Assembly: GCA_026874595.1 (NCBI GenBank)
Contig: CM049320.1
Location: forward strand, 18,984,988 to 19,048,987
DNA: 64,000 bases
Reading direction: 5' to 3'
DNA from: Sipunculus nudus
Lineage: Eukaryota; Annelida; Sipuncula; Golfingiida; Sipunculidae
Shown: piece after piece, positions 1 to 64,000 of the stretch
How positions within the stretch are numbered: the first letter of the stretch is position 1
How the letters are laid out: each line of letters opens with the position of its first letter
Position numbers and translations under genes: made by a program
The notes under the pieces: generated by a model
Seen by the model: the letters and a program-made list of their open reading frames with translations, nothing else
The model's database searches: none
What the model was told of the DNA's origin: nothing

Positions 1-2508
1 AATGGAATGAAAGGCATCGGGATATCTTTCGTTGGATATTCCAAGACAATTCGAAGTTTTAGGTAAAAGATTAATTTGTATTTTTCATTAATGACAAACG
101 ATATATCAAATTTGCATGAAACGCGAAAGAGGTGATATTGTGAACAAGGATGAACGCCTAGATGTATTTATTGCAATGGATCTGAATTGGTACCTGTACA
201 TAGGACTGCATTTTCTATAAACTAAATGAAAAAAAAAAAAAAACTGCTGATATCGTCGTATGGGGTTGAACCCTGAAATAATGGCCAAATGGCTATAAAT
301 GACGTGAATGTAAAATGTATTTACGTCCTAATAATTTTATCTAATACATTCATTTATATATCTTGAAATATATTCCATATAATTGCCCGGTTAAGTAGAT
401 AATCTATAATTTAGAATATAGATAAAATGACTGATGCACTATGATTTTAAAGTCATAATATTAGGCATAAAAAGTACACCCCGTCTTAGATATAGATTAC
501 ATTGTACACAAATCACTTAATTTCAGCTTCTCAGATTGATATCTGACAAGAAAAAAATCAAGATTTAGCAAATACGTTTGACCATTTATCAAAAATTAAA
601 ATATATACTGGTGAAACTAAGGTTTACAGCAAAAACTGCCGTAATTTCATTTTCAAAATATTTAAAAAAAATCATCAGGCATTTACTCGGATGGTCTTTT
701 AACATTCTTTGACCATATAAATCATATGTTTAGATCCCATGTTTAGCTAGATTTTATTAAACGGTTTTTCAATTAGGATATTGAAGAAAGTAGAATTAGT
801 ATACTAAATTTCAGATAAAACCATTGCTCACATGATTTCATTTGAAGCTTTGACGATGGATGAAAACCTAGGTGTAGACACAATGTTTGACAAATTGTCA
901 TGGTTAGTTCTTCAGACATTGGTGAAAGTGGACTTTCAATCAATAGCGGCCCTAATTTGCATGTAAACAAATAAAATTCGAACTTAACTATTGTTAATAT
1001 GGTTACAGTTTAATCTTTGATCATGAAAAAGTAGGTCTTAAGAATTTGTGACCATTTATCATGGTTTGTTCCTGAGATATCAAATAAAATATAATTTTCG
1101 TCAGTTGCGGCCCTTATTTGCATATTACAACATTGCCCAAGCTCGTCGTGAGGACGACCCATCTCAAAAGTATCAATTAACTCCTACTATTATAAACCCA
1201 TAAAAAAACCTTGTACCTAGGAAAGTCATAGGTACCCACCTACTGGCAACTCGTAAGCTAGTTTCCGAGAGTCCATTATCTCAAAAACCTATCATGGAAA
1301 TATAAATGATATAGAATGCCCCTAAATCCAATTGAAAAGTAAGACTGGATTCTGCTTCGTGAAAAACATAGAAATTGACACAAATATGAATGTAATCGGT
1401 CAAATTTTAACGCTTGTAGGTAGAAATTGATAGTTTTGATATCATGTGGCGGCCCCTTATTGCCTCTTACATGGATGCCAGATTGCCTCCTTCGATAAAA
1501 TTGTTCCTCAGGGTCCATTTAGGATACTTAAATAGGTGATGTGCTTTCTTTAAAAAAATCCCAGTGGATTCCACATGCTCCTGCACTATTTCATGTAGAC
1601 AAAGACTCCACTGTGAAGCCATTTTGGTAAATTTCTGCTTTTTCTGCGTCAGGGTCTTCTAAGTCTCTAACGGTGTCTGCATCGACAAATTATACTAATA
1701 CGACGGGAAAGAATTCAAGAGGTAGTATAAATTCCTTATTAATATATCCTAATTTCCGTTGTTTACGCTCTTATCCGCCATATTGTTTTTGTTTGGAAGG
1801 CTACTTATGTCTACCTTAAGCCATTAAATTTGAGACATGGTCTTATACACCGGTATGGATGCATACGACTAAAAACAAAAAAAAAAAAACAACAAGTTGA
1901 GAGCAATGGATTTCCACAGATCTCCAGCTTTGATCGGCCAGCCTGTCTGAAATTCGAAACTTTTATTCTACTTTATAAAACTAAATGGTTTTCGAGCAGT
2001 TTTAAAATATTAGTAAATAAATTATTCCCTGTGTTTCGATTATGAAAATGAAAGCTTATTTCATGTGTAAAGGTGATTCTACCATTAAACACGTAAATAC
2101 TTGGAAGTGAAAAATATACCTGTTTTAGGCAATGCTCCTATTGGCCACAGACTTGCGCTAAGATTTTTAAGTACTGAATGCAAGCGGCATTGAGAAATTT
2201 CGAATCTACCGGCACTGCAGCGTGTATGTTTTTCTATGTATGGCCTTAGATACCACGCGGAACCGGCAAAAATTCCTACATGTAGAAATTCGTTTTTCGG
2301 TATCTTAGCTTAGCGATATTAAGCGATATTTCAAAAGCAATATTTCTAGATGTGCATGCCTGAGCTAGTTGGCTTTACATTACATTGAGTAAACACACGA
2401 ATACATCTGTTTTCAGAAAATGTATTCCGTACTAAGAAAGGATTTAAGCTTTGAAGATACTTTCTCTTTATACTGAATTATTTTTAGTGTTTTACTTTAT
2501 ATACTTTA

Positions 2509-2512
<4 letters not shown>
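1..2512. other. No gene recognised
   Basis: AT-rich sequence with short homopolymer runs. Open frames are short and fall in low-complexity DNA. I see no domain, no splice-bounded exon and no repeat that I can name. Confidence 0.5.

Positions 2513-2562
<50 letters not shown>
2513..2562. repeat. (AT)n microsatellite
   Basis: About 50 bp of uninterrupted AT dinucleotide repeat. It ends ten bases before a splice-acceptor-like TTATTTCAG. Confidence 0.95.
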
Positions 2563-2565
<3 letters not shown>

Positions 2566-2572
2566 ATTTCAG

Positions 2573-2706
2573 GTAACAATACTGAATGGAGTATGCGTCA
2601 TGTTGTACTTATCGTGTCGTACGCTTCGTCAGCCATGTCCTTCCTTCCGTTTGTGTTATACATCTCCGAATTCATCCGTCACCTGGTAGAACGAACTACC
2701 GTTTGA
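2573..2706 (+). CDS. Possible terminal coding exon of a membrane protein
   Basis: An acceptor-like TTATTTCAG ends at 2572. Read with two leftover bases first, the next frame is open for 43 codons to TGA at 2704-2706. The translated segment has a hydrophobic, helix-like core (HVVLIVSYASSAMSFLPFVL) followed by a charged tail (EFIRHLVERTTV), as expected for a last transmembrane helix and cytoplasmic end. I did not find upstream exons, and the (AT)n tract occupies the place where the branch point would lie. The family is not recognised. This is a chance-level candidate supported only by the splice context and the hydrophobic pattern. Confidence 0.3.
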
Positions 2707-2790
2707 AACGAATGGGCCTTGTTTCATAATAGCCTGTTTCCTGATGACTTCAAAAGAATGAAAAGACAGGTTTTCTTTAAATTGCAATTG
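2695..2790 (+). repeat. Dispersed repeat shared with 18770-18880
   Basis: The stretch GAATGGGCCTTGTTTCATAA, followed by a conserved block ending AAAGACAGGTT, recurs with a few changes and a short insertion near 18780-18880. Both copies lie shortly after an (AT)n tract. The family is unknown. Confidence 0.55.
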
Positions 2791-2879
2791 CTTAATAATC
2801 CAGTCAAATAGATATTTTATCGTCTGTTTCAATTATGTTCAGTATATATTTTAATTAAGCATTTCATAACACGGATACG

Positions 2880-5800
2880 GTATGTTTCAAGTGCTTAGTT
2901 GAATAATAATACCGGATATGCTAAACCCGTTGTAGTAGTTAGTATTGCCAATGTATACAACAATGGTTAATACAGTGATAAACACTGTCATACTTTTGTA
3001 CTGGATTGATTTGATAGAGGACATGCATACCAATAAGTTCAAAACGATAAACTATTCGCTACATGTTTTGTGAAAATTAAAATAAATAAATACGTGCCAT
3101 ACAGGAATAAAAAATCATTCAGCTTATTTCAATAGTATTTTATCTGCATGTGTTTCGTGATCATTACGTTTTATGACCCACGTTTGAGCAATGAAACAAA
3201 CATGTAAACAGATCAATAAAAAATTGTATAGTTATTTCTTTTTTGTTTAATTATTTGCCTTCTCTTTCTCACACTGTGTGCTATATAATCGAAATTACTT
3301 CAAAATATAACACTTGTGTGACGTTTGAAATGCATTAAATAAACATTAAGCTACAAGAATTAAGACAAACACAAAATCTCGAAACGAGGTTCCTATGGCT
3401 GTTACATTCCTCCATATCAGTGTAGACTGTCTGTACAATATGTGTAAATGAAACATAGGTTCAATTAAATGAAATGCGCCTAAGTTTGTATTAAGCACAG
3501 GACAGTTGAGGTTCATGCATCAGCATAGGTTTCAGTGTCTCATGGTCTCTTCCAGTATGCCCCTTTTTGAAATATGTCAGTACTTGTCAAGAATACACAC
3601 AGTGAATTAGCAGAGACGAGTTTCTAGTGTGTACACCATTTTTTGTTTTGTTTTGTTTTGCTAATCAGCAGTTCACAGATAAACACTGATAATTATGTTA
3701 TATCGTTGTATATATAAAGCGCTGATAATAACGTTGTAGGTAGGTAAAATGTCATGATAATGATAATGTCTGACAGCTTAATGATTGCTGCGATTACAAA
3801 CAGACTATTAAAAAGTGTCATCTTCACATAAAATTTATTTTCTCGTATACGACTTTATTCTCAGATTATACCATTTCTACAGCTAGATTTCGGCAGGTCG
3901 GGGTAAATGTTTGAAGCTGACAAAGTAAAATATTAAAGCTGATGTTCATTTATGGAAACGGTTCAAGAGAAAGTGTTAAAGGCAAAAGCTTGTGCCCAGC
4001 AACATGCTATCAGTAAAGTAGAGAATTAGTTGCAATAAATGTGGTTTGCTTCCCTTATAACCAACGGTGGGTTTTCCCAGACATAGATATAACTTTTCTG
4101 CTTCCTTCCACATACATCAACATAATAATGTAATTTGACCTAACTTATTTGTTGGTAACACAGTTAATACACTTTAATGTTATCAATTTTAGAAAGAAAA
4201 CTAATAATAAAAAATTCATTGATATAACCACTCCCTGATCTGGCTTCATGTTCTCAGCAACAAAAGATACATAAAAATTTAATCTTTCTCTTGAATATAT
4301 CCAACATAGCATGACGGTCTTTTGACCCATCGAAAGCAGCATGGTGTTACCACGTGGTTTTATAATGTTATCGTGCATGTAATTTTTATTGATAAAGCCA
4401 TAAATATTGAGTCCTGTACCAATCATGTAACCACACTTTCAACAATTACCACCGATTATAATCAGTAATTACGATTATATACTGGGTATTCACCAGGAAG
4501 CAAAATAATAATATACACTACATAACAGTATTGTGCATGTATACTTATGTACATATATCAACTAATACAATACCCCCAACCGCACACACACGCATGCATT
4601 TAATAAATTAATTTCTGTGGAAGTAAACGACAATTATGTGAAATTCCTGTGAAATTAATGTGCGGATCTTGATCTGGATTCATACAAACCCGTCCCTTTT
4701 TGCCTGCAATATTTCTTTTTCTCTACAATATTTCTAAAAGTAATTTGTTTCGCCAGAATCCATATTCCTCATTGCTCTGTGATCCATCCTGTCACAAATA
4801 TTATTAATACAGCAGTTTTATTAATTAACCTGAGGAAATGGAATGTGCCCTAACGTTCGTGAGCTTGAGTGAGTAGCTGACGTCTCGTCGTCGTGGTGAC
4901 TCCAGCGTCATTTTGGCTACAATGATAATGACGTTAATAAAACGTCCGGTGTTCTTGACAATCTGCTGTTTGTTGGCTGCCATTACCTGAGGGACAATCT
5001 TCTGAGACTGTCAGGTGCAATGCCTTTTTAGCTCGACATAGACTTGATGCAACACTATTCTGTGATATTATAAAAATAAATTGAGGACCAGACTAGACTA
5101 TGCTTCTTGATGGCGTGGCTGCGTTCCGGATGAATACGCTCATTTATCCTGGTCGAGGTGAGGCAGCTGAGAGGATTGCCGGCTCAGAATTACCCCAGTA
5201 AAGGCGTTCTTAATTTAGCTTCATCATCAATTAGTCAGGGCCTTTAGTAAACGAAAGACAATAAAATGCCGTGCAAATGAAGACCGATCTGATAACTAAA
5301 ATGCCAAACCGAGGAATAAGGCATCCAGGTATTTTTAACAAACGAGGATATAATGGATCAAACAGATTTGGATTAAAGTTCAAGAATATTGTAAATGACC
5401 TACGGGCACACATTGGCAGAATTACGATATAAACTGCACCTTGCATTGGTATTACAGATGTGTCATTATATTTCCTGTCAGTGAAAAGCTACAAAAGTGA
5501 CATGTTCGAGTTTTAACAAATGGCACTTACTTAATTGTTCCCATTGGAGAGCTGTAAGTAAATTTTTTATCAGGTTCACTACTTGTATTACTGTACTTGT
5601 ATCTAGGATAAAGTGTATTAACATTAAGCAACTCAATAGTTGCTTGCTCAGTTTATCATATTATGCATGCATTTATACACCAACGATTGTTGATGCGAAA
5701 AGAGGAAAGTGATAATTATGAGAATTTCACAGTTAAACTTTTGCTGAAAATGGATCATAGTAGGCGACAAACCAATATTGAATTTCTGTCACTTGTATTT

Positions 5801-6270
5801 GCTCATGGAAGATTCGAAATAAAGGCAGACGCTGCAAATAAGCATTTATAATAGTTGCTTTAAACATTCCAATGAAAATTGAATATAACCGAATATTATT
5901 CCATTCATTTTTCAAATGAATAAATGTTGCAACTCCTATTCATTCTTTAAATAGGTATAAATCAGGGTTAGCCACAGACTGTCACATCGGCTCCTTTAAA
6001 ATAAAATATTTATTTTAAAAGTTGCATCCAATGTACTTTTCTTAATGAAAGTATATTCAAATCTTTGTATAATCTCTATTGTGTGTACAAAACTGAATCG
6101 ATTAACACAGAATAAGTTAAGGGGGGTCAAGGTCATTGTCTGGGTGTACTGGGTGTTTTAAAAATATAACAAATTACTTATACTGTGAATCTAATTGGGA
6201 AAGGAAGAGACAGAGGGAGTAATTAACAGTCAGTTGTCATTTTGCTGAAATCGCGAAGTTCGAGGAACAG
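2880..6270. other. No gene recognised
   Basis: AT-rich non-coding DNA. The block around 4850-5210 is less AT-rich than its surroundings but has no frame I can support. A short TTTTG repeat lies near 3640-3662. Confidence 0.45.
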
Positions 6271-6274
6271 GTAA

Positions 6275-6620
6275 TTGAAAAATATTGTGAGTAGAAAAAT
6301 GATTAATTAGAAGTAGACAGAGGGTTTTGAGTTTTGCGCCAGTCATACCTGTCGTATCAATACCCACACCTGATCCCCTGTGGTGTCCACTGGAGCATAA
6401 CGGACAGATTTGACAGGTTATCAATGACACAATTATGTTACAAGCGGTTGAAAAATATTGTGAGTAGAAAAATGATTAATTAGAAATAGACAGAGGGTTT
6501 GAGTTTTGCGCCAGTCATACCTGTCGTAACAATACCCACACCTGATCCCCTTTGGTGTCCACTGGAGCATAACGGACAGATTTGACAGGTTATCAATGAC
6601 ACAATTATGTTACAAGCGGT
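6275..6620 (+). repeat. Two 173-bp tandem units upstream of the L1-like ORF1
   Basis: 6275-6447 is repeated at 6448-6620 with only a few substitutions and one single-base indel seen by eye. The array stops about 85 bp before the first recognisable ORF1 codons of the LINE, so it lies where the element's 5' UTR should be. Tandem 5' monomers are known in some L1 elements, where they carry promoter activity. A promoter role here is inference. Confidence 0.8.
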
Positions 6621-6705
6621 TCCAACAAATGTCTCTGGTAGACAATTATTAGAAATAATGTGAACAAAGAAACAGACGATAGAAAATAAAACTGAAAAAC
6701 TACAT

Positions 6706-7180
6706 ATGGTGGAAGCGCGGGTTAGTGAATTGGAAAATCGTGTGCCCGTTGTTGAGAACAAAATAAAGGACCTGCAGAAATGTAATGGGTTTATAGAAAG
6801 AGAATATGTGGGCTAAAAAGAGAAAATTGAAAACATGAGGGAGGAAATGGTACCTGCAGAGGAGGTGAGGAAAGTTAAAACGGAAGTGATAGACCTGAGT
6901 AACAGAATGCGGAGAAAAAACGTTTGTGTTATATAATGTACCAAGGTGATGTGAGGGCAAATATAGTACAGTATATGTGAAAGAACTGACAAAGAAAATT
7001 GATTCAAGCGATGATGTAGACATTGCCCACAAGAGCCCTGCACACATTAATGACAGAGTACAACAAAAGAATCCACGGCCAATTCATGCTAAATGCGTCA
7101 CCAGAGAGCAGCGGACCTAAAGTATTAAAACGGGACCCGAACAGGATCAAGGGAAATTTATGTTTGTTTCTGTAATCAGT
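6706..7180 (+). pseudogene. LINE ORF1 remnant (coiled-coil RNA-binding protein)
   Basis: The frame begins at an ATG near 6706 and encodes heptad-rich sequence, then hits a stop and continues in other frames. The RRKN core near 6910 and the IAHKSP region near 7020 match the usual L1-type ORF1 order: coiled coil, then RNA-recognition-like core. ORF1p normally coats LINE RNA as a trimer. This copy cannot make it because of at least two in-frame stops. Confidence 0.7.
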
Positions 7181-7779
7181 ATAACGGAAAGAATATATAA
7201 ATAAAGGATGATTTGCGTACATTCCATGGTCAGTACGGAGAGTATTGAAATACAGAGAGGGGCCAAAATCATCAAAGAAAACGCTAAAGACACTTAGGGT
7301 TGTTGATATGACTTTGTAAAAATTGGCTGCAAAGAGTGGCTGTTGAACCGTTTAATTATCACCTATGATGTGGATTAAGTCTGTGTGCACACAGGACTAC
7401 ACGGCCATGATACTTGTGTTTCAAGCTTATTATAATCGGGATGTAAGTATATTCATATATTTTTGTTATTTTCTCAATTTTGGACATACGGGAACCTTTG
7501 TTTATTTTGTGAATAAACACAAACACTGTTGAATTGGTAAATATGTAGGTATATAATAGTTGTGTTTATATATTTAACATGCAGTAAAGTTATAGGAGAA
7601 CGTAAAGGGACATAATGTAAAGGGTAAACGAATTTATTAAAAGAAAAACAGGACATTTTTTAACTTGATGGTGTAAACATGGGGGATACAACAGTGTTAT
7701 AATTATGAAAAAAGTACATTGTACTGATGATATGTAAAATATGTGGCGATCGCAGTGGAGAGTTGAAAGATAATACACA

Positions 7780-9200
7780 CGTGGGACTAGTAACATTCGT
7801 GGTTTGGCCAAACTGATAGGGAAAGACGTAGAATTTAAAGTTCAGGAGGTAACAAAATATAGCGATGGAAGGTTAATTATTATGTATTGTATAATACAAG
7901 ACGTCTCACTGATTTTTGTTAATACATACGCACCTTACATAGACACTGAAGAAATGGTTTTCTTCTTAAATTTAGAATATTTACTAACACCCCCTGCTAC
8001 GATAACCGAATTGGAGCAAATCGCCGTAGAGCGCATCCAGAGTGGCTTTAAGTTAATATGAGCTTCGTAGGAGCGAGATAGTGTCGCCTTGAGTCGTCAT
8101 ATGGTCACCATGAACGCCATGAGTGGCGACAAGTTTTGATCATGGACAAAATTTCCGCCGCGGGGTCGCCGTGGATTAAAAGCGTAGTCAGATCGGAATT
8201 CGATGGCCATCAGTGTCCCAGCAGGGCAGTACCAGCTTTCCGACAGCGCAGGGCGATCGCCAAGGTAGCATCGGTCCATCCGTTTTGCTCCTGCTGCCTC
8301 CTTTTGGCCACTGCCAGCTGTTCGTGGAGCAATATGATCTGTTGGCCTTGAAGACAGGCCAGTTGTAGCATGTAATTTTTGTCCATGCTGATATGTGTGG
8401 CTTCACTAAACTTTCTTACACCGGTCATGTTATGTGCACTAGTCAACAATAGGGACCATGGCAACCACCGACTGCCAGTCTGAAGCAGCGCAGTAGAATC
8501 TACCCACGTGCTCAGTTCCGTCGTCTTGATCGAAGACGGATCCGGGGCCGGTTAATGCGGGATCATCATCATCGATGATAGTAGAGACCTCATGCGGACG
8601 TAAGGGGAACGCAGTTTGATCATAAACGACGATGTAGCAGCGCCATACAACGTGGTCGGAACGGCATAAAACGGCCAAAAATTCCAATTGTACACGTCGT
8701 GCAAGCCTATTGACAGCGGCATAGCCGTCACACATGGACAGTTTTTCCCATGTTCATGGCGATCAACGCCGATCTGCTAGGTCGCCATGGTCGCCGTTAG
8801 GTCTCCTTCTCGTGTGATGAGGGCTTAAATGAACAATACATTGATGTTATATCCAATGCTTTTGTGATATAGGGCGGCGACTTCAACTGTCCACTATCGT
8901 TAATGGATACAGACCATGATAAAGAGAAATTTGAAGCAAGGTTAATTAAAAAGTGGAAAGCTTAATTGAAGATTTTAATTTAATGGATATATGGAGAGCT
9001 CGGAATCGGTTTATAAAGCAACTCACTGGACATGCACTGAACCCATTGACACAATGAAGATTAGACTATTTTCTCGTTTCTGTAAAATTGCAATCGACTT
9101 TGGAAGCAGTTGAAATAACAGCAGTATCAACAGATCATATAGCAATAACATTAGCATTAAACGATCCTAAGTATTAAGGCCCCAGCCCGTCTCACTGGAA
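7780..9200 (+). pseudogene. LINE apurinic-like endonuclease, split by an insertion
   Basis: The N-terminal part reads RGLAKLIGKDVEFKVQEVTK and LIFVNTYAPYID up to about 7980. The C-terminal part resumes at about 8829 with GGDFNCPL (active-site loop), RLDYFLVSVKLQSTLEAVEI in pieces, and the terminal S-T-D-H motif near 9135. These are the ordered motifs of the L1-type APE endonuclease that nicks target DNA. The middle is displaced by an 838-bp insert. Several stops are present. Confidence 0.75.
7988..8825. mobile_element. 838-bp insertion inside the LINE endonuclease, possible non-autonomous DNA transposon
   Basis: The LINE reading frame stops near 7982 and resumes near 8829. The trinucleotide TAA occurs at both borders (7985-7987 and 8826-8828), compatible with the 3-bp TWA duplications of PIF/Harbinger elements. 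The ends are weakly inverted: CCCCCTGCTACGA on the left against CCCTCATCACACGA when the right end is reverse-complemented. The insert is clearly richer in G+C than the LINE around it. Minus-strand open frames of 72-98 codons lie inside it; I cannot assign them to a transposase. Insertion is well supported, class assignment is not. Confidence 0.5.
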
Positions 9201-10929
9201 GCAGAATACATCCTTCTCAGAAGATAAGGAGTATATTAAAATCATAAAGCAGCTGATCAATGATATAGAAAACGATAATTAAATTGAGAGGGAGAGCTCT
9301 CAAGAAAGATGGGAATATATAAAATATAAAGTCAGAGGACAATGTGGTATTCAAAAACAAAAGCAAAAAAATTTCGAGGTGAATAGAGAAGTTTAGAAAA
9401 TCGTGTTTCTTGAATGGACAACTGCTTATATGAATATTTTAGGAACTGAAGAATATTAACGAGCTAAAGCTAAACTTGAGGAACAACAAACCAACCGAAG
9501 GAATTATAATAAGGTCTCGAGATCAGCATATATATCTGTGGACACCAAATAAAACCTGTGCTCTTCGCAGATGATTCTACATTTAATTAACAATATAAAC
9601 TCCTTAAAACAATGAGATAAACATTAAATTTATTTGAGTATACTCTGCTCAAGATATATTGAGAGAAACTGAGATAGCGTGGATAGGAGAGTATAGGGAT
9701 CAACAGAAACTAGATGTAGCTTATAAGTGGGTGGATATCAACATCGAATACATACAGATTCAAGGGATAAATATATATTAAAACAAATATCTTAGTTATA
9801 CAAGATTCTTTTAAGAGCATCGATAGAATCAGGTCAACCTCAAGAACGTGGAAGATCGCAACTTAACATTATACGGAAAGACATCCATTTTGAAATCTCA
9901 TATAAAACCAAATGCTATGTATGTGTATTATGTGTTAATTCCGCCAATAAATTTTATCAGTAAAGTGAAGGATAGTTTCATCGATTTTAAATGGGACGGC
10001 GGCGTCCCAAAAATTAAATTCAAGGTTTTGATTTTTTTAAAAATGATGTAGGAATGGGGTTAATGGATTTGGTCAGTATGGCCCAGGCCCGATTGATACT
10101 CTGGATAAAAAAAAAATACTTTGTAAAGAAAGAAAACTTGTGGAAGTTGAAACCTTTTTTATATCTTCCAAATAAAGGGTTCAAGGTGCCAGGTATAAAC
10201 TTGGATAAGGCAAGAATTGAATGGGCTGTGTCCTTATTTATTTATTTTTTTAATGTTTATCTGAATGGTGTGATCTGTACAACAGTGATCCGAGTAATGG
10301 GGTTGCTGTACTAGAACAGCCCTTGTGGAATAACAAGTATATCAAAATTAACGGAGAATAGAAATATTTTGAGGATAATTCAGAATAAGGAATGAACTTT
10401 ATAAACATCTAGTTTATAAAAAATACAAAGTAAAAGTGTTAAGTGATCTCAAAGTACCCAAGTCAAAGGTTTTCAATTGGCTTATGACAAACCATACAAA
10501 TTTAAAAAGCGTGGCTACATATAACTAGAGAGACGTCGGATGTACTGACAGCATTGGAACATGCATGTATACTACATGAAGATAGAATTATGAATATAGA
10601 TAAGGTTAACACCAAAAGAATATATTGTCGACTTATATTGAATATACAGGAAATTCCGAATGGGAGGTGTTATATAGAGAAATGTGTTAACGCTGACGTT
10701 TACTTGGAGAATGTGTACAAACTGCTTACAGTACAACTATTGATACGAGGGTATAGGCTTTGCAATATATGATTTTACACAATATATTGCCTGTAAATGC
10801 TGTACTGAAAAGATGATATATTATTGACTCGAGTAGTTGCAGATACCGTTTTGTATACAAGGGAACTATTGACCTCATTTTTTGTTAATGCAAATTTTCG
10901 TTTTCATTATATCTACAAATTAAAAATAA

Positions 10930-11354
10930 ATCAGGGAAATTACAGGTGGACATTCCTCAGCCATGCCCATGCGCCGAATCACTTTAGAGAAATCCAGGAT
11001 CCGGCCATCCATATCGTATTTATATCGTAATAAGAAAATACACGTTAATATAATAAAATTCGAAATACCAATCATGTAAAACAAATTAACCATGCAAGTT
11101 TCAATTACCATGCATTTTGTCAGTTCGCAGATATCTAGCTTTGTCTAAATTTTATCAAAAACTGAAGGAATCTTCACGATAATGATAATGATCTTAACGA
11201 AAATGATATTTTACATTTTGGGTGTACAAAGTTGAGCTGTTTAATCATAATACAAAATGCAAAGAGTGCGAAGCTAAAGGGCCCTGGAAAATATAAACAC
11301 ATGACTAGGGACTTTGATATAAGCTAGGGGTATTTGAGAGTAAGACTAAATTAG

Positions 11355-11393
<39 letters not shown>

Positions 11394-13600
11394 TATGTGT
11401 GTATATATATTAAAATTTATAAAATAAAAAAAAATATGAGAATGATATCAGAAAATTCTGCCTTTCTGCAACATAGATCAGCTTTAATAAGTGAGCTATG
11501 AATAATTTTGAATAACCAGAACCACATAATTTATTATACACACAAGTTTTACAAGGATGAGTTAAAAAGTCAAAACAAACAGGTGTGAGCAGGTTTAATG
11601 AGTCGTATGTGGCGTATGTAAAAGGCGTCAACCTTACTCTCTATCTACGCCATACATACACTTATTCACATACACTAATACAGAAATAACAATGTGGTCC
11701 AGATTGCTTAACATTTAAGTAATATGCTCTTTCCTAGCTGTATTTGGGCACTATACTGCAAGCAGTAGAATCTACTTATTTGAATTGATGATATATATAA
11801 ATATAAGGATGTATATACATACATGTACACATATTTATATATATATATATATATTATATTTTGGTTAAAATGTTTTACAATCCTATGAATATCTACCCCT
11901 CCATCCCTTGAAGATAAATCGACGTAACTGCATGGATTAACCACATTTCCCTCTGAAACGTGCACTGTACTGCATTCAGCTGACAGCATATAATTCACAA
12001 AATGAATTTTCTCATCCGAAAATCAAATTAAGATTAACTTCAGGGGTGATTTGTTTTGTTTAACCTACTGTCAGCAGGGTTCTTCCTTATGTGAAAGGTC
12101 CACTTGTGACGACTTAATCAAATCATGACTATCTGTGAGATTTCTGGAAGAACTGGTTTGACCAATTTTGTTCAAATTTGCATGTTCACTAGGATATATC
12201 TGTAAACTAGAATTTTTGTTACTGGAAAAACATGCAGACGTCTACAAATTGGCATTGGCAAAGTGTGGAAAAGGGATACTTAATTTATGGAGTCAAGTTC
12301 ACCAGGTTTCAGGTTCTGCTGAGGCAAGAGTAGAAAAAAATTGTGTAGCAATGTTTTGGGAGTATGCAATTAAAGCTAAAGTCCGAATTTGATGGTGATA
12401 AAATGCATATTTTTGCGCCGTTATCACACTGAATATAAGTCACTTTCTTTTAGTGTCCAGTGTATAAAGGACTTTCCTTCAGGATCTTACTGGATGTTGA
12501 GTTAGAATTTCCATGTCAATCGGTTATGATATGTGTCCTATTAACGGACAACAGGAGCAAGACGACTATGGACAGAGACTCATTGCTATAGCTATGCAAA
12601 ATGTCAATTGAGCTAAAAAATATAGGTGATGCCATTTACCTCATGGAGTTGATAAAATTAGGCACGGTCAATGAACATATGTAGTTAAGAGATATTTTAA
12701 ACAGGGAAACTGGTCCGATTGCAGAAGTTTGACGGTCTAAAAAATATCTGTTACTATGACATTACTGAAACACATAAAAACAGGCGCTGTGCTAATACTT
12801 CTTTATCTCATGAAAAATTAAAATCAACCTAAGCCATGATAAAAATAAATAAATTGAAAACCCACTTGACAAGAGTAATTGTTGTGCGTTGGCTGGTCGT
12901 ATTAACTGGCAAAGGCAATGAAGTTGCCATACAACCAGGCTATGTTGCCATTGTTGTGTATTCATAACATGTAATTCCTAAAAAGACGCAAAACATAAAT
13001 TATTTAAATCGGATAATGCATCGTGTGTTGGATATATTATTTGCCAAACCGCTCTGGTTGAGCTACATAAATATGATTCAATTGCTTTTCGTGGGATGGA
13101 TATCAGGAATATTTATGTAGTATTACCAGGATATAATACTTAACCACAGTGCATATATTTACGTTTATCATATGTGGGCAATACGATGATTATTCCCTAC
13201 AAGGAAGCTAGTATTTATTTTTACATTTGTTTCTGTCTATTTAAACTAGGGGGTTATAACTTGAAATAAGATAATAATTCCTTAATCATAAAGCAACAAG
13301 ACCTTTGCTCCCGGAGCGCACACCTCCGTCATTCTGGAAAAAACTCGGCACCAATATATAAAAGTATTTGCCCTTTGCACCTACCTGAAATTATAACAAC
13401 GGTAACAACAGGTCTTAAGAAATAGTGGTTACCCTCCGCTAACTAGAATATTACAACACCAGTTCGAGGTCGTCCGTTATGTATCAGGTACCACACAGCA
13501 TTGCTTAACTATCAAAAACAGTTGCTTCCTTGATAATTTATAGTAGCACTGAAGAATATATAGGATGCAAAGGGATTATCTTTCTTAAAACATACCCTGG
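10930..13600. other. No gene recognised; (AT)n tracts
   Basis: AT-rich DNA with (AT)n around 11358-11389 and a shorter one near 11836. A 74-codon + frame at 12168-12392 has no recognisable domain and no splice context I trust. Confidence 0.45.
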
Positions 13601-13619
13601 TTTGTATAAATGTCACAGT

Positions 13620-15830
13620 GAATTTTATTGATCTATTTATCTATATTTATAAAGCGCAAACATTTACAATTGATACATGTAATCAGTAACAATACAATAT
13701 ACAGAAACAAGTTCGATCATAAAACATGCATAAGTTTCAAGTTGATAAAAAATAAAATGGTTACATATAAGACCAAAAGGTGATTATTAAGAACAGCTTA
13801 TAGCAATATAACATCACTCGGAAGTATGATAAAGATAATAAAGTTAAAATACTAAGATTCAACGTATAAACTATAAAGGTTGACATTATCCTATAGAAGT
13901 TCACATATATAAGTGAAATGCTTGTCCAATAAATGTCTTTAAATACGCTTAAAAGAATAAAAAAAAGATCCACTGTGGAGAGATTTAAGAGCAGAACATT
14001 CCACAAAATGGGTCCTGCCACGCCACATCGTCTGGCACAAATGTTCAGGTTGATCCTTGGCTTAAGAAGGAGGAGTTAATTTTTTGACCGCAGATCCCTT
14101 ACTGGGGTATGAACTTGTACAAGTTCCTGCAAGTATTTTGGTGCCGTTTGATTGATAAAATTGTACACAAAGACCAACAACTAGCAAGAATTAGGTGTTC
14201 AACACGGAGCCAGTGCAACTGCATTAAGATTGAAGATACGTGTTCTTGCCGTTTCGTCCATGCAATCAATCGGGCTGACATGTTTTGTACTCTGCAACTT
14301 ATTTATAGAGGTCTGTGGTATGCCAAACAATAATGAATTTGCATAGTACAGTTTTTATATAACCAGTGCATATACTAGCTGGGGAGTAGGATCCTTTCTG
14401 AAATACTGACGAATTTTAGGGGTTTGAGCACATCTGACATATCAACTTAGGGGTCAATTTTTAATGCTGTCATCAGTATACATAAGAAAAATAACCTTAT
14501 GCTGACTGGTATTTTTGCCAAGTGGAATGGTTTTAATTTGAACAGGAGAGGGCTGGGTACGGAACCATATTGTTCTCCTTTTACTTATTATTCACGATTT
14601 GATTCTTTTGAATTTATATAAATTCACTAAGCTGATACAATACAGGACAATACATTTCCAGTAATATTTGCATCTGACTCAAGTCATGAGAGTAGTCAAG
14701 GGTATCAGATGCTGCACTCAGGTCTAGCATCACCTGTGCTGCTGCAGATCTGTCTCCCAGGCACTAAAGCAAATCATTCTGCACTCTAAATAAAGCTGAT
14801 GCTGTAGAATGATTGGCTTTATAAGCTGACTTATTGTGACTTATTTTCTTCAGATGATCAATTAGTTGCAAGGCCACTACATTTCCGAGTACGTTACTTA
14901 CAAAAAGAGCAAAAGTGACACTCGTTTTTCAAAAATTGTCTATCCAAACTTGTTTTCTACAACAAAGATTTCCCTATTGCCTGCTTGTTGGAGGTTGGCA
15001 CAAGGAATTGCATAAAAGATCTGTGAATTATTGAGTTATTTATGGGAAGTAAAATATTAACAATGCTCTTTACTGGTTCAGTTGGCATTGGATCAGGCTC
15101 ACACTGTTTTTGAATTTACTTATACCCGGTTTAACTTGTTCAACGGCTATGCTTTGGAAAAATCCGATAAACACGAATCCAAGTCATCATATCTGTTTCT
15201 AAATCACTGGAACACCCTTCTATTCGATTTTTTATCTCGGTAAATTTAAAATATGCGCTGAACCTCGGGTTGGTCAGCTCGTAGTTGTCCTTACAGATTG
15301 GATGGAGAGGTTCGTTTGACACCCCAAGCAGACTATTTTTTACCTTGAGCAGTTTCGTTTGATTGTTAATTTTTTTTTTAAATTATCAGCAAAGAGTGTC
15401 GTTTTTTCCCTCTATCATACATGTGAGTTACTAGAACATACTGGGCTTTTTATTTTTCTTATTTTTCTTTTATTGAGAACTGATGCAAATATCTGATCAT
15501 ACTGGTCTGCCATAGCATCAACTGAATCACAGTTATGAATGAGATCTGTCTGTTCAAGAATATCCATTGCTAGAGGTGAACGGTCAACCTGCCTGATATT
15601 TTAAGCGATATAGACTGAGTTACTGGAGCTGGCCTCCTGACATTAAGTTCCACTTGTACACAAAACTAATCTGATATTTCCAGTGGTGTAACAGTGACAT
15701 AAGCTCCCATATGCGAGCTAGAATCAGATCTAATAATCCTCCAAGCCGATGTATAGCTTCCTTGACATATTTTTCCAGATTAAAGAGTCAATAATATCAA
15801 TTTATTAGTCTGTATGTCATCTTCATGTAA
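13620..15830 (-). mobile_element. Antisense CR1/L2-like LINE fragment (copy A)
   Basis: Read on the minus strand, this gives the end of an endonuclease (near 15480-15760), the linker (SNEPLHPICKDNYELTNPRF, 15330-15240), RT motifs (a CEPDPMPTEPVK segment near 15090, SEENKSQ near 14850, and LDLSAASDTLDY near 14710) and the C-terminal signature ARLIAWTKRQEHVSSILMQL with HWLRVEH near 14210-14275. It ends with a GCGCTTTATAAATATA-type 3' tail at about 13640. All these lie in the order expected for CR1/L2 elements, with many stops. The endonuclease-to-RT linker is about 110 bp shorter than in copy B. Confidence 0.8.
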
Positions 15831-17439
15831 GTAATGTATACTTTACTCATGAATAAGCCTTGCCTGATTTATGACAGATTGAGCATTAAAACACACAACT
15901 CTTGCACCATTAGTTATCGTCTTGTGTCCAATTTTCTCCTGATTTTTTACATGTGCGAAATATTTTACTTGTACTGCACTAGATGTCTTAGATGTCCCTA
16001 TACATTCCTCATTTAACATATGTTTACACAAACACTGGTAACAGAACATCCCTTAACACAAGTTCTTCAGGGATTATACTAAGCTTTGATTCTGTTATAC
16101 TTCCTACCTCCACGACTAATCCCAACCCCCAATCTTGTCCGGCTATTAAGTAGTCAGGGATCTGATATACAACGGGATGGATTTATTAATACTAATGACG
16201 TATACGAGAGAACGACTTAGAATATGTTTTATTCAAACATAAAAAAGGAACAATGGAGGTTCCTAATTACTAACTTCCATGCAACACTTTCAAGTAGTTT
16301 TGTAAAGGAAATAGATTAATTGAATATTAACTGTTTTTTTTTAATGAACGAAGACCTTTTATACTAAAGAATTAGTTTAACTTTATCTTGAGTATGGCAT
16401 CTGCATCCGTCCGATTCCGTCATATAAATACATATGCCTAGGTGGTCGTCTCTTAACCCCTGCAAACTAAAATAAAACTGCACTTATTTTCTCTCCTCGC
16501 AATTATTAAGCAAAAGATTCCTAATATGCAGGTGTCTATCATAATTGTTGCATTTTTGTGCTGGACATTTGTAGCGGCGCTAAAGAAATGGATCTGTACA
16601 AAAATATATAGCATTAGTACGCAGTTAATTGAAATAGAATACTTCCTGTTAGGAAAACTAGGCCTCATATTTGCATTTAAGGCCCTCATGTAACAGTCAG
16701 TCAATAGGGGCTTGAAATGATGTTCTAATATTTACAGTGCTGCATTGAAAACCCCTTTTCAACTTAGTTCTTGAACCTACAGCAAGACCAGAGTGCAGTT
16801 CTAAGTGCTACAGATAAAACCAACGAAGTTTTGTCATGATGCGTTTGTACCAACATCACCCCCCCCCCGAGTTTACAATTTATGATATGAAAAGGGTTAC
16901 CATGGAAACTCTGATATCCGACTAGCCGAGAATAATTATTTAAATATCTATGCAAAGAGAGGCTGATTAAAAAAGATTTAATTGACTATGTAATGCATTC
17001 ACTATTATATATTTATGTGATATGTGTAAACTTGACAGAAATTGCATAACATGTGACTGTATGCTGAAGCGGTCACTGTGTGTTCCGCGTAGCCGTTACA
17101 GAAAATAATGCGGGTTCTTTGGTTTTTTTGTATATCATTTATTCCGATTATCAGATAATTATTCTTAACCAGGAACCCATTGTTTGTTCTGTGTTTCTTT
17201 CTTTTTAGATACAAATGATGGTTTTATAATAATTAGAATATTAATAGCAAATAATAATATTGCTGACGCCTGCATTATTCACCAAACTCAACAAGTTTTA
17301 ATATTGAAAACTACCGCCACTTGCGTATTAAAATCGTATTTTTTTACTACATCCCGCATTTTCATTTGCCCAATAATAATTTGAATATATGATCATATAT
17401 TTAAATATAAACACGTATATATACATATACGTAACATTA

Positions 17440-17498
17440 TATAATATTTTTAATATAATATTATATTATATTATATTATATTATATCATATCATATTT

Positions 17499-17578
<80 letters not shown>
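17440..17578. repeat. Compound TATAT / (AT)n microsatellite
   Basis: A TTATA-type pentamer run passes into TATCATATCA and then about 80 bp of AT dinucleotides with single-T interruptions. The copy B counterpart near 31905-32015 is much shorter. Confidence 0.9.
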
Positions 17579-18514
17579 AAACTGTCCGTCTGGTCACTGT
17601 TGCCATTGGATTGGCATGCATAGATGCTGATATCCTTTGGCTGAATCTATAACTAACTCAGGGAACTAACTTTGGTGTAACCTTATTTAAAAATATATAC
17701 TAGGGACAGACCCGTTATTCCCACATGCGATAAGGTATCATCGTGTACGCAAATAGACCTAATAGAGTTCGATAAGGGCACGGTGATGCGACACGAAAAC
17801 ACACAAAGGACAGCATCCACGCGAGATACAATTCACAGTTAGAGCTTAATTTAAGGGAGAAGTGTCAGCTAAGTTTAAAGCGGAATAACTCTTTATTTGG
17901 ATTACTCCTGAATCCTCAAATTTTAGTATGATAGAAAAATTATGAAATATATATATAAGATACTGAATGAAATTTTCCATTATGTTTTATAAACCTGTCA
18001 CATATTATTAAAAAGAGAAATTATCTGCTACATTGATAAGGATTATGGTTTTTATAATAGCATGACCAGAATGATATTAGTGAGTTCACCATGTCACATG
18101 GCAAGAACACTGTTTATCTTGGCCTATCTCAGGATGGTTGTGACACATCACATCTTATTAAACCATTAGATCAGTGTTATTAAATTGTATTCTACAAACC
18201 TTGCACAGTGGGGCTTTAAACGTTTTTCTTATATCAGATATTTATTCAATAAACCGTAACCATGATAAAATTATTTCACCTTTGCATAAGCTATTTTCAC
18301 TAATTCTCACTTTGTAGTTTTAAAGTCCTACCAAAATTTTCATTTTACTGGATAATTTACTTTACTCCGCAGGATCATTTATTCTATATTTTAATTCCGG
18401 CAATGCGTCCCTTTTTTCAACGCTTGGACATTTCGACCCCCGTCGTGCTAATCACATACTTTGTCATCTACGGTCTCTCAGTGAAATAACAATATAACAA
18501 GGACACACAATTAA

Positions 18515-18515
<1 letters not shown>

Positions 18516-18551
<36 letters not shown>
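18516..18551. repeat. (AT)n microsatellite
   Basis: 36 bp of AT repeat near the distal end of duplication copy A. The matching tract in copy B at 32983-33013 is interrupted. Confidence 0.9.
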
Positions 18552-18554
<3 letters not shown>

Positions 18555-18731
18555 TATTCTTGTTACAATAATAGGTTGTTCCAAATATATTCATATCAGC
18601 CTAACTTTAGTGTCAGCAGGCTTCTTCAATGTGTAGCACGCAAGCTCGCTTGCTCGTAACCTAGTGAACCTGATTTTACATTAATTCATTTAAAAAGAAT
18701 CCATCTAGGAAAAGAGATAAACGAACAGAGC

Positions 18732-21700
18732 ATTAAAAAATTTACGACATCTGGTATGATGTAAATTCCTTTTGAATCGAATGGACCTTGTTTCATAAGA
18801 GCCTCATTTTCTTTCTAGAGGAACAGAATATTTTTTTCCTCATGACTTTAAAGGAATGAAAAGACAGGTTATTTTTTTATTTGTTAATAGTCAGGGAGCC
18901 AGGCAAACCAAATTAGAGATGAATTGTCCCTAAAGATACTACGAATTCAAATATTATTTTCACAAAGTAAAGGTATTAGGTTGGCTATTAAATGAGGTCT
19001 GCCCCGGATCTGTGCAAAAAGATTTCATTTCCACCGTCAAACTGAGCCTGTTGGGAAAAGTCAGAATTTTAGTTTAACCGACTCATGAACATAACTCTTT
19101 CTGTCTAGATGACTTCATTTAGTATGTGAGCTTGTTCAAAAGGTATGAACATACAATTTAAAATAAATACTCATGTGAGACCAACAACGGTAAATTGTAA
19201 CATTGTACTCCATACCCCATAGGAAACAAATAAATGGTACATAGAAGTACCAGAGACCCTATATAAGGTAAAAACTCCTTATTGATTACATGTTGACAGT
19301 AGCTGTATACTTGCAATAAAATGCTTACCTGTTTTTAATCGTATGATGCCTTTTTCAATATCTTTCATGGAAAATTAAGTAAACGTATAAAAATCGAACA
19401 ATTTTGAGTATTCCATGCATTTGTTCAACTGTTTCCTCTCCGCCTTGTTGGTCTCAACTAATGATAACACTTTTTATATTACTTGATAGCTATGACTCCA
19501 GGAACATGCATACATACTTTTTAGAAATCTAACTGAAATGTAGAACACACATGAAACTGATGTTACCCTTGCACCTTAATTTCTTTCGATTTTTCCCGCC
19601 CTTTAATCTGATTCGACATCTCCATCACTAAGATAATTATCATCTTTACTTTTTTTTGGACAGTATCTTATTCACTTACTATGAACAAATTATAAATGTC
19701 ACCAGGAGAATCTGTAGCAATTTTTCTTCTTCATCCTATCTGTATCGTCAAAAAATAAGGTCTCATGTATAAATTCTGTCTTTCGTTATTGTTCAACATA
19801 AAGAGGGTAATACATAGCATTGCAGTTGGTAACCTATTATATCGTAAGTGTTTGTCCTCTACTTTTTACTTCTTTTATATGCTTATTTTTTTAATAATAT
19901 TGCTTAACTATCCATGAGTCATCTGAGCTATGGCGACTGTTCTGTGTCGTCCGTCCGCCCTTTTGTTGGCTCGACGGCCATACCGCTATTAAAGAACAAC
20001 TCAATACCATTATACTGTTTCAGGCAAGGCATGTTTACATATAGTTAGGGACAAAAACTATTATTATACCTGAAACTTGTCCAAATTTCCTCCATTGTAA
20101 TGTTCCGAGATGGCCTAACACTAAAACACTGTTTTTGTATCCAGTGTTATCAAGCATATCTATATACGTGGAATTATCCAAAGTGTTTATTTAGAGTACA
20201 TATATGTTATTCTGCTTCACATGGTTCTACTCTTATGATAGTTACAAATAAGCCTATTTTTAAGTTATTACTTTTATGCGGTGTTTATTAATGTTGGTTA
20301 AATATGTGTTTGCCATTCATCAGTTAAAGAAGGGACCCATGGTTCAGGGCGTTCGGCTGAATTTTACTATGATTGTAATTTTGTAATTTTTACCAAATGG
20401 AGAAGGACTAAGTTGTAAAGTAACATATTTTTGTATATTAGCATTGGGAGGTATTTATTTTAGTGACATAATACATATTGCTAAACCAAAGCTATGGTAA
20501 TATTTATTTATAACTCTCAAAATAATTATTTAGCTTGCACAACATTTGATAAACATAGCCCTTTAATTCATAAAATGAATATGGCTAAGTTCAACATACA
20601 TAGCAATTAGCAGGTCAATCCATTTATTTTGACTCATGGTCGTTATATCAACATTGTTCATTTTTTACTCTTATTAAACCAATTAAAGTCAAATTTCGAA
20701 ACCGTCATTATTTTTTAGAAGTTGTTGAATTGCCTTTTAATGTTCCACATCTGCTCAATACTGTTAACATCTAAATTAAATTAACGACACCATTTGCCAA
20801 ATAGTAGGTGCTAAAGTATCAAAGTAAACATGAGATACGCAAAAATAATAATAATTTATTTGAAAAACGGATGGTTATGAGTTTATTTCTTCGAGAGACA
20901 GGAAAGTCATCTAAATATTATCAACATTATCAATGCTAAAATTGGATGGCAGCACTGATGGTCATAAAAAATGAGTAAGATATATCTATCAATCTCAGTA
21001 AGTTAAGCATTTTAAAGTTAAATATTAAGCAAAAAAAATCGATAGATTTAATAGGACTCTAAATTTCTGTTTATCATTTCCAATAAACAGGTGCAGACAT
21101 TTGCATTGTAATCGTACTGATTTGTTAAGAATTTCACCAGAAGGGTAAAGCAGCTGAATTATATTTTTCACATGTTAAAAAACAGTAAATGAGTCACCTT
21201 TTTAAAAATGATTATTCTATTTCACTACTGATAAACATTATGTTTATCAGTAGGACTAAAAAAAAAAATGAAAACTTGCAGGAAAACGATCAAGTTAAAT
21301 TTATCATCAGCTTTACAAGTAATCCAACTCTTGATCAATTATACACTACCTCATTGTTGTACTCTTTAAAAATAAATGCTCAAAAACCTGGCCTGAAGAA
21401 ATTCTAAATATTTTCCCCCTTTTTTAATGATTAACAATACCTTAAAATATGATAAAAATTGGCTTGAGGAAGCTAAATTTAAATAAAAAAATATAACCCA
21501 AGAATCAAGATATCCATGTAATTATTTAGTGAGAAAAAAATTGGTAGCATTTAGTCAGGTAAAGTACTTTCTAGGCATAGAATCCATATAACACTTGGTC
21601 TAAAGGTAAAATTACAAGTAGCGTACCTTCATATTTAAAGAAAAAAAAATATATGTGTGCGTACATTTTATTGACCCTCTATGCCAAATCAGAAATTAAT

Positions 21701-21791
21701 TTGTACATTAATACATTAAACTACCTCCTTCAACTAATCTTTTGAGTATATAACAGTCACCCAAGGCTAGAGGCCGCCAGAAATTATCCCA
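18732..21791. other. Spacer between the two duplicated segments; no gene recognised
   Basis: AT-rich DNA. Apart from the dispersed repeat at 18770-18880, I see no domain or reliable exon. A 63-codon frame at 20100-20291 has no features. Confidence 0.5.
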
Positions 21792-22657
21792 ACAAGAATT
21801 AGGTTTTCAACACGGAGCCTGTGCAACTGCATTAAGATTGAAGGTATGTGTTCTTTACGTTTCGTCCTTGTAATTAATCGGGCTGACATGTTTTGTACTC
21901 TGTAAATTAATTAAAGAGGTTTGTGGTATGCAATACAATAATGAATTTGCATAGTACATTTTTGATATAGCCAGTACATGTACTAGCTGTGGAGTTGAAT
22001 CCTTGCTGAGATACTGACGAATTTTAGTGGTTTGAGCACATCTGACATATCAACCTAGGGGTCAATTTTTAATTGGTGTCATCAACATACATAAGAAAAA
22101 TAACCTTATGCTGACTGATAGTTCTGCCAAGTGGAATGGTATTAATTTTGAACAGGAGAGGGCTGAGTACAGAACCATATTGGTCTCTTTTTACTTATTA
22201 TCCATGATTTGATTCTTTTGAATTAATATAAACGCACTCAGCTGATAGGAAAAAACCAAGGACATAACCTGTGCTGCTGCAGATGTGTCTCCCAGGCACT
22301 AAAGCACATCATTCTGCACTCTCAATAAAGCTGATTATGTAGAATGATTGGCTTTATAAGCTGACTTATCGTGACTTATTTTCTTCAGATGATCAATTAG
22401 GTGCCCAGCCACTACTTTTCCGAGTACTTTACTTACAAAGAGCAAATGTGACACTGTTTTTTTTTCAAAAGTTCTCTATCCAAACTTGTTTTCTAAAACA
22501 AAGATTTCACTATTGCCTGCTTATTGAAGGTTCGCAATAGGCATTGTATAAAAGATCTGTGAATTATGGAGCTATTTATGGGATTTAAAATATCAACAAT
22601 GCTCTTTATTGGTTCAATTGGCATTGGATCAGGCTCACACTGTTTTTGAATTTACTT
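21792..22657 (-). mobile_element. Antisense CR1/L2-like LINE fragment, copy B, RT portion
   Basis: Homologous to 14184-15121. It keeps part of the RT region, but the LDLSAA motif seen in copy A is partly deleted around 22255-22270. It ends exactly at the Gypsy target site. Confidence 0.7.
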
Positions 22658-23390
22658 TGTTGCATGGACGTCACCCGGACATCGGAGGATGGCGCCACGA
22701 AGTGGTGTGGCCGCCCCCGTTTCAACGCTTATGGATCCACCCCGCTATCAGTGACTACTGACGCGCTTTGAGAAACATAAAAACTATTCTTGGACCATTC
22801 AGTACTGGTTTTGCAGTTCTGCCGGCGCTATCGTTTCTCTCAAGCAAAACCACAAACTTCTGCGGTTTCCACCCATTGTTGAAAACCTATAAAACGAACT
22901 CGCCTGCAGTACGAGGCGGGACTATTGACTTCGCCAACGCCACGTTGCTGTTATCCCCGGGGACCGTGACCGTGGGCTCTTGGTCCCCAAGCCCACGGAA
23001 TGCCATGAAACCACGCCATGAACTTTATTATTTAAGAAGAGGAGAGACTTTGTTTGTTTGGTGCCACATGGATTAATACAGGACTTCAGTTTTGTGTGTG
23101 CCCGAATTATGTGTTGATGATGGACTTCAGTTTCTCGTATACCGGATTCAGTTAAGTATTTCGTTACAGTTCGTTATTTAGAGACTCAGTTTTCGTCAGA
23201 GACTTGGTTATAAATTACGTTATGTATTGACTATTATATTATTTGTGTATGAATGTAAATATTGTAATCTAGTAATATAGTACTGTTTTTGCACCCATAT
23301 TTTGGTTACGCATTCATTTGAAGAGAACGTGTCTCAGCATATGTGTTACGGTTCGGCCTGAGTTGTTTGGTGTGAAAAAGGACCGTAACA
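22658..23390 (+). repeat. 5' LTR (733 bp)
   Basis: Starts TGTTGCATGG and ends GACCGTAACA; identical to 28637-29369 except at four positions. It contains a TATAAAA at 22888-22894, a plausible U3 promoter. An open frame of 102 codons (22768-23076) exists in both LTRs, but it is most likely non-coding, since it spans the presumed promoter. Confidence 0.95.
22888..22894 (+). promoter_or_regulatory. TATA box candidate in the 5' LTR
   Basis: TATAAAA lies 231 bp into the LTR and recurs at 28867-28873 in the 3' LTR. The placement fits a U3 promoter that drives the full-length RNA. The transcription start is not known. Confidence 0.5.
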
Positions 23391-23393
23391 TAA

Positions 23394-23411
23394 TGGCGAC
23401 CGCGACGAGAC
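23394..23411 (+). other. Primer-binding site
   Basis: TGGCGACCGCGACGAGAC begins three bases after the LTR end. TGG pairs with the CCA tail of a tRNA. The sequence resembles the TGGCGACCG-type site of Gypsy elements primed by tRNA-Arg; the exact tRNA is inference. It would start minus-strand DNA synthesis. Confidence 0.75.
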
Positions 23412-23548
23412 CCTGTATTTCGTAATAACGGCTACATTTGGATGTAAAATTTCACAGTGGTCTCTATAACTTCTAGTTATTGAACTAGTATTTAACTACA
23501 ATTGAACTCGTATATTTCTCAGACACGTTATCTTGATACTTTGCAAAT

Positions 23549-26500
23549 ATGGGTACGGAATTTAAACCAAATGAAATTATACCACAATTAAGAGAAAATA
23601 GGAGCTTATTGTATACGTTAAAGAAAAATGAACTTGAAATTGTTGCTCTACATTTAAATATTGACATCATGGATGTATGCACTGTAGAGGGTTTAAGAAA
23701 TGTACTTAAGAAATCATTATATGGTGATGTAGAAAGTAAAGAGGAATCTGATTTGGAGGAAAAACCTATTAAGGAACCTCTTGGGGCAACAGCTATTGAC
23801 CCGATAGAACTAGAATTGAGAAAGTATGAACTTAAATTGAAATATGAGCTCAAAGCTCAAGTTGAAACAGATAAATTGAAATATGAAGCTCAAGTTGAAA
23901 CAGAAATCCGTAGATGTGAAATCGAAAGAGAAACGCAAATTAAGTTGAAAGAGTTAGAGTTACAAAATCCTCAAAATCGTAAAGCACCTGAGCCGTCTGA
24001 ATTCCTATTCAGAAATTCGACAAAAGTACCTCCCTTCAATGAAAATGAAGTGGAGCGTTATTTCAGTTATTTTGAACGGGTGGCCACTTTAATGGCTTGG
24101 CCTAAAGGCCAGTGGACCCTGTTGTTACAAAGCGTTCTGGTTGGTCGGGCACAGGACGTTTACACTGCGCTCACAGACGAACAATGCAGGGATTACGACA
24201 CTGTAAAAGAGGTCATTCTGAGAGCCTATGAATTAGTCCCCGAAGCGTATCGCTTAAAATTTAGGAATGCCACCAAAAGAGAAAATCAATCTCATGTTGA
24301 ATATGCTAGAGACAAAGAAAGTGCATTTAATAGATGGTGTCAGTCTATGAAAATTGATCAGGATTTTGAAAAACTCAAACAACTAATTTTGATAGAAGAG
24401 TTCAAAAGGCATATCCGTAGTGACATTAAAATATTTTTGGATGAACATAAAGTAAGGAATGTAAACGAGGCTGGTGTCCTGGCAGATGAATTTGCCTTGA
24501 CGCACCGCCCCAGTTATACCAGTCACAGGAGGAGGTATGTTGAGAAAAGAGAAGGTAGCAAAAGCCCAAAACTGGGTCGGAGAAAGGGTAGTCCCTACTA
24601 TCGGGGTCACTCCGGCTCGGGTGAACCACAGTCCGATCATGGTAAACCCCAGTATAAAAGTCAATCTGACTCTCCTGCTCAACATAAAGAGGGACAACCT
24701 AGGACTGGACCCAAATATTGTACATTCTGTGAGTTCAAGGGGCATACAGAATCTGAGTGTTATAGAAAAAGATACGGTCAAAGTAAGCCTAAACCTAATG
24801 CGTTAACTGTTACGCAGAGCATGAAACCGGTAACAATGCCCAGTAAACTAGAGACTAAAGGTGAAACACAAAGCCCTGTCCACGAGAGCTTTCAGCCCTT
24901 TGTGTCAGATGGCTTTGTTCAGTTAGAGGGTAACCATGCAAGAAAGGCCCGTGTTAAAATCTTAAGGGATACCGGGGCAACCCAAAGCCTCGTTTTGAAA
25001 TCTGTTCTTCCCTTCTCTCAAGAGAGTTACGCGGGGTGTTCAGTTCTAGTCCAGGGCGTTAATTCGGAATTTTTAGAAGTTCCATTACACAGAGTGAAAC
25101 TAGAATCTGATTTAGTCTCTGAATTTGTAACTGTAGGAGTTTGTTCAAAGTTGCCAGCAGAGGGCATTTCGCTCCTCCTAGGCAACGATTTAGCTGGTGA
25201 CAGAGTGAAAATTGATCCCAGAATGACAAAATTGCCGAGCACTGATAGGGACACAGACCTGCTCCAGCAGGAGTTTCCGGGCGTATTTCCAGGCTGTGTA
25301 GTGACTCGAGCGATGAGTAAAAAGGCAAGTCTGAAACCAGAGAGTTCTGTACTTGACCTCTCGCAAACCTTTATGGCGCATTCAAACGATGACGTCAGTG
25401 GCTTAAAGCCTGTTACGCGAGTAAATATTAAATCGCCCGCGTGTGACCCAAGTGGCACACCAAGTCCAAAGGACTCGACTACAAATGTAGTCCAGGGCAA
25501 ACAGACCCTGAATAGAAATCTCCAAAGGAGTACAAACGGCGTGAAATCGCCTGATCAAAATGGGCATGAACAGTTAAAGAAGGATAGGAGTGTAAAGAAT
25601 GTAGAAGTTAGCTTGAAAACTGATGATTTGATAGCAATGCAAAAGAAAGATCCTGATATTGCCTCCCTTAGAGAAAATGCCTTGACTAAAGAGGAAGCAG
25701 ATAAAGTTCCAACTTGTTTCACCTTACAGAACGATGTACTAGTCAGAAAATATAGACCTCCCACCGTACCAGCGGACGAAACGTGGAAAACTCTTTATCA
25801 AATTGTAGTTCCCCCCGAGTATCGCCCTGAAATCTTAAAACTTGCACATGATCATCCTATGGCAGGACATTTGGGTGTCAGGAAAACCAAACACAAAATT
25901 CTCCAACACTTCTATTGGCCCAAGTTAAAACGAGACGTGGCGAAATACTGTAAAACTTGTCATGTGTGTCAAATGATTGGAAAACCAACCCACCAAATTA
26001 GTCCTGCGCCACTCTCGCCCATACCAACAACACATGATGCGTTTGAATCAATAATACTTGACTGTGTAGGACCGCTAAGAAAAACTAAACATGGCAATGA
26101 ATATGTTCTAACAATCATGTGTACTGCAACTAGATTTCCAGAAGCAATTCCTCTTAGAACTATATCTGCAAAGAAAATTGTTGAAGCTCTGGTTAAATTT
26201 TTTACTACTTTTGGCTTACCAAGAACAATACAAACGGATCAAGGTTCAAATTTCATGTCAAATATATTTGCCCAGGTTATGGCAGAGCTAGGCATAAAAC
26301 ACTACAAATCCAGTGCCTACCATCCTGAGAGTCAAGGTGCTCTAGAGCGATTTCATCAAACTCTCAAAAACATGATTAGAGCTTATTGTCTTGACACTGG
26401 GAACCAGTGGGATGAGGGTTTACCCTTTTTGATATTTGCAGCCCGAGAAGCAGTGCAAGAAAGCTTAGGGTTTAGCCCTTTTGAATTAGTGTATGGGCAC

Positions 26501-28021
26501 TGTGTAAGAGGCCCCCTGGCGGTGTTAAAAGACACTTGGATGGAAAACAGTTCTCAAAGTAGCTTGTTAAAATATGTTCAGGAATTCAAGGAGAAATTAA
26601 GTAGGGCAAATGAAATCGCCCAAGAACATTTAAAGAACGCCCAAAACAAAATGAAAGTATGGTATGACAAAAAGACGACAAAAAGAGAATTTAAACCTGG
26701 TGATAAAGTTCTGGTATTATTCCCAATTCCAGGACATCCCCTGCAAGCAAAATACTCTGGACCATACAAAGTTGTTGAGAAGAAATCAAATTTGAATTAT
26801 GTGATTGATACTCCTGATCGTAGAAAGTCGCAACAACTTTGTCATATAAATATGTTGAAAGAATATCATGACAGATCAGCGGAAACATGTCAATCTAGTC
26901 CTCCCCAAACAAATTTGGTACTCATTAAAGAAACTGAAAAGAATGCCGAGGATGTTCTCATGAAGAAAACTGAACATCCTGTAAAACTGAACAACTCTGA
27001 TATTTTAAATAATTTAGATCAGAAATTGTCACATTTGGATTTCGATCAGTTATCAGAGCTGAAGGAAATCCTGATAAATTATGGCTCTTTATTTCCTGAT
27101 GTCCCCAGTAGAACTAATGTACTACAGCATGATGTAGACGTAGGAGATGCTTCCCCTATTAAACAGGCACCATATAGAGCTGGTCCCCAAAAGTTACAAG
27201 CCATAAAGAATGAAATAAAGTATATGATAGAGAATGATATTATTGAAAACAGCAGTAGTGCCTGGAGTTCCCCATGTTTGTTGATAAAGAAGCCTGATAT
27301 GACCTACAGATTTTGTACAGACTATCGAAAAGTTAACACTGTAACAATAACAGATACTTACCCTTTGCCCAGAGTGGAAGATTGCATTGATAGGATTGGA
27401 TCTGCTACGTATATTAGCAAGTTAGATCTGTTAAAAGGTTATTGGCAGGTACCTCTTACCGAACGGGCTAAGCAAATATCTGCGTTTGTAACGCCAAACG
27501 GTTTGTTCCAGTACAAAGTTATGCCCTTCGGAATGAAAAATGCGCCAGCCTGCTTCATGAGACTTATGAATTGTGTATTATCTGGCTTAGATAACTGTAC
27601 TTGCTATATTGATGATGTTGTTGTATACAATCACATATGGGAAGATCATAAACAAAGTTTGGTAGAACTCTTTGAGAGACTGAAAAAAGCAGGATTGACA
27701 GTTAATCTTGCCAAGAGTGAGTTTTGTCGTGCAACTGTAACATATTTAGGGCACGAAGTAGGTCAAGGTTGTGTAAAACCAATTGCCAGTAAAGTATCTG
27801 CTATCGTAGAATTTCCAGTTCCTACTAATCGCAAGGAACTAATGCGATTCTTAGGAATGACTGGGTATTACAGGAAATTTTGTCAGAACTTTGCAGAAGT
27901 TGTAAATCCGTTAACGGACCTATTGAAAAAGGACAGAAAATTCCATTGGAATAAAAACTGTCAAAATGCTTTTGAAAGAGCCAAAGCTATATTACAAAAT
28001 ATTACAGGCTCCAAATTTTGA
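23549..28021 (+). CDS. gag-pol: Gag-protease-integrase-reverse transcriptase polyprotein
   Basis: A 1490-residue frame. Gag: residues 1-410, with a charged helical stretch at 85-140, a capsid-like region at 150-320 whose end (about 225-320) resembles a SCAN domain, and a CCHC zinc knuckle (C391, C394, H399, C404). Protease: D474-T-G. Integrase: zinc-binding H767/H774 and C804/C807, catalytic D838, D897 and E933 (35 residues between the last two), and a GPY module at 1071-1073; no chromodomain. Reverse transcriptase: about 1185-1455, with catalytic D1293 and Y-I-D-D at 1353-1356. The TGA at 28019 cuts the frame off just before RNase H. Gag and Pol share one frame with no shift between them. 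The start at 23549 is the first ATG after the leader and fits a normal Gag N terminus. Confidence 0.95.
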   Translation: MGTEFKPNEIIPQLRENRSLLYTLKKNELEIVALHLNIDIMDVCTVEGLRNVLKKSLYGDVESKEESDLEEKPIKEPLGATAIDPIELELRKYELKLKYELKAQVETDKLKYEAQVETEIRRCEIERETQIKLKELELQNPQNRKAPEPSEFLFRNSTKVPPFNENEVERYFSYFERVATLMAWPKGQWTLLLQSVLVGRAQDVYTALTDEQCRDYDTVKEVILRAYELVPEAYRLKFRNATKRENQSHVEYARDKESAFNRWCQSMKIDQDFEKLKQLILIEEFKRHIRSDIKIFLDEHKVRNVNEAGVLADEFALTHRPSYTSHRRRYVEKREGSKSPKLGRRKGSPYYRGHSGSGEPQSDHGKPQYKSQSDSPAQHKEGQPRTGPKYCTFCEFKGHTESECYRKRYGQSKPKPNALTVTQSMKPVTMPSKLETKGETQSPVHESFQPFVSDGFVQLEGNHARKARVKILRDTGATQSLVLKSVLPFSQESYAGCSVLVQGVNSEFLEVPLHRVKLESDLVSEFVTVGVCSKLPAEGISLLLGNDLAGDRVKIDPRMTKLPSTDRDTDLLQQEFPGVFPGCVVTRAMSKKASLKPESSVLDLSQTFMAHSNDDVSGLKPVTRVNIKSPACDPSGTPSPKDSTTNVVQGKQTLNRNLQRSTNGVKSPDQNGHEQLKKDRSVKNVEVSLKTDDLIAMQKKDPDIASLRENALTKEEADKVPTCFTLQNDVLVRKYRPPTVPADETWKTLYQIVVPPEYRPEILKLAHDHPMAGHLGVRKTKHKILQHFYWPKLKRDVAKYCKTCHVCQMIGKPTHQISPAPLSPIPTTHDAFESIILDCVGPLRKTKHGNEYVLTIMCTATRFPEAIPLRTISAKKIVEALVKFFTTFGLPRTIQTDQGSNFMSNIFAQVMAELGIKHYKSSAYHPESQGALERFHQTLKNMIRAYCLDTGNQWDEGLPFLIFAAREAVQESLGFSPFELVYGHCVRGPLAVLKDTWMENSSQSSLLKYVQEFKEKLSRANEIAQEHLKNAQNKMKVWYDKKTTKREFKPGDKVLVLFPIPGHPLQAKYSGPYKVVEKKSNLNYVIDTPDRRKSQQLCHINMLKEYHDRSAETCQSSPPQTNLVLIKETEKNAEDVLMKKTEHPVKLNNSDILNNLDQKLSHLDFDQLSELKEILINYGSLFPDVPSRTNVLQHDVDVGDASPIKQAPYRAGPQKLQAIKNEIKYMIENDIIENSSSAWSSPCLLIKKPDMTYRFCTDYRKVNTVTITDTYPLPRVEDCIDRIGSATYISKLDLLKGYWQVPLTERAKQISAFVTPNGLFQYKVMPFGMKNAPACFMRLMNCVLSGLDNCTCYIDDVVVYNHIWEDHKQSLVELFERLKKAGLTVNLAKSEFCRATVTYLGHEVGQGCVKPIASKVSAIVEFPVPTNRKELMRFLGMTGYYRKFCQNFAEVVNPLTDLLKKDRKFHWNKNCQNAFERAKAILQNITGSKF

Positions 28022-28402
28022 TAAACCGTTTTCTCTCATGACGGATGCCAGCGATTGCGGTGTAGGCGCTGTGCTCATCCAAGACGATGACTTTAACATA
28101 AGTCATCCGGTTTGCTACTATTCAAAGAAATTTTTACCTCATCAAAAGATTATTCTACTATTGAAAAGGAAACTCTGTCACTATTGATGGCGTTACAGCA
28201 CTTTGAAGTATATTTGGGCTCTACGCCTTATGAAATAACTGTTTATACAGATCATAATCCCATAACATTTCTTCATAAGATGAAGAATAATAATCAGAGA
28301 TTAATGAGATGGAGTCTAGCCCTGACAGAGTTTAACCTAGTTATCAAACACATTAAGGGCTCCGATAACATAATCGCTGATACGTTATCGAGACGTTATT
28401 AA
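28022..28402 (+). pseudogene. RNase H domain, out of frame with RT at two points
   Basis: RNase H sequence continues directly after RT, but in another frame: the next frame over covers LMTDASDCGVGAVL and YYSKKFLPHQK up to about 28142. The reading then returns to the original frame with STIEKETLSLLMALQHF, TVYTDHNPITFL and a terminal DTLSRRY before TAA at 28400. The catalytic D, E and D positions are all visible. The first change lies between about 27990 and 28018, and the second in the CAAAAG run near 28142-28148. The two changes cancel each other. RNase H removes the RNA strand during reverse transcription, so as written this copy would be defective. Base-calling indels are an alternative. 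Confidence 0.85.
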
Positions 28403-28625
28403 TTTTGATCTGATGATTGACTCTTGTTATAGCCTCGGACATGTTTTGTCCTTTGGAAGAGTTGTATTACATATATTACATGTATTAAGATATTGCTGAT
28501 TATACTATTTGTGATGATGATAATTAATTAGCTGTAAGAAGCATAAACTAATGCTTAAGATGTCAAACTACTCATAAACTCGTCATACAGTGCTAATGCT
28601 TTGCTCTCCTTACCTTCTTTCTTTT
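28403..28625 (+). other. 3' untranslated region of the Gypsy element
   Basis: 223 bp between the RNase H stop and the purine tract. No open frame of envelope type, no membrane segment, and no extra gene seen. Confidence 0.7.
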
Positions 28626-28636
28626 AAGGGTGGGGG
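28626..28636 (+). other. Polypurine tract
   Basis: AAGGGTGGGGG lies immediately before the TG of the 3' LTR, the normal place for the plus-strand primer. One T interrupts it. Confidence 0.75.
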
Positions 28637-29369
28637 TGTTGCATGGACGTCACCCGGACATCGGAGGATGGCGCCACGAAGTGGTGTGGCCGCCCCCGTT
28701 TCAACGCTTATGGATCCACCCCGCTATCAGTGACTACTGACGCGCTTTGAGAAACATAAAAACTATTCTTGGACCATTCAGTACTGGTTTTGCAGTTCTG
28801 CCGGCGCTATCGTTTCTCTCAAGCAAAACCACAAACTTCTGCGGTTTCCCCCCATTGTTGAAAACCTATAAAACGAACTCGCCTGCAGTACGAGGCGGGA
28901 CTATTGACTTCGCCAACGCCACGTTGCTGTTATCCCCGGGGACCGTGACCGTGGGCTCTTGGTCCCCAAGCCCACGGAATGCCATGAAACCACGCCATGA
29001 ACTTTATTATTTAAGAAGAGGAGAGACTTTGTTTGTTTGGTGCCACATGGATTAATACAGGACTTCAGTTTTGTGTGTGCCCGAATTATGTGTTGATGAT
29101 GGACTTCAGTTTCTCGTATACCGGATTCAGTTAAGTATTTCGTTACAGTTCGTTATTTAGAGACTCAGTTTTCGTCAGAGACTTGGTTATAAATTACGTT
29201 ATGTATTGACTATTATATTATTTGTGTATGAATGTAAATATTGTAATCTAGTAATATAGTACTGTTTTTGCACCAATATTTTGGTTACGCATTCATTTGA
29301 AGAGAACGTGTCTGAGCATATGTGTTACGGTTCGGCCTGAGTTGTTTGGTGTGAAAAGGGACCGTAACA
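28637..29369 (+). repeat. 3' LTR (733 bp)
   Basis: Same length as the 5' LTR and about 99.5 percent identical by eye (four differences). It is followed by the ACTT target copy at 29370-29373. Confidence 0.95.
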
Positions 29370-29373
29370 ACTT

Positions 29374-30240
29374 ATAACCGGTTTAACTTGTTCAACGGTT
29401 ATGCTTGGGAGAAAACCGATAAACAAGTCATCTAAGTCATCATATATGTTTCTGAATCACTGGACCACGCTTCTATTCGATTTTTTATCTCGGTAAATTT
29501 AAAATATGCGCTGAACCTCAGTTTGGTCAGCTCGTAGTTGTCCTTCCAGATTGGATGGAGAGGTTCTTTTGTCACCCAAAGCAGAATATTTGTTACCTTG
29601 AACAGTTTCGTTTGATTGTTAACATTTTCTGAAATTATCAGCAAATAGTGTCGTTGTTTTCCCTCTATCACACATGTGAGTTACTTGAACACACTATGCT
29701 TTTGGTTTCTTAGTCAATAGTCAGCCTAGATTTTCTCCATCTCATTCTTATACCTCTTCTCTCTTTTTGCTGTTCGTATCTCGTCGTTAAACCATTGTGT
29801 GCTAGGTCCTTTTCTTTATTACACCTGTAATCATCAGTGCGCGTTTATTTTTGAACTGATGCACGTATCTGATCATACTGATCTGCCATAGCATCAACTG
29901 AATCACAGTTTTGAATGAGATCTGTCTGTTCAAGAATATGCATTGCTAAAGATGAACAATCAACCTGCTTGATTTTTCTAAGCGATATAGACTGAGTCGC
30001 TGGAGCTGGCCTCCTGACATTAAGTGCTACTTGTACACAGAAATAATCTGATATGTCCAGTGATGTAACAGTGAAAATAGTGATAGAACGCTCACATGTG
30101 CGACCTAGAAACATTTCTAATAATCCTCCAAGCCGATGTATAGGTTCCTTGACATATGTTTCCAGATTTAATGAGTAACAAGAAATGGATAAGTCTGCAA
30201 GTCATCTATGTGTAAGTAATGTACTATACTCATGAGCAGA
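29374..30240 (-). mobile_element. Antisense CR1/L2-like LINE fragment, copy B, 5' portion
   Basis: Minus-strand reading gives an endonuclease end (VTSLDISDYFCVQVALNVRR, PAPATQSISLRKIK), then TQWFNDEIRTAKREKR near 29795, then the linker EPLHPIWKDNYELTKLRF. The remainder lies at 21792-22657 on the other side of the Gypsy element. The linker around 29710-29860 is present here but deleted in copy A, so copy B is the better source for this part of the LINE. The usual SDHF near the endonuclease end reads SDYF. Confidence 0.75.
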
Positions 30241-33224
30241 GCTTGCCTGATTCATGAGAAATTGAGCAATAAAACGCACAACTCTTGCACCATTACTTTA
30301 ATTTCGTGTGTCCAATTTTCTCCTGTAGTTTTACATGTGTGAGATGTTTTACTCGTATGGCACAAGATGTCTTAGATAATTTATAGATTAAATGTGATAA
30401 TATGTCCGATGTCCTAACACAAATATTTTCTATACAGCCCTCATTCCTCATATAACATATGTTAACACAAACACTGGTAACAGAACGTCCCTTAATACAA
30501 GTCCTTCAGGGGTTATACCAAGCTTTGATTCTTTATACTTCCTACCTCCACGACTGACCTCACCCCCCCCCCCCCCCGCCCCCCCATAAAAAAAATCTTG
30601 TCGTGCTATCAAGTAGTCAGGGATGTGATATACAAAAGGGTGGATAAAGTAATAGTTATGACGTCTACGAGAGAACGACTAAGAATATGGTTTATTCAAA
30701 CATAAAACAATAAACAATGGTGGTTCCTAATTACTAATTCCCATGCAACACCTTCAAGAAATATTATAATAAAAAGTAATTGGATATCGACCGATTTTTT
30801 TTCAATGTACGAAGACCTTTTATACTAAATAATTGGTTTAACCTTATCTTGAGAATGGCATCTGCATCTATCCGATTCTGTCATATCAATACATATGCCT
30901 GGGTGGTCGTTTCTTGATCCCTGCCAAAAAAAAAACCCCAAAAAAAAAAACATGCACTTATTTACTCTGCTCGCAAATATAAGGCAACAGCTACCTAATA
31001 TGCAGGCGTCTATCATAATTACTGCATTAATGTGCTGGACATTTGTAGCCCCGCTAATCAACCGAATCCGTACAAAATATATAGCATTCAAACGTAGTTA
31101 ATTGGAATAGAATACTTCCTGTAAGGTAAACTAAGCCTCAGATTTGCATTTTAGGCGGCCATGTAACAGTCAGTCAATAGGGGATTGAAATGATGTTTTT
31201 ATATGTACAGTGCTGCATTGATTAACCCTTTTCAACTTAGTTCTTGAACATAAAGCAAGACCAGAGTGCAGTTCTAAGTGCTACCGCTGAAACCAACGAA
31301 GTTTAGTCACGATGGGTTGGTACTAACATAATTACCCCTCAGAGTTTATAATTCACGATATTAAAAGGGTCACCTTTATTTTGCAAACATTTCAGTTCGA
31401 CTGATGCGAGCATGGAAACTTTAATATCCGACTGGCCGAGAATGATTATTTAAATATCAACGCAATAAGCAACTGATTAAAAAAAATGATTTAATCTACT
31501 GTGTCATGGATTATTTTGATAAATTTATGTGTAATATGTAAACTTGACAGAATTTACATAACATGTGAATGTATGCTGAAGAGGGTCACTGTGTGTATCC
31601 CGTGACCAAGGATTACAGAAAATACTGCGGGTTCTTTGTTTTTTTTTGTATAACGTTTATACGGATCAGCAGATAATTATTCTTTACCAGGAACCCATTG
31701 TTTGTTCTGTGTCTCTTTCTTTGTAGATACACATTATGGTTTTTTAATTATTAGAATATTAATAGCAAATAATAATATTGCTGACGCCTCCATTTATCAC
31801 CAAAATCAACAATTTTCAATATTGAAAACATCTGTCACTTGCGTATTAAATTCGTATTATTTTACTATATCCCTCATGTTCAATTGCCCAATAATAATTT
31901 GAATATATTATATTATATATATATATATATAAACACGTATATATACATATACATAACATTATATAATATTATACAATATTATATTATATAATATTATATT
32001 ATATCATATCATATTACATATAAACTGTCCGTCTGGTCACTGTTGTCATTGGCTTGGCAACCATAGGTGCTGACGTCCTTTGGCTGATTCTATAACTCAG
32101 GGAGCTACTGTTGGTGTAACTTTATTTTATTTAAAAATAAATACTAGGGACAGACCCTTAATTCCCACATGCGCCCGTTCAGTTAAGGGTATTATCGTGT
32201 ACGCAAATAGACCTATCAGAGCTCGAAAAGGGCGCGGTGATGAGACACGGAAACACACAAAGGACAGCATCCACGCGAGATACATTTCACAGAGAGAGCT
32301 TAATTGTCGGCTAGGGAGAAGTGTCAGCTAAGTTTAAAGCGGAATTACACTTTATTTGGATTACGCCCGAATCCTCAAATTATAGTATGATAGAAAAATT
32401 AGGGAATATATATAAAAGATACTGAATGAAATATTCCATTATGTTTTATAAACCTGTCACATATGTTTAAAAAGACAAATTACCTGGTACATTGACAACG
32501 ATTATGGTTTAGGATAGCATGACCAGAATGATATTAGCGACTTCACCATGTGACATGGCAAGAACACTGTTTATCTTGGTCTATCTCAGGATGGTTGTGA
32601 CACATCACATCTTATTAAACCATTAGATCAGTGTTATTAAATTGTATTCTACAAACCTTACACAGTGGGGTTTTTAACGTTTTTCAGATATTTATTTAAT
32701 AAACCGTAACCATGTTAAAATTATTTCAACTTTGTATGAGCTATTTTCACTAATTTTCACTTTGTAGTTTAGTTTTAAAGTCCCACCAAAATTTTCATTT
32801 TACTGGATATTTTACTTTACTCCGCAGAATCATTTATTCTATATTTCAATTCCGGCGATGTGTCTAAACCTTTCTTTAAACTCTTGGCCAATTTCGACCC
32901 CTGTCGTCTTAATCAAATTCTTTGTCATCTCCCGTCGCTGAGTGAAATAACAATATATTATAACAAGGACACACAGTTTAGTATATATATATATATATAT
33001 AAATATATATATAGTATATTCTTGTTACAATAATAGCTTTTTCCAAATAAATTCATATAAGTCTTATTTTAGTGTAAACAGGCTTCTTCAATGTGTAGCA
33101 CGCAAGCTCGCTTGCTCATAACCTAGTGAACCTGATTTTACATTAATTCATTTTAAAAGAATCCATCTAGGAAAAGAGAAAAAATAACAGAGCGGCTTTT
33201 CTGTTCAGAAATATTATATACTTA

Positions 33225-33226
<2 letters not shown>

Positions 33227-33264
<38 letters not shown>
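33227..33264. repeat. (AT)n microsatellite left of the hairpin
   Basis: 38 bp of AT repeat ending two bases before the left arm of the inverted repeat. Confidence 0.95.
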
Positions 33265-33265
<1 letters not shown>

Positions 33266-33266
<1 letters not shown>

Positions 33267-33370
33267 CGAAAGTTAAGATAAACAGTGACGCCTTTTAGAG
33301 AGACTAACTAGTTTATTAAAAAAACTAGTTAGTCTATCTAAAAGGCGTCACTGTTTATCTTAACTTTCGC
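33266..33370. repeat. 49-bp near-perfect inverted repeat with 7-bp loop
   Basis: The left arm 33266-33314 (starting GCGAAAGTTAAGATAAACAG) and right arm 33322-33370 are reverse complements with one mismatch, separated by ATTAAAA. The first 30 or so stem bases are not AT-repeat sequence, so the match is not a by-product of low complexity. It lies between two (AT)n tracts, just past the end of duplication copy B. It could form a DNA cruciform or a long RNA hairpin, or be a small foldback element. Confidence 0.95.
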
Positions 33371-33398
33371 TTCAACTACAGACTAACCCGGCTATACC

Positions 33399-33401
<3 letters not shown>

Positions 33402-33465
<64 letters not shown>
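33402..33465. repeat. (AT)n microsatellite right of the hairpin
   Basis: 64 bp of AT repeat, 31 bp after the right hairpin arm. Open frames of the IYIYIY type across it are artefacts. Confidence 0.95.
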
Positions 33466-33467
<2 letters not shown>

Positions 33468-34772
33468 CTGATATATAATGTGGCATGACTAAATTTTGTT
33501 ATCCAAAAACCTTGGCTGGTGGTCAAGAAGTGTAATTCATAACCCCGAAAACACGTTATCTTAGGACAAGGAAATGATATAGTAAATATATCAACAGTTA
33601 CATTTCCTGTGTAAATATGTTGTAAAGCACAGATTTGATGTGCAGAGGTACTAAGATATAGCAACAGAGTGCTGCACTTGTTGTGTTTCTGTTTACTGAC
33701 AATAGATTATCAGATAATTGGTTACCATTAAAATGTTTTTATTGTTCCTCCATGTCCATATGATGGTTATATTCCTTTTCACAGACTACCCACTGTATGG
33801 TAATAATAATGACAATAATAATAATAATTAAAAATAATAATAATAATATGTTATTATGTTATTAACGCTTATATTAATCAACAGGATTTCACTCACAGAG
33901 CGCATCCCTCCGCCATTTCAAGACTGGTATCCATATTTACATCAAGAATATTCCTGTCTTTAAACATACCAGTCTTAATTCTTAAAGCACCTTAACGGCA
34001 ACGTTGTACATTAGTAGTTTTCGTGTCAAATATGTACATTTGCCCTGATAGTTTGAATATCAACCCAAACTCGACCCCAACCTCCCAAATATATGAGTAG
34101 TCAGGCAAATATTCTTGCATGTATCACCAGACTCACCACATTTCAAATCCAGCCATATATATCTAATACTTAAAAAGAGAATTCGCTCCACCTTTGTCCT
34201 CAATGTTCTCTGAAATCGCATTGCGTATGACACTGTTCCATACCTCATTTTAAAGTTTATTATCCCCGCAGTGACAGAGGCGACATTGAGTGATTTTTCC
34301 GTTGTTACTGACTTGCGCGGAGGTTAGACCAGAGCACAGCCGAACCGCTGCCTTCGGCAATGACCGGAATGCATGCATCGTGGTAACTCGACCTCAAACA
34401 CAGGATTAAGGAGTTATGTTCATATGAATAACGCTTGCTTGCAGTGAGGGATTTGAACATGTCTGGCCTTACATTTGACCCAGGTTCTCACCCACCTGCG
34501 TGGTCAGTTAAAGTGAAACACACATGTTTCTCGCTTTATGAAACGAAGGGTTCAACCCAGAAAGATTAATGACAAAACCTAATTCAAGGTCCCAATTTCA
34601 GGAACAGGGGTCGGTAGGGTTGGTGGCGGGGGTTTCAGGCTTCAAAATATGTCTGATACAATGGAAAAAAAAGGTTGCGGCGGCTGGAAAGGGATATATA
34701 CTCTTTGCATGTAGTCCCATTGGGTCCGCTTCTGCTACTTACGAGTTATGCATATTTATGTTTTTTTCTTCA
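33466..34772. other. No gene recognised; (AAT)n run
   Basis: An AAT-rich trinucleotide stretch lies near 33802-33850. The rest shows no domain or dependable exon. Confidence 0.45.
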
Positions 34773-35219
34773 GGAACAGTTCCCTTGCAACGTACATTTA
34801 ATTAATCTTTCGTTTGTTCCTCACCTCAACCTATACTTCATACGTCCAACAATAGAAACCAGTCAAAGATCATCAGAAAACCTAAATGCCCCGCATCCCA
34901 TTCTGGTTCGCAATGTAAACATCATCACTGACCAGGTCATCAAGGTAAACATACAGGGGTATGAATTTCTTGTCACGAGCACGGCGAGCACAGCGAGACA
35001 GTATCCCACTGAAAACTTATATTTTCTTTTGACTTTTAGAATAAAACATGAGCCTACATTCCACATCACAGTTAATATATCTCCCCTTTTCCCGATAAAA
35101 AGCCTATTAGTATTGATAATCGACCTCCATCCCCCCCCCCCAATACAAAAGCGGCCCAAGGCTGCCGTGCAGATATTCAGTCTTACATATATCATCGAAC
35201 CTCACCATTTCATATCCAG
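34773..35219 (+). CDS. Possible 447-bp internal exon, function unknown
   Basis: An acceptor with a strong pyrimidine run (TTTTTTTCTTCAG) ends at 34772, and a donor CCAG|GTAGAT starts at 35220. The frame between is fully open for 149 codons and leaves two bases at the end. Composition is normal, with alternating hydrophobic stretches (for example NLYFLLTFRIKHEPTFHITV) and a proline run HPPPP. The family is not recognised. A long open frame also exists on the minus strand here (34863-35195), so the openness may partly reflect local composition. Confidence 0.3.
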
Positions 35220-35479
35220 GTAGATACCTTGTAGATTTGACAATTAATGAAGTGTTTTATGACATGAAGACGCCAACTAGTAAACGCCCCCGCTTCTATT
35301 CGTATTAAATCACATCAGGACTCTGACACAAGCAAAGGCACATCCTCGATTAGTGTATACATTCCTGTCAAATTCGTCTTCATAATTTAACTTCACAAGG
35401 AATTTTATGTATAAGCATAGGGGGAAAACATCGGCCCAGGGGAAAATTAACCGCTTCAAATTTGGACCCTCCATTTCCT

Positions 35480-36060
35480 GTGGTTAGTGTTGGCGGTGCT
35501 GCCGTCTGTTGGCTGATTCTATCAGTTAATCTAGTTTTATTACCTCAAACAGGATGATACGCTTTCAGACTAGTTCGTGTGTGTATTTGTGTTTGTGTTT
35601 TTTTTTTTTTTTTTTTTCACAACATAACTCACCCAATCGTGGACGGAATCTCATTTTTGGTTGTATCGGGGAAGTTATCCGTCATTAACTAATATGCACC
35701 GATGTACAGTCACTTATGCACGAATGAACCTGGCAATATTGACCGAATAAGTGAATACAAACACATGCATAGAAAGATCCGACAACAGGGACCCCCTACA
35801 TGGCTCGCATTCATTAGCATGCACCTTTTTTGTTAAGTTATATATAAAGATAATGGAATATATGGAAAAGATATTAAATGAAATATGGTTTCATAAAGTT
35901 GTCGGTAATGATTAAAAAGGGAGATTTACAGTGTTAGTGGATGAAGGTTTAGGTCAGCATTAACATAATGCTGTCTGCGAACTCACCATATCACTTGGCA
36001 GTTATAGTATTTATTTTACAGGATGCTTGTGAAACGACATTTGAGAATTTGTATAACACA
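35480..36060 (+). repeat. Diverged third partial copy of the duplicated segment
   Basis: GTTGGCTGATTCTAT near 35508 matches the CTTTGGCTGATTCTATAACT block of copy B (near 32079). From 35825 to about 36035 the order of short matches (ATTAAATGAAATATGGTTTC, AACTCACCATATCACTTGGCA, GGATGCTTGTGA) follows copy A 17945-18145. It is much more diverged than A is from B. This shows that the non-LINE part is an older repeat family. Confidence 0.6.
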
Positions 36061-36064
36061 CATA

Positions 36065-38540
36065 CGAGTGGTTCACTGAGTATGATGTATCATTACAAAA
36101 AAGAAATCTTCCTGATGTGAAAACAATATTGAGTGTACGCCAAGCTGACATTTAGTGACACCAGCTATCTGCGGTACATTATATGATACCTGGTCTCTTT
36201 ACCAGTCTGTCGTAATTTTGTTGTGTATATAAGCAATATGAAATGCCATGGGCTCAATAACCCCGTAAAATTACTGAAACACTCACACACATACGCGTGT
36301 GTGCGTACAAGAGAGGACTTTACTTTCACCCTATACTTCCGAGGACTAACAGTTCCGCTAGAGTTAGAAAGAAGAGCTATTGAGATCCTAAACACTAAGG
36401 GTACGCATGTATCCTTGAACACTTTTTTTCAAGAAAAAGACCGGTTAGACGTGAAAATGATGCATTGACTTCGCGCATAACTTGCTGGGATAACCTGCAG
36501 TTATGTCATGTCTTCGTGTCATAGCTCGGACCTGCTAATCAGGATATCAAGCACACTTGGTTTAAACATATCAATTTATAACAGGATTACAAACGTATCC
36601 AATCAGGCTAATGTGCATACTTTCCTGTAGATATATATAAACACAACCTTATATAAGACATCACGGTACAAGTCAAAGTACATAAAGTATGTGAAGATAT
36701 AATATATTTAGATTAATATTGCAATTCTATGTAAATTCATACTCTTCACCAAAATGAAACAAGACACAAGTAATACGATTAGAAAAAAGTCATTGAATAA
36801 TGTAACAATATAATGATGTAACATGCTCTCTCGATATAATAAGAGCAAAGCAAAAAATGCAAACGATAAACATATATTTACGTACATTTACACTGGATGT
36901 GTCTCTTATAAACTTTAGCACCAAGCTGCTCACAGTTTTTCTTGACAGATCAGAGGATATACCTATCATGTGGATAAGAAAATCTGTAAGTTTTGTTTTT
37001 GTTTTCTGTTTACTCCTGGAACCCATGGTAATATAAGGTTCTAATTCTAACTTCTCACGGTATAAATAACATCTGATGCCACTTAATAGGTTTGATAACC
37101 AGTTTAATTATATTATCGAGCATCCGGCTTACACACACAATAGATGGCCCTGTCACACACACAAACAAAAATTTCAAGCAAAACGTTCTTTCTGAGGACT
37201 TGTAAGAAACTTCCCTAGCATAGTTTTTTGATGCTTTAACAGTTTTTCTTTTGCGAGGACCTTTTGCGTTTGGTGTGCAGTCAATATCGGTTACAAGTTC
37301 GGTTACTCACACACATACATATATATGAGTTTACACTTATTCTTTTGTGTTAAACTATCATCTGTAGCCTAATGTTAAGATCATGAGCTGTTTACCACGA
37401 TGTGAATACAGTATGATGGAAGACCACTGTCGTTTTGCCACGGCTCTGCTATTTTTTTCGTTATCGCGCAAAATAAATCTCTACTAACCGTACTAAAACC
37501 ATAATACCCCCGACTTTGTCTTGGGAAACAATATTGGAAGATATATATTTTAAGGATTATGAGGATTCAGATTTTTTAAAGGAGAAAACACAATATGTTG
37601 TGCATATTTGACAGACTGTTATGTGAATAGGTCCCTTTAATCTTGTTAAAGCAGAACTATATATTATTAAATGAAACCATTTGAGAATTATTTCAACGTG
37701 TTTATTTAACTGGCTTCTTCTCAAGTATACTAGTATTTCATTTTTTTCAGTTTTATACCTGCAGTGTATCTGGCCCGTATGACCACTTAAAAATCGTGCA
37801 TGTGTATCGCCTCCAGTCGCAGAGGGAATGATTAAATGACAAAAACACAAAGTTTAGTGCAAGCAAACAACTGCATATTCAGATTCCTATACCATTGCCC
37901 TGGTTGCCTCTATACATGATTTACATACTGAACGGGATAAATTTAGGAGGATCGACAGAGCAGTGACGACACGCACACCCCATACAGATGACACACATAG
38001 AGCACGACACAGCATCATCCAGATAAGCAATCTTTCTTTAAAATACTGATAAAGGCAATATTTCACTCATTTTTCTTTGTTATAAAAAATCTAAATAGAA
38101 ATCAGATAATAATTAATAATCCTGATTTCATCAAAACGTTTAAATAATTGCTATATTCCATAAAATTACTCAAACAGAACTAATTGTCTAAGTTGGAGGT
38201 AACCTCTTTTTTTCTTTTTTTTTTTTTTGCTGAATGCTTGCAGAATTCTATTTCCATTCCGGTTTCGGACTACATGACCGGCAAGTTGCTGTCGCGGCCT
38301 CTCATTTTATATCCTAATGTTAGCCAGGTCCGCTGACGACTGCACCTGTGGTGCCTTAGTGTGTCACCGTCCTCATGGTTGGCTCATGCCAGAGAGGAAT
38401 CCAAAAAGGCGCACCAGGCGACACTAACAAATCAGCTATAGGATGAATAAACCTATATAAGAAATTCCTTTTTTTTGCAGACTAAAAAGTTTACAAACGT
38501 TTAATCATTCACATAATACAGAGCTGATGCAGTTGTTGAC
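36065..38540. other. No gene recognised
   Basis: AT-rich non-coding DNA. An 81-codon + frame at 36223-36468 has no recognised domain. Nothing else can be supported. Confidence 0.45.
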
Positions 38541-38547
38541 ACCATAT

Positions 38548-38580
38548 AACCTCGCTTATCCGTAACTCGTTTATCCGGAA
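38548..38580 (+). repeat. pogo/Tigger-like terminal repeat remnant
   Basis: After a TA dinucleotide comes ACCTCGCTTATCCGTAACTC followed by GTTTATCCGG. Paired CTTATCCG/TTTATCCG words near an end are characteristic of pogo/Tigger-type terminal repeats, which insert at TA. I found no matching inverted end or transposase in the next few kilobases, so at most this is a fragment. Confidence 0.35.
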
Positions 38581-39969
38581 GGTCCTTTGCGTAATTCAAC
38601 GGGGAGAATCGAACATTATTTTCTTATACCATCTATTAAATGACAATATAATAATATACAGTATATAATGAAAGATAAAAATACTGCCGACGCTTATTTC
38701 AAGTTAGCTCACGCCTTGCCTTCTTTGTCTATCAGGATTTTAATTCTTGTGGTCTTTTCAATCCCCTTGTGAGCATATATCCTAAGTAGCCATAAAAGGC
38801 GTTACACCCTATATCTGGCTTTCATTTTGAACCCAAATATTCGAGTCCAAGCAGTCCAGTGCTTATATACTCTCAAAAAGAAATTCAAAATGGAAATTTT
38901 TATGTTAGTTTACACATACTTTTTACACGAATGTTCGATTACATTAAGCTCCGGGTGCAGAGCTAAAGCTTGGTATGAGTAGTCGTTAAATTTTATTATA
39001 TATATCGCCAAGACTATGAGACATTGCCTAGTTTTATTCAATTTACCTTATTTTTTTCAGCTGGATCATTCAAAGATATCTGGCCTTATACCCATAGTAG
39101 TGCCCACAAAATGACAGAATTTACGGATTTTCTAATAAGACGAGCTATCAGTGAAGCTACATACTCATTCTGAATTCGGGCCAGATAATTCTAACATAAG
39201 CTTAGGAGCGAGGATAATGACTTATCTGTTACACACCTTACGATAAAAGTCAGGGTGTCACGGATAACGATCCAGCCTTATCTAGATCATCTCCGGACTG
39301 CAGGTTCGTTTAATATTGGACTTAGAATAAAACCAATACGGTCAGAAAATTGAGTTATAGGATCATAAAAAAGGGGATTTTATAGACCAAACAAGCATTA
39401 CCCGCCCTCTCATTTCAGCATGGATATTTCAACAAAGAAACAAGCCAGAATGATACTTAATACTAGTTTATAAAATCTGTACACAAACTTTAAATAGAAT
39501 GGTAAAGATCTCCGGCACGGCCAACGTCCCACATTATCCAGAACCAAGATAAAATACCCCTCGACTGGTAAAAGGTGAAGCAAAACCTGAAAAAAATTAA
39601 ACATGATAATATTCCGAAAAGTATCAGGCACGTTTATCCCCTAGAACATTGCCAGCGTCTAGAACATTGCCAGCCTTTTCTCCCCAGAAGGAAATAAAAA
39701 ACTTTACAGCCCTAATACTTTACATAACCGCTCCAATACATACAACCCAAGGAAATTTTCTGGTCTAAACATTACACAGTAAGAAACACCAAGCGAAAAC
39801 CCCTCGATATATATTTTGACAAATGAGGGAAAGTCTACTGGACTAATAGGCTCATATCCCTTTGAATATAATATAACTTTATCCTGTTATTTAGATCATA
39901 AGATTCAAGATAAGTAAAGGATATGAGGCTGCGTTTTATGAGGTTTTGCTGAATTGGTTAGGTACTCAC

Positions 39970-40105
39970 TAGGTTTACTACTGGTCCTGTGTTGTATGAT
40001 GTCCTCTACCATGCCTTCCAATGGACCTCCACAGGATCCGCTCCTCGGGGATGTCGGTGAACCGCTGATAGCCACACCCATTTTGGCATGTTCATCCTCA
40101 GGAAA
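39970..40105 (-). CDS. Possible internal exon, function unknown
   Basis: On the minus strand an acceptor (GGCTGCCTAG) precedes 40105 and a consensus donor A|GTGAGT follows 39970. The 136-bp interval is open in frame for 45 codons (starting FPEDEHAKMGVAISGSPTSP) and ends with one extra base. It is serine/glycine-rich and lies just downstream of the minus-strand Gypsy remnant. It could belong to a host gene or be chance. Confidence 0.3.
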
Positions 40106-40689
40106 CTAGGCAGCCACAACCAGGCACTTGTGCATACCGGTAAATATATCTCAAATGAGAACTTCTTAATATATAGTATATAGTCCCACGTTTATAAATT
40201 ATTTATACGATGTCTATGCACACTGGACATGGTGCTTGAGAAAAAAACTCAAGGCAGGTCGCTGGTTATCCCCTCCATCAAATTAACAAGCCACAAGGCT
40301 AAATGTTCATTCTGCCATGCATGTATCAAGTGCATCCCTCCACGGAGAGAGCCTCTTGCCAACTGACTTTTCCAGCATTGGCCAGGGTGCCTTGGCAAGA
40401 CCACCCAAAACAACAAAACCTTAATCTCAAATTGAATATACAGCCTCTGAAATCTACAGCCTAAAATAGCTCCATACTGAATGGCCTTGCTGGACCAATA
40501 AAGGTGATATAGATGACTCGGCAAGGGATCCACATGCTGAATAGATCCGCTCAAACCGAAATAACTTTACAAGGGAAGCCCAATACTAAGCTGTATGAAC
40601 CCTGACAAGTACAACTGAACCACTGATACATACTAGTGCCAGAGTAATTTATTGAATGCACTTCCAATTATTTACAAAGCAGCAGTAAA

Positions 40690-41450
40690 CCAAGTGATCA
40701 GGTTGTTTTCTTGCGATATATTTTTAAGCAGGTTAATGTGCAAATTTTTAACCTTATTGTCAACCTTCACCTTATAGTCACAGTCATTGAACCTACCAAG
40801 TCCTAGATATGCCCCTACCATTGGAGTAGCAGCTTGTTCCTGTCCGTCGGTGGTAGAACAAGTACTTGTTCAACTATATCCAGCGACCTGGATTTCTTAC
40901 CTCTGTCATGATACTGTTTGTATCTCCTTGATACCTAACCTGCTGCAGACACCTAGCAAGGCTTCTGCAACTGTCTCAATATCTATGTTCTTAAGGGCTA
41001 CTGCTTCGGGATATCTGGTCGCATAGTCCATAACAGTGAGATTGAATCCCATGCCTCTACTAGATGCTGGATAGATTAGACCAACAATATCCATAGCGAG
41101 CCTTCTCCAGGCTACATCTATTAAAGGTACCTTTCCCAAGGGATGTTTCGATATGTTTCCCTTAGATACTGTCCTTTGACAGATGTCGCAGGACCTGCAG
41201 AAGTCTGTAACATCAGAATACATACCTGGCCAATAAAACTGGGATGACACTCTCTCAAGAGTCCTCCCGACCCCATGGTGACCGGACATCACACCGTCGT
41301 GTGCTAGCTTGATGACCTCATCTCTGTAACATTTAGGCTGTACCACTTGTGTACTACGTTTACCTTCGAGACTTTTGTGTCTATGTTCTCGCACAAGGAT
41401 TTCATGTTTTATTTTGAAGATGGACTTACCTTGCTTATCAGTTTTAACCC
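40690..41450 (-). pseudogene. Integrase remnant
   Basis: The frame 41394-40906 gives the HHCC zinc finger (KLAHDGVMSGHHGVGRTLER, then CRSCDICQRT) and the start of the catalytic core (AMDIVGLIYPAS with the first catalytic D, DYATRYPEAVALKN). The core ends at IKEIQTVS where the second D would follow; the rest of the core is deleted. A C-terminal tail in the GPY-module family (VGRFND, KVKVDNKVKN, HINLLKNI) is still readable at 40830-40690. It would insert the DNA copy into the genome; this copy lacks two catalytic residues. Confidence 0.8.
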
Positions 41451-41591
41451 TGCTCCAAAGGTAATCGAGTGATTCATCTGATTTCTAGGCTGTAGGAAAG
41501 TCTTTCCGACCGATACTGGCTATTCGACGTGGTACCTTTAGGCTTTTTGGAGCTTTAACCTTGGACAGACTCCTAGTCTGTACCATGCTTA

Positions 41592-41861
41592 TTACGGGCT
41601 GGCTTTTCCAGTTTGGATCAGGTTCTTGCTGCTGCTCTTCATGCATAATGCATCCACCTCACCAGTATAAAAAGGACAATCTATGTGTACTCTAGCTATT
41701 GGATATTGCCTGACAGTGCCATCTATGAGAACACAAGTTGCGCTAATGCCAGTCATCTGCTCATCAGGTATCAGGGCAGAGGGTACCACAGCCGTACTGC
41801 AACCTGTATCCCTAAGGACTGAAACCTCAGAGCCACAAACAATACCTTTGCTTGTAGGCAT
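41592..41861 (-). pseudogene. Retroelement aspartic protease remnant
   Basis: The frame contains VLRDTGCSTAVV with the catalytic D-T-G, then IDGTVRQYPIARVHIDCPFY and TGEVDALCMKSSSKNLI, the usual flap and C-terminal part. It sits between Gag and integrase remnants in the same orientation. The catalytic triplet is intact, but the surrounding pol is broken. Confidence 0.8.
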
Positions 41862-42089
41862 GCCTGACGAATGGTTTGCCTACTTCCGTTTGGCAAGATA
41901 TATTAAGTAGTTCAGGGTTTTCTAGGTCTAATGGATTTGACCCAGAGGAGACTGGGTTAGCAAAGAAACAAAGGCTTGTTTCTGTAGCTGACTCACCTTG
42001 CATAGACTTCCAGGGCCTCTTTCACTGCTACATTGACAGCTTCTTTAATTAACTGTTGATGATCTATGGTTTGTTGGTCCTGGGCTAAG

Positions 42090-43075
42090 TTCCTTAGTTC
42101 CCTACGTTTACATTGGTAAGACTTATGGCCAGGTAAACCAGTTGAAACATTTGATTGTCGCTTGGTTAGGTAGATGTTTCTTATCTTGCTTGCTTTGCTT
42201 TGACAAAAGGTCCAAAGATTTGTTGGGGTTCTTTCCTACCGTTTGGCCACTTTTATATGGCACACAAAAGCTATGTTGCCCGTGATCTTCCACATACCTT
42301 TAGGCCAGGATTATCATTACATCCATGTTCGTACATCCTCTCTCCCTTAAAAACAAGGACAAATCTTTACAACATGAGCTCATAAACTGTTCCCTTAATA
42401 ACAAATTCTTAAGACCGTCGTAAGGATGTTCTTGTCAGAGAGCTTTACTCAGTTTTGAAAGTAACTGTTAAGACGTGCAGCAAACTGGCTTGGAGGTTTA
42501 CTCTTTTCTGGTCTACTGGACCGGAATCTATCCATTTAACCTTCTTCGGTCATTTGATACCTTTTCAGAAGAGCTAACTTCAACCGATTATAATCTAAAG
42601 CTTCTTTAGGAGGTAGTCTAGTGAACACATCAAGGGATTTACCTTTCAATATTGCACTCAGACGGATGGCCCAGTCCGACCTTGCCAACTTTTGTCCTGA
42701 GGCTAGTCTCTCAAACCCCTCAAGATAAGCATCAAGGCTATCTCTGTTCTCATCAAAGGGTGGCATTTTGATGGCTGGAAGAGAGGTTGCATCTACCGGT
42801 TTGTTAGAGTTAGGATCTGGTTTTGCCATTTGAACTTTAATTTTTAGTACCTCTAACTCATGTGTCTCGGCTTCATTCTGTCTAGCGATCTCTCGTTCCC
42901 TAAGCCTATCCTCCCTCTCCTGGTCACCCCTGCGTTTATCCTTAATACGTTTGATCTCACGATCAACAAATTCCTGGAGGTTGCTACCGGCATAACACAG
43001 ATCGTTATCGAATTTCAAGATCTTCTCTAGGCCCTCCATCTTGAAAATCAAATCTGACTCAATGCAAACATTCAC
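42090..43075 (-). pseudogene. Gag remnant with SCAN-like region and zinc-knuckle trace
   Basis: The frame 43075-42536 encodes a charged coiled-coil part (REDRLREREIARQNEAETHE) and a capsid-like part (MPPFDENRDSLDAYLEGFER, ALLKRYQMTEEG). After a stop, the same protein continues in other frames with EHPYDGLKNLLLREQFMSSC and KDLSLFLRE, then YVEDHGQHSFCVPYKSG; this matches the C-terminal capsid fold related to SCAN. A partial knuckle (GHKSYQC) appears near 42115. Several frame breaks make it non-functional. Gag would form the particle shell. Confidence 0.7.
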
Positions 43076-43627
43076 TAAAAAGTCAAAGAGTTGTGTTTAT
43101 AAACATGAAATTGTGCAAAGGCTAGGTGTTTATCATATATATGTTTATGGATTAAAATAAAACTAAGTCAACAGGACAATCAACGCCAAGACAGTCGCTC
43201 CGGACAATTTTACTATTGCAGTTATGTATTCAAAAGTATTGGGTGTCTTTATGGAAATTTAATGGCTAATATTTATAAAAGGTAGTCTAAAGTGTCATGA
43301 AGTGTCTAAAAATCTTTTCACAAAACGATATCCAGAGGCAATTTGTTACTTTTGCATCTGTTTCTAAAACATAAAAATATACCGAGATATTAACATAATT
43401 TAGCCTTTTAAAAGTTAAAGATGACAGTTTTCTAAAAGGCATTAGATGTTCTCGACCGGTAACCAGGTTGCACATTTCAGACATTCGAGTTACTTAACAT
43501 ATTCCACTTATCAGATATAATCTCTGATTTTATCCACGATTCTTTGAATAACAGAATCGTTTGTACCCTGAAAAATCAGCACAATTAACTATGAGTAAGT
43601 AATTGTCTTCAGGGTTATGAGGGCTTC

Positions 43628-43628
<1 letters not shown>

Positions 43629-43672
<44 letters not shown>
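43629..43672. repeat. (AT)n microsatellite
   Basis: About 44 bp of AT repeat in non-coding DNA. The flanks at 43080-44000 hold no gene I can recognise. Confidence 0.95.
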
Positions 43673-43677
<5 letters not shown>

Positions 43678-44019
43678 CCTATATGGGTACGAGGTAATTA
43701 TATAGTTCAATGTATTGATACAGAGGGGGAAAGATAGGGTATGTTTAACAAAATCACACAGATAAACGGTTATATTGTTCAAAATTAAAGGACTGATCCC
43801 AGACTGCCACAATTGGCATTATAGTAATTGATTGGTCGTTCTGTTTGTGATATGAAATCTAAAAGGGCATTTAAAGCTATAGTATCTAGATACTTTGTAA
43901 TATTTGGGTATTCATATTTCCTTTAAAATGATAGACGATGTTAATCCTTTCCTTGAATATAATTAGTTCATGACTATATCATCAAAAAAATACCCACGAG
44001 ACCCGTTAATATCACATTG

Positions 44020-44213
44020 GTCGGTAAGACTGTTAGCGGGCTGGCTGGCAGTTTGAAACGGCGCAAGTAACCCCCAGCTACCTCATTATGGTATGCACTG
44101 GGAATCCTCTATGAATATTCATCGATACGCATGCGCGTCATTAACCCAAGCGGCCTTGTTGACAGAGAATTTGACAGAAACCGTCACAGCGGGATTCATA
44201 GCTGCAGGTAAGT
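44020..44213 (+). promoter_or_regulatory. CpG-containing 5' exon / promoter candidate with splice donor
   Basis: This stretch is markedly richer in CpG than its surroundings (for example ACGCATGCGCGTCATTAACC). It ends in a textbook donor, GCTGCAG|GTAAGT, with the border at 44207/44208. That is the pattern of an untranslated first exon on the + strand. The next + exon is not certain; the terminal exon candidate at 46700 is in the right orientation. Confidence 0.4.
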
Positions 44214-46040
44214 CCTTTTTGCCTTGGAAATATATTTCCGTGACCTGATTTGTCTTTTTAAAATGTTTTCTTCTCGCATAAACGATTATTGAGTGTGAAA
44301 TGGTTCAATTTCAATGGCAATGCGCTGTACGTTCGCGCAGATCGCCGTGTGCCTGTCAGTGTCACACACGCTTCGTCGCTTCTGTCATCTATTTTGATAA
44401 AAAAAATGACGGACATTGCACAAGCCACTGGTATAAACAAAACCTCACGAGCTTGAGATATAAAAAGTAGCCTACAACAGGATTGTGTGGTTTGTGCACG
44501 CGCCTGAGAAACACGCCATGATCTTGTGATGGCTGATGTCCAGCAGACGCCTGCGTCACCTCAGCCCTCGCCCCTCCCACTTTCTGACACACCCCGACAC
44601 TTTTCCTTATCAGATGTGATAAGGATGGAATGCATAAAAATTAAATGCATGTTTTTCATATACAGATATAAAAAGTGAGATTATTTATTTAAAAATATTA
44701 CACCAAAATATATAACACTAATCATGACTGAAATAATATATCATCACTTTCCTGCTGAAACCCTGGAAGTATTTAAATTCCAAGGCTTCTGACTTTATTC
44801 ATGAAAAAAAAACATTTTTAGTCTGCATATATAAAAAATTTTATTTTAATTTTTTATAATCTTTTAAAGGGTTCTGGTTTTTGACAGTCTCTCATACAGT
44901 AACATAATTGAATTATATTGACTGGGGCGAGTATAATATTAATGACAAAGGAATTAACTGTAACTGCTGTTTATAATATTATAATCATTTTACAGACAAT
45001 GAGTAAAAACAGAATGGGAAAAAAAGGTTAACACTCATTAAATAATTTGATTCAAGAATATAAGGGAAGCCCCAGTTTCTCCATTTAATCTGATAAAAAC
45101 AAGTACAGCACATGACAACAAAATATGAAAATATGAATCATATCAATACAATTCAAGCAAATACATAAGTTTATCATTATATCTTTGTTACTCTTACTCT
45201 GTGGAATCACCTTTACAGAAACAGAAAACTGTAACCACCAATAAGATCCATTAACTATCAAATATGAGACATCCAAATGAATTATAACCAAATATATTTC
45301 CAAATGTATTGTATCAGGTTAATATTAACCCCTTTACTGGTCAAGGCAATTTTTACTTGCACTTTAGGGAGATACAATCTTTGTATTTATCTTACAGGTA
45401 AAACCTTGCTCAGTTTTGATTTTATCTAACCAAATTTTAAAAGATTTACTATGGAGATTGTATGCTTTTCTTTATAGGAAATCCTTAAAACTGCATCTTT
45501 TTTTTACAAAGGATCAAAGCCGATTGGAGAGTTCTCAGTGTTTATTTCAAAGTGTCTAGAATAATACAGTAGTAAATTGGTTGATCGTCTTCTGTCAAAA
45601 TATAACAATCCTGACAATCTAGGCAGATGAGGGTTTTTCTAACAAAAGTCAGCATCATTTCCATGACTGCATATAAATATATTACATCCTTCATAAAGAA
45701 CTTATCCAATCTCTAAACCAAAAATATTATTATATAAACTCAGAAATAATAATTCAGTATAACAGAAATTATTTTTAAAAGCTACATGGAAGATACAAAA
45801 TGTGTCACTTGATTTTTTGCATGACTGTTTGTATAAATATAGAAAAACATAATATCACTGTGATTCTAAAACAGCTATCAGTCAATTCAATGTTGTCTTT
45901 TTCTTTGTTAAAACACACTTCTTTATTATAACTATTAAAAATCTTTGATTCAGTTCAATCATTCCTGGAGCAGCACTGCAGTACCATGATTTATGTTGGA
46001 TATAATTATTTATCAAACTCTATAATATGCTAAAAGTCTC
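44214..46040. other. No gene recognised
   Basis: AT-rich, intron-like DNA downstream of the 44208 donor. The 44300-44600 part is still richer in CpG. No exon can be supported. Confidence 0.4.
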
Positions 46041-46042
46041 TT

Positions 46043-47352
46043 TTACAATTTCATTTCTTTAACATATCTGGATTTATGTGATTTCACAATGTCCTCTAGT
46101 GGCGGTCTCTGTACGGAGTGTATAGTTTTGCTTATTCTCCTTGGGTCTTCCTCACCCATAGGGACAGGCCTCCCCATTGACTTGCTGTCCTCCAGCCTTC
46201 TACGCAGGATATCTCTCTGGATGTCTGGAATATATCTATATTCTTTTTTCACTTTATCGCCACTGGCTGATAGTGTTTGCTGTGCTTAGAAAACACAGCT
46301 CTGTACCTGGAAACAAGAAATCAGTTTTTCATAAAATTTGGCACACAAACAGATAAAACACACAGAGTTATTTTGAGCTATTTACATTCTTTAACATTAT
46401 TCCATTTTTGTTTGATTTGTTCAAGTGAATATTTAAAAATTGAATATATTTTAGTCTCACAAATTACTGATTTCTTATTGTACATACCCAGTACAATCGG
46501 GTGTATTTGTATGGCATGTTAATGTTAATGCACCCCCCCCCCCCCCCTTAAACTAGCTAAATATAGGGAATATAGTTAATGTAGCAATTCAATATGGTAA
46601 TATTCTTCACTCAAACAGCATAATACACCAGTACCGTTGATATCCCATTATGAATCTATTTTAATTTCAAGAGCTGTTATACTTTTCTTTTGTTTTCAGG
46701 GTTTTCTTTCCAAAGACTGGCACGAGGGAGGCTTGTCAACTGACTATGTGATGGTGGAGTAAAGACTTTCCATACCCCTCATGTCTGCTGATTACCATGC
46801 TAAATATTTTTTACTGTTGTCGCATGCACAGACTTGATAAGATCTCGTCTTTCTTTTTTTTACTAAGATTATTTAGGTTTTCATGAGGAGTCACCATTGG
46901 GTTAATCACACATATTTTAATAGCATGTAATCATACCTTGGATTTCCCTGTGCATCAAGCTGCAAAGGCCTGTCTTTGTGCATCATATAGTCTGTGGCTG
47001 CTAACTCTACACGGCATCTGTACACAGGTGGTCTGGAATGAAATATGATCATACACTAAAAGGTCATATAATGTTAGAAAGAAAGTTTTAACACATCAAA
47101 ACTATTTTAAACAATATACCAGTATGCAAGATGATTGCTATTCTTGCCACTTAAGTCATTGTGAGGCATACATTGTTCTGTAATATTTTACACTACTTCT
47201 AAAGCAGTTATATTCAAATTTGCAGACACTATTTACAGTCTGCAAGAAGTTAGAGTGAAGGGAACATTTAAACTCTGTACTCACGTGTATGAGAACCTTT
47301 TTGACGCATACATCAGGATCAGCTGATGGAATGCTTCCATTGAAATGTTTGC
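46043..47352 (-). CDS. Three-exon gene, function unknown, with one frame break near its 3' end
   Basis: Minus-strand exons 47352-47285, 47032-46937 and 46306-46043 have good acceptors (CTCTTGCAG, TTTCATTCCAG, TTGTTTCCAG) and donors (GTGAGT, GTATGA). Their phases fit: two bases left over are completed by one base at each junction. The first exon has ATG at codon 5 (MEAFHQLILMYASKRFSYT). The second reads PPVYRCRVELAATDYMMHKD. The third begins YRAVFSKHSKHYQP and then meets TGA at 46251-46249. One frame over, from about 46260, a clear coding tail runs to TAA at 46043 (YIPDIQRDILRRRLEDSKS, ending SRYVKEMKL). A one-base deletion near 46255-46262 would explain this. The protein is small, basic and without membrane segments. 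The family is not recognised, and earlier exons may exist. Confidence 0.55.
46533..46548. repeat. Poly-C run
   Basis: About 16 consecutive C. Similar C or G runs of 9-18 bases occur near 16860, 30566, 50953, 58108 (G) and 62266. Runs like these are prone to length error in sequencing. Confidence 0.8.
46700..46762 (+). CDS. Possible terminal exon on the opposite strand, inside the intron
   Basis: A strong acceptor (TTCTTTTGTTTTCAG) ends at 46699, and the following in-phase frame reads GFLSKDWHEGGLSTDYVMVE to TAA at 46760-46762. The composition is soluble and protein-like. It lies between exons two and three of the minus-strand gene. The upstream partner could start at the 44208 donor, but no joining exon was found. 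Twenty codons are too few to be sure. Confidence 0.3.
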   Translation, partial: GFLSKDWHEGGLSTDYVMVE

Positions 47353-48607
47353 CTGCAAGAGATATAAAAGGAAAACGGTTATTTTTTTTATGATGAACTC
47401 CTAGCACGATTTTTAAATTGCAAAGTTAAGAAATAACAAAGTTGCTTCTTTTCAATACCTGACTTGCCTACTGTTTTTCTTGCCTCCGCCTGGTGGGCAT
47501 ATGTTTATAACCATCTATGTGTGTTTGATTAGATTTTGGTGTCATCCGGATCATGATCCGGAGGAATGTCATCAAGGAATATTCAAAAATGTAGAGTCAT
47601 TTATACACAAATGAACCTGAGCTGAATAAGTAAACAGTATTGGAAGCATGCCATAAAAGGGTCCTTTATATGATGAAAGCTTGCTTTCCGTATAATGCAG
47701 ATTTCTAGTTTTCATTTCATACATGAATCTAAGTCGGATCTTTCCGCACCTTAAAAAAATAAGCATTATGAATTTCTTAACACTGCAATCAATTTATTGT
47801 GATATATTATATATCAACATATTTCTTCCTGTTACAAAAAGAATAAATTTATCATTTGGACAGACAATTTCCAGACAATTTCCACCATATTTACATTATT
47901 GAATTATTTCTTTGGATTCCGAATCACCCATACAGACAAACTTGGTCTGCTGAGTAACTGAAGATTATATATATGTACAAGAATTTGTACCATCAGCACT
48001 AACAAGATGTCAATGTTAAAGAATTCATTTTTATATATCTTTTTTTTATTTACATGAACCGGTTCAGCGGGCTGTAGCTGACACCTGCATGGAGATATAT
48101 AAATAAATTTGTGCTCAATATTTTGCTTTTTGGCGATTAGCCCTAAATCTGTTACCTTGGTAAGGGGGATATGAGACAAAAGTACCTGTGAAAATGACTA
48201 TGTGGATATGAATAAAATGAGGTACACTTAGGATGGTCATGCTTTTTTTCATAAAAATTTGAGGAAACACGATTTGGGGTGATTTTGATCGTTGACGTTA
48301 TTTGAACAAACTCATGAGACGTCATGGATTTATAAGCGTATATAAGATTGTTATGTTCAGAATGAATGCTTTAAATTAAGACAAAGAGGCACAGAACATC
48401 AGACAGTTCATGCATCCATATATATCTACAAAGTTTCGCATTCCACGGATTTTGACCCATAATGCGCAAGCATGGTAAAGGCAGGAAACGCTCCAAGAAA
48501 AGATATAGTCATTTCTTTATATTTGTACTCCCAATGACTGTTACACAAATTTCCATGTGCATCCAAGTTGGTCCTATTTGTTCTTCTATCCATTCATTCA
48601 TTCATCA

Positions 48608-48655
<48 letters not shown>

Positions 48656-49290
48656 ATCTGTCTATCAGTCTGCCTGGCTAACTATTAATCTCTCTTTCTT
48701 CCTGTATTTTATGCTATACACGTATCTATCTGTATTGCAGGAATAATCAGATTCGTCTATTCATTCTATTTATCTCATTATGACATGAGGCAGGTTGTAT
48801 TTTTCTTCCTTTTCTTGTGGTGTTCTGAATCTGTAAAATAATTGAAACTAGTATAGACAGCATAACAGTAGTACGTACACGAAAAGAAGTTCCATCATAA
48901 GTTATTTGCTCATGAAAATATTAAACATATGTCTGTCAAATTTCAAAATAAACTCAACTGATACGTGGTTAATGAAACATCTTTGGCTACCTCAGCCCCA
49001 ATGATGCATATTTACTATTAAATAATAAAAGGAAACAAAGCCGAGAAACAATCCAGAATACTTATTCATTCAGCCAATTGTCAAATGAAAAAAAAAATAA
49101 TAATTGGCTTACTTGTGTTACTTTTGTTTATCACTTGCTATCTGGTATATGTGAATCGTGTAAATTTAAGCTTTCTCTAAATGCATATAAACATAAAAAA
49201 AAACTTCTAGAAGCCGTCTATCTTCATACCTGTTAAGGCCATTTTGATTCGACGAAAAAGGAGTTTGTCATCAACGGAAATGCAAGTCTC
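47353..49290. other. Mostly non-coding; (AT)n at 48611-48657
   Basis: One possible minus-strand exon (47513-47457, starting MVINICPPGGGKKNSRQV with a donor) does not match the phase of the exon at 47352, so I do not join it. The remainder shows no domain. Confidence 0.4.
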
Positions 49291-49692
49291 TCATTTGAGT
49301 CCATTTGGAATGTCGTCCATTTTAACGTGATACAAGATGGTTATTAATCGTTGCTTTTTCATGCTCGCATCATGAATCGCAAAGTTTACTTCAAAGTGAA
49401 ACCAATCACTCTTCAGGGATGCCTCAGATGCAATAATTATTGTCATCTTGCTCTTCAGAATACCGCTACATATGTTCTCTTGCACTGGTCTGCCCGGAAT
49501 AAAGTCTCTTTCGGGAAAGAGACACTTAAAGCCGCACGACTCCAGTTCACATACCAATCTTCCCACAAAGACAGTCTCTTCCGTGGTACAACTTATGTAA
49601 GCATGCCGTTCGTCTTCTTCATCTAGATCAGGCACTTTACCATCCCAAGTATCACTTGTTGATTTGAAGCTGGACCTGGTTGGCGTCAGCAT
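49291..49692 (-). CDS. TIR-domain exon (innate-immune signalling)
   Basis: This 133-residue frame is almost entirely a TIR domain. Box 1 is HAYISCTTEE, following a short acidic lead (DLDEEDER). Box 2 is FPERDFIPGRPVQENI with the RDxxPG loop. After it come SKMTIIIASEASLKSDWFHF, EVNFAIHDA and RLITILYHVKMDDIPNGLK, then TGA at 49291. A usual TIR runs about 135-150 residues to a box 3 FW motif; this one stops before box 3. TIR domains bind other TIR domains in Toll/MyD88 pathways, and some cleave NAD. The start may lie at a splice acceptor (GCCAACCAG) shortly after the ATG, so the exon may belong to a larger gene with the exons at 52-54 kb. Confidence 0.85.
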   Translation of the reverse strand: MLTPTRSSFKSTSDTWDGKVPDLDEEDERHAYISCTTEETVFVGRLVCELESCGFKCLFPERDFIPGRPVQENICSGILKSKMTIIIASEASLKSDWFHFEVNFAIHDASMKKQRLITILYHVKMDDIPNGLK

Positions 49693-52156
49693 AAAATTCT
49701 TTATATATTTATGATTTAAAAAAATATATCATATCATTCATATACATTGACATTGATATTTGCGACATATCGCATATTCAAAATAAAAATATTATTTTGT
49801 TATTCTGGCAGATACTTGAATTTGCTTGCAGGATAACCTATTGATGTTGTATATTTACTAGAACATATTCATACTGAAAGCATCATTTTTAGAATATAAG
49901 AACGCCCTTCCAATTACGTAGGGTAATCCTACGACACAAACAAACAAAAAAAATAATAAAATAATCCCGAACACATCATTACAAATTACAGAGGAAAGTA
50001 ATAATAGAAGCCGGCCAGCATAACAATTTGGGACCCGTAAGCTTAGAGAAAGTTATACATAGAATTATATATTTTAATATTTAAGCTATGTGACTTTACA
50101 CGCCTTACACACATAGTGATCTCAAGTATATGCTTACTGCATTTATTGTCTGAAGAAAATGAGAACCGTTCGAGTCATGTAATAGAATACATGATAATAA
50201 CTATTGTTAGCCTGATGAAAAAGCGAAATATTGCTGGCGGTGGCCTAAGGACTATTTATTATCGCTTTTCGTCACATTCACGCACTTTCATGATCGTTTA
50301 ACAAGTTTCTATTGGGCGCGCAAAGGATATATTTTCTGTATTTGTTTAATATCTTAAATAAGCTTGTTCGTTACCTTGCATAGAGAGATAAGCGCATCAC
50401 TTTGTTTGCGTGATGATGACCACGTGATGATGATTGTCCTCTTTTGCCATTCCCAATGCTTTCTGAAATTCCTACAAATACCAAATTTTTAGGAAAAATA
50501 TCCTAACCTGTTATGAATAATTATATATTTTGGAAAAGGTATAAGCATTTCGGATTGCACAGTTTTGGAACGAAGTCCAAGTTACGTCTGATGAGCCTGT
50601 ATGTGTTACCCTTCCCATATATAATACAATGAGCCAGCAGACACATAGAAATATATAATATAATCAATGATAGCCAAAATACAATATATAGAATATACTT
50701 TCAATGCAAGTTTTATGATGATAAGCTTGATTGTTTTCTTCTAATCCCATAAATAAGTAGATGCTGAGTAGTTTACACAAATTGTTTATCGACAGAGCAC
50801 ACCTACAACTCTATTGTCACAAAGCTGTGTGAGAACAAATCCGGAGCGTATGCAAACATATGAATGCGAACCAAGTTATTGTTTTTAAATTATGGAACTT
50901 TAGCCGAGTCCTTCTAAATTATAATGCGAACTGTTGCCAAATCAACTCTTATACCCCCCCCCCCCCCGCAAATTATTTTAGTGTGGACAAAGGAATTTCC
51001 CATTTTCCACCTAAAACGTCCCTGCCTTATCTTTCCCAATCACAGGCGATGAACGGATTCTTTCCAATATCCTTTAGGACATGTGGCGCATGTATACAAG
51101 TAACCATTCAAATCCCCGTACTAGATTGATGAATAGGACCTCTAACCTGAGTTTTCCTGGATTATGGTTGCTAATGACCGAGTTATTTGTAGAGCATACT
51201 TCAATAACTGACCCTCTGAATAAAATACTTTGCATTCTGGCAGGATGCATGACCCCTACAGTTTAGCTTTTTCTGTACAGATCATTGGACATTACAACAC
51301 CTTCCTGTCTGTCCAGCTGAGCTATATAATTTACCTGAACTAGGTTGGTAAGATAGTCAGGAAAATCTTTTTAACCAATTTGTCCCTTTCTCCTCAAAGT
51401 ACGGACGATTGGTAAAACCGCGATAAATCAAAGCTTTGTTGATAGAGAATGCTAGTCTTTTTGATACTTAGGACACGAGTGCGTCTCCATTATTAGGTCT
51501 AGCCAAACCTATGATTTTTAAGATACCTGCGTGACAAGCCTCAGATACATTGCTGGGTGGTTCAAAAGCATACAATTGTGCTTGGAAATCTAGCATATAT
51601 TTATTGGAGGTATCGATCTCCCGCCATGTGTTTCTTGGTTTCCAAGGAGCAGTTATGATTTAGGAAGATTCGCCATGTGTGCCGGAGCCTCTGTTTTTCC
51701 CCGTAGAGAAACTATTATCAGTAAAAGTTTTGATGGGTTTATTCAAAGTAAACGCATATTCATGTTGGCTAGATGATGACTGGTTGTGATATCTGAAAAG
51801 CGCCATCGACGCAGATGTTCATATCTGTGCTGGGCGAAACCATCTTGGCTGCTGCATGTGATGCTAAGCTCTTGCTGGTATGTTGCAAACCGAGGGTTTA
51901 CGCTGTCGGTCTAACATATATAATTGACAGCGCACCTTCGTGTGAATGATGGTAGAATGCTAATATAGGTCTGGTGACGAGACACCATGATTCACTGAGG
52001 CAGTTTTGTGAGATAGAGAGATTTCTCTGATCAGCCCACTGTTGCATCTCGAAACAAACTGGTGTGTCCAAAATTCTGTTCTTTGGTCTTCTGGCAAGTC
52101 TGATTTAAGTAATTGCTCGTATCAAACAAAGCCGAACGAGCCCACTCCAAGCTTAC
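49693..52156 (-). other. Intron-like stretch with weak exon candidates
   Basis: Two minus-strand intervals look exon-like. About 50475-50379 is open between an acceptor (TATTTGTAG) and a donor (CAAG|GTAACG) and reads NFRKHWEWQKRTIIITWSSS. About 51645-51520 reads WREIDTSNKYMLDFQAQLYA and ends at CAG|GTATCT. Their phases do not join cleanly to neighbours, so neither is called as a gene part. A poly-C run is at about 50953-50967. Confidence 0.3.
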
Positions 52157-53119
52157 CACTCCATATTTTCTTCGTGTCCAAATAACTTTCTTTTTGGGAA
52201 TTTCCGGCTGCACTCGGACCCAAGAGGGGTCTTTGAACACAAATGACTACAACTTATCATGGTCATAGACTGTGCCCTAAATGTCCAGTCATTTATGGCT
52301 TAGTCACTTTCTTTACCCGATGCAGGTAACTAATATCAGCAATGGAACACCCTTGGTTCGGAGCTTATACCTTGCATGACAGTTATATTAGCTTCTGAAT
52401 GCTCTGAGAAGAAGCAAAAAAGGAACGAATTCTTATTGCAAATACAGTTACCGGTTTGGAAACATCGGGATACGCATCCATAAGTAAGTGCACTGTATGA
52501 AGAAGACCTGCTCTGCTGGCCTCCGTCAGGGGAAGGCATCCTTCCTAAAAATAAAGAACTATCCAACATTAAATTTGGAAAATAATTCTGTATAAATAAC
52601 ACCTACTTTTCTCACAATTGTTTATCTTTGAAATATAGATATACACAAATAAGTTGTGAATAACATAATGCCCCAACTGGAAGTCTCTGATGTCTTAATA
52701 TCCGGTATAGCATTTTACCAATTCAATATATGGATATTAGGTTTAGCCAACTCATAAGGTATAACGATAAAACTGACAGGTAACGACGAAAAAATGCAGA
52801 AAGAAGTAACCCAATCTTTCATCGTGCTGCTACAGTAGTTCTAATAAACATTTTTTTTATTATGTATTTAGCTTCCATCGCAGTTTCGTACTTATATTAA
52901 CCCTGTATATTTTAAAATGGCGCCAGAACACAACAGTTGTACATTACGAATATATCATTCGTGCTAATACATGTTTATAAATGGACTGGCTTCATGTTAA
53001 TAAGTTAATAAATAAACAATAAACAAACCTTGTCAGGCCTGTTTGCTCGAAAACCATGGTAAATCAAATACTCCAAAGCATCATTGGCGCCGACAGAAGC
53101 TGCACGGAAGCATATGTCT
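52157..53119 (-). CDS. Ankyrin-like repeat exons of a minus-strand gene
   Basis: Exon 53119-53029 (start uncertain, next to an (AT)n tract) reads FRAASVGANDALEYLIYHGF and ends at AAG|GTTTGT in phase 0. Exon 52544-52452 is exactly 31 codons, phase 0 to 0, acceptor TTTTTAG, donor CCG|GTAACT, and reads LPLTEASRAGLLHTVHLLMD followed by AYPDVSKP. Both show the ankyrin pattern (A-S-x-G-x-x-x-x-V-x-x-L-L), with one repeat per exon. Exon 52246-52157 is 30 codons, phase 0 to 0, donor GTG|GTAAGC, and reads FKDPSWVRVQPEIPKKKVIW; it is not an ankyrin repeat. Ankyrin repeats bind partner proteins. They may belong with the death-fold exons upstream and the TIR exon downstream. Confidence 0.5.
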
Positions 53120-53127
53120 CTCACATC

Positions 53128-53133
<6 letters not shown>

Positions 53134-53200
<67 letters not shown>
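53134..53200. repeat. (AT)n microsatellite
   Basis: About 67 bp of AT repeat with one AC interruption, directly upstream (minus strand) of the first ankyrin-like exon. It displaces a normal pyrimidine tract there. Confidence 0.9.
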
Positions 53201-53201
<1 letters not shown>

Positions 53202-53484
53202 TACGTATGATTACCTATGAAGCCTGTTGTGAAGACGTTTATATTTTATATATACATAAGCTTTCGAAAGTCTCAAGCTTTTCCAACGCATGTGCAGAAA
53301 TTGACTATAGACTAAAACGACTGTATTCATATTATGAAAATATTGATATTTTTTAACTATTTTGAGTGGTTAAATGTCCATCGGAATGCACCAAAAAACA
53401 TTTTTTATACCATGCATAGAGTATTAGTAATATTAATTAATATTGTATTTTTTAGAATGGGAAATGAAAAGTTAAGAATCTTAC

Positions 53485-54416
53485 CTTTTCAGTTGAATCC
53501 ATGAAAGCTTTGATTTTTTCCCCTAAACATATAAAACATAAAATGTGCAGAATGTAGAATATATTAACGATGAGCGTATATTCACACATAAACGTTAATA
53601 AAAGGAAACATGTTTTTTATTTCCCTTGAAAGAAATGCATCGACACATTTGATAAATTCACCTCTTATTTTATACCGCAAACTTGGGGGCTGGTTTCTTA
53701 CTTTGAATCGTTTCTCTTTTGGGTAAAAGGAAGCGGACTTTCAATCTTACTTTGAATCATATGTCTTGCAGCGAGAGGAGACGAAAGTTCAATCTCAAGA
53801 CCCATATCATGTATGTCTTCTCCCATGAAATGGCTTCTCCATAGCAACAACAACAATCCAAGCATGGCTTCTCCTATGTTTCCGCAAGCGACACTCTGAC
53901 ACTCTCTCGTGATTGCGGTGTTTTATCTGTACAAAATTGAATGAAAAAAATAGTGAATAATTGATGAGGTTGTAAAGATGTAGAGAAAATATATAAATTG
54001 ACATAGGACAGGCACAAAGAGATAACGATATATTAATATTTTGAGGACCAAATATAATAAATATGTATACGTAAAAGTAATGAATATTCACCTTTTTAGA
54101 TTCCAACTGCTGTAAACCTAAAACCTCTTGTTTCCTCAGGGCGTCCAAGAGTAACGAGTCTGTTAGGTCCAGTGACTGCAGCAGTGCCATTCTGCAAACT
54201 TCAAGGACCTGTACATGATCCTGAGTCCGCATGAAGCCAGAAGCCATAATTAAGTACCTGTCGATACATAAAGTATTTTAAATATTTAAAGGATAAAACA
54301 TTACTTTTGTACCTGTTTTTTTTTTTTTTTGCTCTCTCCTTTAACCCTTTCTCTAAAATGGAAGCGCATGTTTTGATGTAACGCAACTCATCACGGAGCA
54401 TGTGCTCCAGATACAT
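53485..54416 (-). CDS. CARD-like death-fold exons, frame broken once
   Basis: Exon 54416-54313 starts with ATG (MYLEHMLRDELRYIKTCASI) and ends N-AG|GTACAA. Exon 54257-54092 continues in matching phase (AG+G) with LEVCRMALLQSLDLTDSLLL and DALRKQEVLGLQQLESKK|GTGAAT. Exon 53926-53751 starts IKHRNHERVSEC in phase, then reaches TGA at 53807. One frame over, GNIGEAMLGLLLLLWRSHFM and GEDIHDMGLEIELSSPLAAR stay open to a GTAAGA donor, which joins exon 53522-53485 (EKIKAFMDSTEK) in phase. The helix pattern and the R-x-x-x-V spacing resemble CARD domains of caspase and receptor adaptors. Assignment is by pattern only. The frame break near 53890 is either a mutation or a base-calling error. Confidence 0.5.
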
Positions 54417-54791
54417 ATGTCATTACATTATAAATTGAAAGTAGATCAGTCGCTCCGTTTTAAACGGGTAAGTGATTGGAAAGGAAATTACATTCCCTTG
54501 GTCCAGTTCATGAGGATCATTTTTTTTTGTTCTAGGAACCCTCGCATAATATCATGGACTTGCAAGATGATATGGAAGAGGCCTAAAAGTTTTAGTCATT
54601 GTATTAGTTAAAAAAAACCACCATCAAAACACGCTTGATTTTTGTGGTTGGGATTGAAAGTTATTATTATTGGGTTTGGAACATACACAGCGTGTTGTGT
54701 TCCGATCCCAACGTTATTATGTGTCTTAAATGTGTAATCATATTAAACTGTCATATACTAATAAAATGCCACATTGAAAGTCCGCACTGTC

Positions 54792-54792
<1 letters not shown>

Positions 54793-54843
<51 letters not shown>

Positions 54844-54853
54844 ATATATATAT
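54793..54853. repeat. (AT)n microsatellite
   Basis: About 60 bp of AT repeat with one extra T. A second tract follows at 54881-54917. Confidence 0.95.
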
Positions 54854-54876
54854 CCCTGAAATAGTAACTGACGTCA

Positions 54877-54880
<4 letters not shown>

Positions 54881-54917
<37 letters not shown>
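54881..54917. repeat. (AT)n microsatellite
   Basis: 37 bp of AT repeat, 27 bp after the previous tract. Confidence 0.95.
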
Positions 54918-54920
<3 letters not shown>

Positions 54921-55012
54921 TCTTGGCGTGTTACAAATGTTTATACAAATTGCATGTCATTTTAGTTTATACTGAACTGACTTATAATATAGCTCATAAT
55001 CGTAATTGGTCC

Positions 55013-55085
55013 GTAACTAGCTCCTATGGTCATGGAGTAGAGCACATAACTCAAAGCCAGTTGGTTGTGAGTCCAAACTGCAGCC
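55013..55085 (+). repeat. tRNA-derived SINE head candidate
   Basis: The sequence AGCTCCTATGGTCATGGAGT followed by AGAGCAC resembles a tRNA A box (TAGCTC..TGGTAGAGC). About 30 bp later, GGTTGTGAGTCCAAAC resembles a B box. Spacing fits an internal RNA polymerase III promoter. No clear tRNA cloverleaf is present, so a SINE or degraded tRNA-like repeat is more likely than a tRNA gene. Confidence 0.4.
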
Positions 55086-55399
55086 TAAGATGGGTGAGAA
55101 TTTTCATGGTCGGTCTCTGTTCCGTATGAAAGGTCTGACGTCTTAATCGGTTAGCTAAGCCACATGGCAGGGCATCACTCACAAGCGAGTTTGAGATTTG
55201 GGGTTCTTCGGTGTTATGAGCCAACCCCTGGGTATAGAATAAGAGTATAGGAAACAAGAGGCACTCCGCTCTCACGTAGTGCATATATTTAGATTAAGAA
55301 AGAGAAAGACAATAATAAGGAAGGCGGTTTTCTCCAACAAAAATAAAGCAAAACAGTTTAAACTCTGAACAGTGTATTAAACTGGTGTTCAGTTTTGAC

Positions 55400-56260
55400 G
55401 TGCATTTGGACAACATCTCCCCGTTGGAGGAGTCCCTCATTTCCAAGAAACAACAAGTGGGCAGTTGAAGATCTAAATGAGATAGTGTTTAATGTCAAAA
55501 CTTACTCCTTTCTGGTCGCCAAGGGAAACGTTTGCCTTTACCAAATGACGGACCGAGTTGCCTCTGGTTTCACATGGAAAAGTAGAATTTATGTGTTTTT
55601 GATGGCGCACTCAACGTGTCAGTACTCAGGCACACACTAAATCACAAGTCGGTATATTAAAAGAATATAAAAGGTAGAGAGTTCAAAATCACCCACCAGA
55701 TCAGGTTATCTGCCTGTTATGCTACACTAGATACACTAGTGCATGCACTTAATACAAACTTAGTACAAGCACAGAGTCTCTATCAGTCTTTAGATCCCCT
55801 ACACTAATGATCATGGACCCCAGCTGGCGCACCTCATCGCAACTTCCCCGAACACCCGCTGGCAGGACCTCACTAGACAGCACCTCCCTGAACAGATCCT
55901 AACTCGGCAGCACCTCAATAGGGGCTCGCTTGACAGCACCTAGCTGGCTGTACCTCGCTGTACAGCATCTCACTGGCAGCACCTCGCAGGACCCTACATC
56001 GCTTCACAGCACTTCACTGGACAGCACCTAACACGTAGTTCCTCGCTGGACAGCACCACACTAGGTTGCACCTGTCTTGAAACTGGGCGACAGCACGTCT
56101 TGCAGGACTTCTTTGAGCACTGGGGGCAGCACTTCTCGCAGCACCTCTCTGGACACTGGGTGCCCAGCACGTCCGCAATTTGCAGGCTCCGTAGACTGTA
56201 CGTTTCAATTACCCTATGAATGTCCTTAAGTACCCTTCTAACCTGAAGGATAATTTATAT
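55400..56260 (-). repeat. Degenerate LTR-like copy (3' side of the minus-strand Gypsy remnant)
   Basis: Shares an ordered series of matches with 58560-59240: CATGGCGCACT-type, CAGTACTCAGGCACAC, AAATCACAAGTC, TTCAAAATCACC, TAGATCCCCT, and the same minisatellite. The two copies flank pol fragments that all read on the minus strand, as two LTRs would. Exact ends are unclear. The left border could be anywhere between 55380 and 55520. Confidence 0.55.
55820..56180. repeat. Degenerate CAGCACCTC minisatellite
   Basis: Many variants of a 13-16-bp unit around GGACAGCACCTCGCT are packed into about 360 bp. A homologous array lies at 58870-59180. The unit is richer in G+C than the surroundings. Confidence 0.8.
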
Positions 56261-56639
56261 TTATAAGAAAATTACGAAGAATCGCCTGCTTTTCCTACTA
56301 GGGCCCATCTACATTCATGAGAACGTTGAATACAAATTAAGCTGGGAAAAAATACAAGGAACAACACAGTGGGCACCACGACAGTGGCATAATTGGACTG
56401 AGGTGGTGAACCTTTCACTGAATGTCGTCATTGTTTAAGAAAACAATACTCTGACTGGCGCATCAATTCTCGCTCAACAAATACAAATGTACAGCTAATC
56501 CATTAAAGTTAACCCAAGAATTTAAAATAAAACAAAATGACACGATCCATTTTGTGATTCTTATCTTTAAACCTTGAGGAGCATTCAGCTCAAAATCAAT
56601 TAGCCATACTCGCTTACTGCTCTACTCGAAATGTCAGGG

Positions 56640-56990
56640 CCATAATCTAACAGGTTGTATGTCAAACTGGTACTCTTGCAGTATCAGCGCCCATCTCAAA
56701 ACTCGTCCCTTGCTGAAATTTGACGTTGTAATGCAACTTATGGGTTTGTGATCCCTCTGGACCGTGAATTTCTTATCAATTCTTGAACGACTGACAAACA
56801 TTCAAGCTCGACCTGAGATGTTTTTATCTCTGGGCAACAGTTTCCTACTCACATACGGCACTCCACTGGATAATCTCGCGTCGTACAGAACTGTGTATAG
56901 AGGCTTTGGCTTCGCCATCGTTAGCTTAAGCCCAGTGATCTCCATCCTCCGACGGCTCACCAGAGGAATTATCCTCATCACGTGTTGATT
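56640..56990 (-). pseudogene. RNase H remnant
   Basis: Minus-strand reading gives PYVSRKLLPRDKN and then, in another frame, FTVQRDHKPISCITTSNFSK and GRVLRWALILQEYQFDI. These are the second half of a Gypsy RNase H, including the last catalytic D of the DHKP motif. The stretch carrying the catalytic E is lost. Confidence 0.75.
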
Positions 56991-57029
56991 CATTCACCGC
57001 TGCGGGATTTGTTGCGTCTCTAGCTTAGT

Positions 57030-57180
57030 TTGTTACTGCTTGGGCCTATCAATACGGAAGGTTTTTACCTTCCCGTTGACCTTAACTCTGTAGTCAAGGT
57101 CACTGACCTTTCCGACGACCTGATATTGCTTTCCCCTTTCATTGCATTAATATGATGTTGCGGTCAGTTGGCAACATCAA
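57030..57180 (-). pseudogene. Integrase C-terminal (GPY-module) remnant
   Basis: Minus-strand reading gives LPTDRNIILMQ and, one frame over, QYQVVGKVSDLDYRVKVNGK with VKTFRI. This is the tail normally found after the integrase core. It closely resembles the tail at 40.8 kb. Confidence 0.65.
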
Positions 57181-57719
57181 CAAAACTTGATTGCCGACTT
57201 AAATATCGCGCCAGCGCGTGCCTCTGTCATAGGGACGCTTATCTTGGTTACCCTTTGGTATCGTCCGCTGACAAAAGTCATACGTCTTACAAAATTGCGC
57301 GACGTCCCAATATATTTCCTTTCAGAAAAACTGACTACGTATTCTCTGATATGTACGTTCTTAACCTTCATGACCTCCTATCATAGTCTCATGGCCTAAG
57401 GTTATCACGTGATCGCGGAGAGCAGTTTCTTCAACAAACTGCGTACCAGACTTGCCTATATCTTTCGTAACGATATTCCTTTATCATTTACGTGAAACCG
57501 GGTACGATCCGCATTTGCGTCTGTTGCCTCTTTCCATTAAGCAGCCAACGATTTGTCGTCTTTCTGCGACTGGGCAAATTCCGACGGACTAATCACCATT
57601 ATTTGTTTCAGCACGGATTGCTCATGCGTCCCATGCGCTCGCATCCGTTTCATTGCCTGAGTTTCTACTGCCGAAGTAACTTTGGAAGTTGGCTGAATCA
57701 AGTGCGCCTTTCCTATCTC

Positions 57720-58105
57720 GGTTTTAGTGCTTTAGTCATGCCCCCTCAGGTTTGCACTATCGCCCTTGACATTCCCGATGATCAAATCGTACAAGGGATT
57801 CTCTATAATGGCAGCTTCTGTTTCCCCGACGTAAACCGGACAGATCAACCCCGACTTATAACTGCTATCCGGTACTCTTCACACAAATCGTTCAACATCA
57901 CGCAGCTAACCTGTTTACCGGTTTACTGTTGGGTCGGAACTAAACTATTTCTTACTGCGACACAGGTACATCCGATGTCTCGCAACAAAGTAACATTTCG
58001 ACACCCATTTACACTGCCCCGACACGTCGGCAATGCAGGCTCTTTACCAGTCTGAGCTAGACCTCCCATCAACTGATCCGTAAGGTTCACTGGGTTATAA
58101 AACAA
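57720..58105 (-). pseudogene. Protease remnant with D-T-G changed to D-I-G
   Basis: NVTLLRDIGCTCVAVRNSLV (57990-57930 region) matches the active-site segment of Gypsy protease, but the catalytic triplet reads D-I-G. Further on, VYVGETEAAIIENPLYDLI and IGNVKG match the C-terminal part, in shifted frames. It is similar to the protease at 41.7 kb. Confidence 0.7.
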
Positions 58106-58107
58106 TG

Positions 58108-58127
58108 GAGGGGGGGGGGGGGGGGGG
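58108..58127. repeat. Poly-G run
   Basis: About 18 consecutive G, directly beside the protease remnant. Confidence 0.85.
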
Positions 58128-58559
58128 TTAAACCTCAGTGGGCGGAATCACCTGGCACTGAAAATGTAGTGGTAAGGTCACCTGAGTACTGTTACTAACA
58201 CTACGAATGAGAGGCAGAGGACTTTCACAGCTCTCTTGTTACAAGTAAAAAACAAACACTCTTAATTAATCAAAGTAGCCTTTAAAATCTAACGCAGGCT
58301 TAACCAACGTGTACACGTGTACAGGTTGAACACCACTGTGTTCTACACCATAACGCTAGCTAAACTTACGGTCATAGCTTACAAACGCTGTGATTCTAAG
58401 TCAAAAACCCTAACGCTAGCTACACTAACGGATAAAAATCATGGATATTTGTTTGAGTATAAACACGTGAGTAAGCGCCAAGTTCCCCTCAAAAACTCCT
58501 AATTTGTACCTTAAACCTCTCGTTAAACCTCCCAGGTCTGGCCACCACTGAATTTCAGC

Positions 58560-59240
58560 CGATGAAATTTACCTTTTCTGGTGCCAACGGGAAAAGGCTG
58601 CCCTTACGTAGTGACGGACAATGTGGAAAAGAAGAGATTGTGTGGCTTTCATGGCGCACTAAATTCATCAGTACTCAGGCACACAACAAATCACAAGTCA
58701 GCGGTTAAACAGCAAGAAAATGTTCGAACAACATAAAATATGAAGGCTTCAAAATCACCTACCAGGGCGGGTTCCAAGCCTGCTACGCCTTACTAGATTC
58801 ACTGGCGCTTGCAAATAAAAAAACATTAGTAAAGCAAAGAGTCTCCAACTGTATCTAGATCCCCTGGACTAGTCATCCGGGACCAAAGCTGGCATCACCT
58901 CACTGCACCTCACTGGCATTCTCTGGCAGCACCTCACTGGAACAGCACCTCAATAGACACACGCTTGGAGCACCTCGCTTGACAGCACCTCGCTCGACAG
59001 CACCTAACTGGGTAGCACGTCACTTGTAGAACCTCGCTGGACAACATCTATCTGGACAGCTACTCGCTCAGCAGTTACTCGCTGGACAGCACCTCATTTC
59101 CAGCACCTCGCTTGACACTAGGCAGCAGCACGTTTCGCAGCAACTGGAGTTTGGGTGGCAGTACGTCTATCCTCTGCAGTCTCCGTGGACAGCCCATTTC
59201 TATAATCCTATGCACGTCCTTAAATACTCTTCTACCCTAT
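58560..59240 (-). repeat. Degenerate LTR-like copy (5' side of the minus-strand Gypsy remnant)
   Basis: Counterpart of 55400-56260, with the same ordered matches and the same minisatellite. Divergence is high, with many indels, so the element is old. Confidence 0.55.
58870..59180. repeat. Degenerate CAGCACCTC minisatellite, second array
   Basis: Same unit as the array at 55820-56180. It includes runs such as TTGACAGCACCTCGCTCGAC. Confidence 0.8.
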
Positions 59241-59486
59241 TTATATTCTAAAATAAATGTAACGGCTCAGAAAATGCCACTTTCATAAAATATAATATCA
59301 GGTCATGAATCGCCTTGCTGACTTGCAGTTATGAATTGCCTTGGTTGCTTTGGTTGCATTGTCTCATACCGATTTCTAGCCTTGAACCGGTTTTCTATTG
59401 TTTTGTATTGTTTTCATTCGGACAAACACACCGACCGACCCGCACCCTGCCAAGGCTCAGTCTCACGAAACCGAGATCTGATCAGT

Positions 59487-59505
59487 GTTAATTTTGTGCT
59501 TGGCA
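59487..59505 (+). repeat. 19-bp direct repeat, first copy
   Basis: GTTAATTTTGTGCTTGGCA occurs here and again at 59825-59843. It might mark the edges of a small insertion or an internal LTR duplication. Confidence 0.6.
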
Positions 59506-59869
59506 CGTAAGGACTGTTTTTACTGAACTCTTAAACCCTAACATTTAACCTATTTGGTACTATCAGTTTTCAGTATCAATATATCGTGTAAAGCGTTTAT
59601 ATTCAATATTCCATTTGTAACGCTACTGGGTAATTTATATTTGTTGTACACGCATGAGTATTTGTATTTATTGCATGTAATACTCAAAGGTATCTTCATG
59701 TGTTTTCTCATGTGTACGTTACCGAATAATATGTCCACTACTTCAGTATAATTAATTGTAATGTGCACGTTAAATGAATTATATATACCATAAATCATGT
59801 TTATCATATGATAAGTATCAGATTGTTAATTTTGTGCTTGGCAGGGACTCCGGATTGGAGCATTCCAGG

Positions 59870-59872
<3 letters not shown>

Positions 59873-59948
<76 letters not shown>
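59873..59948. repeat. (AT)n followed by (AAT)n microsatellite
   Basis: About 56 bp of AT repeat runs into about 20 bp of AAT repeat. Confidence 0.95.
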
Positions 59949-59951
<3 letters not shown>

Positions 59952-60034
59952 GAACAAACCGACTTTATATATTTGTCGCCGCCTTGCTATCGCTCACGCC
60001 GGGTGATCTTTTGCCGGAAACACCCGTTACATTT

Positions 60035-60053
60035 TGGTGGCCCGAGTGAGGAC
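60035..60053 (+). other. LTR end and primer-binding-site candidate
   Basis: An LTR-like end CACCCGTTACA is followed three bases later by TGGTGGCCCGAGTGAGGAC, which begins with the TGG complementary to a tRNA CCA tail. It precedes a gag gene in the same orientation by about 870 bp. The tRNA is not identified. Confidence 0.5.
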
Positions 60054-60921
60054 CATCTCTGTGTGAAGTCGATGTCCGTGTGTGCATCTCGCCGACGATG
60101 TCACTGGAGATGATCATTTTCTTGACTTCCATACCACCGGTGGATAATAAAATTAATTAATTGGTGTCAACACACATTACACATGGTCAGAGTGGACTAT
60201 TTGTGGACTCTCTAGAACACTGATTCCGCGTGTTCCCACTTCGCTTCGCCTCAGTGCCTTGCACTGAACACGCTGCTTTGCCATTATTCTTCGCTTGTGT
60301 GTTCATCGTTTGTGTTCCTGGACTTCGTCTGAAGGGCCCTAGCGGACGTCACTCTCCTTAGGGAAGATACACGGTATTGTTTGACATTTTCCATGAACTG
60401 CATGAACTTTTCTTATTGTTTTTGTTATTGTCCATGGACTTTGTGCTTAAATAATCATATATTATGATGTGTGAGGTATAATTGCACGCTTTTGAATTTT
60501 TAGTTATCATTGAATTGCTGTTCTGACAGTAGAATAATTTCAGTGTTTAGTTTTAGTAATCTGAATAGCATGTAAAGGGTATAAGCAGTTGTTCCGGTTT
60601 GACGTTACCGTGTTTGGTCACCTGTTCTACGGTCATCAGGCCTCGTGGTCTCGGTAATGTGAACAGTGGCACAGCAACTAAACACTAACATTTGCCAATA
60701 ATATAACACTCTGATTACAGGAATATGCTATTATTTGATCATCGTAGGACGACGTAGGACAGTTAATATCATAACTTCTGTCTGTCATTATCTTCAAAGA
60801 CCACATTCCATCCAATCTATTCAAACATTTGCATTGAAAAGAGACGGAGGTTAAATCAGTTCATATAACACATAACATCTCCATACAAGGACTACCTTCA
60901 GCTGTAATCGAATATTAGATT

Positions 60922-62240
60922 ATGGAGCAGTTCTCGCAAATTGAAACTCCCACACTTGTTTTGTTTGTTGGAGAAGCACATGCTTGTCGTTGCACTGGCC
61001 GCGGGTTTGTAGTTTCGGAATCTAAAGTTTCCGCTAAACAAGCCATAGATAAGCTATCAGGCTGCTCTTTACAAAGGGATTCAAATATAAAAATCTCTCT
61101 TGAGCATGCTGGGGTTTCCTCCATTACTGAGGTGTCTCACCTGATTCACAACAAAATGCTCGATTCGTTAAATCCTTCTTCATTTCAGGTATCCGAGGGT
61201 AGACGTGTCTCAGAGATAGTAACAAAGCTCCATTTTTGTTCAGTTTTTGAGGTAAATCAGCTGATAGAGTTTAAACACAGAAGGGGTGATGATATTCATG
61301 TGCCATCTGGGGCTACTGGTTACAGTATAATATCTCCAAACCTTCCTTCCTTTTCAGGGAATCATGATAAAAGCGGTAGCTACGAACAATGACTCTCCAA
61401 TCTCAAGTCTATGATAAAAGCTAGCGTAACACCAGATTCTCAGATTTTGTCAGCGATTCACCAGTCTGTTATGGGAACAGCTGGTTATGTTCTATTACAT
61501 ATGAATCCACTCCTACAGATATACTGAATAAATTTGACAGGTACTTTGGTAATGAGCTCCCCACAGAAGTACTTATACAGCAGTTTCACTCTTGTAAACA
61601 AGGAACTGAAGAGGATATAGTTAACTGGAGCTGCAGACTTCATAGACAGTTAGACCTCATTAACCAGAGAAATCCTATTCCTCATAGGGAATATTAGCAA
61701 ATGCTTCGTTCTAGGTTCTGGAATGGACTGTATTCCAAATACATTAAAGAAGCCTTACGCCATAGGTATGATAATGGGGATGAACAAGGTGAACTGTTTG
61801 CAGCCGCACGGGCTTTGGAGTCCGAAGTTGCACATAGTTCGCAGGTGAAGGGTGCATCGTCAAATCAATTTTCTCAACAAGGGGTTAAAACTGTGCTGGA
61901 GCAGATAAATAACAAACTGTCTACCCTAGAGAATCGCATATAAAAACTTGAACGATCTCAGACGTCCAAAGCAAAATTAAACCATCACATGCTCAGGTTG
62001 ACGTTCGTAAACGTAAAAATGTCTCGGACGAAAACGTTTGCTCTCTTTGCCATCGAGGCAAATACGGTAAAATCCTAAAAAAACTAAGAGTCACCCGTGA
62101 ACAGTCGTGGGAGGACGAGTTCAGATAATACGATTCCCACAACAAATGTATGTACCCAGAATGTCCCTCTCGTAGGTGAAATTCAAGTTGTTGACATGAT
62201 TGCAGATGGTATTAACTGCCAAGGTCTTTTTGATACTAGT
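60922..62240 (+). pseudogene. Gag (interrupted) with start of protease
   Basis: The first frame (156 codons, 60922-61392) reads MEQFSQIETPTLVLFVGEAH and ends at TGA. Gag-like sequence continues in shifted frames (DSQILSAIHQSVMGTAGYVL near 61435), then from 61701 as MLRSRFWNGLYSKYIKEALR with HRYDNGDEQGELFAAARALE, the conserved end of a Gypsy capsid. A partial zinc knuckle (CSLCHRGKYGK) lies near 62040. GINCQGLFDTSQ near 62215-62240 looks like a protease start with the D-T-G altered to D-T-S. At least three frame breaks are present. The N-terminal 100 residues are not recognised. Confidence 0.65.
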
Positions 62241-62995
62241 CAATGGGCCAGAAAGTGAAAACCTCCCCCCCCCCCCAGGAAATTTTCACGACCTCCTTGT
62301 TTTCTTCCTGGAGGTGTCCTTTACTCATTTCCAGGTGTTTTCAAACATATAAATACTGCAAACAACTGAAAATCACCTTTTTATAAACCGTGTCCTCAAT
62401 TTGAAAACTTTGTTATGGTGCGTCTTTCCATTGGTTTATGGACCATAACTTTCTTATTATACATCATAAGTGCAAAATTGTGGCATCAATGGAATGAGGA
62501 GAACATTAGCTTTATAAAAAATATGTACTTTGGCCCTGTAAATGTAACATGTAAAAATTCTTGGGCCACTTTTGTACACCAACCACTTATTTTATTTTTA
62601 AAAATGACTTTTTTTTCAGATATGATGGGTACCAAAGGCATATCTTAAGATTTAGACATATTCCTAGGTCTTAATATGTTTAAACCATCTTTCAGCACAA
62701 ATACATATTCATATTTAGCATAAGTTTTCAAAATTTTGCAAGATTAGAAACAGTAAACAGACATGGACAAGCAAGTAAAATATTTGCAGAAATACCATCT
62801 TCACAGTTTCTTTTGCTCCACAGCCTTTGAAATTCTCAATATATCTGCAAGATCTTGGTATCAATGGATTTGTAGAAACGTTCCAATTACAATGATAATA
62901 AATAAGATCATATGCATGTCAATATTGAGAAGCTATGTGCAAATCTATTACCCCCTACCCCTTATTTATGGGACAGTTTGAACCATGGACTAACA
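62241..62995 (+). repeat. ~750-bp tandem repeat, unit 1
   Basis: Shares ordered blocks with the next unit: GGCCAGA, a TATGGACCATAACTTTCTTA-type block (62439) and ATGGACAAGCAAGTAAAATA (62763). About 90 bp near 62590-62680 has no counterpart in unit 2. Confidence 0.8.
62763..62981 (+). other. 72-codon frame in repeat unit 1
   Basis: Starts MDKQVKYLQKY and includes LNIS, RSWYQWICRN and a hydrophobic end. A frame of exactly the same length occurs in unit 2. No family recognised; it may be coincidental. Confidence 0.3.
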
Positions 62996-63658
62996 AGGCC
63001 TTCGGCCAGAGAAGCCTACAGTCCTCCGGAATTTCCACGATCTCACTAGCTGGCTGTTTAAAGGAGTCCTTTACCCGTTTCAAGGTGTTACCGTACATAT
63101 AAATGCTGCAAACACCCTGAAAGGCAGTTTTTTTTACAAAACGCGTCCGCAATTTGAATTTTTTTCTGGCGCAACTTTCAAGGGGTTATAATGGACCATA
63201 ATTTCTTATTATACATCATAATTGCACAACTTTGGCATTATTGCAATCAGAAAAACATTAGTTTCATCATGATTATTTTTATCTGGCCTCAAAAAGTTAT
63301 ATGTGAAATTTTTGGCCCACTTTTGTCTCCCTATCTGAATATGTTTAAAGTATCTTTCAGCACAAATGCATATAAATATTTAACAATAATTATCCAAATT
63401 TAGCAAGAATACACAATAAACTATCATGGACAAGCAAGTCAAATATTTGCAGAAATATGCTATTTTAAGTGTTTTTTGTTTCATAGCATATGCAAATCTC
63501 AACATATCTGTCAGATCTTGGTATCAATGGATTTGCAGGAACATTCCAATTGCAATGATAATAAATATGATCATGTACATGAGAACTAGAAGAACCTATG
63601 TGCATATATGTAACCCCCTACCCATAAAATATGTGGCAGTTTGAACCATAAACCTCCA
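62996..63658 (+). repeat. ~750-bp tandem repeat, unit 2 (663 bp)
   Basis: Same block order as unit 1, shorter because of one ~90-bp deletion. Landmarks repeat at 63003 (GGCCAGAGAAGCC), 63191 (ATGGACCATAATTTCTTATT) and 63426 (ATGGACAAGCAAGTCAAATA). Confidence 0.85.
63426..63644 (+). other. 72-codon frame in repeat unit 2
   Basis: Aligned without gaps to the unit 1 frame: MDKQVKYLQKY, NLNIS, RSWYQWICRNIPIAMIIN, PLP. Stop codons are in the same place. Confidence 0.3.
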
Positions 63659-63845
63659 AGGCTTTGGGCCAGAGAAGCCTTCAACGCTCATTAATTTTCA
63701 TGATCGCACAAGCTGGCTGTTTAAAGGTGTCCCATGCCTGTTTTAAGGTATTTTCAAACATATAAATAGAGAAAACACCCTTAAATCCCATTTTTGCAAC
63801 CAACTACTCATGTTCAAAACTTTCTTAGCAGGGACTTTGCGCCAG
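63659..63845 (+). repeat. ~750-bp tandem repeat, partial unit 3
   Basis: GGGCCAGAGAAGCC at 63666 begins a third copy that keeps similarity (AGCTGGCTGTTTAAAGGTGT, CATATAAAT) to about 63845 and then ends. 63846-64000 is AT-rich with no feature. Confidence 0.75.
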
Positions 63846-64000
63846 CATATGCATCAGCATTGCATAATTGATAAAAACAGCATTGGTATATCTATATATA
63901 TTAATGCATTATTTTAATGTATAATGTATAATATATTATGTATATTAATTACTGCTACGAAGAATTGAAACCCTATAATCCTGCATTCATTTCCCTAAAA

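What the first reader, a model, noticed from the sequence alone, without database searches (positions are those of the whole stretch)
22658..29369. Gypsy element with Copia-like pol order (integrase before RT) outside deuterostomes
Along the 1490-codon frame the order is Gag, CCHC, protease (D474-T-G), integrase (D838, D897, E933), GPY module, then RT (YIDD at 1353-1356) and RNase H. Normal Ty3/Gypsy elements carry RT-RNaseH before integrase. The Gmr1 group (Goodwin and Poulter, described from deuterostomes) has this inverted order. If the host is a mollusc, as the rest of the window suggests, this element is evidence for the lineage in protostomes.
Basis: partly seen in the sequence, partly recalled or inferred. 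Interest (0 to 1): 0.75.

Follow-up and report, generated by a model that had tools for sequence, protein, structure and literature searches.

The report
Gmr1-type Gypsy element, integrase first
This is a recent, multi-copy LTR retrotransposon of a known animal group (Gmr1) whose integrase lies before its reverse transcriptase; the odd gene order is real, but its presence outside vertebrates and echinoderms was already in print.

Summary
The element has two 733-bp LTRs (4 mismatches), a 4-bp target duplication and an open 1490-codon frame: Gag (SCAN-like), CCHC, protease, integrase (D838, D897, E933), GPY/F module, RT (YIDD). RNase H is not in that frame; it lies downstream, broken by two frame shifts, so this copy is defective as assembled. 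Integrase and RT are both Ty3/Gypsy-type. Separate trees put each in one clade of integrase-first elements (100/100 and 100/99), so it is not a chimera. Among the 120 listed relatives integrase precedes RT in 120; among 240 listed relatives of conventional comparators RT is first in 238. In the host genome (1.43 Gb) 91 of 91 scored matches to the integrase piece are 96-100% identical, and the 8 best copies, this one included, share the order. The Gmr1 assignment is well supported. The claimed novelty is not: Gmr1-like elements were reported from crustaceans in 2013 and an annelid in 2021, and relatives sit in Pinctada, Pecten and the sponge Dysidea. The host was not identified; a mollusc was neither shown nor excluded. 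New member of a known kind, modest interest. In passing: a degraded, possibly deeper-branching integrase-first relic at 40.9-42.8 kb.

The parts
22654..22657 (.). 5' copy of the 4-bp target-site duplication ACTT
22658..23390 (+). 5' LTR, 733 bp, TGTTGC...GTAACA
23394..23411 (+). putative primer binding site (TGGCGACC...), 3 bp after the LTR; complement of an arginine tRNA 3' end by recall, not tested
   Evidence: tRNA identity recalled
23549..28021 (+). open Gag-PR-INT-RT frame, 1490 aa
24239..24505 (+). SCAN-like part of Gag (PF02023, E 1.9e-10)
24719..24760 (+). CCHC zinc knuckle (motif read by eye)
24917..25237 (+). protease, DTG at residue 474
25796..26470 (+). integrase: H2C2 zinc domain and DD35E core (D838, D897, E933)
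26759..26860 (+). integrase C-terminal module (PF22938, GPY/F region)
27101..27895 (+). reverse transcriptase, YIDD 27605-27616
27999..28402 (+). RNase H, beyond the stop of the main frame and broken by two frame shifts
28626..28636 (+). polypurine-like tract before the 3' LTR
28637..29369 (+). 3' LTR, 733 bp
29370..29373 (.). 3' copy of the target-site duplication ACTT

Best explanation
It is a young insertion of a multi-copy Gmr1-type Ty3/Gypsy LTR retrotransposon. By the standard LTR-retrotransposon cycle (inferred from anatomy, not shown), the LTR promotes an RNA that is translated into one Gag-protease-integrase-RT-RNase H polyprotein. The protease releases the parts, Gag packages the RNA, RT/RNase H copies it from a tRNA primer, and integrase inserts the DNA with a 4-bp duplication. 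The integrase core and its GPY/F module sit as one block between protease and RT; because protease separates the enzymes, order along the polyprotein need not matter. The order probably arose once, by moving a Gypsy integrase block upstream, not by taking in a Copia integrase (inferred). This copy is itself broken in RNase H.
For: Domain order in the window. LTRs, duplication, polypurine tract. RT tree (61 rows): the 24 integrase-first rows, window included, are one side of a branch, 100/100; integrase tree (61 rows): 100/99. Order census of listed proteins: integrase first in 120 of 120; RT first in 120 of 120 and 118 of 120. Identity to the window: integrase 60-72% and RT 58-68% in the 120, against 29-40% (117 of 120 measured) and 38-47% in the 120. 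Best solved match of both pieces is Ty3 (7q5b), where RT (580-875) precedes integrase (1087-1338). SCAN Gag; a Gag profile built here matched 86 of 120 integrase-first and 0 of 240 conventional proteins. Own genome: 91 of 91 scored matches at 96-100% identity, 23 of 91 with an open frame of 1600 aa or more; the 8 best copies, this one included, are Gag-PR-INT-RT in 8 of 8.
Against: The Gmr1 type element of cod, Mag, CsRn1 and Osvaldo could not be put into the trees by name; most comparators are unnamed. One of 120 proteins (P0261, Closterium) reads integrase before RT, but RNase H lies before that integrase, so it looks like a partial or nested prediction; one other has RT only. The proteins were limited in length and many may lack Gag, so the 0 of 240 overstates the contrast. 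The integrase tree's bootstrap had not settled, and its program warned of long branches meeting. In both trees the animal conventional rows hold together only weakly (86/61 and 93/64), so the exact sister of the clade is open. In the 8 copies one RT match is partial (L020), and RNase H lies mostly outside the stretches fetched. No activity was shown.
Confidence: 0.95

Rival explanations
1. A chimera: RT from one Gypsy clade and integrase from another (or from Copia), giving the order by recombination in this copy or family.
For: The order is that of Ty1/Copia.
Against: RT and integrase both fall in the same integrase-first clade. Pfam gives RVT_1 and Integrase_p58_C and no Copia model. The same 120 proteins match in both parts.
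Confidence: 0.03
2. A conventional Gypsy element scrambled in this one copy (nested insertion, inversion or misassembly).
For: RNase H is broken in this copy.
Against: One open frame of 1490 codons runs through both domains; the 7 other own-genome copies examined have the same order, as do 120 of 120 listed relatives.
Confidence: 0.01
3. An errantivirus-like or endogenous-retrovirus-like element with an envelope gene.
For: None beyond the LTRs and the Gag-Pol anatomy.
Against: Only 234 bp lie between the end of RNase H (28402) and the 3' LTR (28637), too short for an envelope gene.
Confidence: 0.01

Closest known systems
Gmr1 clade of Ty3/Gypsy (Goodwin and Poulter 2002; not held, known here from citing papers and recall)
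   Same: Integrase upstream of RT, Gypsy-type enzymes, SCAN-like Gag
   Different: The Gmr1 type sequence was not at hand; the 120 listed relatives are 53-61% identical over the covered part of the integrase-RT stretch
Gmr1-like elements of crustaceans (GyRex4, Gychoro2, GyMaja1, GyLiva4; PMC3587641) and annelid family LGF3 (PMC8220671)
   Same: Related to or inside the Gmr1 clade according to those authors; protostome hosts
   Different: No sequence comparison made here; GyRex4 and GyRex5 were partial sequences
Integrase-first proteins of Pinctada imbricata (P0010), Pecten maximus (P0048), Dysidea avara (P0075) and of echinoderms and hemichordates
   Same: Same order; integrase 63-68% and RT 62-67% identical in the 12 named proteins printed
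   Different: Different families: 32-38% of residues differ in these domains
Ty3 of yeast
   Same: Best solved match for both RT and integrase
   Different: RT before integrase

Membership tests
Gmr1 clade | Integrase upstream of RT in a Gypsy element | tested here: met
   8 of 8 own-genome copies examined, this one included
Gmr1 clade | RT and integrase both grouping with integrase-first elements | tested here: met
   (100/100 and 100/99)
Gmr1 clade | SCAN-like Gag (in a frog survey, found in over 50% of Gmr elements only; PMC4131045 passage) | tested here: met
   (PF02023, E 1.9e-10)
Gmr1 clade | Grouping with the named type element Gmr1 of cod | not testable with these tools
   No collection here could be asked for it by name
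Ty1/Copia | Copia-type RT and integrase models | tested here: not met
   RVT_1, H2C2, rve and p58_C, no Copia model up to E 1; best PDB match Ty3
Conventional Ty3/Gypsy (Mag, CsRn1 and others) | RT and RNase H before integrase | tested here: not met
LTR retrotransposon | Paired LTRs, target duplication, polypurine tract, primer site | tested here: met
   the tRNA partner of the primer site is recalled only

The most novel reading that the evidence does not exclude
The integrase-first order arose once, early in animals, and the lineage is far older and wider than the deuterostome group it was named for: a member sits in a chromosome-scale sponge contig, members in molluscs, echinoderms and hemichordates interleave in the tree, and a degraded relic in this same window may branch below all of them. 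The block move of integrase plus GPY/F module would then be a single datable event.
Probability: 0.4. Interest if true: 0.45.

Novelty: new member of a known kind. Interest (0 to 1): 0.27.

Why it matters
It adds a young, multi-copy family to a clade that shows that polyprotein domain order is not fixed in Gypsy elements, and whose Gag is held to have given vertebrates the SCAN domain (PMC3424704, PMC4592553, passages). The wide host range among listed relatives, sponge included, suggests that the order is old, but the specific claim of first evidence outside deuterostomes is not new.

Tried and rejected
Relatives in IMG/VR: two scans, no confirmed relative. Rfam and tRNA scans of the window: nothing. 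Gag piece against the PDB: no match at E 0.01. Ten of the longer ORFs of the window against Pfam: one integrase zinc domain and one TIR domain. Host identity: a COX1 family search gave 11 matches, of which 10 lie on contigs that look bacterial and one is a short fragment on C5; the molluscan haemocyanin family (label recalled) had no match, but it rang in no control genome either, so it says nothing. Concatenated quick tree: no starred set holds the window, so the host cannot be read from it. Programmed frameshift before RNase H rejected because 103 of 120 listed relatives carry RNase H in one predicted protein with RT. Goodwin and Poulter 2002 and Emerson and Thomas 2011 are not held; what I say of them comes from citing papers or recall. 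A search for Gmr1 with sponge, porifera and coral terms was swamped (6,612 papers, 10 listed, none of the ten with Gmr1), so it does not show absence; a four-term search for integrase-upstream Gypsy elements in bivalves gave none.

Full report
What is there. The element spans 22658-29369 on the + strand. The LTRs are 733 bp each, begin TG and end CA, and differ at 4 of 733 positions; ACTT flanks both ends; a polypurine tract precedes the 3' LTR and a primer-site-like stretch follows the 5' LTR. The low LTR divergence says that the insertion is recent; no rate was available, so no date is given. The only ORF of 200 aa or more in the window is the 1490-aa frame 23549-28021.

Domain order. Pfam, and profiles built here from the relatives, give Gag with a SCAN domain, protease, H2C2 and DD35E integrase, the C-terminal p58/GPY/F module, then RT; the CCHC motif lies between Gag and protease. 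RNase H is the exception: the frame ends before it; the similarity goes on in a second frame and then returns to the first frame beyond the stop. This copy is therefore defective in RNase H as assembled; whether the breaks are in the DNA or in the assembly was not tested.

Not one copy's accident. The window lies in a 1.43-Gb assembly, on a 64-Mb contig. There the integrase piece has 91 matches of 91 scored, at 96-100% identity; 8981 candidates passed the first look and 91 were scored, so this is a lower bound. Of the 91, 23 lie in open frames of 1600 aa or more, 4 of these flagged with a stop inside the matched stretch. The 8 best copies were fetched, the window's own included; all 8 are Gag-PR-INT-RT, one with a partial RT. 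The family is therefore multi-copy and its copies are very alike.

Relatives. The integrase-RT stretch found 2835 proteins among 7976 scored candidates; the best 120 were listed. Integrase precedes RT in 120 of 120. Named ones include Pinctada imbricata and Pecten maximus (bivalves), Dysidea avara (sponge, on a 65-Mb contig), Glandiceps and Ptychodera (hemichordates) and Amphiura, Lytechinus, Strongylocentrotus, Holothuria and Apostichopus (echinoderms). Some hits carry bacterial names and are probably host contamination of symbiont bins (inference).

Comparators. Conventional elements were reached through contigs in bacterial and archaeal bins that I take for contamination (13 loci): 12 of 13 have RT ahead of integrase (L013 also has a second RT stretch after it), and L001 is integrase-first. 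Two searches with such elements listed 240 proteins: RT first in 120 of 120 and in 118 of 120; of the remaining two, one has RT only and one (P0261) reads RNase H, integrase, RT.

Trees. From proteins with at least 90% of both domains (120, 117 and 113 of the three lists) I took 19 that I had labelled by name and 30 at random, plus 10 locus ORFs, the window and Ty3: 61 rows in each tree. Not every named protein of the lists was labelled. In the RT tree and in the integrase tree the 24 integrase-first rows are one side of a branch, with support 100/100 and 100/99. In both, this clade and the set with the conventional Pinctada, Petrolisthes, Prochilodus and Paramuricea proteins lie together apart from Ty3 and the algal elements (99/95 and 100/100), but that conventional set itself is weakly held. 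In a quick tree of all 120 listed relatives the hosts interleave: Pinctada lies in a group that also holds echinoderm rows, Dysidea lies elsewhere, and the window is in no starred subset.

Mechanism. Shown: the anatomy, the catalytic residues, the 4-bp duplication, the near-identical LTRs and the many near-identical copies. Inferred from the established LTR-retrotransposon cycle: one polyprotein cut by its own protease, tRNA-primed reverse transcription, and integration by the DD35E enzyme. The integrase core keeps its GPY/F module on its C-terminal side; in Ty3 a weak match to that module (domain E 0.54) also lies beyond the integrase match. The simplest history is the move of a whole integrase block from behind RNase H to between protease and RT.

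What is known. [quoted passage not shown] PMC8220671 places annelid family LGF3 in the Gmr1 clade in RH, RT and INT trees. PMC8556966 lists Gmr1 among clades present in several phyla. PMC6238403 (abstract, sections 6 and 13, one passage) mentions Gmr1 as an exception in its background, and its table of mollusc clades names no Gmr1 clade, though any of its 16 MolGy clades might hold such elements (not tested). So the protostome claim is not new. Five papers held gmr1, mollus and retrotransposon together; the Gmr1 passages shown for these five describe no mollusc member, but proteins of two bivalves with this order are in the protein collection.

A second relic. On the minus strand, Gag- (42763-42542), protease- (41831-41652) and integrase-like (41349-40921) stretches follow each other with about 300 bp between the last two, too little for RT. 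Pfam found no family in the Gag-like ORF, but 67 of 120 integrase-first proteins and 0 of 240 conventional ones match it by tblastn, with the caveat that many of the latter may lack Gag. The integrase piece joins the base of the integrase-first clade at 99/88 in a tree from which I had dropped two long rows (L002, P0182); a quick tree with those two rows kept gave no starred set for it. It is a long branch. It may be a deeper integrase-first lineage, or a conventional element that lost RT.

Verdict. New member of a known kind.

Noticed in passing
window 40921-42763, minus strand: Degraded Gag-protease-integrase relic with no room for RT between protease and integrase; its integrase branches at the base of the integrase-first clade in one tree, unresolved in another.
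   Followed up: partly
window 56646-57441, minus strand: Integrase zinc-domain piece (57441-57232) and an RNase H piece (56786-56646) of Gypsy type, probably a decayed element.
   Followed up: no
window 49294-49728, minus strand: A TIR-domain stretch in an ORF of 145 aa, probably an exon of a host gene.
   Followed up: no
own genome contigs C60, C61, C62, C66, C72, C74, C75, C89, C123: The assembly holds contigs that look bacterial: near-equal COX1-family scores on eight contigs (37-39% GC in the six stretches measured, on five of them) and another oxidase of bacterial look on C123, as if a symbiont with several strains had been assembled along (inference).
   Followed up: partly
L001 (contig NJBF01000089.1): A contig filed under a Heimdallarchaeota bin holds an integrase-first Gag-to-RNase H frame, so it is probably animal contamination.
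   Followed up: partly
window 6275-6621: A 172-bp unit repeated twice in tandem at 97% match.
   Followed up: no
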